The notes under the pieces are model-generated. The model made no database searches, was not told the origin of the DNA, and saw only the letters and a list, made by a program, of their open reading frames with translations. From Candidatus Gastranaerophilales bacterium (GTDB lineage: Bacteria > Cyanobacteriota > Vampirovibrionia > Gastranaerophilales > Gastranaerophilaceae): a DNA stretch of 64,000 nt. The stretch lies in contig CALUWC010000002.1 in the NCBI GenBank assembly GCA_944324395.1, positions 124,001 through 188,000 of the forward strand, given 5' to 3'. Positions 1 through 64,000 of this stretch are shown in pieces. Made by a program: the position numbers and the translations under genes. Position 1 is the stretch's first letter; the number at the start of each line of letters is the position of its first letter.

Positions 1-2107
1 CTTGAAAAGCTGAAGAATCCAGATTTTGGCTCTTTGAACCGTTAACATACTCAACTTCTAATAAAACAGAAGGATTGCTTTCACTTTGATGAAGAACCTG
101 AAGTCCGTTTTTACCCCAGACTCTTTCAGATAAACCTGCTTTAATCCAATCATCTTCATTTAACGATGATTGTATTGTTTGTGCCAGTTTTGAATCATCT
201 TTAAAGCTTGAATCATAACATATACCGGAACCGGATTTCCCTGGTTCAGAATCTGCATGCAGCGAAACAAAGACTATATCTTTTTTATTGTATTTCTTAT
301 TTGTTAACCTGCCGCTTGAAATATCCTCAACCAGATTTGAAACCGTACCTTGTGCCGAAATAGTTTGAGCATGTCCGCTTGCAATAACCACTGTATAACC
401 CTCTGCCTGTAGTTTTTCAGCGGCTTTTTCGGCATAATCTTGCATTTTTTCATATTCTAATAATGGAGCATATTTTCCATTACCTTTTTTAATAAAACTG
501 TATGAACCTGGATCGAAATTTCCGGTTTTAACACTGTATCCGCCATGACCCGGATTTAATATCACGACCTTTCCATTAGGTTTTGTCGTAGGTTTTAGAA
601 CCGGAGAAATATCAGCAACTACTTTACCGTTTTTTGAAACAGGTGCCGGAATTCTTTCCATCGGAGTTAAATCTAAATCATTTTCATTAAATTTAATACC
701 ATTTTGCTTACAAAATTCTTTATATTTATTTAAAGCTTCGTTTTTAGCCGCTGCTATTGCACCTCTACGCCATTGTTCGGCTGTTTTAATCTCTGAGTTG
801 GCAGTAAACTTTACTTTCGGGCTATTATCAACTTTACTGCCTGAGGTATTTGATGCAGGTGAGGTCTTTGACACCCCATCAGGTTTTAATAGCATATTAT
901 TTATCATTTTATCAAGTTCTTTAGTATTTACCATACCGAATGAATCAAATTCTTTATTTAATTCTTCTTCAAAAACGGCTCTTTGAGACTCCGGAATATT
1001 TTTTTCTTTAGCCAAAGCATCATATATATGCATAACCGTTTCTTTTCTTGAATCTTTGCTGCTTCCGATTTCACTTGTAATACCCTCAATCAAGGATTCT
1101 CCCGTATTTAATTTATCATAAGCTTTTATAACTTCTGATGCATTTTCGTGAGTAACCAAAGATTTTAATTCATTAAATGACTTTTTACCAACCGCAGCAA
1201 TCCTGTGGTCAATATCCCGTTCCATTTTTGCAGCTATTACATCAGGTGAAGCCATCATACGAGTAATTGTTTCATCGAGCTTTTTAGTGCTGACCATGCC
1301 CCATGAATCAAACTGGTCATTTAGTTCTTCTTCAAACCCTTCTCTGACAGCCTTATCAGTTCCATACCGTTTTGCAAGCATATCATATATATGCATAACA
1401 GCAGATTTTCGTTTGTTTTTATCACTGCGAACTTCACTCGTAATAGTATTTATAAGGCTTTCCTTACTTTTATTCTTAGAATTTTTCGTATAAGCCTCAA
1501 TAACTTCTTTAACATTCTTAGGATTAATTTCTTTTATGAGAGCATCAAAATCTGGTTTTCCTACAGCACCCCAGTAATCACAAGATTTTTGGTAAATATT
1601 TGCAGCAAGTTCTTCGGGAGAATATGAAGACCCCCATTTCGCTCTATTTCCGGAAGCCTGACTTGGAGGCGGAGCCTGTCTTTTCTGAACAGGCTTTCTG
1701 CTGCGAGTTTGAGGAGTTCCGGTAGTTGAAGAATTGCTTTTTGTTTTAGCATTATGATTAAAAACATAGAAAGTCTCACCGGCAGAAGCTTTATAATTAT
1801 TATACGGCTTTGGCAAATTATTCAATCTGCCAAACTCTTCCATAGTCATTCCGTTTGCCCTCACAAGAGTCATAATTCCTTTACCTTTAGGAACTTGAGC
1901 AGTGGGAAGATTGATTTTTTGTCCCGCTGTCAGCGAAGATTTCTTCAATCCTGTCCATTCCATAAATTGTTTAGGATTCATTCCATACCGTTTTGCAATA
2001 ACAGATAATGATTCCCCAGATTTAACGACAATTTGAGCCGGTCTGCCGGCCTGAGTATTGTTTCTATTTGATTCTTGCCCATTTATTGAATTTACACTGC
2101 CGGACAT
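1..2107 (-). CDS. LysM-domain N-acetylmuramoyl-L-alanine amidase (partial, C-terminus beyond left edge)
   Basis: Cell-wall hydrolase predicted to cleave the amide bond between MurNAc and the stem peptide. The 702 visible residues start at an ATG behind a GGAG-like site. A LysM domain lies at about residues 24-66 (SGESLSVIAKRYGM), then a second weaker LysM-like stretch, a Ser/Thr/Pro/Gln-rich linker, and two tandem copies of a roughly 100-residue module (ends DSWGMVSTKKLDE and DSFGMVNTKELDK). The amidase_3 catalytic domain begins near residue 508. Its zinc and catalytic motifs are visible: ILNPGHGG, LLEYEK, SLHAD near 616 and EVEYVN near 685. No Sec signal peptide is seen, which is unusual for a wall enzyme. 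The frame is open to base 1, so only the last part of the domain is missing. Family is confident; export route is unknown. Confidence 0.9.
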   Translation of the reverse strand, partial: MSGSVNSINGQESNRNNTQAGRPAQIVVKSGESLSVIAKRYGMNPKQFMEWTGLKKSSLTAGQKINLPTAQVPKGKGIMTLVRANGMTMEEFGRLNNLPKPYNNYKASAGETFYVFNHNAKTKSNSSTTGTPQTRSRKPVQKRQAPPPSQASGNRAKWGSSYSPEELAANIYQKSCDYWGAVGKPDFDALIKEINPKNVKEVIEAYTKNSKNKSKESLINTITSEVRSDKNKRKSAVMHIYDMLAKRYGTDKAVREGFEEELNDQFDSWGMVSTKKLDETITRMMASPDVIAAKMERDIDHRIAAVGKKSFNELKSLVTHENASEVIKAYDKLNTGESLIEGITSEIGSSKDSRKETVMHIYDALAKEKNIPESQRAVFEEELNKEFDSFGMVNTKELDKMINNMLLKPDGVSKTSPASNTSGSKVDNSPKVKFTANSEIKTAEQWRRGAIAAAKNEALNKYKEFCKQNGIKFNENDLDLTPMERIPAPVSKNGKVVADISPVLKPTTKPNGKVVILNPGHGGYSVKTGNFDPGSYSFIKKGNGKYAPLLEYEKMQDYAEKAAEKLQAEGYTVVIASGHAQTISAQGTVSNLVEDISSGRLTNKKYNKKDIVFVSLHADSEPGKSGSGICYDSSFKDDSKLAQTIQSSLNEDDWIKAGLSERVWGKNGLQVLHQSESNPSVLLEVEYVNGSKSQNLDSSAFQ

Positions 2108-2210
2108 TATTTTTCTCCATATAAAATCTACACATAAAAAACTACGGCAGATACATAAATAATCTTTAATATCTGCCATAATATAGTTCATAAAAATTTA
2201 CATATAAAAT

Positions 2211-2861
2211 TTATGTATTAAAAATCCTGTCACCCGCATCACCCATACCTGGAACAATGTAGCCTTTCTCATTCAGGTGATCATCAATTGCTGCTGTTAT
2301 AATTTCTATATCCGGATAATGCTGCTGAATATTTTCAATTCCCTGCGGAGCAGCAATTATACATACACATTTAATATTTTTTACAGGAATTCCTTTATTC
2401 GCATACAGATCTATTGCTGCTAAAAGAGAATTTCCTGTAGCAAGCATGGGATCAGTAATATAAACATAGAATTTTTCAGGATTATCAGCCTTTAGCGGAA
2501 CCTTATTGTAATACCATACAGGTTTTAATGTTTTTTCATCACGATACATTCCTATATGACGTATTGTAGCCTGCGGCAAGATATCTATGGCTTCATCCGT
2601 AAAAATCAAACCCGCTCTTAAAATCGGAGAAATAATTAAATTTATATCAGGGTCAACGGTTTTTGCACTAAACGTAGTTAATGGAGTAGTAACATCTTTT
2701 TCTACAAGCGGAAGGTTTTTAGCAGCCTCATACAAAAGACATCTCGTAATTTTTCTTGTTGCAATTCTTACCCCTTGACTATCCGTATCTTTATCTCTCA
2801 TTGTGCATAAATTTAATAAAACCACCGGATTATTTATTACCCTGACTTTTTCCAAATTCAT
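2211..2861 (-). CDS. upp: uracil phosphoribosyltransferase
   Basis: Makes UMP from uracil and PRPP in pyrimidine salvage. The 216 residues are the usual family length. The PRPP-binding loop YITDPMLATGNSLLA is near residues 133-147, SPILRAGL lies upstream of it, and the uracil-binding C-terminal GDAGDRIFNT is intact. The ATG is preceded by a GGGGGT ribosome site. It lies 20 bases after the mlaD-like gene on the same strand, so the two are probably co-transcribed. Confidence 0.95.
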   Translation of the reverse strand: MNLEKVRVINNPVVLLNLCTMRDKDTDSQGVRIATRKITRCLLYEAAKNLPLVEKDVTTPLTTFSAKTVDPDINLIISPILRAGLIFTDEAIDILPQATIRHIGMYRDEKTLKPVWYYNKVPLKADNPEKFYVYITDPMLATGNSLLAAIDLYANKGIPVKNIKCVCIIAAPQGIENIQQHYPDIEIITAAIDDHLNEKGYIVPGMGDAGDRIFNT

Positions 2862-2881
2862 TACTTACCCCCAAATATTTA

Positions 2882-3502
2882 TTATTTAAAATTATCCATA
2901 AACTTATCTTTTGTATCCTGAATATTTTTAACAGACTTATCAACATTAATAAGACTTTCAGTAGCATCGGCAGGTGTAACCACATTTTTAGGGACTTTGC
3001 CATTGGATGTAAATTCAAACTGACTGGAAGCATGACCTAACGTTGTTACAATTGCATCTAACTCTTTAAAAATACTGTCAAACAGTCCCATAACCTTGCT
3101 TAACCTTGTAGGCTCTTTAGGAATAATAATTCTATCTGTTTTACTGTCCTCTTCAGGAGGATAAATTTCCAGAGCTTTGGAACCGCCAAGACCTGAAGCC
3201 TCAACCGTAGCAACAGATCCGGCTGGCAATGCCAAATCTTTTTGAGTAACAACAAATTTTATATAAACTTCCGTTGATATAATTTGAATTTTTTTTACAT
3301 ACCCAATCTGCACCCCTAAAAATTTAACAGGCGACCCTACAATAAGTCCGTCAACATCTTCCATAAAAATCTGGTAATTTTTAAACTGTTTCTGATTTTG
3401 GTAATTATAATACCGAAATCCAAGTACTATAAATGCGACAATAAAGAGCCATATAACAAACTCAATCCACGCATATACCCTTATATTACCAAAAACTTTC
3501 AT
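2882..3502 (-). CDS. MlaD/MCE-domain envelope lipid-transport protein
   Basis: Single-pass inner-membrane protein of the MCE family, which holds lipids in transit between inner and outer membranes. One transmembrane helix covers about residues 11-29, followed by an MCE/MlaD domain (MEDVDGLIVGSPVKFLGVQIG, then LPAGSVATVEASGLGG) and a C-terminal tail that is probably helical. The frame opens nine codons upstream, but I choose the internal ATG because a perfect TATAAT lies seven bases before it, inside the longer frame, and no ribosome site is present. No MlaE/MlaF partners lie nearby. It is upstream of upp in the same direction. Confidence 0.8.
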   Translation of the reverse strand: MKVFGNIRVYAWIEFVIWLFIVAFIVLGFRYYNYQNQKQFKNYQIFMEDVDGLIVGSPVKFLGVQIGYVKKIQIISTEVYIKFVVTQKDLALPAGSVATVEASGLGGSKALEIYPPEEDSKTDRIIIPKEPTRLSKVMGLFDSIFKELDAIVTTLGHASSQFEFTSNGKVPKNVVTPADATESLINVDKSVKNIQDTKDKFMDNFK

Positions 3503-3509
3503 AGTACAT

Positions 3510-3515
3510 ATTATA
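3510..3515 (-). promoter_or_regulatory. -10 box of leaderless mlaD-like gene
   Basis: TATAAT on the minus strand, with seven bases (ATGTACT) before the ATG at 3502 and no Shine-Dalgarno sequence. Transcription would begin at or within a base of the start codon. Confidence 0.6.
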
Positions 3516-3581
3516 CACCAAAGTCCCATATTACAAAATTATGTTATTTTGTTTTATGTATTTTTGTAATAGATTTGTAGA

Positions 3582-3971
3582 ATGCTGGACTTAATAAAAT
3601 CAATTATATATGAAACCTTATCATATTTCGTACCGGAACAGTTAACTTACGAGATTACCGGAGAGTGCAAAAAATGCGGAAAATGCTGTAATTATATGTA
3701 CAGTGTTGATACATATACCGAGAAGGAATTTAAAATAATGCAAACTATTTTCCCGACATACAAAAGATTTTATATAAAAGGAAAAGATGAAGAAGGAAAT
3801 CTTATATTTGCCTGCAAACTTGTAACACCTGAAGGTTTATGTTCTGATTATAAACACAGACCACGAATGTGCCGAAAATATCCTGCAAAAAGAATAGCTT
3901 ACCCCGGTAAACTTCACGAAGGCTGCGGCTATACCGTACATATTAAAAAATTTAAAGATTATTTGAAATGA
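3582..3971 (+). CDS. YkgJ-type cysteine-cluster protein
   Basis: Small protein of 129 residues with the metal-chelating cluster CKKCGKCC (Cys29, Cys32, Cys35, Cys36) and further cysteines in CKLV, GLCSDY, RMCRKYP and GCGY. This pattern defines the YkgJ family, annotated as a zinc- or iron-chelating domain without an established reaction. It stands alone, divergent from the mlaD-like gene. No ribosome site is visible; a weak -10-like TAGATT sits six bases before the ATG. Confidence 0.8.
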   Translation: MLDLIKSIIYETLSYFVPEQLTYEITGECKKCGKCCNYMYSVDTYTEKEFKIMQTIFPTYKRFYIKGKDEEGNLIFACKLVTPEGLCSDYKHRPRMCRKYPAKRIAYPGKLHEGCGYTVHIKKFKDYLK

Positions 3972-4007
3972 CAGGGAATTAAATTATAAATTCCTGCTTA
4001 TAACTTA

Positions 4008-4685
4008 TTAAACATTATATTTGATATCTAAATAATCTCCATAAGGATTAACATTAATCTTCCTTAAATATTCGCCATCCAGAGGTGAAATACCTTTTTC
4101 ATATCCTATTCTGCCGTTATGTACAGCTCCACCCGGAAATTTAAAATTATTCAACTCAAAATAATTTTTCAAAGATTGTAAATTCTCATCAATTTTGTTT
4201 TTAATCGTCACTTTTGTAATATTAGGACGGTGATGAACAGAATAACTCCAAGACGTATCATTATGTATGGAATAATTAGTCTTTAAATCGGCAAAACTCT
4301 TATAAGACGGTTTTAAATCATTATACAAAGTCTTTGCTCTTCTGTTGACAGTCTGTCCCCGCTTAAAAACTCTATCCAACCAGCTTGTATCCTGTCTGAA
4401 ATACGTATTTTCGTTTTCAAAAACTATACTTTTATTATTAACATGATCTTTTACTGTTGTAGTATGAGCAGTCACATTATTGTAAAAACCACTTTTATTA
4501 GTATCTGTTTTGATGATTTCTTTACGTACAGAACCGTTTTTCAGGGATGTAATAATATTTTCACCATTATTTCCTGTTTTTTTATACACTTTAATCCCGT
4601 TTTTTGATTTACCGATAAGTTTACCATATTTTGTCCCCCGGCTTATAAAGCTAAAAGCTTGACGTGCAATACCAAATATCCCCAT
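4008..4685 (-). CDS. hypothetical protein, 225 residues
   Basis: Not recognised. Soluble, basic, rich in Asn, Lys and Thr. The frame extends 16 codons upstream, but the internal ATG at 4685 (MGIFGIARQAF) has a strong AAAGGAGAAAAT ribosome site, so I start there. The N-terminus is amphipathic; the C-terminal third (HNGRIGYEKGISPLDGEYL) has the look of a folded domain. No signal peptide or membrane segment is clear. It stands alone between a plus-strand cysteine-cluster gene and the EamA transporter. Confidence 0.6.
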   Translation of the reverse strand: MGIFGIARQAFSFISRGTKYGKLIGKSKNGIKVYKKTGNNGENIITSLKNGSVRKEIIKTDTNKSGFYNNVTAHTTTVKDHVNNKSIVFENENTYFRQDTSWLDRVFKRGQTVNRRAKTLYNDLKPSYKSFADLKTNYSIHNDTSWSYSVHHRPNITKVTIKNKIDENLQSLKNYFELNNFKFPGGAVHNGRIGYEKGISPLDGEYLRKINVNPYGDYLDIKYNV

Positions 4686-4805
4686 ATTTTCTCCTTTCTG
4701 ATTTCCCCATATATATATATAAAATTTTTTCAAATAAAATTGCGTATAAAAAATATAATTATCACAAAACTTATAATATAGTAAGTTTCAAATCATTGAG
4801 TAATG

Positions 4806-5654
4806 TTACAATAAAATAAAACAACTTCCAATTATCATAATCAAAGACCCTAAAAGTTTTTTCAAAATATTACGCTCGTGAAAAACCTTATAGCCAAACA
4901 AAACAGCAACTATACTCGAAAGTTGAAACAATGCCAGTGATAAACCTACATTCAGGTTTTCAAATACAATATTTGTCGAAAGCTGCATAACCCCTAAAAA
5001 TAAAGCAATAAGAAAACTTCCGCCCAAATTTTGCTTTGTAAAAATCTTAAATTTGACCCTGTATATAAGCATCAAAACAACGGTAAATATAAATCCTAAA
5101 AAACACCATAAAATAAAGCTTTCCTCAGGGGAAGACATTAGAATAATCTTTTTCAAAACAACAGCCTCGCACCCGGTAAAAAATAATGCACAGAATCTTA
5201 AAATAATATCTTTACGCTTAAATAAAGCTAAACTAAAACCTTCCTTTGTAGTATCAAAAATATACCAGCTGCCCCAGATTATAAATATTACACCTGCAAT
5301 TCCGGCTAAATCAGGAACTTCACCAAGAATAACAAATCCTAAAAACAAACCCACAATACATTTATATGAATTTATCGGGCCTAATAAAGACATTTCACCG
5401 CATTGCAAAGCTTTAATTAAACATACCGAACCCAATGTACATAAAATTCCGGCTAAAGCTGCATAGCACCAATAATCCGAACCATAGTACCAATTATTAT
5501 TTAATGCCGGATATATACAAAACAAACTCAAAAACAAATAAGAATATAAATTAATTAAAATTGCGGAATTAGTTTCTGATAATTTCTTTTGCAGCATATT
5601 AGCTGCAGGATTAGATAAAATTCGTGCAGCAAGAGCTCCTACAGTAACCAGCAT
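4806..5654 (-). CDS. EamA/DMT-family transporter
   Basis: Integral membrane protein of 282 residues with about ten hydrophobic helices arranged as two EamA repeats, typical of drug/metabolite exporters. The conserved stretch LLGPINSYKCIVGLFLGFVI is the end of the first repeat and LALFQLSSIVAVLFGYKVF the end of the second. Substrate cannot be told. The ATG lies three bases after the CorA stop codon, so translation is probably coupled to that gene; no separate ribosome site is visible. Confidence 0.8.
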   Translation of the reverse strand: MLVTVGALAARILSNPAANMLQKKLSETNSAILINLYSYLFLSLFCIYPALNNNWYYGSDYWCYAALAGILCTLGSVCLIKALQCGEMSLLGPINSYKCIVGLFLGFVILGEVPDLAGIAGVIFIIWGSWYIFDTTKEGFSLALFKRKDIILRFCALFFTGCEAVVLKKIILMSSPEESFILWCFLGFIFTVVLMLIYRVKFKIFTKQNLGGSFLIALFLGVMQLSTNIVFENLNVGLSLALFQLSSIVAVLFGYKVFHERNILKKLLGSLIMIIGSCFILL

Positions 5655-5657
5655 AGA

Positions 5658-6611
5658 CTACAGCATACCTTTACGGTTAAAGAATATCGCAACAATACAT
5701 GTAGCAATTACAGAAATCATTATTACAATAGAAAAGCCAAAATGTGTATGACTAAATGGCACAGGCACATTCATTCCCCAGAAACTACCTATTACCGTAG
5801 GTATAGACATGATAATTGTGATTGCAGCTAAAAATTTCATCACAAGGTTCAAATTGTTGTTAATAATAGATGCCATACAATCCATCATACTTTCAAGAAT
5901 TGTTCTGTGCATTTCAACCATCTCAGCTGCCTGTTTGTTTTCAATAATAACATCTTCCAGCATATCAATATCATCTTCTGTAAATTTTAAAATAGTCTGC
6001 AGAGCCGGAGCATTAACCATTCTCAGCAGTTTCTGCAATACAAGCTGGTTATCTTTTAAAGCTGTCGTAAAATATACCAGAGATTTCTGAATTTCCATCA
6101 ACTGAAATAATGCCTTATTATTAGTGGTTTTCTTCAAAGAATCTTCTATATTTTCAGTCTGTTTATTGATAACATTCAAATATCTTAAATAGAATTTTGC
6201 AGCCCTGAACAAGATATTTAACATAAAATTAGCTTTATGGCGGGTATCAAAAAACTTTGCAGTATCCGCATTGAAAGAATTAATAATCTTGTTCTCATGC
6301 GAACAAACCGTAATAATACTTTCCGGAGTAAATATTAAACCCAGAGGCAAAGTATCAAAATTACCTTCTTCATCCATAACAGGAACATTTGTAATCACAA
6401 GAAGGTTTCCGTCCTCAAAATCCATACGTGATAACTCATCTGCGTCTAATGAGTTGTTTAAAAAACTTTCATCTAACCCCAGTACCAGCGAAACCTGCTG
6501 AATTTCTTCATGTGTCGGATTTATCAGATTAAACCAGGAACCTGAAACAGCTTCATTCAAATTCAATTTTTGTAAGGAGCCATTATCCTGAGTCTTTGTA
6601 ATTTCTAACAT
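5658..6611 (-). CDS. CorA-family magnesium/cobalt transporter
   Basis: Divalent-cation channel of the CorA/MIT family. It has a long cytoplasmic N-terminal alpha/beta and helical domain, then two C-terminal transmembrane helices. The signature GMN tripeptide is visible in FWGMNVPVPF near residue 279, at the end of the first helix. About 317 residues, the normal length. The start is uncertain: ATG at 6611 or TTG at 6617, which sits at better spacing behind AGGAATAG. It probably forms an operon with the EamA gene. Confidence 0.88.
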   Translation of the reverse strand: MLEITKTQDNGSLQKLNLNEAVSGSWFNLINPTHEEIQQVSLVLGLDESFLNNSLDADELSRMDFEDGNLLVITNVPVMDEEGNFDTLPLGLIFTPESIITVCSHENKIINSFNADTAKFFDTRHKANFMLNILFRAAKFYLRYLNVINKQTENIEDSLKKTTNNKALFQLMEIQKSLVYFTTALKDNQLVLQKLLRMVNAPALQTILKFTEDDIDMLEDVIIENKQAAEMVEMHRTILESMMDCMASIINNNLNLVMKFLAAITIIMSIPTVIGSFWGMNVPVPFSHTHFGFSIVIMISVIATCIVAIFFNRKGML

Positions 6612-6722
6612 AAGCAACTATTCCTAAGTAAATCTGACTTAATCACATTAAACTACACTTGAAGCCAAAGTTCAATAGTCTAAATTAAGGAATTTACATA
6701 CTATATTGATAACAGAAATGAG

Positions 6723-7124
6723 TTATTCATCATCTTCAAATACACTGCTATCTTCGTTATCCTCATTAGTTTGAGAATGATTTTGGGATTGATTTTGCTG
6801 TTTTTTAATACGTAAAAGTTCTTTTAAATCTTCTGCAATTTTCTCTTCTTCATCAACTACAGCTTTGCGTTTTTTTGCATTTAAAACATTGGCAACATTC
6901 ATCATTGCAAGAGAATTTAATGTAGCTCTCAAAACAGCACTTTGGTCCATATACTGATTACTTTGAGGGACAGGTTCTTCTTCGGCATGTCTTTGAGAAA
7001 AATACTCACCGCCTTGTCCCATTTTATCATCTGATAATTTTGCTGCAGTTCCAGATATATCGCCGCTTTTGAAATTAAACGAGCCGCCTATACCGAAAAA
7101 TCCGGCAGATCTGTTATCGACCAT
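6723..7124 (-). CDS. hypothetical protein, 133 residues
   Basis: Not recognised. The N-terminus is Gly/Phe-rich (GFFGIGGSFNFKSGD), the middle probably helical (LRATLNSLAMMNVANVL), and the C-terminus a charged Lys/Glu then Gln/Asn/Asp-rich tail ending in acidic residues. No signal peptide or membrane helix. It is alone, with a 269-base divergent promoter region separating it from the pilin-like gene. Confidence 0.55.
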   Translation of the reverse strand: MVDNRSAGFFGIGGSFNFKSGDISGTAAKLSDDKMGQGGEYFSQRHAEEEPVPQSNQYMDQSAVLRATLNSLAMMNVANVLNAKKRKAVVDEEEKIAEDLKELLRIKKQQNQSQNHSQTNEDNEDSSVFEDDE

Positions 7125-7187
7125 AGTTCTAACCTTTACTTCTTGTTTGGAATATATAATCCCAAATATCCGTGTTTAATTTTTATT

Positions 7188-7203
7188 CACATTATAAAAT
7201 GTG
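7188..7203. promoter_or_regulatory. 16-base near-palindrome in divergent promoter region
   Basis: CACATTATAAAATGTG, symmetric except at the centre, lies about 65 bases upstream of the minus-strand hypothetical gene. It could be an operator half-site pair or part of a -10 region; nothing proves binding. Confidence 0.3.
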
Positions 7204-7324
7204 TGATATGTTATTAACTCATCTGAACGGATTATTTTGCTATCTTGTAAACAAAATTTTACAATCCGCAATATAAATTTTCCTCTTACTTAAACCTTTA
7301 CTACTATTATAATAACACATTATA

Positions 7325-7353
7325 TTGAAAATTACAAGAACGTATGATATAAT
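7325..7353 (+). promoter_or_regulatory. sigma-70-type promoter of pilin-like gene
   Basis: TTGAAA, a 17-base spacer, then TATAAT. This is the best consensus promoter in the divergent region and would start a transcript about 34 bases before the pilin-like ATG. It may also serve the RNase P RNA gene directly downstream. Confidence 0.7.
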
Positions 7354-7393
7354 AAGAAATATATTGATATTATAGAGTTGAGGATTGTAAGAG

Positions 7394-8047
7394 ATGAAAA
7401 GATTTAATAACGCATTCACACTGACAGAATTACTGGTTGCTCTCGGAGTTGTTGCAATTCTTTGTGCAATATTGATGCCGGTTATATTTAACCTGATACC
7501 GAATCAGAATACAATTATGGCTAAAAGAGCTTACTACACTATACAAACAATAGTAAGTGAACTCATAAATGATGAAGCCTGCTATCCGGATAAAACATCC
7601 TCCGTAACTGACAGAAGAATCGGTTTTGATGACGGTGCAGGTACTGCAAACTGTCTGGAATGGACAAATACAGGCTCTACTGACAGTGCAGGGAAATTCA
7701 AAACTTTATTCAGAGATAAATTAGGACTTGATGGTAGTGCTGATAACTTTGACACTGCGGATGGTATACAATGGAAATTCTCAAATGCAGCGTTTAATTC
7801 TGGAAATACTACCGGCGGCTCAATAAAGTTATCTGTTGATGTAAATGGTGAGGAAGATCCAAACTGCAGCAATACAAACAACTACAATACAGAGCTTGGA
7901 AGCGGCGGAAGCAATTGTTCTTCAAGAAAAAGCGGTTTTGACAGATTCCAGGTTACAATATACGGCAACGGAAAAGTTGAAATAAACAGCTCTGATAAAT
8001 GGGCAATTGAGGCAGTAAAAGTCAGCAAGAGCCTAACAGAAGACTAA
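7394..8047 (+). CDS. type IV pilin-like / pseudopilin protein
   Basis: Prepilin of 217 residues. The N-terminus reads MKRFNNAFTLTELLVALGVV, with short basic leader, cleavage after Ala7 and Phe8 becoming residue 1 of the mature protein; Glu12 is then the conserved Glu+5. One hydrophobic helix follows to about residue 32. The globular part is Gly/Ser/Asn/Asp-rich with four cysteines (ACY, NCLEW, NCSN, NCSS). Ala rather than Gly precedes the cleavage site, a tolerated variant. No other pilus genes are adjacent; a GspE/PilB-like ATPase is encoded 28 kb away. Its stop codon touches the RNase P RNA gene. Confidence 0.85.
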   Translation: MKRFNNAFTLTELLVALGVVAILCAILMPVIFNLIPNQNTIMAKRAYYTIQTIVSELINDEACYPDKTSSVTDRRIGFDDGAGTANCLEWTNTGSTDSAGKFKTLFRDKLGLDGSADNFDTADGIQWKFSNAAFNSGNTTGGSIKLSVDVNGEEDPNCSNTNNYNTELGSGGSNCSSRKSGFDRFQVTIYGNGKVEINSSDKWAIEAVKVSKSLTED

Positions 8048-8391
8048 AGCAGCCGGATAATCGCACTTGAAATTATTTTGAGTGAGGAAAGTCCGTACAT
8101 CCAAGAACAGGCCGCCGGAGAAACTCCGGGCGATGTGAGTCGGCGGATAGTGCCACAGAAATGTAGACTGCCAATGGGCAAAATGCCACAGGCGATGGTG
8201 CAACGGTGAGTTAAGAGCTTCACCAGTGATACCGGAAGGTATCAGCTAGGTAAACCCCGGTCGGATGCAAGATTGAATTGAAGGTTAAGGTTGTTCGCCA
8301 TCTTCAGACAAATCGCTAGAGATCAGGAGCAATCCTGATACCAGACAGATGATTATCTATAAACAGAATACGGCTTACGGGCTGCTTTTTT
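8047..8391 (+). ncRNA. rnpB: RNase P RNA, bacterial type A
   Basis: Catalytic RNA that trims tRNA 5' ends. The conserved cores are present in order: GAGGAAAGTCC near 8084, the purine-rich GGTAAACCCCGG block near 8252, AGACAGATGATTATC near 8343 and ACAGAATACGGCTTACG near 8362. The P1 helix closes the molecule: AAGCAGCC at 8047-8054 pairs with GGCTGCTT at 8380-8387, followed by a T run. The 5' strand of P1 overlaps the last base of the pilin-like stop codon. Confidence 0.95.
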
Positions 8392-8430
8392 AAAAAACGA
8401 ACTATTGATATTCAAAAGTTCGTTTTTTAA
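8391..8430 (+). terminator. intrinsic terminator after rnpB
   Basis: AAAAAACGAACT pairs with AGTTCGTTTTTT around a 14-base loop, ending in a T run. Lies between rnpB and the tmk promoter. Confidence 0.75.
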
Positions 8431-8459
8431 GCTATAATAAACATAAAAAGAGAGGAATT

Positions 8460-9074
8460 ATGCAAAAAGGTTTATTTATAACATTTGAAGGTGCTGACGG
8501 CTGCGGGAAAACAACCCAGTTGAATTTATTAAAAGATTACCTGACCGCAAAAGGATATGCCGTTATTTTGACAAGAGAACCCGGGGGAAAAGGTTTAGGG
8601 GAAAAGATAAGAGAAATTCTGCTAAATTATGACGGAAAAGTTGCAGATCGCTGTGAATCTTTTTTATTCTTGGCAGATAGAGCTCAAAATATTGAAACTA
8701 TTGTAAAACCTGCAATTGAATCAGGTAAAATCGTATTATGCGACAGACATACGGATAGTTCTGTTGCATATCAAGGCTATGGCAGAGGGTTGGATATTGA
8801 GCAGATAAAAATGCTAAACAACCTTGCAACCGGAGGAAAGCAGCCAGATTTAACTCTTGTTTTTGATGTTGATATAGAAACATCAATGCAAAGAGTCGGT
8901 AATGAAAAAGACCGAATGGAAAGCTCCAGTAAAGAATTTTTCAACAGAGTGCGGAACGGATACCTTGAAATGGCAAAACAAGAACCCGAACGACTGAAAA
9001 TCGTAGATTCAACAAAATCAATTGACGAAGTACACAAAAGAGTAATTGAAATAATTCTGCCATATCTTAAATAA
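8460..9074 (+). CDS. tmk: thymidylate kinase
   Basis: Phosphorylates dTMP to dTDP. 204 residues, the usual length. The P-loop FEGADGCGKTTQ ends at residue 20, with Lys17 and Thr18 in the phosphate-binding positions. The dTMP-binding CDRHTDSSVAYQGYGRG is present, with DRH in place of the common DRY. The lid region KDRMESSSKEFFNRVRNGY follows. The gene has its own TATAAT at 8433-8438 and an AGAGAGG ribosome site. It converges on the SNF2 helicase gene with 25 bases between. Confidence 0.95.
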   Translation: MQKGLFITFEGADGCGKTTQLNLLKDYLTAKGYAVILTREPGGKGLGEKIREILLNYDGKVADRCESFLFLADRAQNIETIVKPAIESGKIVLCDRHTDSSVAYQGYGRGLDIEQIKMLNNLATGGKQPDLTLVFDVDIETSMQRVGNEKDRMESSSKEFFNRVRNGYLEMAKQEPERLKIVDSTKSIDEVHKRVIEIILPYLK

Positions 9075-9099
9075 ACTATTTAACACTTCTACAATAAAA

Positions 9100-12072
9100 C
9101 TATGCAGATAAAGTAAATATTTCGTAAATTTCCTCATCGGAAAGTTCTGTAATAATTTTCTCGCCTTCGTATACTGCCAAATCTGCCAGTTCTTTTTTAG
9201 ATTTAAGCATTTCATCAATCTTTTCTTCAAAAGTGCCAAGAGTAATCATTCTGTGAACCATTACATTTTTATCCTGACCTATACGATAAGTTCTATCTGT
9301 AGCCTGATCTTCAACAGCAGGATTCCACCACAAATCATAGTGAATAACATTAGTTGCACTTGTAAGGTTCAAACCGGTACCTCCGGCTTTCAATGAAAGT
9401 ATCATAACCTTTGAATCATCATTATTCTGGAATCTGTCAATCAAATCTTCTCTTTGTGAAACAGTCAGACTGCCATGGAAAAATAACGGCTCTGTATTAC
9501 ATTCCTGAGCAATAACTTTGCACAATATATCTCCCATTTCCTTATATTGAGTAAAAATAAGAGTTTTTTCACCATTATCAAGTATGCTTTGAACAAGATC
9601 CAAACATTTTTCCATTTTCCCTGATAACTCTCTGCCCATTTCACCTGATTTAAGGAATTGATACGGATGGTTACAAATCTGTTTCAATGCAGTAATAAGT
9701 TTAAATATATTACCTCTTCTGTTAACACCCGTAAAGCCGCTGATTTTTGTCATCATCTCATTAAGTGTTTTTTCATATAGAACAGCCTGCATCTTAGATA
9801 AATAACAATATTCGTTCAATACCATCTTTTCAGGCAGATCAGAAATAACATGTTTATCTGTTTTCAAACGTCTTAAAACAAACGGAGAAATTGACATCCT
9901 GAGCTTGTTAGCTCTTGAATGTTCCTTAAATCTTTCAATCGGAATAGCATAACTCTTTTGAAATTCTCTTAAAGAGCCAAGATAACCCTTATTTATAAAA
10001 TCAAAAATACTCCATAACTCTGTCAATCTGTTTTCAACAGGAGTACCCGTCATAGCTATTTTTACATCTGACTTCAATAGTTTAATAGCAAGTGTCTGGG
10101 CAGTATCAGGATTTTTGATATTTTGGGCTTCATCAACAATAATAACACCCCAGGAATGTTTTTTAAGCTCCTCTACATCAATTCTCATAATTGCATAAGT
10201 TGTTAAAATTACATCATGATTTACATCAAGCTGCCTGTCTGCACCATGATAAATTGCAGCATCAAGAGTTGGAGCAAACATTTGTAATTCCTTCATCCAG
10301 TTACCCATAAGAGTAGTCGGACAAATTACAAGCACCGGTTTTTTAAGTTTTCCTTCTTCTTTCATCTTCAAAAGCAGACTGATAACCTGTATAGTTTTAC
10401 CCAGACCCATATCATCAGCCATACAAGCTCCAAAACCTTTTGAAACATTTGTCCACAGCCAGCGTAATCCAACCTCCTGATAAGGTCGAAGTTCGCCTTT
10501 CAAATCTTTAGGCACCGTAACTTCTACAGGTTTTGTGAAATCAGACAGCACCCTTGCGAATGCCGCATCATAATCAAAATCATACTGTTCAAACTGACCT
10601 GATAAAGATGCGTGAATAAGTTCCATTCTTGACATTGATTTAAGATTGGATTTTGCAATCTGTTCAAATATTTTTCTGCTTTCTTCCTGATCAATTAAAA
10701 CATACTTATTCTTATATTTGATAAGCCCGTTATTAGTTTCCAATAATTTTTTATACTCTTCGATTGAAATTTTTTCATCACCGAGTGCAATTTCGTAAGA
10801 AAAGTCCAAAATATCGTCCAGCAATATTTTTGATGATGAAGTATTGTTGATTAAATCTGCAAGATCCTGTGACCTTGAAGCTTTTACTTTTGCATTGATT
10901 GATGCTCTCGGTATAATAATATTGGCAAGCTCATCAGGCAATATAACCTCAATCTGAGCTTTTTGAAGATAATAAGCAGTTTGTGTAATAATCTTATAAA
11001 CTTCATTAAGATTTAAATCCAGATATAATTTATCCTCATCTTCAAATAAATCCTCCAATTCAGGCATATAACGCAGAGCATAATTCAACTGTTTTTCAAC
11101 AATTCTGGATATATCAGAAGCCTTTGCACCGAATACATCTTCATCAGTATACAATTTATCAATTAAAACACTTTCATTTGTTTTTCTGTTTTTTATATGA
11201 ACTTTGAGTCTGAATAATTCATCTTCAACTTTTTCAATTTTAAAGAATGGAATAACATCATATTTCCCAAGATATAATTCATCAAACCATTGTGCAAAAC
11301 TTTCCGCAATATCTTTGCCTTTTAAAACCGCACGCTGCTCCAAATCTTTTAGCAAATATGTACCTGATTTAACATCTTTAAATCTGTACATTTTTATACC
11401 TAAAAATTTATAAATAACATAATTCAAATATGTATAAATAAATTCATATACAAAATCTTTCGGCTTTTCTCCTTCTATAAACAAATCCTCAGGAATACAT
11501 TCTTCAAACTGGTTGATTATTCTAGCCATTTTCTGATTATTTATAATCGGCTCATAAACAATCCTGAACATTTGACCATAACGTTTAACCGTCGGAATAA
11601 AATATAATTTTTCTATAAGCTTCATTACAAAATAAGTAAGCTTATTTAAATATATAAAAGTCGGCGACAAATCTGCCAGATCCACAATATTTCCGAATCC
11701 GCCAAAATAATCCATAACAAGATCCCAAGCCATGAAATATCCGACTTTATCTTTAAAAATTTCTGATTTAAAACGAAATAAAGACCCTTTTGACTTTAAA
11801 TAATACTGAAAATTATTGGTAGGAGTAACAAAAAAAGACAATTTACCGCTTTTGTTAATTAAATAGAAATTTGTATTACGAGTCGGAGGATTAGGACTCA
11901 AAAATACACCTGCAAATTCATCTTCAATAATTTGATAAATCATGCTCAGAGTATATCTAAAATCCTTATTTTTAAAATTTTCCGGATTTTCGCTCAAATT
12001 AAAAAACAATTCATCAACATTATTTTTTTTGAACGAAAAATCAATATTTAAATCATCAATTTTGTTACTCAT
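9100..12072 (-). CDS. SNF2-family DNA-dependent ATPase/helicase
   Basis: Large SWI2/SNF2 protein of 990 residues of the kind that remodels protein-DNA or polymerase complexes. A long N-terminal region (1-520) has no recognised motif. The helicase core follows: motif I DMGLGKTIQ near residue 555, DEAQNIKN (DEAQ-box, motif II) near 644, MTGTPVENRLTELWSIFDF, and in the second lobe SLKAGGTGLNLTSA and ATDRTYRIGQDKNV near 900-930. No SWIM zinc finger is visible. Probably monocistronic, with a -10-like TACAAT about 25 bases upstream. Its precise partner is unknown. Confidence 0.9.
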   Translation of the reverse strand: MSNKIDDLNIDFSFKKNNVDELFFNLSENPENFKNKDFRYTLSMIYQIIEDEFAGVFLSPNPPTRNTNFYLINKSGKLSFFVTPTNNFQYYLKSKGSLFRFKSEIFKDKVGYFMAWDLVMDYFGGFGNIVDLADLSPTFIYLNKLTYFVMKLIEKLYFIPTVKRYGQMFRIVYEPIINNQKMARIINQFEECIPEDLFIEGEKPKDFVYEFIYTYLNYVIYKFLGIKMYRFKDVKSGTYLLKDLEQRAVLKGKDIAESFAQWFDELYLGKYDVIPFFKIEKVEDELFRLKVHIKNRKTNESVLIDKLYTDEDVFGAKASDISRIVEKQLNYALRYMPELEDLFEDEDKLYLDLNLNEVYKIITQTAYYLQKAQIEVILPDELANIIIPRASINAKVKASRSQDLADLINNTSSSKILLDDILDFSYEIALGDEKISIEEYKKLLETNNGLIKYKNKYVLIDQEESRKIFEQIAKSNLKSMSRMELIHASLSGQFEQYDFDYDAAFARVLSDFTKPVEVTVPKDLKGELRPYQEVGLRWLWTNVSKGFGACMADDMGLGKTIQVISLLLKMKEEGKLKKPVLVICPTTLMGNWMKELQMFAPTLDAAIYHGADRQLDVNHDVILTTYAIMRIDVEELKKHSWGVIIVDEAQNIKNPDTAQTLAIKLLKSDVKIAMTGTPVENRLTELWSIFDFINKGYLGSLREFQKSYAIPIERFKEHSRANKLRMSISPFVLRRLKTDKHVISDLPEKMVLNEYCYLSKMQAVLYEKTLNEMMTKISGFTGVNRRGNIFKLITALKQICNHPYQFLKSGEMGRELSGKMEKCLDLVQSILDNGEKTLIFTQYKEMGDILCKVIAQECNTEPLFFHGSLTVSQREDLIDRFQNNDDSKVMILSLKAGGTGLNLTSATNVIHYDLWWNPAVEDQATDRTYRIGQDKNVMVHRMITLGTFEEKIDEMLKSKKELADLAVYEGEKIITELSDEEIYEIFTLSA

Positions 12073-12109
12073 AATTTTCTCTTAATAATTCATTGTAATA
12101 TACTAACCG

Positions 12110-12140
12110 AAAAAGGTCAGGCTATAAAGCCCAACCTTTT
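12110..12140 (-). terminator. intrinsic terminator after gpmI
   Basis: On the minus strand AAAAGGT...GGC pairs with GCC...ACCTTTT (one symmetric two-base internal loop), ending in T residues. It lies between gpmI and the start of the SNF2 gene. Confidence 0.6.
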
Positions 12141-12146
12141 ATCATA

Positions 12147-13673
12147 TTATTTAATTAAAGATTTGCCGGTCATTTCCTGAGGCTGGGTTATACCCAAAAG
12201 CTGCAAAACTGTCGGAGCAACATCACATAATGCACCGGTTTCTCTCAATTCCATATCTGAAGGAGCATTGATCAAAACAAACGGAACATCATTTGTCGTA
12301 TGTGCAGTATGAGGTTTACCAGTAGATTCGTCAACCATTTCCTCTGAATTTCCATGATCCGCAGTCAAAAGCATAACTATATCATTGGCTTTACATGCAT
12401 CCGCAATTTTTCCGACACATTCATCCACAACTTTGCAAGCCTTTGCAGCAGCTTCTATGACACCTGTATGTCCTACCATATCAGGGTTAGCAAAGTTAAC
12501 CAGAATAAATTGATATTTCGGATTATTTACAGCCTTCAATACATTATCACAAACTTCATAAGCACTCATTTCAGGCTGCAAATCGTAAGTCGCAACCTTT
12601 GGAGAAGGAACAAGAACTCTTGTTTCATGAGGCTGCGGCTCGTCAATTCCACCATTAAAGAAGAATGTAACATGAGCATATTTTTCAGTTTCAGCCGTTC
12701 TAAACTGGTTGATGCCGTTAGCTTCCAAAACATCCCCAAGAATATTAACAAGTTTCTCTTTAGGAAAAGCAACAGGGAATGTGAAAGTTGCTTCATAACT
12801 TGTCATTGTTGTATATAAGATGTTTTTAAGAACTTTCTTTCTTTTAAAGCCGTCAAAATCAGCAAAATTAATTGCCTTGGTAATTTCTCTGGCTCTATCA
12901 GGACGATAATTAAAGAAGATAATAGAATCATTATCATGAATTCTTGATTCTTCGCCGCCAATGACTGTAGGTAAAACAAACTCGTCTGTTTCTCCTTTAG
13001 CATAAGACTGTTTAACACCTTCTATTGCAGAAGATGCATGTTCCCCTTCACCTAATAATAAAGCATTATAACCTTTTTCAACCCTATCCCAGCGGTTATC
13101 TCTGTCCATAATATAATAACGACCGATAACAGTTGCAATAGGAGGAAGATTATAACTCTTTAATTCATCTTCAATAACCTGCAAATACTCACAAGCACTG
13201 GCAGGAGGAGTGTCACGGCCATCTAAAAATGCATGAACATATACTTTTTTCAAACCATGCTCTGCAGCCATTTTAATTAAAGCCTGCAGATGATCTAAAG
13301 AGGAATGAACTCCGCCGGTTGAAACAAGTCCATATATGTGTAGTGAAGAATTATGTTTTTTAGCATGTTCAATTGCTGCCAAAAATCTTTCATTTTTGAA
13401 AAATGAACCGTCTTTAATTGCATTATTAATTTTTGACAGATCTTGATAAACAATTCTTCCTGCACCCAAATTCAAATGTCCGACCTCAGAATTGCCCATC
13501 TGCCCTTCAGGTAAACCAACATATTCACCCTCAGCTTTAATTTTTATAAATTTTCCTTCTTTTTCCAAATTTGGAACATTAACAGGATGAGCCAATTTTG
13601 TGGCATCATATTTATCTGAACCGGTGGAAATGCCCCAGCCGTCCATTATACATAATAAAACTCTTTTAGCCAT
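12147..13673 (-). CDS. gpmI: 2,3-bisphosphoglycerate-independent phosphoglycerate mutase
   Basis: Interconverts 3- and 2-phosphoglycerate in glycolysis with two manganese ions. 508 residues. The metal ligand Asp11 is in IMDGWGIS, and the phosphorylated nucleophile Ser62 is in QMGNSEVGHLN. Further motifs are HAFLDGRDTPP, GRYYIMDRDNRWDR, FNYRPDRAREI, FANPDMVGHTG and LTADHGNSEEM. All metal and catalytic residues appear intact. A cofactor-independent mutase fits an organism of this kind. Confidence 0.96.
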   Translation of the reverse strand: MAKRVLLCIMDGWGISTGSDKYDATKLAHPVNVPNLEKEGKFIKIKAEGEYVGLPEGQMGNSEVGHLNLGAGRIVYQDLSKINNAIKDGSFFKNERFLAAIEHAKKHNSSLHIYGLVSTGGVHSSLDHLQALIKMAAEHGLKKVYVHAFLDGRDTPPASACEYLQVIEDELKSYNLPPIATVIGRYYIMDRDNRWDRVEKGYNALLLGEGEHASSAIEGVKQSYAKGETDEFVLPTVIGGEESRIHDNDSIIFFNYRPDRAREITKAINFADFDGFKRKKVLKNILYTTMTSYEATFTFPVAFPKEKLVNILGDVLEANGINQFRTAETEKYAHVTFFFNGGIDEPQPHETRVLVPSPKVATYDLQPEMSAYEVCDNVLKAVNNPKYQFILVNFANPDMVGHTGVIEAAAKACKVVDECVGKIADACKANDIVMLLTADHGNSEEMVDESTGKPHTAHTTNDVPFVLINAPSDMELRETGALCDVAPTVLQLLGITQPQEMTGKSLIK

Positions 13674-13781
13674 TTTTATCCCTTCTTTCTAACTATACGC
13701 TAGCGAAATTCTACCAAGAACACAAATATTTTTCAATGGGGAAATCCTGCCAAAGGCATAATTGATTACTATTGCTCCCCA

Positions 13782-14753
13782 CTAGAATTTTAAAAGAACC
13801 TTTAGAGTATCTTTTTCCTTATTTTTTTCAAAACCTTCTATTGCATCGTCTATTGAATATGTTGCTGAAATTAGCGGTGAAAAATCTATTCTGCCTGATT
13901 TCAACAAACGCAAAGCTGCCGGGAACTGTCCGCAGCGAGAACCGAGTACAGTAATTTCATCAATAACTATAGGTGCAAGGTTAAATTCTTTTGAAGCAGC
14001 AACCGTACTTTTTAATACAAGCGTACCTCTCGGCTTAGTTAAAGCCAGAGCTGTTTCAAATCCTGAAATAGAACCTGTTGCTTCCACTACAACATCATAT
14101 TTCTTTTCTATGGCAAAATCTGCCAACAAAGAAGTTTCAACCCCTTGAGCTTTTGCTATATCAAGTTTGTTCCGGTGTTTTCCAACCAGAGTTACATCAA
14201 TATTTTGAGCATTCAAAGCCAGAGCCGTAATCAGTCCCAGTTTACCGTCACCAAGCACCACAACTTTTTCAAACGGCTTTATATGATGCTGCTCTGTTAT
14301 TTCTAATGCCGCTGCCAGAGGCTCTACAAATACCGCTTGAGTATCCGGAACACTTTCCGGAACTTCAAACAAAACTTCAACAGGCATTGTAAAATATTGT
14401 GCAAAAACTCCGTCCTTATGAAAAATGCCAAGAGTATGACGATTAGGACAATGGCGGTATAATTTTTCAGCACACCAAGGACAATTAGGCTCTTTACACC
14501 CGTAACTAATCTCAGGAACAACTCTTTTACCAATTAAAGATTTATCATCTCCGTTAACATCTTCAACTACACCAACTGCTTCATGCCCTAAAACTCCGAC
14601 GTAGCCCATATAACCTTTTGTAATTTCATAATCAGTATTACAAATACCGGCAAGAGTAACTCTTACAAGAGCTTCGCCTTTTTTAGGCACAGGTTTTTCA
14701 TAATTATTTACAAGTTTTAATTCATTATCTTTTGTAAAAACAACAGCTTTCAT
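13782..14753 (-). CDS. zinc-dependent medium-chain alcohol/polyol dehydrogenase
   Basis: MDR-superfamily NAD(P)-dependent dehydrogenase of 323 residues. The catalytic zinc site is GICNTD (Cys near 38) and GHEAVG. The structural-zinc cysteines lie in the GCKEPNCPWCAEKLYRHC lobe. The Rossmann motif is VVLGDGKLGL. The substrate is unknown; threonine, sorbitol or glucose dehydrogenases are the nearest relatives by layout. It starts nine bases after the solute-binding protein stop with an AAGGAG site, so the two are an operon, hinting at a sugar or polyol substrate. Confidence 0.85.
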   Translation of the reverse strand: MKAVVFTKDNELKLVNNYEKPVPKKGEALVRVTLAGICNTDYEITKGYMGYVGVLGHEAVGVVEDVNGDDKSLIGKRVVPEISYGCKEPNCPWCAEKLYRHCPNRHTLGIFHKDGVFAQYFTMPVEVLFEVPESVPDTQAVFVEPLAAALEITEQHHIKPFEKVVVLGDGKLGLITALALNAQNIDVTLVGKHRNKLDIAKAQGVETSLLADFAIEKKYDVVVEATGSISGFETALALTKPRGTLVLKSTVAASKEFNLAPIVIDEITVLGSRCGQFPAALRLLKSGRIDFSPLISATYSIDDAIEGFEKNKEKDTLKVLLKF

Positions 14754-14762
14754 ATTATCTCC

Positions 14763-15992
14763 TTATTCTTCTATTGATTTCCAATCTTTAGCAGCTTTAT
14801 CAAGAACATCTTTTGTAGAACCTTTATCAAGCAAAATTTCCTGAACCGCTGCATTTATAATATTATTTATATCTTTTTGTCCTTTTTGTGTTTTATAAAC
14901 AGGCTGAATTTTGTTTAACTGTTTTGCACTGATAACACGAGCCTTAGACATTAAATCTCCGTTATTTGTTTTTGTATAAAAATCATCTTGCAAAGCATAT
15001 TTATTAACAGCAAGAATGTTTGTTAATTTTGCCAGTTCCAGCTGATTTTCTTCATTTGTTAAATAAATAGCAAACTTCAAAGCCTCCTTTTTATGAGCAG
15101 CTTTTAAAGGAATAACAAAATTCATTAAAGAAAAATCATTTTGACCTAAAGCACCTGTAATCTGAGGGGCAACATCTGTTTGTGAATAAGTTGCAGGAGC
15201 ATTTTCTTTAATCATATTCAAAAAATTCGGACCTGCGGTAATAAGCATTATATTTCCGGACATATATTTTTCTAACGATTCTTGAAGTGTCATTGTTACG
15301 GATTCTTTAGGTATTAAATCATTAGCATACAAATATTTAAATAAATCAAAAACCTCAACAGCTTTTTCGGAATTTATAAGCTTAGAAGAAGCTACTCCGT
15401 ATTTATTCAAAATTTTGAGCATTGTATCATTTTCAGTAATATTAGGCAGCATAATATAAGAAGATGTTTTTGCCTTAACTATCGGTGCATACTGTGCCGT
15501 TTGAGAATAATCAACAGGAATCGGGACTCCAGCCTGTTCTAACAGAGATTTATTATAAATAGTAACAGCACTGGTTGCATACCATGGAATAGAATAAATT
15601 TTCCCATTATAGGCCAAAAAATCCAAAATTTCTTTATTAAACTGAGTCATATCATTTTGCGGGATTTCATACAATGCACCCTTATGGGCTAAAGTTGCCG
15701 AAAAATCAGGATTTAAATTAACCAGATCCGGAGGATTGTCGCTCAATACAGCAGCCAGAGTACGCTTTTCTCCTTCAGAAAACGGAACATCAATCCATTT
15801 TATTTTTATATCCGGATTTTCTTTTTCAAAATTAGAAATAACTTTTTGAATATACGGAGTGAAATCACTCATTTGCAAAGTCCAAAAAACTACTTCATTA
15901 TCAGCCTTCTTTTTGCACAATGCAAAAAACATACCCGTAACTGTAACGAGAATCAGTGTCGTGATAATTACTAACCAAAAACTTTTATTCAA
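14763..15992 (-). CDS. extracellular solute-binding protein, ABC sugar family
   Basis: Family 1 periplasmic-type binding protein of 409 residues. An N-terminal hydrophobic stretch (about 5-26) can act as signal or anchor; the cysteine at LCKKK lacks a good lipobox. The family pattern VISNFEKENPDIKIKWIDVPF is clear, and the rest matches the maltose/glycerol-phosphate binding fold. The start is TTG, since a GGGAG ribosome site sits in front of it and the nearby ATG is out of frame. No ABC permease or ATPase is adjacent; its partner is the dehydrogenase gene. Confidence 0.82.
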   Translation of the reverse strand: MNKSFWLVIITTLILVTVTGMFFALCKKKADNEVVFWTLQMSDFTPYIQKVISNFEKENPDIKIKWIDVPFSEGEKRTLAAVLSDNPPDLVNLNPDFSATLAHKGALYEIPQNDMTQFNKEILDFLAYNGKIYSIPWYATSAVTIYNKSLLEQAGVPIPVDYSQTAQYAPIVKAKTSSYIMLPNITENDTMLKILNKYGVASSKLINSEKAVEVFDLFKYLYANDLIPKESVTMTLQESLEKYMSGNIMLITAGPNFLNMIKENAPATYSQTDVAPQITGALGQNDFSLMNFVIPLKAAHKKEALKFAIYLTNEENQLELAKLTNILAVNKYALQDDFYTKTNNGDLMSKARVISAKQLNKIQPVYKTQKGQKDINNIINAAVQEILLDKGSTKDVLDKAAKDWKSIEE

Positions 15993-16018
15993 ATCATTGC
16001 TCCCTATGACCAGTATGT

Positions 16019-16024
16019 TATAAT
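16019..16024 (+). promoter_or_regulatory. -10 box of leaderless rarA
   Basis: TATAAT nine bases before the rarA ATG, with no ribosome site between. The AT-rich palindromic core TTATAATAATTATA also reads as a -10 on the other strand for the divergent solute-binding gene. Confidence 0.55.
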
Positions 16025-16033
16025 AATTATACT

Positions 16034-17269
16034 ATGAATAATTTATTTACGGAACTTGAAAATCAAAATAAACAAATCCCGCTAGCAGAAATATTAAGAC
16101 CAAAAACTTTAGAAGAATTTCTCGGACAAAGCAACGTTATATCTTCAAGAAGCCCGTTATTAAACCTCTTGCAAACAAACAGGTTATTTTCTCTTATATT
16201 ATGGGGTACCCCTGGCTGCGGAAAAACAACTCTTGCAAGACTTATTGCAACAAAAACAAATGCAAATTTTATAGAAATCTCCGCAGTAACCTCCGGAGTA
16301 AAAGATATTAAAGATGCTGTAGATAGAGCAAAAGAATCTCTTAGAGCAGGAATTAAAACAATATTATTCATAGATGAAATACACAGATATTCAAAAACTC
16401 AGCAAGATGCCCTCCTTCCTCACCTTGAAAACGGAACATTATTTCTTATAGGTTCAACTACGGAAAATCCGTCTTTTCAGGTAGTACCTGCACTTTTATC
16501 AAGACTGCAGGTAATCCGGTTAAATTCTATAGATGACGAAAGTATGGCAAAAATCATTAAACGAGGATTTTCATATCTTGCAAATACTTATACCCCGATG
16601 GAATGCGAAAGCGGAGTTCTGGATTTCATAATAAATCTTGCAAGAGGAGATGCCCGATATGCTCTAAATATTACAGAGAATGCATACTTTGCAAGCGACT
16701 TAAAAGATAATAAAAAATTTTTAACAGTAAAAACGATAGAAGAAATATGCCAGCAAAGAAACACCAGATATTCCAGACAAGAGCATTATGACTGTGCTTC
16801 CGCATTTCAAAAAAGTCTGAGAGGAAGCGATGCTGATGCGGCAATTTATTATCTGGCAAAAATGATAACAGCAGGAGAAGATCCAAGATTTATTGCAAGA
16901 AGGCTCATAACATGTGCTGCGGAAGATGTTGGCAATGCTGATCCTAATGCATTAAATATAGCAATAAACGCATATAAAGCTGTTGAACTTCTGGGGCTTC
17001 CTGAAGGCAGAATTCCGCTGGCACAAGCTGTTATATATGTTGCAAGAGCACCAAAATCAAACGAAGCCGCCTGTGCAATTGATGAAGCGATATCAGATAT
17101 AACAAACGGGAAAGATTATCCTCCGCCAATGCATTTAAGGGATGCTCATTACAAAGATGCCTCAAAATACGGTTTTGGAACAGGATATGTATATACGCAT
17201 GCGGCTCCCGATGTAGAACAACAATTTCTGCCGGATGAACTTATCGGAAGAAAATATACAAAAAAGTAA
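16034..17269 (+). CDS. rarA: replication-associated recombination protein RarA (MgsA)
   Basis: Clamp-loader-like AAA+ ATPase acting at stalled replication forks. 411 residues. Walker A GTPGCGKTTLAR spans residues 58-69, Walker B LFIDEIHRY is near 112, and the sensor GSTTENPSF follows. The C-terminal MgsA tetramerisation region (SLRGSDADAAIYYLAKMI, then RRLITCAAEDVGNADP) is intact. It is divergent from the solute-binding protein gene, 41 bases apart. Confidence 0.95.
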   Translation: MNNLFTELENQNKQIPLAEILRPKTLEEFLGQSNVISSRSPLLNLLQTNRLFSLILWGTPGCGKTTLARLIATKTNANFIEISAVTSGVKDIKDAVDRAKESLRAGIKTILFIDEIHRYSKTQQDALLPHLENGTLFLIGSTTENPSFQVVPALLSRLQVIRLNSIDDESMAKIIKRGFSYLANTYTPMECESGVLDFIINLARGDARYALNITENAYFASDLKDNKKFLTVKTIEEICQQRNTRYSRQEHYDCASAFQKSLRGSDADAAIYYLAKMITAGEDPRFIARRLITCAAEDVGNADPNALNIAINAYKAVELLGLPEGRIPLAQAVIYVARAPKSNEAACAIDEAISDITNGKDYPPPMHLRDAHYKDASKYGFGTGYVYTHAAPDVEQQFLPDELIGRKYTKK

Positions 17270-17325
17270 AACTGATATTCTAAGCTATATTTGCCGGTAT
17301 AAATTTACCACAGCTAAACCGATGC

Positions 17326-17357
17326 AGTAAAAATGTATAGTTATTAACATACATTTA
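17326..17357. terminator. possible bidirectional terminator between convergent genes
   Basis: GTAAA-ATGTA pairs with TACAT-TTAC around an AT-rich loop between rarA and the 712-residue protein gene. There is no strong T run, so this is tentative. Confidence 0.4.
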
Positions 17358-17361
17358 CTCC

Positions 17362-19500
17362 CTAGCTTGAGAACATAGTAAATGTTTTTTCTATACTTTT
17401 TGATATCAAGTTTTTAACAGTATCATATTCAGTCGATAAAGAAGAGATCTCGGCATCAAGTTGTTTTGTTTTTAAATCTATAGAATCTTCTTTATATGTT
17501 AAATCAGCTTTCTTAGAAGTAAATTCGGCTTCTGCTCTTGCAATAGCATCAGTATCTGAAACCTCAACAATATAGCCTGTTTCATTATATCTTGTCTGAT
17601 AATAATAACCGTCATTATTTAACGAACTCATAGAATATCTTCCGTCTTTAATAGCACTTTCCAGATATTCACTGTCATCAATTGCAGCATCTTCTCTCCA
17701 GCCATGTTCCAGAATATTGTTATACAATTCATCATAGAAGTCTGCGGATTTATCCACAACAGAAGTAACGGCGTTAGGATCATCTTGAGCAATATAATAA
17801 TATCCTGAATTATCCGTTACATAAACTGATGTTTCCGGAGATGCACCAACTACATAAGATGAATCAGCACCTGATAGTGCATTTTCATAATATGTTAAAA
17901 ATGCAGACATCATATTAGATAAACTTACTGCATAATATGAACCATTTGAATCTGTACCTATTTTATTATAATTTACAGCATTTTGATAAGCACTGTTATC
18001 GGTCATAGCACTATCACTATATCTGCTGCCTGAATCCGCCGGGTCATTTCTTGTAGACAGATAAGTACCAATAACCATATCATAAGCAAATTTTAACGCA
18101 TTTGCAGAAGCTTCATCGACATTCAAACCTTGTCCTGTTAAATCTTCTGAAGCTGAATATCCAAATACTGCGGCTACAGAATTGAATAATTTTATTATCT
18201 GCTCTCTAAATTCATTTATAGAACCGACTTGATTATTTGCCATCAATACAATATCACTAGACAATAAATCACCAATAGACATTTCTGAAATTTCTGCAGC
18301 ATAGTGGTTAATAACACCATTTTGAACTATTGAATATGTAGTCTTTGCAGTTTGCTCAGCACCATTACTATCATTGTACTTATTTTCTGCGTTCAATGAA
18401 TTACCTGAAATATTGAATTTCCCGCCATAAGCATTATCTGCAGAAACATAAGATCTGCCTGAAGCATTTTTGTAAGTGTCGTAATCACCCTGTAAATAAG
18501 TTATAATGTTAGTATAAACATCAGCAACTTTTGTTGTTGTAATATTTCCATTATCATCTAAAATATACTCATCACTGGTTCCTGATTGTACTTGATACTG
18601 CCCGTCCATAATTTTCTCGGCATTATTTATCGTATCTTCAAGTTGATCAATCTCATTATTCTTGTTAGCCAGTTGCGTAGAATAATCTGAAGCATTAGGA
18701 TCTAAAGCATCGCGTTCGCTTTCTTTAACAGATAAATCTCTTTTTAACTGATTAATAATATCTTTATTTATTTCATTACCTTGAGCAGTATTTACCAGCT
18801 TGTAAAGTCTGTTAAGTTCGTTTTGATACTCAACTTCTGTTAATTCATTTTCCCCAACAACCATTTGCCCCCAGTCAACCTGTTTTTGACCGATAGTTTC
18901 ACTGAGAATCAAATCATACAAAGTCATTGCACTAACAGTAGATTTATTTAAAGGCTCTGCACCCATACCGGCAGAAGGATTCCATTCAATACCTCCGCCC
19001 GGATTTACTGTAGATGCATTAGTAAATTCAATTGCATTAGTATTACTATTTAGTTCTGCCTTAAAATCATATTTTGTAATAGCATTGGCTGTATCCTGAG
19101 TAATAATACCGCCCGGTACTAAAGCTTGTATAAACTTATCTCTTTGAGCCTGAGAACCTGCCCCGCCGGCTTTTGAAATTCCGGCAGCCTTGGCTGCAGC
19201 TGCAAATTCATTATTTAATACTATAGCCCCTGACGGAGTTGTAATCATATAAGGATTATAATCATTCGCAGCAGATGGCATCATCATTAAACCGTATGTC
19301 AAACCAAAATCACCTTCGACAGCATCATTTGACCAAACTAATTTGGTCGCATTCATAGCATTAGAATACTCAGTAGAAATATCAGATAACTGATTTGTTA
19401 TCTCAAGTTTCTGCTGAGCCAACTCTGTTGATTTGTATTCACAATCAGCTTTTCTTGCAGTTATACATAAAAATCTTGCTTGTGAAGCTGCCAATCCCAT
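17362..19500 (-). CDS. large coiled-coil protein with 'MGLAASQARFL' N-terminus
   Basis: 712 residues, function unknown. The N-terminus MGLAASQARFLCITARKADC, continuing into a long helix, is a distinctive opening that I associate with large proteins in gut Melainabacteria and some other phyla. Helical ends flank a Gly/Ser/Asn/Asp/Tyr-rich middle of about 550 residues, and another coiled coil lies near residues 245-300. The last 60 residues (KKADLTYKEDSIDLKTKQLD) are a second terminal helix. Helical termini around a variable middle recall flagellar and type III secreted proteins, but no domain assigns it. It has an AAAGGA ribosome site and no Sec signal. Confidence 0.65.
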   Translation of the reverse strand: MGLAASQARFLCITARKADCEYKSTELAQQKLEITNQLSDISTEYSNAMNATKLVWSNDAVEGDFGLTYGLMMMPSAANDYNPYMITTPSGAIVLNNEFAAAAKAAGISKAGGAGSQAQRDKFIQALVPGGIITQDTANAITKYDFKAELNSNTNAIEFTNASTVNPGGGIEWNPSAGMGAEPLNKSTVSAMTLYDLILSETIGQKQVDWGQMVVGENELTEVEYQNELNRLYKLVNTAQGNEINKDIINQLKRDLSVKESERDALDPNASDYSTQLANKNNEIDQLEDTINNAEKIMDGQYQVQSGTSDEYILDDNGNITTTKVADVYTNIITYLQGDYDTYKNASGRSYVSADNAYGGKFNISGNSLNAENKYNDSNGAEQTAKTTYSIVQNGVINHYAAEISEMSIGDLLSSDIVLMANNQVGSINEFREQIIKLFNSVAAVFGYSASEDLTGQGLNVDEASANALKFAYDMVIGTYLSTRNDPADSGSRYSDSAMTDNSAYQNAVNYNKIGTDSNGSYYAVSLSNMMSAFLTYYENALSGADSSYVVGASPETSVYVTDNSGYYYIAQDDPNAVTSVVDKSADFYDELYNNILEHGWREDAAIDDSEYLESAIKDGRYSMSSLNNDGYYYQTRYNETGYIVEVSDTDAIARAEAEFTSKKADLTYKEDSIDLKTKQLDAEISSLSTEYDTVKNLISKSIEKTFTMFSS

Positions 19501-19586
19501 ACTTTTCGTAATCCTTTCGACGTACAGTCATTCCTTTGCTATTCATAATTACGGCATAATCACAAGAAACTTTAAGATTTTAAGAT

Positions 19587-19613
19587 AATTTTGTAATATT
19601 TCGTTACAAAATT
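19587..19613 (-). terminator. hairpin at the end of the 196-residue gene
   Basis: Perfect 10-base stem AATTTTGTAA/TTACAAAATT with a seven-base loop, overlapping the stop codon at 19613. AT-rich with no long T run; termination is likely but not certain. Confidence 0.5.
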
Positions 19614-20203
19614 CATTTCGCAATATCAATTATTGCAAAAGCATTTAAATCCATTGATCCATATATTAATTTTATCTGGTTATCATTTTCAGGAATCCAT
19701 TTAGCAAACAGAATAGCCTCTTCCCCGAAATCATCAGATGTTTCCTGAGCCGGAACCTGAGCCATCACATATTGTGCCTGATAAAACTTTATAACAGGGT
19801 TACCATTTTCTTTTTCTGCTTTGATTTGATAGTGTCCTACAGGCAAAATTCCTTCTCCGACTTTCAATTCAACGGGTAAAGATACCACAGGCAAACTATC
19901 CTTATCCGCGTGACTGTTAATAACCTCTGTTTCATTACTCTGGCGGAATTCTTCACCCTTCGGAATATTTTTATTACGCTTTTTAAACCCAAACCAGTTT
20001 CTATTTTGTTTATCTTTCACCTGTTCAACGGCCTTATCAAAATCTTCATCAGTAACAGGTTTGTCCTGTCCGTAGAAATCTTGCGAAGAATTCCAATTAT
20101 CCCACAGGTCGCCTGTTGCAGGCATATCAACATCATCAGCCAAAACAGGCTGAATAATACACGAAACTAATACCAGAAAAAACATGATAATAAATCTTTT
20201 CAT
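19613..20203 (-). CDS. exported hypothetical protein, 196 residues
   Basis: Not recognised. A clear Sec signal peptide covers about residues 1-22 (MKRFIIMFFLVLVSCIIQPVLA). It is followed by an acidic, Trp-containing segment (GDLWDNWNSSQDFYGQD), a basic linker, and a beta-rich C-terminal domain of about 90 residues (VELKVGEGILPVGHYQIKAE). Predicted to be periplasmic or outer-membrane-associated. It lies between the 712-residue gene and the CNNM/CorC gene, all on the minus strand, with gaps of 110 and 53 bases. Confidence 0.6.
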   Translation of the reverse strand: MKRFIIMFFLVLVSCIIQPVLADDVDMPATGDLWDNWNSSQDFYGQDKPVTDEDFDKAVEQVKDKQNRNWFGFKKRNKNIPKGEEFRQSNETEVINSHADKDSLPVVSLPVELKVGEGILPVGHYQIKAEKENGNPVIKFYQAQYVMAQVPAQETSDDFGEEAILFAKWIPENDNQIKLIYGSMDLNAFAIIDIAK

Positions 20204-20256
20204 ATTCCTATCTTAATGAATTTACCCCAAAAGTAAACCCGACATTTATATGAAAA

Positions 20257-21606
20257 TTATTCAACAGAACTTTCTGCAGGAATCTCTTCTTTTTTTTCTT
20301 TAACTAAAAGCAATTTTGTAACTCTTGCACCGTCAACTTCTTTTACTGTAAAAGTAAAGCCGTTATATTTAACTGTATCATCAATCTGTGCAATATGACC
20401 GAGTTCTTTAACAACCAGACCCGCAATAGTATCAACGTCTTCATCTTCCCAGGTTTTTTCAGGAAGATCAAAATAATTAGCAAGTTCGTCCAATCTCATC
20501 ATACCATTTGCAAGATATAAATTCGGACGGATTTCTTTTATATCAAACTCTGCTTCTTCATCAAACTCATCTTGCACATCTCCGAATATTTCTTCTAAGA
20601 CATCTTCCAGAGTAATGATACCTGAGGTTCCGCCAAATTCATCTACTACAACAGCCATCTGGCTTTTATTTTTCTTAAATTCTCTAACCAGATTGTCCAT
20701 TGTGATAGTTTCCGGAACAAGCATAACTTTTCTTTGAATTTTTTCAATAGGAGAAACTTCATCTTTTATAGCAAGCGAATATAAATCTTTAACATGAATT
20801 AAACCGGTAATGTGATCAATATCACCCTCATAAACAGGATATCTTGTATATTGATTTTCTGTTGCTACCTTATTAAGCTCTTCAAAACTCATATCTATAG
20901 GAACACAAATCATATCAGTTCTGGGGATCATAACTTCTCTTGCGGTTAAATCAGAAAACTTGAATACATTATGAATCATATCCTTTTCTGTTTCATTTAA
21001 AACACCTTCATCATAACTTGTATCAACCAATAAATCTAAATCCTCTATAGTATGAACAACTCTTGCAGAATTTACAGGAATTCTGAACATTTTTAATATG
21101 CTGTTGCAGGCAACATTCAAAATCCAGACAAAAGGTTTTGAAACAGCCATAAACAAATTCATAGGCCTTGCAACATACATCGCAATTTTTTCAGGATATT
21201 GAAGTGCAATACATTTTGGAACCTGTTCCCCGATAACAACATGTAAAAAAGTTACAACCAAAAAAGCTACAACGGCTGTAATCGGAGCCAAATATGCATG
21301 AGCCTGCGGAAAGTCATCCAGCAAAGGCTTCATCATCATCTCAATCGTCGGAGAACCAAACCAACCGATACCGATACTTGCAATCGTAACCCCTACTTGA
21401 ACAGCTGCTATAAAGAAATTCATATCCTCCAAAGCTTTCAATGCCAATTTAGCATCGACATTACCATCTTTGGTAAGTTGTTCTATCTTTGTTCTTCTTG
21501 CTCTGACAATAGCAAATTCGGCAGATACAAAAAATCCATTCACAAGTAACAGTACAAAAACTATTAACCAATTGGAAATAATTATTCCCAGACTCGAGTC
21601 ACTCAT
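20257..21606 (-). CDS. CNNM/CorC-family membrane protein with CBS pair
   Basis: 449 residues. The order is a DUF21/CNNM membrane domain of about four helices (1-190), paired CBS domains (about 210-330, with MIPRTDMICVP and AVVVDEFGGTSGIITLEDVL), then a CorC/HlyC C-terminal domain (ANGMMRLDELANYF). The family is linked to magnesium and cobalt efflux; many members are misnamed hemolysins. The ATG follows AAAAGG directly, which is unusually close. It forms the left neighbour of the phage-like cassette, on the same strand but behind that cassette's terminator. Confidence 0.88.
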   Translation of the reverse strand: MSDSSLGIIISNWLIVFVLLLVNGFFVSAEFAIVRARRTKIEQLTKDGNVDAKLALKALEDMNFFIAAVQVGVTIASIGIGWFGSPTIEMMMKPLLDDFPQAHAYLAPITAVVAFLVVTFLHVVIGEQVPKCIALQYPEKIAMYVARPMNLFMAVSKPFVWILNVACNSILKMFRIPVNSARVVHTIEDLDLLVDTSYDEGVLNETEKDMIHNVFKFSDLTAREVMIPRTDMICVPIDMSFEELNKVATENQYTRYPVYEGDIDHITGLIHVKDLYSLAIKDEVSPIEKIQRKVMLVPETITMDNLVREFKKNKSQMAVVVDEFGGTSGIITLEDVLEEIFGDVQDEFDEEAEFDIKEIRPNLYLANGMMRLDELANYFDLPEKTWEDEDVDTIAGLVVKELGHIAQIDDTVKYNGFTFTVKEVDGARVTKLLLVKEKKEEIPAESSVE

Positions 21607-21652
21607 CCTTTTATTTAATCCTCATTTTATAGGTTAATTATATTATCAGAGC

Positions 21653-21683
21653 AAAAAAAAAGCAAGAGTCCGCACTCCTGCTT
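21653..21683 (-). terminator. terminator of the phage-like cassette
   Basis: On the minus strand AAGCAGGAGT pairs with ACTCTTGCTT around GCGG, followed by at least eight T residues. It closes the cassette cleanly before the CNNM/CorC gene. The sequence AGTCCGCACT (21667-21676) occurs again at 31962-31971. Confidence 0.85.
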
Positions 21684-21719
21684 AAAGCTAATATAACTTA
21701 GCTAATAGTTTAGTTGTAC

Positions 21720-21947
21720 TTATTTTAAAATCAGACAGTCATAAATCTTGTCTATTTTATCTTTCATATCAACAACCTGACTTTTTAAATCTTCAAATCT
21801 GTTATTAGTTGTAAAACGACTTTCTATATCTTTAATTATTTCTCTATGCTTCTTTTCTAACTGTTCAGGAGTAACAACTATCCGCTCCTGCACCAAAAAC
21901 ACCAGAACAACAATTACAATCGGTGCATAATAAATGAATTGATCCAT
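21720..21947 (-). CDS. small membrane protein, last gene of phage-like cassette
   Basis: 75 residues: one N-terminal transmembrane helix (YYAPIVIVVLVFLVQ) followed by a charged coiled coil (TPEQLEKKHREIIKDIESRF). Layout is like spanin, holin-accessory or phage membrane-anchor proteins, but no family is certain. It follows the terminase large subunit by 18 bases and precedes the cassette terminator, so it is the last gene in the transcript. Confidence 0.6.
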   Translation of the reverse strand: MDQFIYYAPIVIVVLVFLVQERIVVTPEQLEKKHREIIKDIESRFTTNNRFEDLKSQVVDMKDKIDKIYDCLILK

Positions 21948-21965
21948 AATTTTCTCCTTAATAAT

Positions 21966-23258
21966 TTATCCCAAAACAATAGGCCAGTAAAAATCAACCA
22001 GATACGACGCAGCATCAAACGGATGAGATAAAAACTTCAGTTCCTTAGTCTGCTTTATCTGACTGTAGGTTGGAACATCAATTTTTGATGAACCTTCAAT
22101 ATAGCGAAGATTGTATATATTATATAAAAGTTTTTCACATTTTGGAGAAACGTATAAATGAATCTCTCCGTCTGCATTTCTGACTTTTGCATTAAATGCG
22201 GCTATACGGTTTTTTATCGGAGGATTGAAAGCTTTAATTTTTATATCAACATCATATCCGTAGGATTCAAGTTTTCGTTTTATAATTACATAATTTGTAT
22301 ATTCGCTCGTGCAGCTTCTGTTATCACCGGAGGCATCTCCATTGATAATAAGTTTACCTTTATGATCAGGGTAACGGTTATGAAATTCTTCACAGGTTTT
22401 AGCTGTTGTAGTATTTTCCAGAACCAGTTCATCAAAATAAAAAACTTTATCTTCTGTTTTATGAGCAAGAACCCATGCCATCGGATCAACATTAAAATCA
22501 CAGCTTATATGTACATCAAGTTCAGGCTGATATTGAATTTCTCTTACATTTTCATCCGTAAAATCTTTTACGACAAGATTAGAATTGTAATTGCCGGTTT
22601 TACCAAGAACAAAAATATCATAATAATTTTTGTCATAAAGTTTTTTTAATTCATCACAAAAACCTTCGGGTAAATGCGTATTTTGAGTTGTAGGAGCACA
22701 TATAAGCCTGTAATTTGGCGGGGGATTATTTAAAAAAGTTTTATATATCCAGCCTTTTTGAATTTCCGGATTTGTGTGACCAAAAATCCTGTATGTAAAA
22801 TTTTTCCACGAAGATTTTTTACGCTGCCGCATACGAGCAAGAAGCATTTTGAAAGTTTCATAAGGAATATCAGACATTTCTTCAATTTCAGCAAACCCGA
22901 GATTAAGGGATTTTAATTTATTCGGCTCGTCAAAATGTCTAAAAAGAATTTCCGAACCGTTATGAAAAACTATTTTTTGTTCTGCACTAACCCATTTATA
23001 ATCAAGTTTTTCAACAAAACCTATATTATCAAAATGCTCAAAATAAGTTTTCAACGTAGTATCTCTCACAAGGGTATAAGTTTGAGCCCCGACAAGACCT
23101 GTTATCCCCGGAAACTTTACAGCAAGAAGAATGCCTAATAAAGCTCCGGCAAAAGTTTTGCCGGAGCCGTACCCGCCTTGATATACTGCAACATCAAGGG
23201 AATACTTGTGAGGAATTTCCAAAAATCTTCTTTGAGCATCTAACAATTCATATTGCAT
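21966..23258 (-). CDS. phage terminase large subunit
   Basis: DNA-packaging motor, 430 residues. The ATPase Walker A is GGYGSGKTFAG and the Walker B-like motif is GFAEIEEMS. The RNase H-like nuclease has acidic motifs CDFNVDPMAW, IINGDASGD and HPFDAASY, so all catalytic acids appear intact. The frame extends five codons upstream to a TTG, but that falls inside a perfect GGAGG site; the ATG at 23258 is therefore the start. It lies 27 bases after the portal gene. Intact ATPase and nuclease argue against simple decay. Confidence 0.92.
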   Translation of the reverse strand: MQYELLDAQRRFLEIPHKYSLDVAVYQGGYGSGKTFAGALLGILLAVKFPGITGLVGAQTYTLVRDTTLKTYFEHFDNIGFVEKLDYKWVSAEQKIVFHNGSEILFRHFDEPNKLKSLNLGFAEIEEMSDIPYETFKMLLARMRQRKKSSWKNFTYRIFGHTNPEIQKGWIYKTFLNNPPPNYRLICAPTTQNTHLPEGFCDELKKLYDKNYYDIFVLGKTGNYNSNLVVKDFTDENVREIQYQPELDVHISCDFNVDPMAWVLAHKTEDKVFYFDELVLENTTTAKTCEEFHNRYPDHKGKLIINGDASGDNRSCTSEYTNYVIIKRKLESYGYDVDIKIKAFNPPIKNRIAAFNAKVRNADGEIHLYVSPKCEKLLYNIYNLRYIEGSSKIDVPTYSQIKQTKELKFLSHPFDAASYLVDFYWPIVLG

Positions 23259-23285
23259 TTTTGGTACCTCCAAAGATTTCTAATA

Positions 23286-25040
23286 TTACATTACATTATT
23301 CTGTACTGGCATTTGTCCAGAATTCAATTTGTTTATCTGATTTTTATTTATATTATTATTATTTTGGACAGCCAACGTTTTATTGTCGGAATCTTTATTT
23401 TCTGTTAAAAAATTATTAGCATTCTCAACTCCGTATTGTTCCATAGCAAATTTAAAACATTCAAGCCAGTCAATACGCTGTGAAACTTCACTAATTTTTG
23501 CAAAGGATTGAAGAACTTCAAATAATTCTTTTATACGGGCTTTACGCTCAAATGTGGCTTTTCTATCTCCATAGCGATAGATGTAACTCGAATTTCTGAT
23601 TTTGTCATCAATTTCCACCAGGAAAGTTCTGCCCCGATCATTTGCAAGAATAGATTCTTTTCCTAACTTGAAATTAGAAATAATTTCTGCAGTTTTTTCC
23701 ACCATAGGAACAATAACTTTTCTGTTAATTGCTTCCAAAATCATATTAAGTCTGGCTTCCTGACCGTTCACGGAATAGTTAATTTCTGTTGCAGTCTTAT
23801 CAGAAGATTGCAAATTCCCTGCCATATTTTTAAAAATTCCGGTTGCACTTTCAACTGTTGATTTAAAATAATTCAAAAAATCCCAGCCCTGCATAGCTTT
23901 ATCAAAAGAAAGCGGTGCAGGAACAGATGTCATTAAAGAAGCATCATATTCAATAATTTTTCCTGGTCTAACATCTTGTTGTCCGGTAAAACAGCCTTTT
24001 GGAGCAAGATAAGGAGGGTTCATCATAAGAGCGAGTGCATCAAGCTGTTTATTCAAAATGGTAGATGATATATTATTCAAAATCAAAGCAACCCTTAAAG
24101 GAGAAATTCCCCGTCCTGTAGAAGGACATTCAATAATATTTGCATGAATAAACGGATTTATTATGTACGGATTATCCTCAAATCTTATCAATACACATCT
24201 TCCCGCTATAACTATTAATTTGTTTTTTAAAACTTCACCTGTCGGAAGCTCTATATCTCCCCAGTATTCAATAACTTCTATTTTATTTTCATACGAAACC
24301 GACTTTTTAATACTTTTTGTTTTTTTACCTGCCACCACTCCTTTCAATATTTCCAGTTTTTCTTCATTAAGCATATTATTGGATTTGTTTGATTTGATTT
24401 CTGCCAAAGATTGATATGTTCTGTAAATTTTTGCACAACTGTCCCAGTTATTTACATCATTCTTATCAAAAACAAAATCCTCGTAATTTATAAACTTAAC
24501 TCTGGCATTATCATAAATAACTTTATTTTCAACAATAAAATTTTCTTTAATATTATTTTTTATTTGTTCATCCAGAGATATAGCACGCCTTGTTCGTCTA
24601 AATTTTGTATCCCAGCCGACAAATAAAGTTACCTCGCCGGTTTCAACTACAGAATCTATAATTTTTTCCATTTCATCTTCAATTTTCATCTTTTCAAAAG
24701 TATTAACAAGCATGGCTTTTTGCCTATTCGCATACTTTTGGGTTTCAAAATCAGTACCTTCAACATCAAACATTCCATCAGAATGAGAATATAAATTTTG
24801 AACCAGATGAGATTTCAGAGTCTGAGCAAGTTCATAAATATCAGGAAGCTGAATATTACAATCCCAGGAATTAATTTTCGGAATATCAGAATCATAAATT
24901 GCATATTTTATAAGTCTATTATCCGTTAATTGTGTTGTTCTGTCATTTTCAAAATAATCATATTTTTCAATTATATTGCTCATTAAAAATTGTTCATCAA
25001 TATAATTGATTTTATTTTTGTCATCATTTAAATTTTTCAT
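23286..25040 (-). CDS. phage portal protein, podovirus type
   Basis: 584 residues, forming the dodecameric ring through which DNA enters the capsid. The order and patterns (ALILNNISSTILNKQLDAL, MMNPPYLAPKG, then FKNMAGNLQSSDKTATEI and INRKVIVPMVEKTAEI) match portal proteins of P22-like and related podoviruses. The C-terminus is Asn/Gln-rich. Starts at an ATG with AGAGGT upstream. Between the GNAT gene and terminase large subunit, in the usual portal neighbourhood. Confidence 0.85.
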   Translation of the reverse strand: MKNLNDDKNKINYIDEQFLMSNIIEKYDYFENDRTTQLTDNRLIKYAIYDSDIPKINSWDCNIQLPDIYELAQTLKSHLVQNLYSHSDGMFDVEGTDFETQKYANRQKAMLVNTFEKMKIEDEMEKIIDSVVETGEVTLFVGWDTKFRRTRRAISLDEQIKNNIKENFIVENKVIYDNARVKFINYEDFVFDKNDVNNWDSCAKIYRTYQSLAEIKSNKSNNMLNEEKLEILKGVVAGKKTKSIKKSVSYENKIEVIEYWGDIELPTGEVLKNKLIVIAGRCVLIRFEDNPYIINPFIHANIIECPSTGRGISPLRVALILNNISSTILNKQLDALALMMNPPYLAPKGCFTGQQDVRPGKIIEYDASLMTSVPAPLSFDKAMQGWDFLNYFKSTVESATGIFKNMAGNLQSSDKTATEINYSVNGQEARLNMILEAINRKVIVPMVEKTAEIISNFKLGKESILANDRGRTFLVEIDDKIRNSSYIYRYGDRKATFERKARIKELFEVLQSFAKISEVSQRIDWLECFKFAMEQYGVENANNFLTENKDSDNKTLAVQNNNNINKNQINKLNSGQMPVQNNVM

Positions 25041-25048
25041 ATTTACCT

Positions 25049-25567
25049 CTACTTATAATAGTAATCTCGATACATGGCATAAATATCAATATTCTGGGGT
25101 TTACCAAGCCTTAAAGTTTCATTTACCAGAGTAGTTTCATAAGTAAAACCGCTTGATTTAAGCAGAGTTTTAACTCTGAAATTATCCGGATAAATTTGAG
25201 CTTTAATTTTAACAAGACCGAGTTCGTCAAAGCATTTCTTTAAAAAAATTTTAGCAGCAAATCTTGTAAAAACTCCCCATGCTCCACGCTCAAAACAAGT
25301 TGTTAATTCGGCACTGTATAATTTATTTTCATTTCCCGTAAAATTATCTAAAAATACAAATCCCATAAAAGTATCATCATAGTCGGTTATTACCCAAAAA
25401 TATGGAGAAATACTTTCTACAAATGAATAAATATCAGATATGCAATTTTTTGAAAAATCATCTATTAAAAACTTATAATATGAGCGGATACAATTTTTGA
25501 TATTTGGAATATACTGCAAATTACAATATAATCCGTATTGCCTGTTAAATACAATATTTTTAAACAT
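25049..25567 (-). CDS. GNAT-like acetyltransferase in phage-like cassette
   Basis: 172 residues with the GNAT pattern: a beta strand (DTFMGFVFLDNF), a central helix-strand region, LVKIKAQIYPDNFRVKTLL and a final strand (SGFTYETTLVNETLRL). The layout resembles RimJ/RimL-type enzymes, for which a neighbour-helix motif NxxA/S is common; here it is NFRVK. Acetyltransferase-like genes are known beside portal genes in some podoviruses. Substrate unknown. It overlaps nothing and is eight bases upstream of the portal gene. Confidence 0.65.
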   Translation of the reverse strand: MFKNIVFNRQYGLYCNLQYIPNIKNCIRSYYKFLIDDFSKNCISDIYSFVESISPYFWVITDYDDTFMGFVFLDNFTGNENKLYSAELTTCFERGAWGVFTRFAAKIFLKKCFDELGLVKIKAQIYPDNFRVKTLLKSSGFTYETTLVNETLRLGKPQNIDIYAMYRDYYYK

Positions 25568-25574
25568 ACGAATC

Positions 25575-25928
25575 TTATATTTTTATTTTCTCAAATTTTA
25601 CAAAACTATTATCACTAACAAAAGAATCTGCAGTACCGGCAAGAAGGTTATTACGCACAGAATTTTGCGAACCAAGATACCCATCAGCCTGAACTCCGTT
25701 TATATAAGATTTAGTCTTACTGTTTTTATTCATCACTGAATATACAGCATCTTTTGAAAAAAGCTTGTCTTTCGGAACTTTTTTAATATCAGTAACTAAT
25801 TTTTTGTTTCGTTTTTTGTTTGCTGTTTTTAGTTCCTGCTTAAATTCATTTTCAATTTTTGTTTTCATAATTTCTTCATAAGAAGAATTATTTAATAACA
25901 TTTTTTCAATATCTTTGTTATCTCTCAT
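25575..25928 (-). CDS. hypothetical phage-cassette protein, 117 residues
   Basis: Not recognised. Lys/Asn/Ser-rich, with a helical charged N-terminal half and a Gly/Ser-containing C-terminal half (NGVQADGYLGSQNSVRNNLL). I use the internal ATG at 25928 because AAAGG lies nine bases before it, whereas the upstream TTG falls directly against that site. Its position between small terminase subunit and GNAT gene suggests a structural or packaging accessory. Confidence 0.55.
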   Translation of the reverse strand: MRDNKDIEKMLLNNSSYEEIMKTKIENEFKQELKTANKKRNKKLVTDIKKVPKDKLFSKDAVYSVMNKNSKTKSYINGVQADGYLGSQNSVRNNLLAGTADSFVSDNSFVKFEKIKI

Positions 25929-25949
25929 CAAATACAACCTTTCATAAAT

Positions 25950-26384
25950 TTAGATTTTGTTATCATCCAGGTTTGAAATCGTAATAATTTTTGCTTCATG
26001 GTACTGTTCCTCCTCTGCAGGAGAAGAAAATCCCAAATATTTGCAAAGACTTTCTAAAGCTTTTAATCCTGCAGACGAATCTCTCAATTTCATTTTCCCT
26101 GTAGGGGAGCCATCTTTGTCTAAAATATCCTCCTTTTCCAGAGAAAATTCCGCAATCTGCAATAGTTTTTGAATAACATACCCCTTAGGGACATTCAAAG
26201 ATTCAATCTGCTGTTTCAAATGAACTTTAATTTCATGGATAATATTTTCTTTTTCAAGTAATTCCAAAGAAAAAGCTTTTAAATCTTTGCATTTGTAACC
26301 TGCTTTTTTCGCAGCAAATTCACCGTCAAGCGTCCTTATATATTCAATTACAAACCTTTTTTGCTGTGGTGTTAATTGCTTCAT
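25950..26384 (-). CDS. phage terminase small subunit
   Basis: 144 residues. The N-terminal helix-turn-helix region (TPQQKRFVIEYIRTLDGEFAA, then KKAGYK) is the terminase_2 pattern; a central oligomerisation region (ENIIHEIKVHLKQQIESLN) and a C-terminal tail follow. It recognises the packaging start on DNA and recruits the large subunit. Unusually, it is three genes away from the large subunit and lies after the capsid genes. A -10-like TATAAT at 26400-26405 could give it a transcript of its own. Confidence 0.8.
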   Translation of the reverse strand: MKQLTPQQKRFVIEYIRTLDGEFAAKKAGYKCKDLKAFSLELLEKENIIHEIKVHLKQQIESLNVPKGYVIQKLLQIAEFSLEKEDILDKDGSPTGKMKLRDSSAGLKALESLCKYLGFSSPAEEEQYHEAKIITISNLDDNKI

Positions 26385-26407
26385 CTCTTTACATTTCTTA
26401 TTATAAT

Positions 26408-26436
26408 TTGTGTTTTTACCAAATAATTTGTATAAT
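26408..26436 (+). promoter_or_regulatory. plus-strand promoter inside the phage-like cassette
   Basis: TTGTGT, exactly 17 bases, TATAAT. It points against the cassette genes and toward the hairpin at 26473-26508. Confidence 0.55.
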
Positions 26437-26442
26437 ATACAT

Positions 26443-26508
26443 GCTATTTATATTTCGGCTAGTGTAAATCTTAACAGGGGGGAATGAAAACGACTTCCTG
26501 TTTTTTTT
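26443..26508 (+). ncRNA. candidate small RNA, opposite strand to the phage cassette
   Basis: A roughly 66-base predicted transcript: a promoter with 17-base spacing at 26408-26436, then a hairpin AACAGGGG/TTCCTGTT (two G-U pairs) whose 3' arm runs into eight T residues at 26501-26508. It fills the 126-base gap between the adaptor and small terminase genes. It also contains a 13-codon frame behind AGGGGGGA, so a small peptide is an alternative. No homology is known to me. Confidence 0.4.
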
Positions 26509-26510
26509 GC

Positions 26511-27149
26511 CTATTTTCTGAATAAATTGACTACAGGCGAACTTAAAGCCGATACCGATGTTTTAGATTTCAAATTCAGCAAGGCTTCTTTGTACATGCT
26601 CAGCCAGTATGAAAATTTAAAATATTGAGGATTGGCCTTTAATCTTAAGCATGCTCCATAAACCAGTAATTGTTCCGCAAAAGGCATGGGAATTAAAGAA
26701 GTATCGTATGCTTCTTCCAAATCAGTTTTTTCATTATTTTCCGAATCTAAAACACAATTTTTTGTATAATAAATAATTTCGATATTTTTATCTTCTTTAA
26801 ACTTTGGAAATACAAGCTTATCTGAGAAACTGGAATATGTTTCGCTGGTTGAATTTCCTGTTAAAAAAGGCTCAATATTCTCAGAAAAATTATACTTTTT
26901 ACCGTCAATAAACAAATATAAAATTCTGCCGTTGACTGTATTATCAATTTCGGAACACCCAGCAGGCAAAGATAAACTCATCTTGCGAAGAAGGAAATTC
27001 CAGCCCTCAATATTACAGATTTCTTTATTAACAACATTTAAAATCGATACAATACGTTTATGATCATTTTTCACTAATTCTGACATTGAATTCACCTGTT
27101 TGTAATTCAATTCTAATAAACATTTATTTATAAGTTCTAAAAAATTCAT
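26511..27149 (-). CDS. phage head-tail adaptor protein, gp4/tail-tube-A like
   Basis: 212 residues. The opening MNFLELINKCLLELNYKQV, followed by VNKEICNIEGWNFL and a C-terminal helical PMPFAEQLLVYGACLRLKAN, is the pattern of podovirus adaptor proteins (P22 gp4, T7 gp11 type) that sit under the portal. Located after the 226-residue gene. Function inferred from pattern and neighbours. Confidence 0.7.
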   Translation of the reverse strand: MNFLELINKCLLELNYKQVNSMSELVKNDHKRIVSILNVVNKEICNIEGWNFLLRKMSLSLPAGCSEIDNTVNGRILYLFIDGKKYNFSENIEPFLTGNSTSETYSSFSDKLVFPKFKEDKNIEIIYYTKNCVLDSENNEKTDLEEAYDTSLIPMPFAEQLLVYGACLRLKANPQYFKFSYWLSMYKEALLNLKSKTSVSALSSPVVNLFRK

Positions 27150-27226
27150 TACATCTCCTTTTTTTGAAAAGCCCGAACAAGAATAATAAAATTCCTGCCC
27201 GGACTTTATTATTGAATTTACCGAAA

Positions 27227-27907
27227 TTATTTAATTAACCCTTGGCGTAGCTGCTCCATAATCAATTTTTCATTTCTGGTAAATTCTTCACCACTCATAT
27301 TGCCGATATCCTCACGAGTAAAAATCCTATTTGCATTACTGTCAGAAGAAGCATTTTGAGCATAAGCCGTCAATTTACTTTTCGCAGCAGAGTTCTCGTC
27401 ATTCAATGATTTCTCGTAAGCGGATTTTTTCAAATATCTGTCAACTGCGGCATTTTCTAATTTTTCCATAAGTTGAGATATTCGAACTATTTCATCTTTA
27501 TCCATATCATAATCCTTCAGGTAGTTCAGAACATCAGATCTTCCTTCCCCGTCAAAAAATCCCGGATGCTCTTGATTAAACAAAACCATAGGATTTAATA
27601 CAGAACCGGCTGAGGGCAATGCAGTATAAGGTTTTTGCGAAAAATTTCGAATATTCGAATTTTTATAGTTGTTAATATCTTGAGCTTTCCTTGCCAATTG
27701 AGTCATCAAATATTGTCCTTGTTGCTGACTAATTATACCCTTTGACAGAAGATCTTGAATCCTCTGCACATCTGCACCGATAGCTTGTTCTAATTGATAA
27801 AAAAGATCTTTATATCCTGAATTTTGGATAGGATATGAATTTCCGGCAGATGATGAAATTCTGTTATTTGCCTGCGGCAGAGTCTGACCGCACATTTGAT
27901 TTTGCAT
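27227..27907 (-). CDS. putative phage scaffold or internal virion protein
   Basis: 226 residues, mostly helical, Gln/Asn/Ser-rich, without membrane segments. A helical block (KDLFYQLEQAIGADVQRIQD) and a C-terminal charged helix (MSGEEFTRNEKLIMEQL) flank a Pro-containing middle. The charged C-terminal helix resembles capsid-scaffold tails, but it lies after the capsid gene in transcription, where scaffold genes usually come before. A ribosome site AAGGAG precedes the ATG. Assignment is inference from position and composition. Confidence 0.5.
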   Translation of the reverse strand: MQNQMCGQTLPQANNRISSSAGNSYPIQNSGYKDLFYQLEQAIGADVQRIQDLLSKGIISQQQGQYLMTQLARKAQDINNYKNSNIRNFSQKPYTALPSAGSVLNPMVLFNQEHPGFFDGEGRSDVLNYLKDYDMDKDEIVRISQLMEKLENAAVDRYLKKSAYEKSLNDENSAAKSKLTAYAQNASSDSNANRIFTREDIGNMSGEEFTRNEKLIMEQLRQGLIK

Positions 27908-27913
27908 AATAAT

Positions 27914-28162
27914 TTATTCTCCTTTTGTTTCTTGCAAAGATTTCATATAATGAACCGCTATTTCAATTACATCGTCAATAAAGCCTGACAGTAACACTGA
28001 AATTACATATCTCAGCCAATTTGGAAACGGTAAATTGCTTACGATATATTCAACAGCCAATTTCTTTTTTTCCTGTCCTTTTCCGCTTCCTAATTGTTCT
28101 TCAGCAACTAAAACAGCATTCCTTGCTAATTCTTTTATTTGATTTTTTAAATTTGAAAACAT
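27914..28162 (-). CDS. holin-like small protein (LLH/phage_holin_6 type)
   Basis: 82 residues. The stretch LVAEEQLGSGKGQEKKKLAV resembles the C-terminal pattern of phage LL-H-type holins, followed by a moderately hydrophobic helix (WLRYVISVLLSGFIDDVIEIAV). With the amidase gene this could form a lysis pair. It is seven bases upstream of the 226-residue gene. Holin assignment is likely but unproven, since the hydrophobic helix is near the C-terminus. Confidence 0.55.
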   Translation of the reverse strand: MFSNLKNQIKELARNAVLVAEEQLGSGKGQEKKKLAVEYIVSNLPFPNWLRYVISVLLSGFIDDVIEIAVHYMKSLQETKGE

Positions 28163-28234
28163 ATAATTTCTCCGTATTATTTTTTAAAATGTACTCTCAA
28201 TCACTATCAACCGGAAAGAGAGTACATTTAAGCC

Positions 28235-29173
28235 TTAACCTCCGGTTGAAGAAGATTCCGGTGTTGTAGTTTCAGTATCCGTAGTTGTATCTGTAGAATC
28301 ATCTTCTATTACAACAGAACTATCAACAGAAACTATCATTTTTGCCAGAGATTTAGGCTGTACGGTTTTTGCACCGTATAAATACAAACCTCTTACCAAA
28401 TCAGAAAATGAATCTTTATCTCTTAAACTTTCTATTTTGGCAAGCTGAGAAGCAAAAGTAATTGCATCGTTCGTACCGGCTAACACATAATATTTATCAT
28501 CAACTTCAGTGAGATTTGTACTGACTAAAACATCCATGCCTGCAATTCTTCCGATAGAACCTTCTCTCAATGTTTTATCCGCAACTTTATATGCACTGAT
28601 AAACTCAGGACTTTGCAGCAAATAAGCTTCAATATTAGGATTGATAACAACCCATGGTTTAACCCCTGCATACACAGCATCTGAATTTTTCAAAGCCAGA
28701 GCTAATTTTACAAATTGTTCATATATAGAAGACTTATCTAACGTAATGGGGGAATCTTCCGTTCCAATAGTGTTTTCTTCGGGAACATCAGTATGTAAAC
28801 CTAAAAGATAAGAATCCTGAACTACTTCAATTGCCTTTTTCGCATTTGTCAAATGGGCTTCCATAATATCGGCATTAGCCTGAACTTGAGCAATATCATC
28901 AATTTTAAAAGCAAAAAACTTTTTCTGATCAATTACCAGATCTTGAGATGTCGGAGTAAGACTTGCATATTCAATATTGTCAGAAGTCAAAGTAGACACC
29001 GTAACATCCGCAGGAGTAATAATTTTTACTGTATCACCCTGATTTTTAATTTCTCCTTCCCAATTTTTGTTAACACACTGAAGCATTACACAATTTTTTT
29101 CTAACATCTGGTTTAGCTTTTGGCTCCAAATTTGAGGAATAAAAGCTGAGTAGGTTGAGCTGAATTCTGTCAT
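28235..29173 (-). CDS. phage major capsid protein, HK97-like
   Basis: 312 residues. Patterns typical of podovirus capsid proteins: MTEFSSTYSAFIPQIWSQKL at the N-terminus, then KVADKTLREGSIGRIAGMDV with LVSTNL, and a late VQPKSLAKMIV. The frame extends eight codons upstream, but the ATG at 29173 has AAAGGA in front. The last 23 residues are almost only Thr, Ser, Asp, Glu, Pro and Gly, an unstructured tail likely exposed on the particle. No capsid protease gene is nearby and no delta domain is evident. Confidence 0.82.
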   Translation of the reverse strand: MTEFSSTYSAFIPQIWSQKLNQMLEKNCVMLQCVNKNWEGEIKNQGDTVKIITPADVTVSTLTSDNIEYASLTPTSQDLVIDQKKFFAFKIDDIAQVQANADIMEAHLTNAKKAIEVVQDSYLLGLHTDVPEENTIGTEDSPITLDKSSIYEQFVKLALALKNSDAVYAGVKPWVVINPNIEAYLLQSPEFISAYKVADKTLREGSIGRIAGMDVLVSTNLTEVDDKYYVLAGTNDAITFASQLAKIESLRDKDSFSDLVRGLYLYGAKTVQPKSLAKMIVSVDSSVVIEDDSTDTTTDTETTTPESSSTGG

Positions 29174-29224
29174 TTGTTTTTCCTTTCTCTTTTTCAAACT
29201 GTATACATTCTATGAGTGGTGATC

Positions 29225-30745
29225 TTAATCATCATTATAAATTTCTCTGAATTGCAGACCGATAATTGCACAATTATCAGACATTTCAGAGCCTTCTACG
29301 CAAAGCTGGATAGAATAATTGCTTCCGCAAATTTCAGCTTTTTCCATTACTTCCGAGGTAACAGACCATACAGGGGCATCATTTTCTTCTAAACTCCAGC
29401 AATACTCTAAATCATCAGGTGTGTCATCTCCGCCCCAGATAAAATGACTGTAATGCTTTGAATATATTAACTCCGCATCGTCACTAACTCCGCTATCATA
29501 ATCTTTATATATAGAAAATTTAAATTTATTATCATTTAAATCATCCAGAATAAAATAAAATTCATCAATGAGTTTCCGTCTGAGAACTTTCCCCAAAGAT
29601 AAAAATGGGGATTTCCACATAAATTTAATAGATTCTCCGTTAAAAGATGTGCCATAATCCTCACGATATATCCGGCCTTCTTTATCGGCAGTTAAAATAT
29701 ATGTTCTAAAAACACAAGCTGTAGTGATATCCTGCGGAATTATTCTTTTATACCAGGCTTTATTAACATAATCATTTATCCAGATTGTATGATAACAGGA
29801 ATCGTCCAGATACGGGAATAAAACCCATATCTGGCTTTTATCCGGATAATGAAGAATTTTTGTATTATCTAACCTTGATACATCAAATTTATTAAATTCA
29901 TCTTTTATATTTACGGAAATTTCAGAACCAAGCCTGATTTGATTCAATTCCCCGACCTGTTCAAGTGCAAAAATACCGTTGCTCAAAAAATACTGTTTAT
30001 TATCAACATTAACAATTGAATCTTTTGCAATAGTTCCTTTCTCTGCAAAAGGAACTATCGCAAAATCAGAAGGATTTGAGCCTGTCAAAATAAAGACTCT
30101 TTCTCTTTTATAAATGGCTAAATACTCCTTATAAGGATTCATTGTAATAATATCTGCAGTATCTGTATGAAAATCACTTATATAACCGGCATCTTCTTCT
30201 GTTTCAAAATCATCATAAGTTCCGAGTGCTGAATAATATATTGTTGAATCTTTTGCACACCAAACCCGGCCTTTATAAACCGTAATACACTCCGGATACA
30301 AAATATCTCCGCTTTTATCTTTTAGATTGCAATCTACAATATCAAAATTCTGATTATCTTTGATATAAAACATTGCATCAGATTCTGTTGAAACAAGTAT
30401 TCCCCGTAAAAACTTTGCGAATTTAACATTGACTCCGGTCAAAGTTTTATCAAGAAGTTTTAATTCATCATTTACTTCCGAATACACATAAACTTTACCT
30501 GATAATGTTGTAATCACAAGTTTATATAAACTATCTGATTCAAATTCACTCATACCGGTAATTTCTTCAACAACAGGAAGCTGAATTACAAGAGTATTTC
30601 CTTTTTGTTTTATTAAGCCTTTGTTGTTATAAATTTCAATATTTTCAGAATCTGACCAATAAATTTTCTTTGGATTCATTCCCATTTCAGTTTTAGTAGA
30701 TGCCTGGTTAATACCGCCAGACAAATCAAAATAATTTACATCCAT
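29225..30745 (-). CDS. podovirus tail-hub/stabilisation protein (gp10-like)
   Basis: 506 residues, rich in beta strands with repeated propeller-like motifs (YKGRVWCAKDSTIYYSALG, YKEYLAIYKRERVFILTGSN, YFLSNGIFALEQVG). This is the pattern of P22 gp10/T7 gp12-type tail hub proteins that plug the portal. It has AAGGGG upstream and lies between the amidase and capsid genes. It is the only tail gene I can identify; spike, fibre and needle genes are absent. Confidence 0.65.
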   Translation of the reverse strand: MDVNYFDLSGGINQASTKTEMGMNPKKIYWSDSENIEIYNNKGLIKQKGNTLVIQLPVVEEITGMSEFESDSLYKLVITTLSGKVYVYSEVNDELKLLDKTLTGVNVKFAKFLRGILVSTESDAMFYIKDNQNFDIVDCNLKDKSGDILYPECITVYKGRVWCAKDSTIYYSALGTYDDFETEEDAGYISDFHTDTADIITMNPYKEYLAIYKRERVFILTGSNPSDFAIVPFAEKGTIAKDSIVNVDNKQYFLSNGIFALEQVGELNQIRLGSEISVNIKDEFNKFDVSRLDNTKILHYPDKSQIWVLFPYLDDSCYHTIWINDYVNKAWYKRIIPQDITTACVFRTYILTADKEGRIYREDYGTSFNGESIKFMWKSPFLSLGKVLRRKLIDEFYFILDDLNDNKFKFSIYKDYDSGVSDDAELIYSKHYSHFIWGGDDTPDDLEYCWSLEENDAPVWSVTSEVMEKAEICGSNYSIQLCVEGSEMSDNCAIIGLQFREIYNDD

Positions 30746-30756
30746 AAATTAACCCC

Positions 30757-31248
30757 TTATAATTTTTCTTTATACCAACGAACTTTAGATCTGATAAAAC
30801 TGCCAACATCGCTTTGCACAACCCAAGGGTAAGGCGGAATCCAGATAATATCAATTTTGCCGGCACTTGATGTTTTAGGATTTAATTTTCCAAATTCGTA
30901 ATGGGTAAAAACAGTATCCGGCGTAACCTGTAAATTATACTTTTTGCAGAGTTCTGCACAAAATTTCATACACGATTCAAATTGAATTTTTGTTATAGGA
31001 AAATTTCCGGGAGATGTACTTGATTTAAACCCGTACATTCCGCACATGCAAACCCCGATAGAACCGGTATTGCCGCCGCCTGTATGAGCTGCATATTTCC
31101 CATCATTACAATCTTCATTATCTTCCGGCTTATAAATCCCGCTATAAACTTTTCCATCTGCATCAATTAAATAATGATAATAATTCTTTTCGAATTCACT
31201 TGGATAATATCTTCCGGCACTCCAGTGAATAATAATTCTTTTAATCAT
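30757..31248 (-). CDS. N-acetylmuramoyl-L-alanine amidase, amidase_2 (T7 lysozyme/PGRP fold)
   Basis: Peptidoglycan-cutting endolysin of 163 residues. Zinc ligands are suggested by IIIHWSAG (His8) and FTHYEFG. The third ligand is less clear; the C-terminal GKIDIIWIP replaces the usual motif, with Asp at that place. AAHTGGGNTGSIGVC is the conserved amidase_2 core. A GGAG site precedes the ATG. It is the second gene of the cassette and would release particles by wall lysis, together with the holin-like protein. Confidence 0.85.
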   Translation of the reverse strand: MIKRIIIHWSAGRYYPSEFEKNYYHYLIDADGKVYSGIYKPEDNEDCNDGKYAAHTGGGNTGSIGVCMCGMYGFKSSTSPGNFPITKIQFESCMKFCAELCKKYNLQVTPDTVFTHYEFGKLNPKTSSAGKIDIIWIPPYPWVVQSDVGSFIRSKVRWYKEKL

Positions 31249-31258
31249 GTAAATCTCC

Positions 31259-31462
31259 TCATAATATTTTCCATTTCGGATTTAAATGCATATATAAAAC
31301 TACTGCGTTGACTCGATTTCTGGCATTTAATGAGTCCATTATTGAATATATATGTGTCTGTACTGTCCTTCTTGACATTTTTAGTTTTACGGCAATCTCT
31401 TTATCTGTAAATCCGCGTGCCACCAAGGTTAATATCTCTAATTTCTTTGGTGATAATTTCAT
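31259..31462 (-). CDS. LuxR/GerE-type HTH regulator, DNA-binding domain only
   Basis: 67 residues consisting of only a LuxR_C helix-turn-helix: LSPKKLEILTLVARGFTDKE, IAVKLKMSRRTVQTHIYSIM and LNARNRVNAVV. There is no receiver or ligand domain, as in some GerE-like proteins. It is the first gene of the phage-like cassette, ten bases before the amidase gene, so it probably controls it or itself. A GTG three bases upstream is an alternative start. A -10-like TATAAT lies about 40 bases upstream beside the inverted repeat TTAAG/CTTAA (31504-31517). Confidence 0.85.
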   Translation of the reverse strand: MKLSPKKLEILTLVARGFTDKEIAVKLKMSRRTVQTHIYSIMDSLNARNRVNAVVLYMHLNPKWKIL

Positions 31463-31548
31463 CACTTCTCTCTTTCTTCCGGTTAAGTTAACTTTATATT
31501 ATATTAAGCGTCCTTAAGTTTTTTAATAATATCTCCAGATTAGTTAAG

Positions 31549-31597
31549 AAAAACGCAGAGGGGAGAAAGGGTAGATAAATGATAGCAACCCCTCTGC
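31549..31597 (-). terminator. minus-strand terminator with no known upstream gene
   Basis: Perfect nine-base stem GCAGAGGGG/CCCCTCTGC, 25-base loop, and T5 immediately after on the minus strand. Any transcript it ends must start between 31600 and about 32100. The large loop lowers confidence. Confidence 0.5.
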
Positions 31598-31961
31598 AAC
31601 CAATTAGAGTAAAATGAATGAAGGATTTGGTTTAGTGAATAAAACTAACAAAACCAAGTTTCAAATTAGATAAGTTGGAGTAAGACTTTTCCTGAGTATA
31701 AAAACTTTTGCAATTACAATAACATACACCTCACAAATAATTACAGTCCGGTAATAATTAATTGACCTTAAATCTCTCCCCGTTATTATTAACTTGTCTG
31801 ATACGGCAGTACCGATAGAGAAATTCTAATCCATTTGTTATTAACATATCCCGTAATACATATACACTTTTCCTCTTGTAAGCTTTAGACTGCTATTGTT
31901 TGTTGAAATTCAGTCATTGCCGCTTACATTTTTAAGTATATACAATTTTTAATTAAATAAT

Positions 31962-31995
31962 AGTCCGCACTTTTCCTTAAGTAAAAATACGGACT
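31962..31995. repeat. 34-base imperfect palindrome centred on CTTAAG
   Basis: Outer arms AGTCCG/CGGACT with 17 of 20 bases symmetric per half. Its left arm contains AGTCCGCACT, the same ten bases as in the cassette terminator at 21667-21676. Confidence 0.55.
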
Positions 31996-32106
31996 TGACA
32001 ACCTGAAAATGCACTCAACTCCAAACACTCAGGACACTAATACTCTCAAGAGCATAAAATAAAACTTTGAAAAATTTTAATAACTTGCAAAAAAAATTAC
32101 TCCATT

Positions 32107-32112
32107 TACAAT
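32107..32112 (+). promoter_or_regulatory. -10 box of leaderless histidine kinase gene
   Basis: TACAAT with six bases (AAAATT) before the ATG, so +1 falls on the start codon. TTGCAA at 32085-32090, 16 bases upstream, is a fair -35. Confidence 0.6.
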
Positions 32113-32118
32113 AAAATT

Positions 32119-33837
32119 ATGGGGAATATATTATTAGTTTCAGAAAATGAAGATATAATTACAAATTATAAAATTTTGTTTGGCAAAAAACCATACAAAT
32201 TTCAAAGTTGTGCTGATGAAACTTCAATTTATGACTACATTGAAATCTCTCAGCCCGATTTGATAATACTTGATGAACTATTAGAGTTTCCGGACATAAA
32301 AACAACCATAAAAAAAATCAAATCAAATCTTGATAATGTACAAATTCTGTTATTAACAAACGGAGAATGCGTTGATGAGGAAATTTCCAAACTTGTCAGC
32401 GGATTTCTTTTTAATAAATTTTCAGATAACCTTATTGTTTCAACAATAAATACCTATTTAAAAACCAAAAATAACCTTGATAAACTTTCAGAAAAAAATA
32501 AGGATCTGGCAGACAGTTTATACCGACTCAATGTTTTGTATAATACAAGTTCTCAATTTGCAGGAACACTTGATACAAAAAAACTCATAGATTATATGAT
32601 AGAAGGTCTTGATAAATCCTTGAGTTTTGATTTAACCTGTACTATTTTCTTTGGTCTAAAAAATGAACCTGTATTGATAGTCAATTCTTTATATGATATT
32701 TCGGAAGAATTGATGAGTGCATTAAAATTACGGGCGATTTTGAATTATAAGTCGTTATTTGAAAACAAAAATGCTCCATTTGAAATAGATGAAAAAGCTC
32801 TAAAAATAATAAAATATATTAAAAATCCTAATAATAAATTTACATTTTCAATTTTTCAATACGACAATATGTTTGCACCGATTGACTTGGGAGATAATTT
32901 CTTCGGCTGCATAGAAATTTTCAAGCAAAACCATTTTTCAACAGATGATGCAACATATTTTCAAACAATTGTGCAGCAGGTTTCTCTTCCATTAAAAAGT
33001 GCCGGATTATATCAGGAAATTATTGAAAAAAATCTGGAATTGGAAAAACTTGAACGTGTGAAATCTGAATTTATTTCAATCGTTTCGCATGAATTGAGAA
33101 CACCGCTAACCCCAATAAAAAATGCACTTTCAATTTTATCAAGCGGAAGATGCGGGGCATTAGGAGAAAATGCCGTCAAATTTATTGATATGGCAAAAAG
33201 AAACGTAGAAAATCTTACCAGCATTATTAATGACATTCTTGATATAAATAAAATTGAAGCCGGAAAAATGGATTTTAATTATAAACTTATGAATATTCAT
33301 TCCGTAATTGAAAATGTCAAAAACAATTTTGACTGTGTAGCTAAAGAACATGAAATTACACTAACAGCTAATGAGCAGGAAAACCTGCCTGAAATTTATG
33401 CGGATTCACAGCGTCTTGATCAGGTTTTAACAAACCTTGTATCCAATGCTATTAAATTCACTCCTACCGGGAAAAAAATAACTATAACTTCAGAATTAAA
33501 AAACGCATCTGAAATAAAAACAAATTCCTACTTTGAAGATGAAATACAAAATTTAAAAGGGAATTATGTTATTGTAAGTGTAATTGACGAAGGTATAGGA
33601 ATAAAAAAAGAAAATTTACGCAAAGCTTTTGACAAATTCACACAAATAGAAAACTCTCTATCAAGAAAAGCTGGCGGAACAGGATTGGGATTACCTATTG
33701 CCAAACAGCTTATTAAAGCACATAAAGGCTCAATATGGTGTGACAGCGAAGAAAACAAAGGCTCCAGTTTTCATTTTGCACTTCCTGTTATAACTGAATC
33801 AATAGAAGGAAAAACAATTCAAAAAGAACTTTTGTAA
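32119..33837 (+). CDS. sensor histidine kinase with N-terminal receiver-like domain
   Basis: 572 residues. An atypical receiver-like domain (1-115) with Asp52 in LIILDELLE; a GAF-like region (about 150-310); a helix; HisKA with the phospho-acceptor in FISIVSHELRTPL (His324); and HATPase_c with N-box NLVSNAIKF, then DEGIGI and GGTGLGL. No transmembrane segment, so cytosolic sensing. It is oriented away from the LuxR-type gene of the cassette. The dxr promoter overlaps its stop codon. Its partner regulator is unknown; the receiver protein at 35076 is one candidate. Confidence 0.9.
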   Translation: MGNILLVSENEDIITNYKILFGKKPYKFQSCADETSIYDYIEISQPDLIILDELLEFPDIKTTIKKIKSNLDNVQILLLTNGECVDEEISKLVSGFLFNKFSDNLIVSTINTYLKTKNNLDKLSEKNKDLADSLYRLNVLYNTSSQFAGTLDTKKLIDYMIEGLDKSLSFDLTCTIFFGLKNEPVLIVNSLYDISEELMSALKLRAILNYKSLFENKNAPFEIDEKALKIIKYIKNPNNKFTFSIFQYDNMFAPIDLGDNFFGCIEIFKQNHFSTDDATYFQTIVQQVSLPLKSAGLYQEIIEKNLELEKLERVKSEFISIVSHELRTPLTPIKNALSILSSGRCGALGENAVKFIDMAKRNVENLTSIINDILDINKIEAGKMDFNYKLMNIHSVIENVKNNFDCVAKEHEITLTANEQENLPEIYADSQRLDQVLTNLVSNAIKFTPTGKKITITSELKNASEIKTNSYFEDEIQNLKGNYVIVSVIDEGIGIKKENLRKAFDKFTQIENSLSRKAGGTGLGLPIAKQLIKAHKGSIWCDSEENKGSSFHFALPVITESIEGKTIQKELL

Positions 33838-33843
33838 TATAAT
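33838..33843 (+). promoter_or_regulatory. -10 box of leaderless dxr
   Basis: TATAAT with six bases (AAGATT) before the dxr ATG, starting just after the kinase stop codon. No ribosome site. Confidence 0.55.
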
Positions 33844-33849
33844 AAGATT

Positions 33850-34983
33850 ATGGAAAAGAGAAAAATCAGTATATTAGGGTCAACAGGTTCTATTGGAACA
33901 CAGGCTCTGGAAGTTATAGAAAAACTTCAGGATAAATTTGAGATTATTGCACTATCAGGCGGAAGTAATATTGAATTATTAACTGAACAGGCTGAAAAAT
34001 TCAAACCAAAATATCTCTGCATCGGGAATTCTAACAAAAAAGTAAATATTGACGGGATAAAAACTCTTTACGGCTCAGAAGGGTTAGACGAAATTTGTTC
34101 AAATAAAGAAAACGACATAATCCTTGTTGCTGTATCCGGCAAAATTGGACTGCGTCCGACATTAAAAGCTATTGAAAACAAAATCCAAATAGCACTTGCC
34201 AACAAAGAAACACTTGTTATGGCAGGTGATATTGTGATGAAAAAAGCAAAAGGAAACGGTGTAAATATTCTGCCTGTTGACAGCGAACACAGTGCAATAC
34301 ATCAATGCATAAAAGACATTTCTCAAATAGACAAACTGATTATCACCGCAAGCGGCGGACCGTTTTTGCATAAATCCGTTGATGATATGAAAAATGCAAC
34401 CGTAAAAGAGGCTCTGGCTCACCCACGCTGGCACATGGGGAAAAAAATTACCGTAGACAGTGCTACACTAATGAATAAAGGTTTGGAAATAATAGAAGCA
34501 CATCATTTATTTAATATGCCGTATGAAAAAATAGACGTAGTTGTACATCCGCAAAGTATTGTACATTCTGCAATAGAATATACAGACGGTAGTGTCATAG
34601 CACAGCTGGGGCTGCCAAGTATGCATATTCCAATACAATATGCCATAACTTATCCTAATCGTTACGAAGGAATAAAAACTAAAAGTTTCAGTTTCTCAGA
34701 AATTGCAAGATTAGATTTTGAAAAACCTGATTTTGAAAAATTTCCAAGCATAAATATGGCATATAATGCCGGAAAAATTGGAGGCAGTATGACAGTATGC
34801 CTGAATGCCGCAAATGAAGAAGCTGTTATGGCTTTTCTAGCAGGAAAAATCAATCTGTACGAGATTTACCGCATTACAGAGAAAATGCTTGAACACCATA
34901 AACTTATACAATCGCCTTCTATAGATGAAATTTTTGAAATAGATAATGAAATAAGAATAAAAACAAAAGAACTTATTAAATAA
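33850..34983 (+). CDS. dxr: 1-deoxy-D-xylulose 5-phosphate reductoisomerase
   Basis: Second enzyme of the MEP isoprenoid pathway. 377 residues. NADPH-binding motif ILGSTGSIGTQAL, then LANKETLVMAG, the metal and substrate motif PVDSEHSAIHQC, TASGGPFL, HPRWHMGKKITVDSATLMNKG and the C-terminal MNAANE-like CLNAANEEAV. The length and motifs are canonical. Read in the same direction as the kinase, with 12 bases between. Confidence 0.96.
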   Translation: MEKRKISILGSTGSIGTQALEVIEKLQDKFEIIALSGGSNIELLTEQAEKFKPKYLCIGNSNKKVNIDGIKTLYGSEGLDEICSNKENDIILVAVSGKIGLRPTLKAIENKIQIALANKETLVMAGDIVMKKAKGNGVNILPVDSEHSAIHQCIKDISQIDKLIITASGGPFLHKSVDDMKNATVKEALAHPRWHMGKKITVDSATLMNKGLEIIEAHHLFNMPYEKIDVVVHPQSIVHSAIEYTDGSVIAQLGLPSMHIPIQYAITYPNRYEGIKTKSFSFSEIARLDFEKPDFEKFPSINMAYNAGKIGGSMTVCLNAANEEAVMAFLAGKINLYEIYRITEKMLEHHKLIQSPSIDEIFEIDNEIRIKTKELIK

Positions 34984-35075
34984 CCGGCTCATTTACATAT
35001 TGTAATAATAAAGTAGAACCAGCAAAAACATGTTATACTGTAATTAGCAATATTGTTGAAGGATTAGGGGAAGAT

Positions 35076-35450
35076 ATGAAAAAAATTCTTATTGTAGATG
35101 ATGAACAGGATATTGTCGAAAGTTTAAAATTTGTTCTGGAAACCTATGACTACACCTGTTACTGTGCCTATAACGGAGAAGACGGTCTGAAACTTGCCAG
35201 AGAAATCATTCCTGACCTCATAATTCTAGATGTTATGATGCCCCGCATAAACGGTTACAAAATCAGCAGATTATTAAAATTCGATTCTAAATATAAAAAT
35301 ATTCCAATTTTAATGATTACCGCAAGATCTCAGGAAGAAGACAAACTTATCGGCGAAGAAACAGGAGCAGATGAATATATAACAAAACCTTTTGATCTTG
35401 ATGATGTAGTTAAAGCAGTCCAGAAATATCTGAATACAGAAGAAAAATAA
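35076..35450 (+). CDS. single-domain response regulator (CheY-like)
   Basis: 124 residues, receiver only. The acidic pair Asp8-Asp9 lies in ILIVDDEQD, phospho-acceptor Asp52 is in LIILDVMMPR, and the conserved Lys in YITKPFD is near 103. No output domain. A ribosome site AGGGGAA and TATACT promoter precede it. The next gene starts one base after its stop, so it is tied to the GspE-like ATPase and may control it through protein contact. Confidence 0.9.
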   Translation: MKKILIVDDEQDIVESLKFVLETYDYTCYCAYNGEDGLKLAREIIPDLIILDVMMPRINGYKISRLLKFDSKYKNIPILMITARSQEEDKLIGEETGADEYITKPFDLDDVVKAVQKYLNTEEK

Positions 35451-35451
35451 A

Positions 35452-36834
35452 ATGAATATAATTACAAATAAAACACTTGAAACACTAAAATATGATCTGG
35501 TAAGAGAAGGACTTGTTCAATATGAAGTAGTTGAACAAGCTGAAGAAATTGCCAATGCACAAAATATAAATATAGGCCAGGCACTTATAAACTCTGGATT
35601 TTTAACAGAGGAACAGCTTATTAAATTTTTAGAATCTAAACTCCATACTCCCTATGTAAATCTTGATGATTACGATTTAGATATAAAATGTTTAAAATAC
35701 ATAAATTATTCAGATGCAAGAAGATATAAAATTATTCCGCTCTTCAAAATAGAAAACACCCTGACAGTTGCAATGGCAGACCCGAGAGACTTATTTGCCA
35801 TTGATAAGATTATGGAATCTGCTGAATGTGAAATAGATCCGGTTCTATCATCAGAAGAAAGTATTCTTAAAAAGATTGATGAATTTTATAAACTTGATGT
35901 AACAGTAGGTAATATTTCCACAGATTCAAACTCCGGTTATGACTGGCAGGACGAACTGCACAAAGAGGATTTGAGTGATAATCATATCCAAAAAATTATC
36001 CGTGCAATTTTAAAACAGGCAATACTTGAAGAAACCCACGAAGTTACATTTCAGGGAGAAGAAGACGGTCTTGGTGTAAACTTTAAGAAAAACGGTGAAC
36101 TGAATAACAAAGGAGTAATTCCGACAACTCTTGTTTCTTTGTTTACAGCTAAATTAAAAACCTTATCAGAACTTGATCCGTCAGTATCAGAAGTTCCGCA
36201 ATTAGGTAAACTTTGTTTTAAAGTAGATAATATAATCGTTCTGGCAACAGTTTCAACATTCCCTACCATTATGGGGGAAAGAATATTCTTAAAAATATAC
36301 AAACCGCCAATACAACTGGATAAAATTATCACATCAAAATCCGAATTATCAGAAATAAAGCAGGCTCTGGACAAACCGGGCATAATACTTGTCTGCGGTT
36401 CAGCATTGAGCGGGAAAACGCATATTATATATTCTCTGCTGCTTGAAGCAGCTAAGAAAAAATCAAAAAACATTATGACTCTTGAAAGTATCGCAAAATA
36501 TGAACTCGAAGGAGTTAATCAATGCGAATTTAACGAAAATGTCGGCTTTAACATGGATAAAGCTGCTCGCTTTATTGAATTTCAAAACCCTGATATCATA
36601 TATCTTGAAGGTATAAAATCCAAAGAGTCTTTTGATTATTTTTCAAGTCTGGTTTACAACGACAAAACAATTATTATGGAATTTCTTGCCAACAATATGG
36701 AAGATTTGAGAAATAAAATGGCATTTTCGGATTTTGATACTCTGAAATCAATAATATCCTGTATGGTATTTATACATTCCAAAAACAGTGTCGAAGTATT
36801 CAATAAAGAAACCTTACAAAAATACCTGGGATAA
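35452..36834 (+). CDS. GspE/PilB-like ATPase, divergent
   Basis: 460 residues. An N-terminal MshEN/T2SSE_N domain (about 10-140: NINIGQALINSGFLTEEQL) is followed by a GspE-like ATPase with P-loop GSALSGKT at 316-323. The Walker B region reads NPDIIYLEGI rather than the usual DPD-hhh-GEhRD, and no tetracysteine zinc motif is seen. It is shorter than typical PilB/GspE. It could drive a pilus or pseudopilus, or be a regulatory relative like those in c-di-GMP-binding MshEN proteins. Coupled to the preceding response regulator. Confidence 0.8.
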   Translation: MNIITNKTLETLKYDLVREGLVQYEVVEQAEEIANAQNINIGQALINSGFLTEEQLIKFLESKLHTPYVNLDDYDLDIKCLKYINYSDARRYKIIPLFKIENTLTVAMADPRDLFAIDKIMESAECEIDPVLSSEESILKKIDEFYKLDVTVGNISTDSNSGYDWQDELHKEDLSDNHIQKIIRAILKQAILEETHEVTFQGEEDGLGVNFKKNGELNNKGVIPTTLVSLFTAKLKTLSELDPSVSEVPQLGKLCFKVDNIIVLATVSTFPTIMGERIFLKIYKPPIQLDKIITSKSELSEIKQALDKPGIILVCGSALSGKTHIIYSLLLEAAKKKSKNIMTLESIAKYELEGVNQCEFNENVGFNMDKAARFIEFQNPDIIYLEGIKSKESFDYFSSLVYNDKTIIMEFLANNMEDLRNKMAFSDFDTLKSIISCMVFIHSKNSVEVFNKETLQKYLG

Positions 36835-36840
36835 AAAAAT

Positions 36841-36856
36841 CCCCGCTTATGCGGGG
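36841..36856 (-). terminator. GC-rich hairpin with T run on the minus side
   Basis: CCCCGC, TTAT, GCGGGG. The minus strand runs on into a seven-T stretch; the plus strand is flanked by an A run. It may end the fabZ-lpxC transcript in the far position or the GspE-like gene transcript on the other side. Confidence 0.6.
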
Positions 36857-37032
36857 TAAAATCTGTCTAGGAATTAGGAATAGGAATTAAAATGTCTCTC
36901 TTTATTTAAACGGTAATTAAATTTTCTCTTTTAATATCTCTCGTGTTTATTTAATGTTTACATATATATAAAGTATATATAAATTATATAATTTCACATT
37001 CGGTATAATTCTTTACAAAAGTTCACATAACA

Positions 37033-37060
37033 AAGGAGAATCGCTTTCACGATTCTCCTT
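37033..37060 (-). terminator. hairpin after fabZ
   Basis: Perfect 11-base stem AAGGAGAATCG/CGATTCTCCTT with a six-base loop, 19 bases past the fabZ stop. The T run is short. Confidence 0.6.
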
Positions 37061-37079
37061 GCAACATACAATATACATA

Positions 37080-37529
37080 TTATTTCAAAGCAAATGTCAT
37101 ATCAGCCTCTACACAAACTCTGCCATCAACTTTGCCGACACCATGAGCCTTACAAATAGGACCTTTTACTTTAGTTAATTCAACTTCAATATCAAATCTG
37201 TCACCCGGTCTTACGATATTTTTAAATCTTACACCGTCAACACCTGCGTATAAAGTTAATTTACCGGCAAATTCCGGCATAGTCATAAGTATCGGAGCAG
37301 AACATTGAGCCATTGCTTCAAGCTGCAGCACACCCGGCATAATCGGATTCCCCGGGAAATGCCCCTGGAAAAAAGCTTCATTCATTGTTAAATTTTTATA
37401 ACCTTTTGCATATTTTCCGGGTACACATTCAGTAATTCTATCCACGAGCAAAAACGGATATCTATGAGGAATCATTTCCATAATCTGTAATGTGTCAAAA
37501 CTTAATACTTCATTTGTTTCTTCTGACAT
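37080..37529 (-). CDS. fabZ: 3-hydroxyacyl-[ACP] dehydratase
   Basis: Dehydrates 3-hydroxyacyl-ACP in fatty acid synthesis. 149 residues, hot-dog fold. His57 and Glu71 form the active site in FFQGHFPGNPIMPGVLQLEAMAQ (split as GHFPGNP and GVLQLEAM). HRYPFLLVDRI near the N-terminus is family-typical. Last gene of a lipid A/fatty acid operon with lpxC and lpxD upstream; lpxA, often next in this order, is absent. Confidence 0.95.
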   Translation of the reverse strand: MSEETNEVLSFDTLQIMEMIPHRYPFLLVDRITECVPGKYAKGYKNLTMNEAFFQGHFPGNPIMPGVLQLEAMAQCSAPILMTMPEFAGKLTLYAGVDGVRFKNIVRPGDRFDIEVELTKVKGPICKAHGVGKVDGRVCVEADMTFALK

Positions 37530-37540
37530 TTTACTCTCCT

Positions 37541-38359
37541 TTATATTTCGATTAACTTATCTTTCAAATTTTTTGCAACTTTTATATGAACAGCATGACC
37601 GGCTTCTTTTGCAAGTATCTGACACCGCATATTCAGAGGATTTACACCTGTCAGGTACAAATCTCCAATCAAATCCAGCATCTTATGCTTTACCGGTTCG
37701 CAATCAGAACGTAATTCAGTAGTATAACCGCCGTCATCAGTAAATCCGACAGTGTTTTCTTCCGTTACACCTTGAGCAAACCCTAACATTTGGAATTTCT
37801 TTAAATCTCTGTAAAAACCAAATGTTCTTGCTTCAATAATTTCATACTTGTTTTTCGGATTAAAATTAACAAACCTTCTTTCTAATCCTTGATGCTCATA
37901 GTTTACAGCATATGATATAAATAAATTATCACTTGGAAGAATTATAAGACTAGTTTTTCCATTCAAATAATATACAGGTTCCGAAACAGTATAAAATTTT
38001 TCTTTAGCAAAAAACGGCCTGTCAGTTCCAGCTTCTTTAATAGCCTCAACCCACATTTTTGAACTGCCGTCAAGAATAGGTACCTCATCTTCGGACATAC
38101 AGATATCAACAGAATCAATATGACAAAAAGCCAAAGCTGCAGTTAAATGTTCGGTAAGCATTGCACTGGCTTTTTTAGAACCTAATACAACACAATGGTC
38201 AGTAGATATAACATGATCTACATCGGCCGTAAATGAATCTTTATCCTTAACAAAATATCTTATTTTACCTGACGTAGACGGGAACAAAGTCACTTCGCAG
38301 GGCTTATTCTTCATTAACCCGTGTCCGGATATTCTAATTTCTTTTTTTAATGTAACCAT
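37541..38359 (-). CDS. lpxC: UDP-3-O-acyl-N-acetylglucosamine deacetylase
   Basis: Zinc amidase, committed step of lipid A synthesis. 272 residues. Zinc and catalytic residues are visible in MLTEHLTAALAF (Glu70, His71) and HKMLDLIGDLYLTG, with a catalytic His in AGHAVHIKVAKNL near the end. It indicates an outer membrane with lipid A-type sugars. Between lpxD (five bases upstream) and fabZ. Confidence 0.95.
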   Translation of the reverse strand: MVTLKKEIRISGHGLMKNKPCEVTLFPSTSGKIRYFVKDKDSFTADVDHVISTDHCVVLGSKKASAMLTEHLTAALAFCHIDSVDICMSEDEVPILDGSSKMWVEAIKEAGTDRPFFAKEKFYTVSEPVYYLNGKTSLIILPSDNLFISYAVNYEHQGLERRFVNFNPKNKYEIIEARTFGFYRDLKKFQMLGFAQGVTEENTVGFTDDGGYTTELRSDCEPVKHKMLDLIGDLYLTGVNPLNMRCQILAKEAGHAVHIKVAKNLKDKLIEI

Positions 38360-38364
38360 TTGTC

Positions 38365-39459
38365 TTATTCCTCATGCTGAGCTTCTTCAAAAGATTTCAA
38401 CATCGGTTCAAATTTTCTGAATTTAGCAAAGATTTCTTGTGCATCTTTCATTGTTTTCAATTGCTTAATAAAGTCTTTTCTTGGTACTGCAGGAATACCT
38501 ACAATAATAGATTTTGCAGGGAATGATTTTGTAACACCTGCTTTAGCGGTAATAATAGTATCAGAACCGATTTCAATATGGTCAGCCAAGCCTGCCTGCC
38601 CGGCTATAACTACCCTGTCGCCTATTACACAGCTGCCTGCAATACCTACCTGTGATACTATTAAACAGCCTTTTCCTATACGACAGTTATGGCCAATCAT
38701 AACTAAATTATCAATCTTAGTATTATCACCAATTATTGTATTTTCAATAGTACCTCTATCGATTGTTGTGTTTGCACCAATTTCAACATTATTCCCGATA
38801 ACAACCGAACCGATAGAAGGAATTTTGAATATAACTTGTTCAACATCGCCTTCTTTTATTTCGCCTTCTTTTCTGGCATTTTCAATATTATTAGGATTTT
38901 CTGTAACAAAACTGAAACCATCGGCACCTAAAGAAACTCCATGATGAAGAATTACATCATTACCGACCTGAACCCTGTCACCAACACGAACACCGGGGTG
39001 GAAGAAACAATTTTTACCGATTTTTACACCGCTGCCGATATAAGAATTAGCCAGAATTTTTGTATTATCGCCGATAACAGCATCCGGAGAAATAACAACA
39101 TTTGCACCTATACAAACATTTTGTCCCAATTTTGCAGAAGGATCAACAACTGCAGTAGGATGAACATCTTTATTAACAAAAGGAGGAACATAGAACAAAT
39201 TAAGCAATTTCATCATAGCCAATCTTGGTCTTTCTACCTCAATTGTAGTGAAACCGTCAATTTGAACACCCAACGGAACCAATGCAGCTTTTGCTTTGGA
39301 TTTTGCAAGATTGGCAATCTCTTCTTCCCCTAAAGCTAAAGCCAAAGTATTTTCATCACACAAAAGCGGAGGTGCAATATGTGTAATACTTGGACTTGCA
39401 ACCTTAGTTAACATTCCGCCTACAATTTGTGTAATTTCATCTACTGTAAATGATTTCAT
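38365..39459 (-). CDS. lpxD: UDP-3-O-(3-hydroxyacyl)glucosamine N-acyltransferase
   Basis: Third enzyme of lipid A synthesis. 364 residues. An N-terminal uridine-binding domain (about 1-100), a left-handed beta helix of hexapeptide repeats (about 105-310, e.g. [20 protein letters not shown]), the catalytic His in [15 protein letters not shown], and a C-terminal helical extension (ending EEAQHEE). Next to lpxC with almost no gap. Encoded downstream of rfaE2 by 15 bases. Confidence 0.95.
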
Positions 39460-39474
39460 TTTGATACTCCTTAT

Positions 39475-39945
39475 TTAGTTATTCTTCATCTTTTCTATAG
39501 TATTTGTAGTTGATTTACCTTTAACAAACTCAATAAATTCAACTCGAGTATTATTCTTCTTCATAATATCTGCTTCAGGCAGAGTTTCCATTGTATAGTC
39601 AGCACCTTTTGTATAAACATCAGGTTTTATTTCATCTAAGAGATCACGAGGACTATCCTCATCAAATAATACCACATAATCAACACAAGACAAGGCACAT
39701 AAAATTTCTGCCCTGTCATTTTCATTATTTATGGGTCTTTCCGGTCCCTTTATAGAACGTACGGACTTATCTGAATTTAATAAAACAATACTGTAATCAG
39801 CAAAAGACTTAGTCTTTTGTAAATATCTTACATGCCCGACATGCAAAATATCAAAACACCCATTAGTTGCGACTACTGTTTTACCGCTTTTATGCAGCTT
39901 TTCAACAAATGAAGCTACATTTTCCCTTCTTAGAAGTTGTCCCAT
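39475..39945 (-). CDS. rfaE2: heptose-1-phosphate adenylyltransferase-like nucleotidyltransferase
   Basis: 156 residues, cytidylyltransferase fold. Nucleotide motif GCFDILHVGHVRYLQ (HxGH), followed by LLNSDKSVRSIKGPERPINN, DSPRDLLDEIKPDVYTKGADY and C-terminal KGKSTTNTIEKM. These are typical of RfaE2/HldE C-terminal domains that make ADP-D-glycero-heptose for LPS core. The kinase half is missing here. The GAGGG site is good. First gene of the lipid A operon. Confidence 0.85.
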   Translation of the reverse strand: MGQLLRRENVASFVEKLHKSGKTVVATNGCFDILHVGHVRYLQKTKSFADYSIVLLNSDKSVRSIKGPERPINNENDRAEILCALSCVDYVVLFDEDSPRDLLDEIKPDVYTKGADYTMETLPEADIMKKNNTRVEFIEFVKGKSTTNTIEKMKNN

Positions 39946-40032
39946 AAATATACCCTCTAACTCTTTAATTATACATAAAAAGAGTCAAAAAATCCTATAG
40001 TATTAACAAAAAGTAATATAGATATTTACAAT

Positions 40033-40263
40033 TTACATATCCATAGAGAATTTTCGCTCAGTTGAAACAATACTTTTCGGATTAACAAAACCTTTTAAAG
40101 CTTTAGGTAATTTTCTGAAAACCCTTGCCGTTCTATCATCTCTTACAGCAACACTTAAACGTTCTTTTACCAGAGTCGCAGCAGTCTTTTCTGTAGGCTG
40201 TATAAAATGCTGGACTCTCCCGCCCGTAATCCATGGGGTAATTGTCAATTTTGAAACTATCAT
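40033..40263 (-). CDS. hypothetical protein, 76 residues
   Basis: Not recognised. Basic; opens MIVSKLTITPWITGGRVQHF and ends RKFSMDM. No membrane segment. It has an AAGGGAAGGAA site, follows the 95-residue gene by 39 bases, and is probably co-transcribed with asd. Confidence 0.5.
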   Translation of the reverse strand: MIVSKLTITPWITGGRVQHFIQPTEKTAATLVKERLSVAVRDDRTARVFRKLPKALKGFVNPKSIVSTERKFSMDM

Positions 40264-40302
40264 TTAATTTCCTTCCCTTTACACTAAATCATAAAACTAT
40301 TT

Positions 40303-40590
40303 CTATTTTGAAACTTTTCCGGGGTAACTCCAAGGTGCCCAAATTGAATCCGTAAAATCCAGCAAACTGGTTTTTGCTTTCAATACATCGGTTGAAACAA
40401 ATTCATCACCGCGGCTTACACTCACATTTAATTTCAATTGCGGAAAATCTGCAAGTATTGATTTTGCAGCATTTTTTATGTATTGGTTCAATTGCTGCTC
40501 TTCTGCAATTTTCTTTGCAGCTCTTCTGCTCTGCTCCTGACTTTTTCTTAACGCTGATAATGTTTTTACCCCGACTTTATCTATATTCAT
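40303..40590 (-). CDS. hypothetical protein, 95 residues
   Basis: Not recognised. An N-terminal charged helix (LSALRKSQEQSRRAAKKIAE) and a C-terminal part with many aromatic residues (SIWAPWSYPG). It starts 17 bases after asd, so likely a member of the asd operon. Function unknown. Confidence 0.5.
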   Translation of the reverse strand: MNIDKVGVKTLSALRKSQEQSRRAAKKIAEEQQLNQYIKNAAKSILADFPQLKLNVSVSRGDEFVSTDVLKAKTSLLDFTDSIWAPWSYPGKVSK

Positions 40591-40607
40591 AACTAAGCAC
40601 CTTGAAT

Positions 40608-41630
40608 TTAATATAATTCCATTTCAATAACTTTCTGACAAATTCGAACGGTATTTAATGCTGCACCTATTCTTAAATTATCAGCAACACACCACAGAGA
40701 AATCCCGTTATCAAATGCCTGATTTTTTCTTATTCTTCCCACAAAAACAGGATCTACACCTGAAGCATCTCTTGTTGTCGGATACTCAAATTTATCAGGG
40801 TTATCAATAACTGTTACTCCAAATGAATTTTTCAAAATTTCCCGAACTTCATCAGGATTAACAGGTTTTTCAAATTCAATATCCACAGCCTCAGAATGTC
40901 CGTTATAGACCGGAACTCGGGCTGCAGTGCAGGAAATCGGCAAATCTTTTGGAAGATGTAAAATCTTTTTGGTTTCATTTGCCACTTTCATTTCTTCTTT
41001 GGTATAGCCGTTATCGCAAAATACATCAATTTGCGGAATAACATTGAAAGAAATAGGTTTTTTAAATGCACTCGGAGTATAATCATCTCCTGCTAAGGTT
41101 GCTTTTGTATTCTCTGTCAATTCGTTTATTGCCTTTAGACCTGCTCCTGAAACAGCTTGATATGTTGAAACTAAAAGTCTTTTTATAACGAATTTTTCAT
41201 GCAGCGGTTTCAAAACCAGCATCAGCTGTGATGTTGAACAGTTAGGATTTGCGATTATTCCTTTATGTTTTCTCAAATCTTCATCATTTACATAAGCAAT
41301 AACAAGAGGAACTTCTTCTTCCATTCTGAATGCTGAAGAATTGTCTATCAAAACTCCGCCTCTTTTTACAATTTCCGGTGCAAATTTCTGTGATGTTGAA
41401 CCGCCGGCTGATGCAAGTACAATATTTATCCCATCAAAACTTTCGGGTTTAGCTTCTTCTACAATATATTCTTTTCCCTGAAATTCTAATTTTGTACCTG
41501 CACTTTTTGCACTTGATAAAAATTTTATTGAATTAAATTCAATTTTTAATTCATCAATAATTTTGATAATTTCTCTTCCTACAACTCCTGTAGCACCTAA
41601 AATTGCAATATTCGGTTTTTGTTTTGACAT
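40608..41630 (-). CDS. asd: aspartate-semialdehyde dehydrogenase
   Basis: Makes aspartate-semialdehyde for lysine/diaminopimelate, threonine and methionine. 340 residues. NADP-binding ILGATGVVGREI near residue 11, SAGGSTSQKFAPEIV, active-site Cys in ANPNCSTSQLML near residue 130, substrate motif QAVSGAGLKA, and late catalytic His in VYNGHSEAVDIEF. AGAAGGGAAG precedes the ATG. dapB is encoded 0.8 kb upstream, so the two DAP-pathway genes are near each other. Confidence 0.96.
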   Translation of the reverse strand: MSKQKPNIAILGATGVVGREIIKIIDELKIEFNSIKFLSSAKSAGTKLEFQGKEYIVEEAKPESFDGINIVLASAGGSTSQKFAPEIVKRGGVLIDNSSAFRMEEEVPLVIAYVNDEDLRKHKGIIANPNCSTSQLMLVLKPLHEKFVIKRLLVSTYQAVSGAGLKAINELTENTKATLAGDDYTPSAFKKPISFNVIPQIDVFCDNGYTKEEMKVANETKKILHLPKDLPISCTAARVPVYNGHSEAVDIEFEKPVNPDEVREILKNSFGVTVIDNPDKFEYPTTRDASGVDPVFVGRIRKNQAFDNGISLWCVADNLRIGAALNTVRICQKVIEMELY

Positions 41631-41721
41631 AATTTATAACTTCCCTTCTACCAGTGTATGCAAACTATCATACTACAAGAATAATATATTACAAAGCGTA
41701 TTTAATAACTGTTTACAATTA

Positions 41722-42075
41722 TTAGAATGAAATATCTTTTGCAAAATTCTCAATGTCACATCGCATAGAAGTTCCGACATAAGTTTTTTGTTCCTCAATA
41801 AATCCGAGTCGTTTCAATAATTTAACTTTACCGGTATTACATATTAAACTATTACAGCCGGATTCTCTTGCAATTTCTTTTATTTGTTTGATAAGTTCGG
41901 AAAAAACTCTACGAGATTTTACTGTTTTATCTAAATATAAAGCGGTAATCTCTAAATCCTGTCCGAAAGGAGCCAGAGCAATCCCACCCTTAATTTTTCC
42001 ATCATTATTTTTCAGAACAAAAACTCTAGCACGACTGTGTAAATATTTTTCAAGTCCCCAGCTATTAATACGCAT
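41722..42075 (-). CDS. GNAT-like acetyltransferase, short
   Basis: 117 residues with GNAT features: FVLKNNDGKIKGGIALAPFG, ALYLDKTVKSRRVFSELIKQ and the C-terminal KLLKRLGFIEEQ. It is shorter than usual, lacking much of the N-terminal part, but the acetyl-CoA-binding half is present. A GGGG ribosome site precedes the ATG. It lies between asd and a short hypothetical frame. Substrate unknown; may be truncated. Confidence 0.6.
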   Translation of the reverse strand: MRINSWGLEKYLHSRARVFVLKNNDGKIKGGIALAPFGQDLEITALYLDKTVKSRRVFSELIKQIKEIARESGCNSLICNTGKVKLLKRLGFIEEQKTYVGTSMRCDIENFAKDISF

Positions 42076-42147
42076 GCATCTGCCCCAAATATTATTTTTT
42101 ACGTTTTGTAAAAAACGAAGTTTAGAGAGTTTAGATTTATGTACATC

Positions 42148-42360
42148 TTATTGAAACTGGGCTTGTATAAAGAGTTTGCAAAATTCTGATATCTCATCTG
42201 CTGAATTGGTTTCTCTAAACAGTTGTTCTTTTGCTTTGACAAATACATCAGGAGATTTTTGTAATACTTTTGGTTCGCTATTCGGCACAGAACAATTCTT
42301 AAGAAAATTACTTTGCACATTTTTTTTAAGCATGCTGATTTTTGTAATTAAATTTCCCAT
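42148..42360 (-). CDS. possible small hypothetical protein, 70 residues
   Basis: Opens MGNLITKISMLKKNVQSNFL and looks like a plausible protein (amphipathic start, Pro/Lys-rich middle). No ribosome site; TTATAT-like -10 close to the ATG would make it leaderless. An overlapping frame also exists on the same strand. It lies between a terminator and the GNAT-like gene. Confidence 0.35.
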   Translation of the reverse strand: MGNLITKISMLKKNVQSNFLKNCSVPNSEPKVLQKSPDVFVKAKEQLFRETNSADEISEFCKLFIQAQFQ

Positions 42361-42401
42361 AATATATATAAAACTAAAAATTAAATAAAATTGCCAGACA
42401 A

Positions 42402-42436
42402 AAACAGACCCGAATAGAAATAACCCGGGTCTGTTT
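42402..42436 (-). terminator. terminator after dapB
   Basis: AAACAGACCCG/CGGGTCTGTTT perfect 11-base stem. The minus strand continues in T5. It ends the dapB/signalling transcript. Confidence 0.8.
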
Positions 42437-42458
42437 TAATAAACTATACACTTAATTA

Positions 42459-43205
42459 CTATAATATATTATCAAGTCCGTAAACAAATTCTTTATGCTC
42501 TCTGACATATTTAATTGCCAGCAGAACACCGTCCATATAACACTTTCTATCGGTTGAATCATGGCGAATAGATAATGTCTGCCCCTGTGAACCAAACAAA
42601 ACTTCCTGAGAAGCCATAAACCCGGGCATTCTGACAGAATGAATCTGGATACCTGAATATGAAGTTCCGCCTCTGGCACCTTGAATGGTTTCAGTTTCCT
42701 CACAATTGCCTGATTTGAATGTTTCTTTTGCTTCTGCCATCAATTGAGCGGTTTTAATAGATGTTCCTGATGGGGCATCCTTTTTTTGATTATGATGATA
42801 TTCTATAATTTCAGCATTATCAAAATATTTTGCAGCCATTTGAGCAAACTTCATCATCAAAACAGCTCCCGTTGAAAAATTCGGAGCAATAAAACAGCCA
42901 ACTTTCATATCAGTTGCAATTTTTTTAAGAAAAGCTATTTCTTCATCTTTCAAACCAGTTGTACCAATAACCATATTAACACCATTACGCAGGCAATATT
43001 TAGCATTTTCATAAATTGACTGCGGCTGGGTAAAATCTACCAGTACATCGATTTCGCAATATCTTTGAGCTTCTTCAATTGTTCTGTAACCATCACCTTG
43101 AATATCAATTTTAGCGGCAAGAGTCATTGAGCTGTCATTTTCCACAGCCTGACAGACCTCTTTGCCCATTTTCCCGTTTGCACCGCAAACTGCAACTTTA
43201 ATCAT
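42459..43205 (-). CDS. dapB: 4-hydroxy-tetrahydrodipicolinate reductase
   Basis: NAD(P)H-dependent step in DAP/lysine synthesis. 248 residues. The NADH motif is VAVCGANGKMGKEV near residue 4; the substrate and active-site region EYHHNQKKDAPSGTSIKTA is complete; GTTGLKDEEI and IAPNFSTGAVL are present. The ATG has AAAAGGAG upstream. It is 35 bases after the pentapeptide gene, which probably makes it the end of the signalling operon. Confidence 0.95.
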   Translation of the reverse strand: MIKVAVCGANGKMGKEVCQAVENDSSMTLAAKIDIQGDGYRTIEEAQRYCEIDVLVDFTQPQSIYENAKYCLRNGVNMVIGTTGLKDEEIAFLKKIATDMKVGCFIAPNFSTGAVLMMKFAQMAAKYFDNAEIIEYHHNQKKDAPSGTSIKTAQLMAEAKETFKSGNCEETETIQGARGGTSYSGIQIHSVRMPGFMASQEVLFGSQGQTLSIRHDSTDRKCYMDGVLLAIKYVREHKEFVYGLDNIL

Positions 43206-43240
43206 TCTTATATTACTCCTTTTTATGAAATTTACTTATA

Positions 43241-43771
43241 TTAGTAATCTTCAATTGTCGTATCATCTTCATCTTTCAATGAAGATAAATCATCTTTATA
43301 TGCAGTATCAAATTCTGCCGGCATCATATCATCATCCGGCCAAACAGTATCATTATCATATCTGGCAGAACTCAAATTTTCGGCTGCTGACAAATCTGAA
43401 TTTGTCAAAACAGTTTCTGATAAAACTGTTCCTGCCATATCACAATCAGTAAAATTACAATAAGTCATTTCAGCATAACTGCAATCCGCACCTGTTAATA
43501 TACTTTCAGAAAAATCACACTCGGTTACAACAGCTCTCGTAAAATCTACAGCCGTTAAATCCGCTCCGTAAAAATTTACTAAAGATAAATTACAATCGGA
43601 AAAAGAACTGGAATTTAAGTCAACGTCAGAAAAATCTACTTCTTTTATTACCATATTGGAAAAATCTACTTCACTTAAATCAACATCTTCTCTATCCTTT
43701 TTCCACTCATTAAATTTCTCCGGGGTAGCTTCAATCAAGGATAATAATTCTTCTTTTGTATAATCTAACAT
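43241..43771 (-). CDS. pentapeptide repeat protein
   Basis: 176 residues. About twenty five-residue repeats, xDFSx/xDLxx (e.g. VDLSEVDFSNMVIKEVDFSD), from about residue 28 to 130, which fold as a right-handed beta helix. A helical N-terminus (DYTKEELLSLIEATPEKF) and an acidic tail surround it. No membrane segment or signal. Function unknown. It follows the response regulator gene by 21 bases. Confidence 0.85.
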   Translation of the reverse strand: MLDYTKEELLSLIEATPEKFNEWKKDREDVDLSEVDFSNMVIKEVDFSDVDLNSSSFSDCNLSLVNFYGADLTAVDFTRAVVTECDFSESILTGADCSYAEMTYCNFTDCDMAGTVLSETVLTNSDLSAAENLSSARYDNDTVWPDDDMMPAEFDTAYKDDLSSLKDEDDTTIEDY

Positions 43772-43792
43772 TCTTATCTCCTTAAAATATAT

Positions 43793-44419
43793 TTAATTTT
43801 CTACTAAATGCATCTGCATTGCAACTAACACAGCCTGCGTTCTGTTTGTAACATTTAATTTTTTAAAAATACTGTTTAAATGACTTTTAACAGTTACTTC
43901 ACTAAGTACAAGTTTATTTGCAATAGACTTATTACTTTCACCTTGCGTAACTAATAATAAAACATCTTTTTCTCTGCTAGTCAAGGAATTAACAGAATTT
44001 ATTTGATTTATTGTAACATTATTCGAAACTGCCGTTACCTGAGAAGTTTTAGCTCTTCTCAACACCGCTTCAATCCTTGCAAGCAAATTAGGAAGAATAA
44101 ACGGTTTTACAATATAATCATCCGCACCTATTTTTAAGCCGGAAACCATTTTTTTATCATCATTAACAGCCGTTACCATAATGACCGGAACATTTCTGCT
44201 AACAGGGTTATTTCTTATAGCTTTTAAAGTTTCCCAGCCATCAATATCCGGCATCATAACATCAAGCAGCACTATATCAACAGCACTTTCTGAAGATAAA
44301 ATCTCTAATGCCTGTCTGCCACCTGTAGCACAGATAACTTCGTATCCGTAAAAAGGCAGAACATCTTCTAAATATTTTGGATTGTCATCAACTAACAAAA
44401 TTTTAGTTAAATCCGCCAT
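43793..44419 (-). CDS. LuxR/NarL-type response regulator
   Basis: 208 residues. Receiver domain with phospho-acceptor Asp53 in VLLDVMMPDI and Lys in YIVKPF. LuxR-type helix-turn-helix at about 145-205 (LTSREKDVLLLVTQGESNKS, LVLSEVTVKSHLNSIFKKLN). It is 17 bases after the next regulator gene, in the same operon. Confidence 0.92.
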   Translation of the reverse strand: MADLTKILLVDDNPKYLEDVLPFYGYEVICATGGRQALEILSSESAVDIVLLDVMMPDIDGWETLKAIRNNPVSRNVPVIMVTAVNDDKKMVSGLKIGADDYIVKPFILPNLLARIEAVLRRAKTSQVTAVSNNVTINQINSVNSLTSREKDVLLLVTQGESNKSIANKLVLSEVTVKSHLNSIFKKLNVTNRTQAVLVAMQMHLVEN

Positions 44420-44436
44420 AATATTCCTTTATTCAA

Positions 44437-45081
44437 TTATACAATTTTATATTTCAAAGCCTTTAAAGCCGCCTGAAGCCTGTCATCGACCTCTAATTTT
44501 TGCAAAATACTTGCAACGTGTGCTTTTGTAGTATTAACACTGATAACAAGATGCTGAGCAATCTCCATATTACTATATCCTTCTGTCATCAATTTTAAAA
44601 TCTGAGCTTCCCTTGCTGTCAAATCATAATTTTTATAACTTTTTTCAGGTTCAGGTTTAGAATTTGCCGTAGCCTGTAAAACAATATGTGCAATGCTGGG
44701 ATCAAACCAGGCTGCCCCATCTGCTACCGATTGAACAACCTCTACGAGCCTTTGTAAATTTATCTCTTTCGAACAGTACGCATTTGCCCCGGCTTTTAAA
44801 CTGTCCAAAACTTCTTTTTCATCATTGTGAGAAGTCAAAATAATAATTTTTGCATCTTTATTTATTGAATGAATTGCTTGAGTTGCATCAATACCATTCA
44901 TATTTGGAAGCCCCAAATCCATAATAACAACATCAACCGGGTTATTTTTAAAAATTTCAAGAGCATCCTCAGCTGAGGAAGCCTCATATATTGTTCCTAC
45001 ATAATCTACATCTTCAAAGGTAGTTTTCAAACCAAATCTTGTTAATTCATGATCTTCTACAATTAATATGTTTTTTTTCAT
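44437..45081 (-). CDS. NarL-type response regulator
   Basis: 214 residues. Receiver with Asp55 in VVIMDLGLPNM; LuxR HTH near 150-210 (LTAREAQILKLMTEGYSNME). Its start ATG overlaps the TPR gene stop as ATGA, indicating coupled translation. Two consecutive LuxR-family regulators and a GAF/HD-GYP protein make one signalling unit; no histidine kinase is inside it. Confidence 0.92.
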   Translation of the reverse strand: MKKNILIVEDHELTRFGLKTTFEDVDYVGTIYEASSAEDALEIFKNNPVDVVIMDLGLPNMNGIDATQAIHSINKDAKIIILTSHNDEKEVLDSLKAGANAYCSKEINLQRLVEVVQSVADGAAWFDPSIAHIVLQATANSKPEPEKSYKNYDLTAREAQILKLMTEGYSNMEIAQHLVISVNTTKAHVASILQKLEVDDRLQAALKALKYKIV

Positions 45082-46625
45082 ATCTTCAATTCCTCTTTTG
45101 CCAAACTGTAATCCGGATTTATATTTAAACTCTTTTCAAAATTTTTATTTGCTTCTGCAACCAAACCCTTATTTTTCAAAACAAGCCCTAAATAATAATA
45201 ATACCTGTAATCATTATCATCAATATACTTTGCAATTCCAAGATATGTCAAAGCCTGATCATAAGATTCTTTATTTATTTCAAGACGAGCTAAATCAAGC
45301 CAGCCGTCCTTAAAATTAGGATTAACAGCAATAGCTTTTTTTAAATAAGTTTCTTCTCTATCTTTGTCCAATAATGCCATTTGATAATATGCTTCAAAAC
45401 ATTTTGAACTGTCTTTCAAAATTTTTGCGTATATATCCTTTGCTTTTTTCTCTTTATCAAGTTTTTGATAGACCTCTGCAAGTTTTACATCTGCGGTATA
45501 TGTTTTATCTTTAGATGAAGCATTCTTGAAATACTCTTCGGCTTTTTTATAATCCTTATCACGAAGTGCAATATTACCAAGAATAATCAATGCATCCGGT
45601 TTTGACGAATCAATATCGACAGCCTTCAAAGCATAATCCTGTGCTTTTTCGTATTCTTTCAAATCATAATAAACCTGAGCAGTCAGAGAATAAACCTCTT
45701 TGTTGATATTTTTTTTACCGCTTATTGCAGTTTGCAGAACACGTAAAGCCTTATTTAATTCATTTTCATTATAATAATAGTATGCAAGGTGATATTTCTT
45801 CCAATAATCATTTTTGGCAGCTTTATACAAAATATATTGTTGTGATGCACACAATTCTTTATCAAAAATAATGGTATTGATCTCATTATCTTTTAAATCG
45901 TCCAGATATTTGACACCATTTTGCGGTTTGTCAGATTGAGAATAAATTTCAGCCTTTAAACGTTTATAATTTATATTATCGGGATTTTTAGAAATTGCTG
46001 TGGAAATTGATTTTTCAGCCTGCTCAATATCTCCGTTTTTCATACTGCCAAATGCTACAAGGTAATTTGCATAATCAGAATCAGCCAGAAGACTTGCCTG
46101 TTTCATCAATTCACCTGTAGCTTCTTGACTCTGATCATTGTACATAATATTTGAATAAACTTCTGCCAAATACATTTGATCTTTATATGTTAACCTGTAA
46201 TTAGGAAAATAATATAACTTAACGTCATTTTCTAAAAGTGATGAAATTTCTTCATCTTGAATTTTAGACATAGATAATTCTGCCAGACTGAAAAAACCTA
46301 TTGCAGCCATTTCCTGAGTTAATCTCATATAAATATAATCATTAGGCACTATATTTTCGATTAGAACTTTAAAATCCTGATAAGAGGAACGCACATTGCT
46401 TTGCATAAATTTGTCCATAGCAATAGTATATTGGTTTTTTATGGAATTTTTAGTTAATGAACCTTTTTTCAACTCAAAAGAAGGCTGGTCAATAACTTCC
46501 TGATATGTTCCGGGATTATTATCCAGCGGATTTACAGGCTTTAAACCGTTCATATCAAATGCAAAAGCCGTATTAACAGTTAAAACTGCAGTGAAAAAAG
46601 ATATAACAAGAACTTTTTTATGCAT
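45078..46625 (-). CDS. exported TPR-repeat protein
   Basis: 515 residues. Sec signal peptide about 1-22 (VLVISFFTAVLTVNTAFAF). At least ten TPR motifs from about residue 160 to the end (e.g. PDALIILGNIALRDKDYKKA, AEEYFKNASSKDKTY). Likely periplasmic scaffold. It overlaps the HD-GYP gene by eight bases upstream and the regulator gene by four bases downstream, so the three are translated together. Its partners are unknown. Confidence 0.85.
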   Translation of the reverse strand: MHKKVLVISFFTAVLTVNTAFAFDMNGLKPVNPLDNNPGTYQEVIDQPSFELKKGSLTKNSIKNQYTIAMDKFMQSNVRSSYQDFKVLIENIVPNDYIYMRLTQEMAAIGFFSLAELSMSKIQDEEISSLLENDVKLYYFPNYRLTYKDQMYLAEVYSNIMYNDQSQEATGELMKQASLLADSDYANYLVAFGSMKNGDIEQAEKSISTAISKNPDNINYKRLKAEIYSQSDKPQNGVKYLDDLKDNEINTIIFDKELCASQQYILYKAAKNDYWKKYHLAYYYYNENELNKALRVLQTAISGKKNINKEVYSLTAQVYYDLKEYEKAQDYALKAVDIDSSKPDALIILGNIALRDKDYKKAEEYFKNASSKDKTYTADVKLAEVYQKLDKEKKAKDIYAKILKDSSKCFEAYYQMALLDKDREETYLKKAIAVNPNFKDGWLDLARLEINKESYDQALTYLGIAKYIDDNDYRYYYYLGLVLKNKGLVAEANKNFEKSLNINPDYSLAKEELKI

Positions 46626-48363
46626 TACTTGTTTCCTCCTTCATTGCTGCAGGAGTACCGGAATAATATTTGTTAAACAAATCAAACACTTTTTTCTCTC
46701 TATCAGATAAGTTTTCAGAAGATGCAAAATTATATATAGCATTCAAATCATAATTGCTCAAGATTTTTTCATCCTCCGGCTTTATTTTACCATGAGATTC
46801 GGATAAAAATACTCTGACGATTTTATTAACCGGAATAGCTAAAAATGTATCAACAAGATTTTTGTCAAAATGAGAACCCGCACCTTTCATCAAAATATCA
46901 ATTACATTTGCAATAGGCATTTTGTCACGATAGTGTCTCTTTGATGTAATAGCATCAAACACATCAGCAACAGCTAAAATTCTGCCCCCTAGTGTTATTT
47001 CTTCACCTTTCAAATGCCTGTAATATCCCGTTCCGTCATATTTTTCATGATGGGAACAGGCCATCTCTGTTATAATCCTAAAATCGGCAGACATATAAAT
47101 CCTGCTCAAAATATCATGAGTAATTCTCACGTGTTCCTGAATGTGTTTATATTCTTCATCAGTAAGCTTGCCCTCTTTTTGTAAAACCGAATCTCTTATA
47201 CCGATTTTACCAATATCATGTAAAGTAGCCGCTTTTTCCAAAAGACTGATGTCTTTTGACTCCATACCGATTTCCTGGGCCAAAAGAGTAGAATACATAC
47301 GAACTCTTGTAGAATGACCTGCTGTAATTTTATCACGTGCATCTATAGACATTGCCAGAGTATCTATAAAACTTTCAAACATCAATTTCTGCTCATGGTA
47401 CATCTGAAGCTGTTTGTCAAATAACTGGGCATTTTCTAATGCAATACTTGCACTCCCCCCGATTGCGACAAGCAAATCTTCGTCGTTTTTAGTAAATACA
47501 CCGTCAATTTTATTAATAACCTGGAATGCACCTATAATTTCCCTGTTATTATTCATAATCGGCATACATAAAATAGTTTTTGTTCTATAGCCGGTTTTAG
47601 AATCGACTTCAGGATTAAATCTGGGGTCATTGTACGCATCTGCGATATTCAAAGATTCGCCGGTTTTAACAACATAACCGGCCAGACCTTTATCGGCAGG
47701 AAATCTTATCTCCTGACTGGAATCAAGCCCTAATGCAACTTTTGACCACAGTTCATCAGTATCTTTATCCCATAAAAATACAGTACAACGATCCGCCTGA
47801 ATTGCATTTTTTGTTTCTTCAGCAACTACTTTCAACAATTCATCTATATCAGTCAATGCAGTAATTGAACGGCTAATCTTAACTAATGAAACCAGAGGAT
47901 CGCTTTTTGTCGGCAGCGAATAATCCATTCCGTTTTGAAGCTGCCTTATTCTTGTATTTATTTTATCAGAAAGCGAATATTTGTCCTCCTCGACAGAAAT
48001 TTTCAAAGCATTGTTATAATGAATCAATGCAACATCTTTGTTCAGTTCAGAAAAATTTATATTTCCCAGTATAAGTTCATTTATCAGTAATGCAGTGTCA
48101 CTTGAAGATCGTTTTGCCATATATGTTGCATCATTCAACAGAGTCATTGAAGATTCAAAACTGTTTTTGTCCATTGAATAATCCAAAAAAGCAATTAAAC
48201 TAAGACATATAGATATACCTTCAACAGAATTTTCAGCCTTATAAATATCATAGGCCTTATTGATATCAAGCTTTGCCCGATGATAATCTTTTTCATCTAT
48301 CAATTTCAGACACTCGCTTATTATGCTCTCTGCTTCTTCTGTTTTATTCAATCTTTTAGTCAT
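46618..48363 (-). CDS. GAF and HD-GYP-like phosphodiesterase/signalling protein
   Basis: 581 residues. A TPR-like helical N-terminus (1-160), a GAF domain (about 170-325) and an HD domain of the HD-GYP class. The HD motif TLHDIGKIGI and the HH motif ACSHHEKYDGTGYY are visible; the GYP signature is GYY. This family degrades cyclic di-GMP, but the changed signature leaves activity open. First gene of the operon, with AAAGGT before the ATG. Confidence 0.88.
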   Translation of the reverse strand: MTKRLNKTEEAESIISECLKLIDEKDYHRAKLDINKAYDIYKAENSVEGISICLSLIAFLDYSMDKNSFESSMTLLNDATYMAKRSSSDTALLINELILGNINFSELNKDVALIHYNNALKISVEEDKYSLSDKINTRIRQLQNGMDYSLPTKSDPLVSLVKISRSITALTDIDELLKVVAEETKNAIQADRCTVFLWDKDTDELWSKVALGLDSSQEIRFPADKGLAGYVVKTGESLNIADAYNDPRFNPEVDSKTGYRTKTILCMPIMNNNREIIGAFQVINKIDGVFTKNDEDLLVAIGGSASIALENAQLFDKQLQMYHEQKLMFESFIDTLAMSIDARDKITAGHSTRVRMYSTLLAQEIGMESKDISLLEKAATLHDIGKIGIRDSVLQKEGKLTDEEYKHIQEHVRITHDILSRIYMSADFRIITEMACSHHEKYDGTGYYRHLKGEEITLGGRILAVADVFDAITSKRHYRDKMPIANVIDILMKGAGSHFDKNLVDTFLAIPVNKIVRVFLSESHGKIKPEDEKILSNYDLNAIYNFASSENLSDREKKVFDLFNKYYSGTPAAMKEETSNA

Positions 48364-48512
48364 ATTTCTACCTTTTCATATATTGTACAATATTTTTCAA
48401 AATAATACAAAGATTTTTTAAATTTCAGCAGAAAATAATTTACCTGTATGATGAAAAAACAGTAAATAATGTTACATTAAAAGTGTAGTATAATATTCGA
48501 AAGGTAACAATC

Positions 48513-49028
48513 ATGGCTGACACACTGAAAACATTAAAATGTCCTGCCTGCGGAAAAGATATGGAGAAAGTTTTTATTCCGTCTGAAGGCATCAATCTTG
48601 ATATCTGTACTCAAGGCTGCGGCGGAATATACTTTGACAACAGAGAATTTCAAGAATTTGACGAAAAAGACGAAGATATTTCAAAAATCCTTGAAAAAAT
48701 CTCTAATAGAAAGTTTGAACAAGTTGATACCACAGCAGAAAGAACCTGTCCAAACTGCGGAGCAAAAATGGTTAAAAACCACTCCAGTGTAAAACAAATA
48801 GTTGAAGTTGATGAGTGCTACAGCTGCGGCGGAAAATTTCTTGACAGAGATGAGCTCGTAAAAATCAGAGCTGAATACAATACAGAAGAAGAACGTTCTG
48901 CAGACATGCTTAAACACGTTTATACAGCAATAGGAAGCCAGCTTGAAGAACTGGACAAAAGACACGCAAAATCAGTTACAAGCAGAAGTTCTTTACAAAA
49001 ACTATTTTTAAAACTTGCAGGTGCTTAA
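48513..49028 (+). CDS. protein with two TFIIB-type zinc ribbons
   Basis: 171 residues. Two zf-TFIIB ribbons: CPACGKDM with a second CTQGCGG pair, then CPNCGAKM with CYSCGGKF. Each is followed by an LDRDEL-like motif. Members of this family are common but poorly understood. TATAAT at 48489-48494 and an AAAGG site precede it. Its stop overlaps by four bases the stop of the converging HExxH gene. Confidence 0.8.
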   Translation: MADTLKTLKCPACGKDMEKVFIPSEGINLDICTQGCGGIYFDNREFQEFDEKDEDISKILEKISNRKFEQVDTTAERTCPNCGAKMVKNHSSVKQIVEVDECYSCGGKFLDRDELVKIRAEYNTEEERSADMLKHVYTAIGSQLEELDKRHAKSVTSRSSLQKLFLKLAGA

Positions 49029-49828
49029 AGCATCTCAAAGACATTTCCCAGCTTTTGATAATATCCTTTATTCAAAAGATCATAAAATTTATTATATGTA
49101 TTTGGGGCTAATCTTTGGATTGTTACAGAATCTAGATACAGCCCCTCTATAAATCTGGCAAATAATTCCGTAGGTTTATTATAGTATTTATTTAACTTAT
49201 TGATTTTTGAAGCAATACGTGACTGCCGTTTTTGACAAGATCTTAACCTTATATATGCAGCAAATTCAATCGGCATCTCAGGAAAATCCCGTTCAATATT
49301 ATCTATTGTAAAAATTTCAGTTTTTTTGAAAAATAATCCCGATACAAGCTTTACTCTGTCATATTTTAATAAATACTTTGCTTTCGATTTTTTTATATAT
49401 TTGTCAAACTCTTTAAAAGATTTAGAACGCATAAATTTCGGGTATTTATTTTTGATAATTCTCTCATATTCCAAAATTTTTTCTTTTATAACAGATTTAT
49501 GATATCGAAGTTTCTCGCATTTAGAGTGCTTATCCACAAAATTCGTAACTTTTAAAAGTTCTTCATAATATGTCTTTACTTCAGCGGTATCAAATAAAAC
49601 CTCTAAAGACCCTCCCGTCTTTTCCATAAACGGCTCTATTTGAGAATGGATATAGTGTGCAAATTCATGAAGAAGAGTCGGAATAATTCTTTCTGATGAA
49701 ATATTTTTAGATATATCAATTCGGTTCTTTAAATAAAATCCCTGATAGCCCCTGGCTTTCGTAGCTGTATGAACCTCAAGTCCCAGACTTCTGAAATATT
49801 TAATCAACTCTTTTTCTTTTAAAACCAT
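49025..49828 (-). CDS. putative zinc metallopeptidase (HExxH), 267 residues
   Basis: Not assigned to a known family. Zincin motif HEFAH (His54, Glu55, His58) in IIPTLLHEFAHYIHSQIEPF with a possible glycine turn EKTGGSLE. The remainder is Lys/Arg-rich and helical. No signal peptide. The frame can extend six codons to a TTG, but TATAAT lies six bases before the internal ATG, so leaderless start is favoured. Could be a peptidase of phage- or host-type ImmA-like fold, without firm support. Confidence 0.6.
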   Translation of the reverse strand: MVLKEKELIKYFRSLGLEVHTATKARGYQGFYLKNRIDISKNISSERIIPTLLHEFAHYIHSQIEPFMEKTGGSLEVLFDTAEVKTYYEELLKVTNFVDKHSKCEKLRYHKSVIKEKILEYERIIKNKYPKFMRSKSFKEFDKYIKKSKAKYLLKYDRVKLVSGLFFKKTEIFTIDNIERDFPEMPIEFAAYIRLRSCQKRQSRIASKINKLNKYYNKPTELFARFIEGLYLDSVTIQRLAPNTYNKFYDLLNKGYYQKLGNVFEML

Positions 49829-49834
49829 ATCCCG

Positions 49835-49840
49835 ATTATA
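49835..49840 (-). promoter_or_regulatory. -10 box of leaderless HExxH gene
   Basis: TATAAT with six bases (CGGGAT) before the ATG at 49828. Confidence 0.55.
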
Positions 49841-49948
49841 TTTCAAAAAATATTAACCTGCATTTTACTTAAACAAACTTAAAAAATATGCACATTTCCC
49901 GGCCGGTGATAGAATTATATAAGATAGAGTATATAAGGGGAATTTCAA

Positions 49949-50560
49949 ATGAAAAAAATTATTTATACGATAATACTTATACTTGCAATAATAACCGGAA
50001 TAGTTCTTGTCACAGGGAAAATTGCAACAGATAAACATCAAAAGAAAAATGTACAGACAAAAATAGAAGAAATAGACAAACTTCCAATAAAACTTGAAGA
50101 CATGGGAGATGTAGAATTCAAACTTTATAAAATTCCTGAAAATGTTGCCGAATATATCAAAACTAAAAGCGAATTCAGTTCAATATACAAACACAAAAAA
50201 TTTGTTGTTTATATCAAAGATGACAAACTCCCTTTTGCCAAAGAATACACTACAACACTTGAAAAAATAACAAACGATAAAAAATATAAAAAACACTACA
50301 ACTTTGCCTCAAGAAAAGGAACAATAAAAATTGTTACGATGAATCAAAGAGATATAAGACTAATGCAGAAAAAGAAACAACAACTTCCGGAAGGAGTAAT
50401 GACAACTACAGAAGGTAATGCAAAATTAGATTTCATAAAAACATGCGGCAATTTCTGCATAGTAAATCCGTCCAAAAATCAAATGTTATCCCTTAAAGGT
50501 AACAGTAAAAAAGAAGCCGTAAAATTTGAATACGTTCTGGACAAATATAAAAAATGGTAA
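49949..50560 (+). CDS. membrane-anchored thioredoxin-like protein, degenerate
   Basis: 203 residues. One N-terminal helix (about 5-25), then a domain similar to the next gene: KTKSEFSSIYKHKKFVVYIK with DDKLPFAKEY replacing the paralogue's CPYAQ active-site-like motif, and CGNFCIVNP near the C-terminus. It has no Cys in the usual thiol site, only the C-terminal pair. Function unknown. Tandem with its paralogue, 12 bases apart. Confidence 0.65.
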   Translation: MKKIIYTIILILAIITGIVLVTGKIATDKHQKKNVQTKIEEIDKLPIKLEDMGDVEFKLYKIPENVAEYIKTKSEFSSIYKHKKFVVYIKDDKLPFAKEYTTTLEKITNDKKYKKHYNFASRKGTIKIVTMNQRDIRLMQKKKQQLPEGVMTTTEGNAKLDFIKTCGNFCIVNPSKNQMLSLKGNSKKEAVKFEYVLDKYKKW

Positions 50561-50572
50561 AGGAGAGATTTA

Positions 50573-51124
50573 ATGAAATATTTTATAGCAATACTAATCC
50601 TGCTTTTAGTCATAGGAATGGGAGTTTCGTCATGCAACAGTAAAAAGGCTCAGGAAGCACAAAAACCTGAAATTGAGACAAGTTCGGTAGCCTCCTCAAT
50701 TCCTGAGTTTCCAAAGTTAACAGGTATGGCAGATATAGACTATTCAGTCAAAACACTTCTTGACGGCACAGTTACATATCTAAAAACCAAAAGTGAATAT
50801 AAAGATCTATATACAGATAAAAAATTTGTTATATATTATGTCGGTGCAGATTGTCCGTATGCACAAGCTTTTATAAATGCACTGGATCCCCTCATAACAG
50901 ATACAACCTACACTGAGAAATATAATTTTTACTCACAAGGTGCATCAGGGATGAAAAAATTTGCAACAATGGAAGACGCTCAGGCTGATTTGGATTTTTC
51001 AAATATCTGTCAGGAATTCTGCATTGTTAATCCTAAAACCAATCAAGTATTTTCAATAAACGGAATCGGGGATAAAGAAGCCGAAAAAATTCCGGATATA
51101 ATAAAGCAATTATTAGACTGGTAA
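50573..51124 (+). CDS. lipoprotein with thioredoxin-like single-cysteine motif
   Basis: 183 residues. Lipobox VSSC with Cys21 for lipidation. The domain contains KKFVIYYVGADCPYAQAF (Cys94), recalling thioredoxin/glutaredoxin-like folds with one active cysteine, and a C-terminal CQEFCIVNP pair. Paralogous with the preceding gene and with the C-terminus of the 53614 gene. Likely peptidyl-thiol or binding role; no firm function. Confidence 0.65.
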   Translation: MKYFIAILILLLVIGMGVSSCNSKKAQEAQKPEIETSSVASSIPEFPKLTGMADIDYSVKTLLDGTVTYLKTKSEYKDLYTDKKFVIYYVGADCPYAQAFINALDPLITDTTYTEKYNFYSQGASGMKKFATMEDAQADLDFSNICQEFCIVNPKTNQVFSINGIGDKEAEKIPDIIKQLLDW

Positions 51125-51127
51125 AAC

Positions 51128-51155
51128 AAAAGACCCGAATATTTCGGGTCTTTAT
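51128..51155. terminator. bidirectional terminator
   Basis: AAAGACCCGAAT/ATTTCGGGTCTTT, then TATTTTTT on the plus strand and a TTTTGTTTT stretch on the minus strand. It serves the thioredoxin-like pair and the perR-rubredoxin operon. Confidence 0.85.
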
Positions 51156-51158
51156 TTT

Positions 51159-51299
51159 TTATGCTTCTTTTTCAAATTGATCTTTACCTACAGAACACAA
51201 CGGACAAACCCAATCTTCCGGTAAATCTTCAAATTTCACACCTTCGTGTTCACTTGGATCATAAACATAACCACATACTGTACAAACCCATTTTTCCAT
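51159..51299 (-). CDS. rubredoxin
   Basis: 46-residue iron-binding electron carrier. Cys pairs [10 protein letters not shown] and [11 protein letters not shown] coordinate one Fe. Used as electron donor to peroxidases or oxygen reductases in anaerobes. I choose MEKWVC at 51299 since the longer frame overlaps the perR-like gene. Starts seven bases after that gene's stop, in one transcript. Confidence 0.92.
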
Positions 51300-51306
51300 A
51301 ATTACT

Positions 51307-51693
51307 TCATTTCCTTTCTTTTTGTTTGCATTTATTACATATACCATGAAATACTATATCATGACTTTTTATTTCGAACCCCGTAGCCATACGGACATTA
51401 TTTATCAATTCCGGAGCAATGTCTGACGGAACATCATAAACTTTTTTACATTCTTCACATATAAAATGATAATGATTAAAAGTATTATGATCGAAATGTG
51501 CAGACGGTTCCAATCCGTCAATCTTCTTAATCATTCCGGCTTCCGCCAATTGATTTAAATTTCGATAAAGAGTTGTAATACCAATATTAGAGTTTTCCCG
51601 CTGCAAAAATTCCAACAACTCATCTGCGGTAGGGTGAACGGCATTACGTGTAAGAACATCAAGTATCTTTTCTCTTTGTCTTGAATAATTCAC
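51307..51693 (-). CDS. perR: Fur-family peroxide-type regulator (PerR-like)
   Basis: 128 residues. HTH with [30 protein letters not shown]; metal-site pattern [23 protein letters not shown] matches PerR, with Asp at the site that discriminates PerR from Fur; CEEC and CNKC bind structural zinc. Start GTG at 51693, preceded by GAGGTGCAAG, because the longer ATG frame runs across a Fur-type box. It likely senses H2O2 or iron and controls itself and rubredoxin. Confidence 0.85.
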
Positions 51694-51707
51694 CTTGCAC
51701 CTCAAAT

Positions 51708-51722
51708 TGATAACTATTGTCA
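51708..51722. promoter_or_regulatory. Fur/PerR-type operator
   Basis: TGATAACTATTGTCA, a 7-1-7 inverted repeat with five of seven bases matched per half, 14 bases before the GTG start of the perR-like gene. Autoregulation is expected. Confidence 0.6.
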
Positions 51723-51753
51723 GTTTATCTGAATTTATACTGGTTGTCAAGCC

Positions 51754-53109
51754 TTAAGAGTTAAGAGATTGTTCTTGAGCAAGTTTCTTTTCTATATCCT
51801 TTTTAACCTGATATTCAGGACTGAATTGTCTTACAAGAAGCATAACAGCTGGAACTAGAATACCCAAAGCACCTATACATGCTCCAATATTTTTTAATAC
51901 AGCTCCTTTTTTAAGTTTTCTGACAGATTTAAAGAAGTCATCAACACTTTCCCCGGACTGCTCATACTGATTAAGAAGTTTTTCCATTTTATTATGAATA
52001 CCTCTTAAAGAATCCAGATCAATAAATCTTCTTGTATCAACTTTATTCTTATCTCCAAGTTTAATACATTCAATAATATCAGATTCTTTCGCCATATCTA
52101 CAACAAGATTGATATTAGTCTTATCTTTATTTGCAGAATTTATATTATTTACTGCAAATTTATAAATATCAATATCTGATTTATCAGCAGCTTTGAATGC
52201 CAGTAATTGTTTTTTAATTGAACCGTCAACAAAAGCTTGTTTAAATCTTTCATTCCAGATAACTCTTGCATCAAGATCAATAGATTTATTATGTTTTCTC
52301 TCAGCATTCTTTTCCAGAGCCTTGGCAATCATAGGGCCTGCGAAATACATAAAGAGCCAGAAGCCGCCCTCTTTTAAAACATAACCAAAGAAATCCTGCG
52401 GGTTTCTTGAATGTGAAAGTCTTTCAGTTGTTATTGCACCATCTACAAGCATTAAATTTCTAACCGGATCAAAAATAAAATCCTGAAATCCGCCGGTAAA
52501 CGAAACATTTTTATCTTTTTTGTTTTGATTTTTGACATTATGAACATCTGCAAATGCGGAGGAGAAAGGAACCTCAGATGTTTTTAATTCTGAAATTGCA
52601 GCTTTGTTCATTTTTTGTTTTTCGAAATAATCTTTTCTAATTTGATTTTCGGTATATTTATGTCTAAACTTCGTCAACCCGAGATAACTAAGAGTTGTGG
52701 CAACAGATGCTGCTGCAAATCTTGCAATAGTCAAAGCTTTGAATTGTTTCTGATGAGCGGCAACATCTTTCAAACTATTCTTAATAGCATCTGTCGGAGC
52801 TAATTCTTGTGCAAGTTTTAAAATATCTTGATTTTTCAATATTCTGGCATCAACTTTTGCATCTAATTTAGCAGGTTTGAAAAAAGCATAGCTAAACAAT
52901 TTGTTAAATGCCGGAAGCCCGCCAAGCCAAATAATTTGAGTTCCAAACTCATCAATAAATCTGTCTTTTCCCTCAACTTTATCCCCTGCTATATAAGAAG
53001 CTGTAGTAAGACCGCAGCTGTTTGCAACATCTTTGATTGCTAACGGGATATATGAACTGTTATTTCCTAATATGGAGTATACTGTACTTTCTGTAATTTT
53101 TGGTATCAT
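51754..53109 (-). CDS. membrane-associated hypothetical protein, 451 residues
   Basis: Function unknown. It has probable membrane segments (about 235-265 FFGYVLKEGGFWLFMYFAGP; about 405-425 IGACIGALGILVPAVMLLV) and helical, Lys-rich stretches. The internal NVSFTGGFQDF resembles the short SFTG/SFKG motifs I associate with proteins of this lineage. No signal peptide. A 5' leader with three hairpins lies upstream. It is alone and ends 61 bases before the perR-like GTG start would be reached from the other side. Confidence 0.6.
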   Translation of the reverse strand: MIPKITESTVYSILGNNSSYIPLAIKDVANSCGLTTASYIAGDKVEGKDRFIDEFGTQIIWLGGLPAFNKLFSYAFFKPAKLDAKVDARILKNQDILKLAQELAPTDAIKNSLKDVAAHQKQFKALTIARFAAASVATTLSYLGLTKFRHKYTENQIRKDYFEKQKMNKAAISELKTSEVPFSSAFADVHNVKNQNKKDKNVSFTGGFQDFIFDPVRNLMLVDGAITTERLSHSRNPQDFFGYVLKEGGFWLFMYFAGPMIAKALEKNAERKHNKSIDLDARVIWNERFKQAFVDGSIKKQLLAFKAADKSDIDIYKFAVNNINSANKDKTNINLVVDMAKESDIIECIKLGDKNKVDTRRFIDLDSLRGIHNKMEKLLNQYEQSGESVDDFFKSVRKLKKGAVLKNIGACIGALGILVPAVMLLVRQFSPEYQVKKDIEKKLAQEQSLNS

Positions 53110-53328
53110 TTTTACTTATTTCATCCTATAACAGAGCAAAACTCTGCCTCAACTTGTGTGTACTACAAGCCCCAGATTAAATTCATCAATTTCACGATTG
53201 GGGCATTCGCTTTTATAGTTGAGTTTCGTCGATTATTTTTATACATATTCATATTAACCTTCACTTTTCCTTTAAGTATCCTGAACAGCAATAATTGCCA
53301 TTTATACAATTTATTTTTTACATTTGTT

Positions 53329-53365
53329 AAAAAAACAGAACCCTAATTATTTTCAAGGTCCTGTT
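53329..53365 (-). terminator. minus-strand intrinsic terminator without assigned gene
   Basis: AACAGGACCTT pairs with AGGGTTCTGTT (two G-U pairs), loop of ten, then seven T residues. It would end the short transcript from TATAAT at 53529-53534. Confidence 0.7.
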
Positions 53366-53378
53366 TTAAAATTTATTT

Positions 53379-53510
53379 TCAACACTGCAAATGTTTACCC
53401 GTTCTTAAAACAAGCCCTTTAAAAAACATCTGCTGCGTCGAATTTGTATAAACATAAATTATTACCTCATCTGTCATTAGATAAATACCATAAACCGGGA
53501 TAAAAATCAA
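53379..53510 (-). CDS. possible small membrane peptide, 43 residues
   Basis: Frame begins at TTG with a hydrophobic start (IFIPVYGIYLM) and contains an ATG giving 32 residues (MTDEVIIYVYTNSTQQMFFK). A TATAAT is upstream and a terminator follows. No ribosome site, so the transcript might be non-coding instead. Confidence 0.3.
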   Translation of the reverse strand: MIFIPVYGIYLMTDEVIIYVYTNSTQQMFFKGLVLRTGKHLQC

Positions 53511-53613
53511 TAAATTTAAAATTTCATTATTATAATGTAACAAAAATGCATTTAGAGGAATAATATATTATAATTTTGCATTATACAATTTTCGCAATAT
53601 AAGGAATAGATAA

Positions 53614-54570
53614 ATGGAAGATATTAACAATTTTGAGAACAATCAGAATGATGAAACTTCTGTCGAAGAATTTTTACAAGATGAAAATTCAGTAAAATTA
53701 GACAAAATCGAAATTACGCACAAACCGCAGGAAAGAAGAGTCCACATAGAAAAACATGAAAACAATTCCGGAATGGGAGATATCGCCCCATACAGTATTT
53801 CCAGACATTTCAACTGGGGAACCTTTTTATTTAACTGGATTTGGGGATTAAAATATAAAAAATTCACACTGCTGCTTATTCCTCTGGTTTGTATATTACC
53901 ATACGGATTTATAGCTGCAATAATAGGGGCATTTCTTGCCGGAACTAAAGGCAACCAGTGGGCATGGGAAGAGGTTCAATATAAGAATGAAGCAGATTTT
54001 CATCACGCACAAAAAGCCTGGGTTAAAGCCTGGTTTATACTTGCAGGTATAGCCTTAGCTATTGCACTGCCTATATATCTGTCCGCAAATAAAACAAATA
54101 CAGCCAGTGATGAAAGTTCACTTCTGAATAAGGATTATTACAGCCTTATAAGTACTACAGAATTAAAAATTCCGCAAGAAATCTATGACAAAACAGACAC
54201 AAATGATCACAATGTTAATTTACTTCTGAGTAATAAATATGTTATATACTGGTTCAGACCAAAAAATGACCGGACTATCGCATCAAAACAATTTATAGAA
54301 GATGAGTTTGAAAGAAATAAAGAAAATTTAGGCGATAAATATATACTATACCCTGATATAAAAGAAATCAAAGGAAGCAAAGATGATGTAGTAGATCTTG
54401 ATATTGAAGCATCATGTATAAACGAAACCTGTATTGACAAATGGTTATATAAAACCTGTAAATCAGGATATTGTATTCTTAATTTTAAAAACAAAGTTTA
54501 CTATAAAACAAGAGATAGAGCAAATGTTATACCAAAAGCCCTCAGTTTGCTGAATAAATGGGATAAATAG
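53614..54570 (+). CDS. membrane protein with thioredoxin-like C-terminus, 318 residues
   Basis: An acidic N-terminal region (1-60), a short aromatic segment SRHFNWGTFLFNWIWGLKYK, two transmembrane helices (about 85-115 and 140-158), then a C-terminal domain (about 200-318) related to the two thioredoxin-like genes at 49.9-51.1 kb: NKYVIYWFRPKNDRT and CKSGYCILNF. It lacks the CPYAQ-type cysteine site. AGGA precedes the ATG. Function unknown. Confidence 0.6.
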   Translation: MEDINNFENNQNDETSVEEFLQDENSVKLDKIEITHKPQERRVHIEKHENNSGMGDIAPYSISRHFNWGTFLFNWIWGLKYKKFTLLLIPLVCILPYGFIAAIIGAFLAGTKGNQWAWEEVQYKNEADFHHAQKAWVKAWFILAGIALAIALPIYLSANKTNTASDESSLLNKDYYSLISTTELKIPQEIYDKTDTNDHNVNLLLSNKYVIYWFRPKNDRTIASKQFIEDEFERNKENLGDKYILYPDIKEIKGSKDDVVDLDIEASCINETCIDKWLYKTCKSGYCILNFKNKVYYKTRDRANVIPKALSLLNKWDK

Positions 54571-54589
54571 TAAATTTAAGGACAAAGAT

Positions 54590-54623
54590 AAAAAGGCCCC
54601 GGAGCAAAATCCGGTGCCTTTTT
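54590..54623 (+). terminator. intrinsic terminator
   Basis: AAAAGGC-CCGG pairs with CCGG-GCCTTTTT around an AT-rich loop. Serves the 318-residue gene. Confidence 0.8.
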
Positions 54624-54738
54624 ATCTTTCAGAAAACAAAATCCAATAAATAAACAATTAACAACAATGCTTTATAACCACTCAAATAAATTACCCGCTA
54701 ATTTAACCATATAGTTATATAAAAAAATCGCAAAAATA

Positions 54739-54760
54739 AAAAAGGCTTAAAAGCCTTTTT
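54739..54760 (-). terminator. terminator of tRNA-Glu
   Basis: AAAAAGGCTT/AAGCCTTTTT hairpin, six bases past the tRNA 3' end on the minus strand, followed by TTATTTTTG. Confidence 0.7.
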
Positions 54761-54765
54761 ATAAA

Positions 54766-54841
54766 TGGTACCCCCAAGCGAATTCGAATCGCTGTCTACA
54801 CCGTGAAAGGGTGTTGTCCTAGGCCTCTAGACGATGGGGGC
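54766..54841 (-). tRNA. tRNA-Glu (anticodon UUC)
   Basis: Acceptor stem GCCCCCA with TGGGGGT, D-arm TCGTCTAGAGGCCTAGGA, anticodon stem-loop CACCCTTTCACGGTG with TTC, T-arm AGCGA/TCGCT with loop TTCGAAT, and encoded CCA. The sequence pattern is like cyanobacterial and plastid trnE. Transcribed alone from a consensus promoter. Confidence 0.97.
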
Positions 54842-54865
54842 TTAGCTATTTAACCTACGAAAGTT

Positions 54866-54894
54866 ATTCTATCCCAGACATAATTAAATGTCAA
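54866..54894 (-). promoter_or_regulatory. sigma-70 promoter of tRNA-Glu
   Basis: Minus strand TTGACA at 54894-54889, 17-base spacer, TAGAAT at 54871-54866. Nearly consensus, as expected for a stable RNA. Confidence 0.8.
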
Positions 54895-54913
54895 CCAATC
54901 AATTTTATTTTGT

Positions 54914-55918
54914 TTAATTTATGTTACTTTCAATATTTCCACAACCAATTTCACGTATTATATCCAAAATTTCAGATGAAATATCGGCATGTGTTTTGAT
55001 ATTACGTTTAACCATTTGTGCAAATTCAACTTTTTTAAATTCATGCATTCCTCTGGTTTTAAAAACTTCTTCTAAAATTTTGACTCTCGGAATATTTTCT
55101 TTAAGCATTTTATTTTCGATTATAGAAATATTGTTTAATTCATAATCAAGAGTACGTTTTACAAGATCAAGCGGCAACAAATCTTCAAATTCCCCGCATT
55201 TGAGAAGATGAATGGTATCTATCGAACGAAGTTTCGGTTTTATTTCCTCAAGATTTTCCTTCGCATCTTTATCAAGAAGAATAAATATAGGAAGGTTTAA
55301 AGTTTCCACAAGTTTATAATACAATTTTACAACCTGATTTTTCCCGCCTGCTGAAAGAATATAAATCCCTTCTTTATCAAAATCATATCCGCAAAATTTT
55401 GAAAATTCGGGCAGTAAAATTTCTTCTGTTGCCCCTTCTGCTATAACAACTTTTTTAACAGGAAACCTTAAAGAATTCTCAAACCTGTCTTTTTCTATAT
55501 CAACAGAAGTTGCCAAAACTTTTAACCAGCGTAAATTTGCAGAAGAATTTTCATCAATAAAATCTAAAACAGCTTTATAATGAATTTTGTTTTTTAGCAA
55601 CTCTTCGGTATTTTCACTTAATTTAAAAACAGATTTTTCATAATCATAAAGCCTTTGATTTATCAAATAATCTTCAGTACTACCATATCCCAATTCATTT
55701 ATCGAAAAATTGAATACATATTGAGCAAGATCTTTTATTTTTCGGTAATCCATTTTTTCTAAATCAAATTTTTTATATTTAGGAGATATTAAATTGTTAG
55801 TCAAAACATCATAAAACACCCTTAAATATTTAACTTCAGGATGTTTAAATCTTGTCAATCTGTCAAATGAAATCAGTATTTGTTCTTTAGTTAACGGTTT
55901 GACTTTTAGATTATTCAA
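54914..55918 (-). CDS. TOPRIM-domain protein, OLD-like
   Basis: 334 residues. An N-terminal helical region (1-155) and a TOPRIM domain: VVIAEGATEEILLPEFSKFCG (glutamate motif) near 164 and FILLDKDAKENLEE (DxD-like motif). This arrangement fits the nuclease half of OLD-family proteins without the ABC ATPase. No Gabija-like partner is adjacent. The start is TTG behind GAGGG. It overlaps the first base of the next frame. A DNA-processing or defence role is possible but unproven. Confidence 0.7.
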   Translation of the reverse strand: MNNLKVKPLTKEQILISFDRLTRFKHPEVKYLRVFYDVLTNNLISPKYKKFDLEKMDYRKIKDLAQYVFNFSINELGYGSTEDYLINQRLYDYEKSVFKLSENTEELLKNKIHYKAVLDFIDENSSANLRWLKVLATSVDIEKDRFENSLRFPVKKVVIAEGATEEILLPEFSKFCGYDFDKEGIYILSAGGKNQVVKLYYKLVETLNLPIFILLDKDAKENLEEIKPKLRSIDTIHLLKCGEFEDLLPLDLVKRTLDYELNNISIIENKMLKENIPRVKILEEVFKTRGMHEFKKVEFAQMVKRNIKTHADISSEILDIIREIGCGNIESNIN

Positions 55919-56007
55919 TGATACCCTCTTTAATATTTATTTACAATAAAATTACTAATATAGCAATTTTTTTAACTTTTGTTTTTTATTATAAATGTGG
56001 TGTTAAT

Positions 56008-57387
56008 ATGGTAGAAAAAATTACTTCTCGTATCCAGCAATATAATTATAACACAATAAGCAGTGTTAGTAATATGGCAGACAAACCGGAAACAACATCT
56101 GTTCAAGCTTCACCTGCTTTTGGCACCACATACGCAATGTATCCAAATCAACAGGCAAATCAAGTTCAAATCAGAACAACCCTGAGCGGAAAAGAAGAAA
56201 AAGCAAAATATACAGCCGTTCTTTCAAACCTTGACAGAAACGGCAGAAAAATTCTTGAAAATATGTTAAAATCCGGAGTTTTATTAAATTCCGACTCAAA
56301 TGATAAGAGTACCGTACTGGACAATTTATACAAAATTATAAATGAACCGAGAGCTCAGGGACTTGATGCAAAAATAATGCTAAAGGATACTGTTGCAACA
56401 ATTGCATACCCATATATAATTACCCAGCAATTTGGAGATATTCCGAAAGAATATACGCAAAGAGCAATTCAGGCAAACAATGAAGGTAAAACTAATCTGC
56501 TTGATATTTATCAAGGTGTAAATGATATAAATGTACAACATTCCGGAACATGCGTTGCCGCAAGTACAGAATTCAAACTGGCAAAACAACAGCCCGCAGA
56601 ATTTGCTCGTTTTGCCCAGGAATTAAGCTCACCAAAACTTTCCGTTAACAAAACAATAGGTTTAAATAATCTGGCAGATAATACAATAAATGCTGTATGG
56701 CTTTTGAATGCATTTGAAATTCCTTATGAAATGAAAAATTTTGACAATGCAAATTTAACTTTTGCTCCGGATAAAAATGCAATTCTAAGAGCTCAAATTC
56801 AAACAACAAACAAAGACCCTTATGAAAGAACCCCGCTGGATGTATTGATGCAGTCAACATTTATGCAGGTTGGTTCTCAGCAATCATACAACACCCTGAC
56901 AGATAAACGTGCAGGAAAATTTAACCAGAATGATAAAGGTTTAATTGAATTTGAAAAAACATTTACAGAATCCGTTGTGTTTGATAAAAATATCCTTTCT
57001 GTGACATACCAAACTGTTGATGAAAATGCCAGACTAATCGGTTATGAAACAGATTTAGGAACAATGAAAAGACATTTGCTGGAAGCTTTGAATGAAGGTG
57101 AAAATATTATCATCGGATATACTCAGACCGATGCAAACAACATTATTGTAAATGGTCATGAAATAACAATTGTTGGATATAAAACAGATAAAAACGGGAA
57201 AATAACATTTATCTGTAATGATACAGACGATAATATTCCACGACTGATAGAATATTCAGAAGATTATCTTCTTCCGAAAATTCACCATGCAGCTCTACCT
57301 AAACATATTGTGGAAAAAGATTTGAATATCGTTCCGAACTATGTTGAAGGAATAAATATATATAAAAATATGAAAAATGCAGCATAA
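56008..57387 (+). CDS. papain-like cysteine peptidase domain protein
   Basis: 459 residues. The N-terminus is Ser/Thr/Gln-rich without a Sec signal; the C-terminal half has a papain-like triad in order: Cys182 in QHSGTCVAASTEF, His384 in VNGHEITIVGYK and Asn404 in ICNDTDD. A long insert lies between. The frame reaches 30 codons upstream, but the ATG at 56008 follows GGTG and a -10-like TATAAA. Role inferred as protease or protease-like; substrate unknown. Divergent from the TOPRIM gene. Confidence 0.65.
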   Translation: MVEKITSRIQQYNYNTISSVSNMADKPETTSVQASPAFGTTYAMYPNQQANQVQIRTTLSGKEEKAKYTAVLSNLDRNGRKILENMLKSGVLLNSDSNDKSTVLDNLYKIINEPRAQGLDAKIMLKDTVATIAYPYIITQQFGDIPKEYTQRAIQANNEGKTNLLDIYQGVNDINVQHSGTCVAASTEFKLAKQQPAEFARFAQELSSPKLSVNKTIGLNNLADNTINAVWLLNAFEIPYEMKNFDNANLTFAPDKNAILRAQIQTTNKDPYERTPLDVLMQSTFMQVGSQQSYNTLTDKRAGKFNQNDKGLIEFEKTFTESVVFDKNILSVTYQTVDENARLIGYETDLGTMKRHLLEALNEGENIIIGYTQTDANNIIVNGHEITIVGYKTDKNGKITFICNDTDDNIPRLIEYSEDYLLPKIHHAALPKHIVEKDLNIVPNYVEGINIYKNMKNAA

Positions 57388-57425
57388 AGGTCTAAATGAA
57401 GAATTGTATATTACATTTTGTTAAT

Positions 57426-57466
57426 AAAACTCCCGAAAAAAGCAAAATTTATTTTCAGGAGTTTTT
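57426..57466 (+). terminator. terminator after peptidase gene
   Basis: AAAACTCC with CGAAAA pairs with TTTTC-GGAGTTTTT through a one-base mismatch, followed by T5. Confidence 0.7.
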
Positions 57467-57497
57467 ATCATGATGGAAACGCAAGCAGGTAGAAATC

Positions 57498-59198
57498 ATG
57501 ATAAATGTACCAAACATTACTCAATCCTCAATGAATAACAAAACAGACGCTATTCTTTCTGCAAAGCCAATACAGGCGTCTAATAAATCTCAATTAGAAT
57601 ACATAAATAATACTGATAAATATACAGCAAATATATATCCCCAAGAAACAATTCCGGTATACACAAGATCACAAACTAAAGCTCCGGAATTTACAGAACC
57701 AAAAGTTATTCATACAAGCTGGTTTTATATCAATGATGTCCATGGGAAAATGACAAATATGGAAAGAATTTATAATATTTCCAGAGAATTTGACCAGATT
57801 TCTCCATCCGATATAAACAAAACATTTTATACAAATTCAACAGATAATGTTTCCAAATTCAAAGTTGCATCAGGAGACATAATTCTGGGTGCAAACTTTA
57901 CAAATAATCAGGTTGCAAACCAATTTTTAAATTGGAGCGGATTTATAGCATCAGCCCTTGGCAACCATGAACTTGATATTATTGATCCGAACAATTTAGC
58001 AAAACTGCTGGACAATGCAAAATATAAGACTCTTGCAATAAATATAGAAGTAGATAAAAATTCTCCAATCTACGGAAGAATAGAAAAATCAATGATTGTC
58101 GAAAAAGATGGAGAAAAATACGGTCTTATAGGTATTGCTCCGCCTGATATGTACGAAAGAGTAAAAGCAAATAATACTTTAAGTGATATCAAAATTAAAA
58201 GTGCAGACGAAACAATAAAACTTGTACAAGATGAAGTTAAAAATCTTCAAAATCAAGGCATTAATAAAATTATTGTACTATCTCATGCCGGTATCAAAAA
58301 CGATAAACGCCTTGCTCAGGAAACAGAAGGTATTGATATCATATTCGGAGCACATACTCATGACCTTATTGAAGGTATAAAAGAAGGTCAAAACCTGTTC
58401 TACTCAAAAACAGGAGAACCTACGATTATCACTCAGGCAGGAAAAGACGGTGAAAATGTCGGCATACTAAATGTTGATTTTGATGAAAACGGAGTTATTA
58501 AAAAAGCCCAGAATAATGTAATTAAAACAAGGGCATACAACAGACCTTTATTTGTAAAACATGCGGTGGAAGGAATCATAGGAAAACCGGAAATTATCGG
58601 ACATGTAAAAGCCGCAGTTCCGCCTCCGGAAAAAAGACTTGCCCAAAATAACCCGCATGGGAATTTAATTGCAGATGCAATGAGATCGGAATTAGGAACA
58701 GATATTGCAATTCTTAATGCAGGAAATATCAGAGGTCACTTCTCTCAAGGCCCGATAGATACAAGACTGATTTCCGATATCACCCCGTTTGAAGATAAAA
58801 TGATGATTTTGGGCTTAACCGAAAAACAAATTGTTGATTCAATTAAAGTAGGCTGTAAATCTATTCCTAGAAGTTCCAACAAACCGGGAATTCTACTTGT
58901 TTCAGGATTAAGATACAAAGCCAACAATCAAGGTGAATTGATTGATTTGGAATATATCGACAAAAATAATCAGGTGCATAAAATCGACGTAAACAATCCT
59001 GATCCAAATAAAAAATATACCGTAGCTGCAGATGATTTTTATGCAACAGGCGGAGACGGATATTTAGAAACCAATAAAAATCCTGATTTTGTTTTACAAA
59101 AATTTGATATGGATAAAAACAAATTAGCCTGCGATTATATCAAAAAACTCAATCAGCCTATAGAAATTAAAGATGATCAAAGAGTTCAGATTATATAA
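57498..59198 (+). CDS. 5'-nucleotidase/UshA-type metallophosphatase
   Basis: 566 residues. Metallophosphatase motifs NDVHGK near 80, ALGNHELDI near 155, LSHAGIKN near 258 and IFGAHTHDLI near 284; then 5_nucleotid_C with NPHGNLIADAMR, LNAGNIRG and a late ADDFYATGGDG. It would hydrolyse 5'-nucleotides or related diphosphates outside the cytosol, but the 75 leading residues are Asn/Ser/Thr/Lys-rich and carry no Sec signal. Next to the peptidase gene and followed by fliA. Confidence 0.88.
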   Translation: MINVPNITQSSMNNKTDAILSAKPIQASNKSQLEYINNTDKYTANIYPQETIPVYTRSQTKAPEFTEPKVIHTSWFYINDVHGKMTNMERIYNISREFDQISPSDINKTFYTNSTDNVSKFKVASGDIILGANFTNNQVANQFLNWSGFIASALGNHELDIIDPNNLAKLLDNAKYKTLAINIEVDKNSPIYGRIEKSMIVEKDGEKYGLIGIAPPDMYERVKANNTLSDIKIKSADETIKLVQDEVKNLQNQGINKIIVLSHAGIKNDKRLAQETEGIDIIFGAHTHDLIEGIKEGQNLFYSKTGEPTIITQAGKDGENVGILNVDFDENGVIKKAQNNVIKTRAYNRPLFVKHAVEGIIGKPEIIGHVKAAVPPPEKRLAQNNPHGNLIADAMRSELGTDIAILNAGNIRGHFSQGPIDTRLISDITPFEDKMMILGLTEKQIVDSIKVGCKSIPRSSNKPGILLVSGLRYKANNQGELIDLEYIDKNNQVHKIDVNNPDPNKKYTVAADDFYATGGDGYLETNKNPDFVLQKFDMDKNKLACDYIKKLNQPIEIKDDQRVQII

Positions 59199-59224
59199 TC
59201 TGGCAAATTCACTGATATTATCAT

Positions 59225-59887
59225 TTAATATCCATATTGCTCGTGTGCATTTAGATATTCTCTTACAGTATTAAGAGAAGATTGGACAATTCTTGTAACG
59301 CGAGACGGAGATAAACCAATCTGTTTTGCTATATCTTTAACCTGCATATTACGATAGAATCTATATTCTACTACCGTTCTTTCTTTTGGCGGAAGTTTAG
59401 AAATAGCAGTTCTAATCATTTTACCCATTTCGGAAATTTCAGCATTCTCATCAGGCATGGCATGAGGATCTTTGACAAAATCAAATGGAGAATCATTATC
59501 ACTGGCGGCAGCAGCAAGCCCGTCAATAGAGAGGATAGTTTCGTAAATAGCTTCACGAACTTTCGCTTGCTTCATATCCATACCTTCTACAACTTCTTCA
59601 TCATCATACTCATCTTCTGACTTATGCTTCATTGAGTACCATTTATATCTTATTCTTAATTCATTGCGGATGGCCCAACGAACAGCTGTTGCAATATATG
59701 CCGAATTATATTTTGCAAGCTGCTCCGGGGTCTTATTTTTTATCATGACCTGAATTGCAATAATACCGATAGATAATAACTCCTCATATTCAACCATATG
59801 AGCAGGTATACGTTTATGTTCAACTCTAGCAACCTTTTGAACTATATCAATATAATGCTGTAAATTTGTTTTATCTTCAGTAGCCAT
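59225..59887 (-). CDS. fliA: RNA polymerase sigma factor, FliA/sigma-28 family
   Basis: 220 residues. Regions 2 (VEYEELLSIGIIAIQ, ATAVRWAIRNELRIRYK), a spacer and 4 (LPPKERTVVEYRFYRNMQVK, IGLSPSRVTRIVQ) are intact. Region 1.1 is absent, as in FliA/WhiG sigma factors. It directs flagellar or similar genes. It follows flhB by about 30 bases in the same direction. The start ATG at 59887 is chosen over the TTG at 59902; neither has a strong site. Confidence 0.85.
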   Translation of the reverse strand: MATEDKTNLQHYIDIVQKVARVEHKRIPAHMVEYEELLSIGIIAIQVMIKNKTPEQLAKYNSAYIATAVRWAIRNELRIRYKWYSMKHKSEDEYDDEEVVEGMDMKQAKVREAIYETILSIDGLAAAASDNDSPFDFVKDPHAMPDENAEISEMGKMIRTAISKLPPKERTVVEYRFYRNMQVKDIAKQIGLSPSRVTRIVQSSLNTVREYLNAHEQYGY

Positions 59888-59917
59888 AATTTTACACATC
59901 AATAATACTACAAGAAA

Positions 59918-60994
59918 TTAATTTCGCGGTCGTTTATTTGATGGATTTTTCATTTTGTAGACGAACATGAGAATTTCCGCAACAGCTTTATATAATTCAG
60001 GCGGAATGTGCTGATTTATATCAACCATTCTGAACAATGCTCTTGCGACAGGCGGATTTTCTATAACCGGAACATTATGTTCTTTAGCTATATCTATAAT
60101 TTTTTTTGCAATAAGCTCCGTTCCCTTTGCAATGAGCATAGGAGAATCCATTTCTTCAGCCACGTACTTTAAAGCACAGGCAACATGGGTTGGATTTGTT
60201 ACGACAAAATCGGCAGTCGGTACTGCGTCCATTGCACCTTGCTGGAGCATCTGCATACGGCGTTGGCGAAGAGCAGCTTTTACATTCGGATCGCCTTCAG
60301 AGTTTTTATACTCGTCTTTAATTTCCTTGAAAGACATCTTCTGATCTTTCAAAAATTTCCATTTTGTAACTCCGTAATCAGCCGCTGCAATAATTAAAAA
60401 TGCAATACAGGCTTTAAAAATAAATTCGGTAATAATTTTTCCGAACTCTACCATAACAGCAAAGTTATTATCAACTGCTGCAAGCATTAAAATAGATTCA
60501 ATATGATCTTTATATACCATCCAGCCGATATAACCTAAAATAACAACTTTTACAATATTTTTAAATAATTCAAAAAGTGTTTTAATAGAAACAATATTCT
60601 TAAAATACTTTGTAGGGTTAAGTTTATCCAATTTCGGGACAAGAGGTGCAATTGCAACAAGAGGTCCAACTTGAATAAAATCAGCTAAAATAGCAACTAG
60701 CCACGCTATAAACAAAATCGGACCTAAAATTAAAAAAGTAGCTTTGAGAGAAACAGTCAAAATATACATGTATCCTATTTTATCCACATGTGCATTAGGA
60801 ATTTGTTCATACAAAAGCGTAAAAACCTGTACAATTTGATCCCAAATAAAAGGCGCAAGTCCAAAAATAACAGAAAATAAAATAAGCAAAGATACAGCCG
60901 TTGAAAAGTCTTTTGACTTTACAACCTGACCTTCTTTTCTTGCCTGTTCCAGCTTTCTGGGGGTGGCATCAAACTGCTTATCTTCATCTCCCAT
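59918..60994 (-). CDS. flhB: flagellar type III export protein FlhB
   Basis: 358 residues, four transmembrane helices and a cytoplasmic C-terminal domain. The autocleavage motif NPTH near residues 266-269 in VVTNPTHVACALKY is intact, followed by AKGTELIAKKIIDIA and NPPVARALF. It switches export substrate from hook to filament type. An AAGGGAT site and TATAAT precede it. With fliA this argues for a flagellum or type III apparatus elsewhere in the genome. Confidence 0.94.
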   Translation of the reverse strand: MGDEDKQFDATPRKLEQARKEGQVVKSKDFSTAVSLLILFSVIFGLAPFIWDQIVQVFTLLYEQIPNAHVDKIGYMYILTVSLKATFLILGPILFIAWLVAILADFIQVGPLVAIAPLVPKLDKLNPTKYFKNIVSIKTLFELFKNIVKVVILGYIGWMVYKDHIESILMLAAVDNNFAVMVEFGKIITEFIFKACIAFLIIAAADYGVTKWKFLKDQKMSFKEIKDEYKNSEGDPNVKAALRQRRMQMLQQGAMDAVPTADFVVTNPTHVACALKYVAEEMDSPMLIAKGTELIAKKIIDIAKEHNVPVIENPPVARALFRMVDINQHIPPELYKAVAEILMFVYKMKNPSNKRPRN

Positions 60995-61151
60995 TTACGC
61001 TATATCCCTTCTGATTAATTTAATTATATCATGAATGGATTTTTAAGGAAAATTTGCCAAAAAGCAATAAACCTGCCTATAAACCTGTATTGTTATCCAG
61101 ATTGAGAGCATCCGTAATTTGCAAACTTCAGGCAATATTCATTAACAACAT

Positions 61152-61805
61152 TTACCCCACAACTATTTTTACTCCTGAACTTGTACCAAGGCGTGATGCT
61201 CCTGCTTCTATCATTTTTATTGCAGTTTCCCTATCTCTTATTCCGCCTGATGCTTTTACTTTCAGCCCATGAGAGGAAACTGTTTTATACATCAGTTCGA
61301 CATCTTCAACTTTAGCACCGACACCGTTTTTTACAAATCCGGTTGAAGTTTTAACAAAATCTGCACCGCCTTTTATACAGCATTCACAGGCATATTTAAT
61401 TTCATTTTTATCAAGCAAATCCGTTTCTAAAATAACTTTCAGATTATGCCCGCCGCAAGCAGATTTTATCAATTTTATTTCATCAACAATATAATCCGTT
61501 TCTCTATCTTTAACTTTGGTCACATTTATAACCATATCAATTTCATCAGCTCCGTCACGAACTGCATTTATGGTTTCAAAAATTTTCGTTTCCGTAGTGT
61601 TTGCCCCCAGAGGAAATCCTATAACCGTCACAATTTTTACATCAGTATCTTTTAAATATTCTTTTGCAAATTTTACATAACAAGGATTTATACAAACCCC
61701 AAGAAATTTATTTTCTTTTGCTTCCTCAAACAATTTTATTAAATCTTCTTTTTTAGCATCCTGTTTCAATAAAGTATGTTCAATATAATTATTTAAACTC
61801 TCCAT
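61152..61805 (-). CDS. deoC: deoxyribose-phosphate aldolase
   Basis: 217 residues. Converts deoxyribose 5-phosphate to acetaldehyde and glyceraldehyde 3-phosphate. The Schiff-base lysine is in DFVKTSTGF; VKASGGIRD, EIDMVINV and CVNPCYVKFA-like CINPCYVKFAK are present. GGAGG before the ATG. It starts ten bases after metF. Confidence 0.95.
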   Translation of the reverse strand: MESLNNYIEHTLLKQDAKKEDLIKLFEEAKENKFLGVCINPCYVKFAKEYLKDTDVKIVTVIGFPLGANTTETKIFETINAVRDGADEIDMVINVTKVKDRETDYIVDEIKLIKSACGGHNLKVILETDLLDKNEIKYACECCIKGGADFVKTSTGFVKNGVGAKVEDVELMYKTVSSHGLKVKASGGIRDRETAIKMIEAGASRLGTSSGVKIVVG

Positions 61806-61815
61806 AAAAATCCTC

Positions 61816-62667
61816 CTATAAAATATTATCCAAAATCTTTGATGTTAAATCCGAATGATTCAGAGTAAAAAAATGCAGTCCGCTTACCCCGGAGTCAATT
61901 AGTTCTTTACATTGACGGCTGATATAATCAATACCGTAATCTTTTATATTATCATTATGATTTATTAAAATATCAGTTAATCCTTTAGGAATTTCTATTC
62001 TTGCCATAGATGTCATTTTTTGAATTTGCTTTACACTTCTGATTGGCATAATCCCGGGAATTATCGGTAAATTTATTCCGGCTTTTCTGACAAGTTCAAC
62101 ATATTTAAAAAACTTTTCATTTTCAAAAAATAACTGGGTAAAGATGGCACTTGCTCCGGCATCAACTTTTCGTTTAAGATAGTCAATATCATCTTTCAAA
62201 GAGCAAGATTCTATATGCCCTTCAGGATAACCTGCCACCCCGATTGATAAAGTTGTTCTGTCTTTTATATATTCAACCAGTTCATTAGCATGCTTAAAAT
62301 CAAAATTACATACCTCAGCATCAGCCGGAACATCCCCACGCAAAGCCAGAATATTTTCAATCCCCATATTTTCAATCTGGGTAATATAATGCTCAATAAT
62401 CTCTTTTGATGAACAAACACATGTAAAATGCGGCATAGCAGACATTTCCAAATCTAAAATCAACCGCAAAAGTTCAATTGAAAAATTCCTTGTTCCGCCA
62501 TTTGCACCGTATGTCAAAGATACAATAGCAGGATTATATCTTTTCAAAATTCTTAATTCGTCAAACAATTTGGATATATCACCGTCTTTTGGAGGATATA
62601 TTTCAAAAGAAACCTTAAGCTTTGAATTAGGAGCTTGGTGTTGTTGATAAATTTCAGACAATTCCAT
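61816..62667 (-). CDS. metF: methylenetetrahydrofolate reductase
   Basis: 283 residues, FAD-binding TIM barrel. SFEIYPPKDGD, SLTYGANGG, ALRGDVPAD, IGVAGYPEGHIES and FFTLNHSD-like motifs are visible. It makes 5-methyl-THF for methionine. A TTG two codons upstream is possible, but TATAAT six bases before the internal ATG (62667) favours a leaderless start there. It is followed by deoC. Confidence 0.94.
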   Translation of the reverse strand: MELSEIYQQHQAPNSKLKVSFEIYPPKDGDISKLFDELRILKRYNPAIVSLTYGANGGTRNFSIELLRLILDLEMSAMPHFTCVCSSKEIIEHYITQIENMGIENILALRGDVPADAEVCNFDFKHANELVEYIKDRTTLSIGVAGYPEGHIESCSLKDDIDYLKRKVDAGASAIFTQLFFENEKFFKYVELVRKAGINLPIIPGIMPIRSVKQIQKMTSMARIEIPKGLTDILINHNDNIKDYGIDYISRQCKELIDSGVSGLHFFTLNHSDLTSKILDNIL

Positions 62668-62673
62668 AGACAA

Positions 62674-62701
62674 ATTATATCACAGATTTTCATTGTATAA
62701 T
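62674..62701. promoter_or_regulatory. divergent leaderless promoter pair for metF and HPP-like gene
   Basis: Minus-strand TATAAT (62674-62679) is six bases before the metF ATG; plus-strand TATAAT (62696-62701) is nine bases before the ATG at 62711. Both genes lack ribosome sites. Confidence 0.6.
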
Positions 62702-62710
62702 CAAATTATA

Positions 62711-63649
62711 ATGAAAGTCGAAATATTAAAACAAATACGCCTTGAAAGATATATATTTGCAGTTATTATGGCATTTGCAATGATTATTATTGCAGAATTG
62801 AGCGGAGAACGAGAAATCATATTTCCTGAGATCTGTGCATTAACAATAGGAGCTTGGATATCCGAACAACAACCCTGGATGTGCAATAAAAGAAAAATGT
62901 TCTTTCTGGTATCAATAGCAGCACTTTTTGGAGTAGGTGTTACAAGATATTTTCCGATGCCTCTTATATTTCAGGTTTGTCTTTGCTTTGCATTTACGGG
63001 ATTTGTCCTAACTCTAACCCGAACAACACTCATACCAATAATTTCAGCCTGTATTCTGCCTGTATATCTTGGAACAAAAAGCTGGGTCTATCCAATTTCA
63101 GTTTCCATAATGGCATTGATTATAATTTTTGCCCAATGGCTTATGGAAAAAAATCATTTGAAACCAAAAAATGAATATATTCCATGCAATTTTGACTTAA
63201 AAACGCAAATCATCAAATGGACAAAACTGCTTGTTGTATTTGCAATAATTGCACTGATTCCCTTTGAAAACCATCAGATATATTTTCTGGCTCCTCCATT
63301 GATTGTAACATTTACGGAATTTTCCAATACTAAAAGTCCTCTGAGAAATAAACCGTTTCATATAATAGGTCTTATGACATTAGCATCTGCAATAGGATGT
63401 ATTTTAAGAGAAGTGCTGAATTTATACCTGCATCTTCCATTAACGATATGTGCAACTTTAGCCTGCTGTCTTTTATTTTTTACATTTGATAAAGTTAAAA
63501 CTCTGTTTCCCCCTGCAGGAGCAATTCTGCTTATCCCTATGATATTGAAAACAAATTATCTGAAACTGCTTCCGCTTGAAGTTCTAATAGGAGCAACCGT
63601 TTTAATATTCACAGCCAAAGTTATATTCCCGGCTGAACAAAAAACTTAA
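62711..63649 (+). CDS. HPP-like integral membrane protein
   Basis: 312 residues with about ten hydrophobic helices in two similar halves. LFPPAGAILLIPMILKTNYL matches the HPP-family pattern (named for a His-Pro-Pro motif; here FPP), and the first half has an analogous IIPIISACILPVYLG-like stretch. Suggested role is ion or nitrite transport, uncertain. The frame extends six codons upstream, within the -10 box, so the ATG at 62711 is preferred. Confidence 0.7.
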   Translation: MKVEILKQIRLERYIFAVIMAFAMIIIAELSGEREIIFPEICALTIGAWISEQQPWMCNKRKMFFLVSIAALFGVGVTRYFPMPLIFQVCLCFAFTGFVLTLTRTTLIPIISACILPVYLGTKSWVYPISVSIMALIIIFAQWLMEKNHLKPKNEYIPCNFDLKTQIIKWTKLLVVFAIIALIPFENHQIYFLAPPLIVTFTEFSNTKSPLRNKPFHIIGLMTLASAIGCILREVLNLYLHLPLTICATLACCLLFFTFDKVKTLFPPAGAILLIPMILKTNYLKLLPLEVLIGATVLIFTAKVIFPAEQKT

Positions 63650-63651
63650 AA

Positions 63652-64000
63652 TTAAAACCTTCTTACATAATAATTTGCATCAGATTTTAATTCTTCTCTT
63701 GCCAACTGCAAATCTTTATCCTCAAAACCTCTGGATAAAATCTTAGCAGTCTTTTCTCTTATTGTATATTCCTGTATATTTTTGGAACGTAAAATAATTT
63801 GTTTTAAATCTCTAAAATTAATCTTATCCCAAAACACATAAATGGTTTCTAAACACCAGTATAACTTGAATACTTCTTTATTAACCTTATACTTGCCTTC
63901 TTGAAAATTAAATTCTTCAATTTTATCAAGCAGATTAAATGTCAAATTTACCAACTGCGAACAAAATAAATTACAAAATTCAATATCAGACTTTAGATTT
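63652..64000 (-). CDS. hypothetical protein, C-terminus only (continues past right edge)
   Basis: The frame is open from the stop near 63652 to the window end, giving about 115 residues with no N-terminus. Soluble, helical, Lys/Glu-rich (LKQIILRSKNIQEY, EDKDLQLAREELKSDANYYV). Not recognised. A TTG at 63954 is only an apparent start. It converges on the HPP-like gene with two bases between. Confidence 0.6.
   Translation of the reverse strand, partial: NLKSDIEFCNLFCSQLVNLTFNLLDKIEEFNFQEGKYKVNKEVFKLYWCLETIYVFWDKINFRDLKQIILRSKNIQEYTIREKTAKILSRGFEDKDLQLAREELKSDANYYVRRF

What the first reader, a model, noticed from the sequence alone, without database searches (positions are those of the whole stretch)
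21653..31500. Compact capsid/packaging cassette without integrase, replication or receptor-binding genes
Thirteen same-strand genes give capsid, portal, both terminase subunits, an adaptor, one tail-hub-like protein, a holin-like protein and an amidase in under 10 kb, closed by one terminator. Every frame is open and the terminase ATPase and nuclease motifs are intact. Missing are integrase, repressor, replication, capsid protease, spike and fibre genes. That set is too small for an autonomous podovirus but suits a gene-transfer-agent-like or domesticated particle. It begins with a stand-alone LuxR-type DNA-binding protein, and a histidine kinase is encoded divergently; chromosomal kinases and regulators govern known GTAs such as that of Rhodobacter. 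The GTA role is hypothesis.
Basis: partly seen in the sequence, partly recalled or inferred. Interest (0 to 1): 0.85.

Follow-up and report, generated by a model that had tools for sequence, protein, structure and literature searches.

The report
Domesticated phage capsid with tagged toxins
Gut bacteria of the order Gastranaerophilales have kept, as an inherited chromosomal gene set, the shell-building and DNA-packing genes of a phage, and they also carry many toxin-like proteins bearing the same short tail motif that phage scaffold proteins end in, which suggests that the shell is loaded with toxins and released to act on neighbouring cells.

Summary
In detail: thirteen intact same-strand genes (window 31465-21720) encode capsid, scaffold, portal, both terminase subunits, a short T7-type tail, two holin-like proteins and an amidase, without integrase or replication genes. 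The host is a Gastranaerophilales (Melainabacteria) genome. The element is domesticated: terminase is in 45/46 genomes of the genus, gene order is fixed across genera, dN/dS (0.03-0.08 for structural genes) equals that of flanking housekeeping genes, and cassette distances track rpoB (Mantel r 0.89). A GTA-like origin is well supported; DNA transfer is not shown. The unexpected part: the C-terminal ~34 residues of the scaffold protein (27907-27227) recur on at least 67 other proteins, including two elsewhere in this genome. These carry PBECR RNase, GH108 muramidase, transglycosylase-like, lipase or DUF6973 domains and usually sit beside small membrane or periplasmic immunity-like genes. The same motif ends the gene just upstream of the capsid gene in independent phages (HTVC103P, MaAM05, vir515), so it is a scaffold motif. 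Best reading: polymorphic toxins are loaded into a GTA-like particle by scaffold mimicry and delivered after lysis. Closest known: FpGTA of Faecalibacterium, and MuF or polyvalent phage toxins.

The parts
31259..31465 (-). LuxR-type (GerE) stand-alone HTH protein, first gene of the cassette
   Evidence: PF00196 7.7e-16; present in 56/56 complete homologous loci
30757..31248 (-). N-acetylmuramoyl-L-alanine amidase (endolysin)
   Evidence: PF01510 2.9e-16; phrog_5867 1.7e-31
29225..30745 (-). short-tail nozzle-like structural protein (T7 gp12 type)
   Evidence: phrog_5107 2.2e-20, phrog_3287 virion structural 1.8e-15; dN/dS 0.058
28235..29197 (-). major capsid protein
   Evidence: phrog_267 major head protein 1.6e-49; dN/dS 0.039
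27914..28162 (-). holin, LLH superfamily
   Evidence: PF09682 1.6e-5, phrog_6918 6.3e-8
27227..27907 (-). scaffold protein (p226), all-helical
   Evidence: C-terminal motif is shared with scaffold-slot genes of independent phages; AlphaFold model all-helical
27230..27331 (-). C-terminal capsid-loading motif of the scaffold (tag, about 34 residues), also found on effector proteins
   Evidence: tag model match at G000:C2:151230-151331 = window 27230-27331
26511..27149 (-). head-tail adaptor (T7 gp11 type)
   Evidence: phrog_6013 tail protein 2.8e-6
25950..26384 (-). terminase small subunit
   Evidence: PF03592 7.7e-15
25575..25937 (-). conserved 120-aa protein of unknown role
   Evidence: conserved in position in 56 loci; dN/dS 0.13
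25049..25567 (-). GNAT-fold protein
   Evidence: PF13302 1.6e-8
23286..25040 (-). portal protein, T7-type head-tail connector
   Evidence: PF12236 8.4e-7, phrog_332 3.3e-30
21966..23273 (-). terminase large subunit (ATPase and nuclease)
   Evidence: PF04466 1.2e-19; 45/46 genomes of the genus; dN/dS 0.032
21720..21947 (-). second holin-like membrane protein (BhlA-like, weak)
   Evidence: PF10960 0.023, below cut-off; conserved, dN/dS 0.027
21660..21683 (-). intrinsic-terminator-like stem closing the operon
   Evidence: 10-pair stem followed by a T run

Best explanation
The cassette is a domesticated, vertically inherited podovirus-type particle (GTA-like). The 226-aa protein is its scaffold. 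Toxin-like effectors encoded beside the cassette or elsewhere in the genome carry one or two copies of the scaffold's C-terminal capsid-binding motif and so are pulled into the procapsid during assembly. DNA is packaged by TerS/TerL through the portal; holin and amidase lyse the producer; released particles deliver the effectors (and whatever DNA is packaged) to neighbouring, probably closely related, cells, and cells holding the matching immunity gene are spared. Shown here: gene set, conservation, selection, vertical inheritance, motif sharing, the motif's scaffold origin, toxin-type domains, immunity-like neighbours. Inferred: loading into the capsid, DNA content, lysis, delivery, killing.
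For: TerL in 45/46 genus genomes, usually single copy, mostly 78-93% identity; MCP in 149/288 family genomes. Same 13-gene order in about 80 loci. 56 complete loci: all genes intact in nearly all; median dN/dS TerL 0.032, MCP 0.039, portal 0.045 vs dxr 0.049, kinase 0.049, corC 0.044. Cassette vs rpoB distances r=0.89, 0/2000 permutations as high. Tag on at least 67 non-scaffold proteins, two in this genome: PBECR1 toxin with two tags (contig C3) and an N-tagged toxin followed by two membrane immunity-like ORFs and an orphan toxin tail (C14). Tag in 109/110 genomes with close MCP vs 26/160 without MCP, of which 3 have the cassette TerL. 19/58 loci have tagged effectors in or next to the cassette. 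Immunity-like neighbour within 150 bp: 37/46 effectors vs 24/76 other genes, p=2e-7. The tag model hits the extreme C-terminus of the gene just upstream of the capsid gene in HTVC103P, MaAM05, vir515 (1e-8 to 1e-12), weakly in annotated scaffolds of AP45, D6E, Javan262, and in uncultured relatives. Two-tag effectors: 31/74 in cassette genomes, 0/24 elsewhere.
Against: No particle, packaged DNA or toxicity has been observed. Several genomes of other genera carry a related tag on the same effector types with a siphovirus-type cassette whose scaffold does not end in this motif, so the second tag type may bind something else. 23/110 cassette genomes show at most one tag match, presumably the scaffold copy. 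No receptor-binding protein was found. TerS keeps a recognisable Terminase_2 domain, so random DNA packaging cannot be assumed. The tag-scaffold equivalence rests on sequence and gene position; the DUF6973 domain function is unknown and fold searches gave nothing.
Confidence: 0.6

Rival explanations
1. Plain gene transfer agent: particles package random host DNA and transfer it; the tagged enzymes are virion lysins that help DNA entry or release, not weapons.
For: Terminase and portal under strong purifying selection; size and gene set resemble FpGTA; many effectors are peptidoglycan hydrolases.
Against: RNase-type PBECR and lipase/DUF6973 effectors, large variation between close genomes, paired immunity-like genes and orphan toxin modules fit polymorphic toxins, not entry lysins.
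Confidence: 0.2
2. PBSX-like killer particle: DNA is packaged but not injected; effectors and particle act as a bacteriocin, with no gene transfer.
For: Effector/immunity logic; precedent of PBSX described in PMC12946183.
Against: Portal, adaptor and nozzle are all intact and selected, as expected if injection still works; no direct data.
Confidence: 0.15
3. Recently integrated or decaying prophage, or a capsid-forming phage satellite.
For: Related fuller phage-like copies exist in some genomes (L225, L227).
Against: Near-universal in the genus, intact, housekeeping-level dN/dS, no integrase or replication genes, congruent with rpoB.
Confidence: 0.03

Closest known systems
FpGTA of Faecalibacterium (Borodovich et al., Nat Commun 2026, PMC12946183)
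   Same: About 10 kb podovirus-like TerS/TerL/portal/scaffold/capsid operon near-ubiquitous in a gut genus; described there as the first podovirus-like GTA; particles and 8.4-8.9 kb host DNA were shown experimentally.
   Different: Other phylum; FpGTA has a second operon with fibre and lysis genes, here lysis genes lie in the same operon; no tagged toxins reported; sequence homology between the two was not testable here.
MuF polymorphic toxins of temperate phages (Jamet et al. 2017, PMC5576092)
   Same: Toxin domains on a phage head protein with small immunity ORFs; proposed delivery by the phage.
   Different: MuF domain belongs to a portal-bound head protein of temperate phages; here the constant part is the scaffold's C-terminal motif and the capsid is domesticated. 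Two effectors (L094, L232) additionally end in a MuF-like Cys/His motif.
Polyvalent proteins of phages (Iyer et al. 2017, PMC5512222)
   Same: PBECR and LPD3 domains predicted to be packaged in heads and injected.
   Different: Those are large multidomain proteins of infectious elements; here small one-domain effectors with a shared tag and paired immunity-like genes.
Engineered P22 scaffold-cargo fusions (PMC9962691)
   Same: Cargo fused to truncated scaffold that keeps the C-terminal helix-turn-helix (P22 residues 268-303) is packaged during assembly.
   Different: P22 fusions are man-made; this would be a natural use of the same principle.
RcGTA and other recognised GTAs
   Same: Small inherited capsid/packaging cluster without replication genes, under purifying selection.
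   Different: RcGTA is siphovirus-like and alphaproteobacterial (own knowledge); DNA packaging here is unproven.

Membership tests
Gene transfer agent | phage-derived head/packaging gene cluster fixed in a host clade | tested here: met
   45/46 genus genomes; fixed 13-gene order
Gene transfer agent | purifying selection and vertical inheritance | tested here: met
   dN/dS equal to housekeeping genes; Mantel r 0.89 with rpoB; three well-supported tree conflicts, all shallow
Gene transfer agent | no integration or replication genes | tested here: met
   none among 13 genes or the immediate flanks
Gene transfer agent | particles package mostly random host DNA | not testable with these tools
   needs particle purification and sequencing
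Gene transfer agent | transfers DNA to recipient cells | not testable with these tools
   needs transfer assay
Polymorphic toxin system | constant trafficking module joined to varied toxin domains | tested here: met
   tag shared by at least 67 proteins with DUF6973, GH108, PBECR1, LPD3, lipase domains
Polymorphic toxin system | adjacent immunity genes | tested here: met
   37/46 vs 24/76 controls; by gene neighbourhood only, immunity function not tested
Polymorphic toxin system | experimentally toxic variable domain | not testable with these tools
   needs expression assay
MuF toxin family | MuF domain as constant region | tested here: not met
   no MuF family among Pfam matches of 60 effectors
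Intact prophage or capsid-forming satellite | integrase and replication or excision genes; variable site | tested here: not met

The most novel reading that the evidence does not exclude
A whole bacterial lineage uses a domesticated phage capsid as a toxin-delivery organelle: polymorphic antibacterial toxins with dedicated immunity genes are sorted into the capsid by a natural copy of the scaffold's coat-binding motif, a trafficking mode not found described for polymorphic toxins or GTAs in the papers searched.
Probability: 0.5. Interest if true: 0.95.

Novelty: new variant of a known kind. Interest (0 to 1): 0.87.

Why it matters
It would add a GTA-like lineage in the non-photosynthetic relatives of cyanobacteria, widespread in animal guts, and give a concrete mechanism (scaffold mimicry) by which a domesticated capsid carries proteins as well as DNA. 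It makes the open question of what GTAs are good for testable, because killing of non-kin by loaded toxins is a direct benefit to the producer's kin. It also gives a natural counterpart to engineered scaffold-fusion nanocages, and a sequence tag with which to find further cargo.

Tried and rejected
Literature search for Gastranaerophilales with gene transfer agent found nothing; Melainabacteria with prophage gave nothing relevant. IMG/VR hits were considered as free viruses and rejected: of 38 loci only one (L141) is a rearranged relative, and several of the rest carry chromosomal flanks. p226 gave no usable PHROG or fold match, so its role rests on motif and gene position. PDB fold search of the DUF6973 effector gave no significant match (model pLDDT 68). 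In-frame stops reported inside some capsid matches were treated as alignment run-on past the gene end, because the capsid ORF is complete in 56/56 loci. The idea that the kinase governs the cassette was dropped because its linkage is genus-specific.

Full report
Observation. The window holds thirteen intact - strand genes from 31465 down to 21720, closed by a terminator-like stem at 21683-21660. Family searches assign a LuxR-type HTH protein, amidase, nozzle-like tail protein, major capsid protein, LLH holin, a 226-aa protein, head-tail adaptor, TerS, a 120-aa protein, a GNAT protein, T7-type portal, TerL and a second holin-like protein. No integrase, repressor, replication or protease gene is present. 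The flanks are chromosomal: rarA and a CNNM/CorC protein on one side; histidine kinase, dxr, response regulator and a T2SS ATPase on the other.

Host. Matching contigs are named Candidatus Gastranaerophilales, Melainabacteria or Cyanobacteria in nearly all cases that carry an informative name (lineage). The genome is 1.89 Mb in 25 contigs, 99.4% complete.

Domestication. TerL occurs in 45 of 46 genomes of the genus, nearly always once. The capsid protein occurs in 149 of 288 genomes of the family, 110 of them at 57% identity or more. In about 80 loci the thirteen genes keep the same order. Of 56 complete loci almost every gene is intact; median dN/dS is 0.032 for TerL, 0.039 for capsid, 0.045 for portal, 0.048 for TerS and 0.058 for the nozzle, against 0.044-0.049 for corC, dxr and the kinase. 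Cassette and rpoB distances over 22 genomes correlate at r = 0.89, with none of 2000 permutations as high; sampled genera g7, g9 and g13 are monophyletic in both trees, g10 is split in the rpoB tree at weak support, and the three strong conflicts are shallow. Flanks are constant within the genus (kinase/dxr; often corC), while other genera share a different left flank (ZIP transporter, radical SAM). This is the pattern of a domesticated element, not of a phage.

The tag. ORFs inserted in or next to the cassette in some relatives shared a short stretch with the C-terminus of the 226-aa protein. A profile of that stretch finds accessory proteins in many loci, and a 34-residue model (A1) finds at least 67 distinct non-scaffold proteins in the loci examined. 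They have one or two tags, mostly at the C-terminus, sometimes at the N-terminus, often followed by a YTRxDGTxVxGYYR or WVTINGNH tail. Pfam domains in 60 of them: DUF6973 (17), GH108 muramidase (8), LPD3 (3), PBECR1 RNase (2), lipase-type (2-3). This genome carries two, far from the cassette: a PBECR1 protein with two tags (contig C3) and an N-tagged protein on C14 followed by two membrane proteins and an orphan toxin-like tail module.

Linkage of tag and cassette. In 288 family genomes the tag is found in 109 of 110 genomes with a close capsid gene, 17 of 18 with a more distant one and 26 of 160 with none; three of those 26 do have the cassette TerL. A phylum-wide control found tags only in this order. 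Nineteen of 58 loci have a tagged gene in or beside the cassette, most often between portal and TerL. Double-tagged effectors, whose first tag resembles the scaffold's, make up 31 of 74 effectors from cassette genomes and 0 of 24 from genomes without it. Genomes are related, so these p-values overstate independence.

What the tag is. In related phage-like loci the tag model hits the extreme C-terminus of the gene directly upstream of the capsid gene, the usual scaffold slot (L220, L221, L223, L224, L228). It does the same in independent phages: Pelagibacter phage HTVC103P gp78 (3.8e-8), Microcystis phage MaAM05 (4.2e-8) and Caudoviricetes vir515 (2.6e-12), and marginally in proteins annotated as scaffold in AP45, D6E and Javan262; phiSASD1 and Llama scaffolds were not detected. 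E-values are for a small search set. The model of the 226-aa protein is helical, with the tag as a compact set of short helices after a flexible linker (pLDDT 85-91). P22 scaffold has a C-terminal helix-turn-helix of 36 residues essential for assembly, and cargo fused to truncated scaffold is packaged (PMC9962691). By analogy the tag is a capsid-loading signal; this step is inferred.

Immunity. Small signal-peptide or membrane proteins lie within 150 bp of 37 of 46 effectors, against 24 of 76 other genes in the same stretches (p = 2e-7). Effector class and neighbour type agree by inspection: peptidoglycan hydrolases with periplasmic-type proteins, DUF6973 and lipases with divergently read multi-pass membrane proteins, N-tagged toxins with downstream membrane proteins. 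The transmembrane calls are simple hydropathy windows.

Reading. The cassette most likely makes short-tailed particles built on a scaffold, filled with DNA by the terminase and carrying tagged toxins, released by holin and amidase. Whether the DNA is random host DNA, and whether it is transferred, is open; TerS retains a Terminase_2 domain. FpGTA (PMC12946183) is the closest proven system in layout; MuF toxins (PMC5576092) and polyvalent proteins (PMC5512222) are the closest in cargo logic. The combination, a domesticated capsid with a scaffold-derived sorting tag on polymorphic toxins, was not found in the papers searched.

Limits. No receptor-binding protein was found. A second, siphovirus-type cassette in other genera carries tagged effectors without this scaffold motif, so the second tag type may act differently. 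All functional steps beyond sequence are inference.

Noticed in passing
L262, L265, L268 (genera g6, g19): A different, siphovirus-type cassette (terminase, portal, scaffold, capsid, tail genes, hub) with a tagged effector and immunity-like genes next to portal and scaffold; possibly a second domesticated particle.
   Followed up: partly
L106-L143 (IMG/VR contigs): Several viral-collection contigs with this cassette include chromosomal flanks (dxr, kinase, corC) and look like host chromosome misfiled as virus.
   Followed up: partly
upstream of LuxR gene in most relatives, e.g. L099 6902-7324; absent from window 31466-32118: A Cys-rich 117-165 aa protein (MGYIHCCG...) precedes the LuxR gene in most loci but is missing in this window, where only a doubtful 27-aa trace remains.
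   Followed up: partly
L225 and L227: Some genomes hold a second, fuller phage-like copy with related TerL (60-63%) and capsid (40-43%), a candidate for the ancestral phage type.
   Followed up: partly
L094 18455-19480, L232 856-2010: Two DUF6973 effectors end in a MuF-like motif (CxxCxxLDG...HPNCxC), linking this tag system with MuF toxins; seen by eye only.
   Followed up: no
effector alignment A2: Two effectors match the Pfam serum amyloid A model (PF00277, best 5.9e-19); whether SAA and DUF6973 are related was not tested.
   Followed up: no
G000 contig C14, L149 7520-7771: Orphan toxin C-terminal module of another toxin type downstream of the tagged toxin and its two membrane proteins, as in classical polymorphic toxin arrays.
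   Followed up: partly
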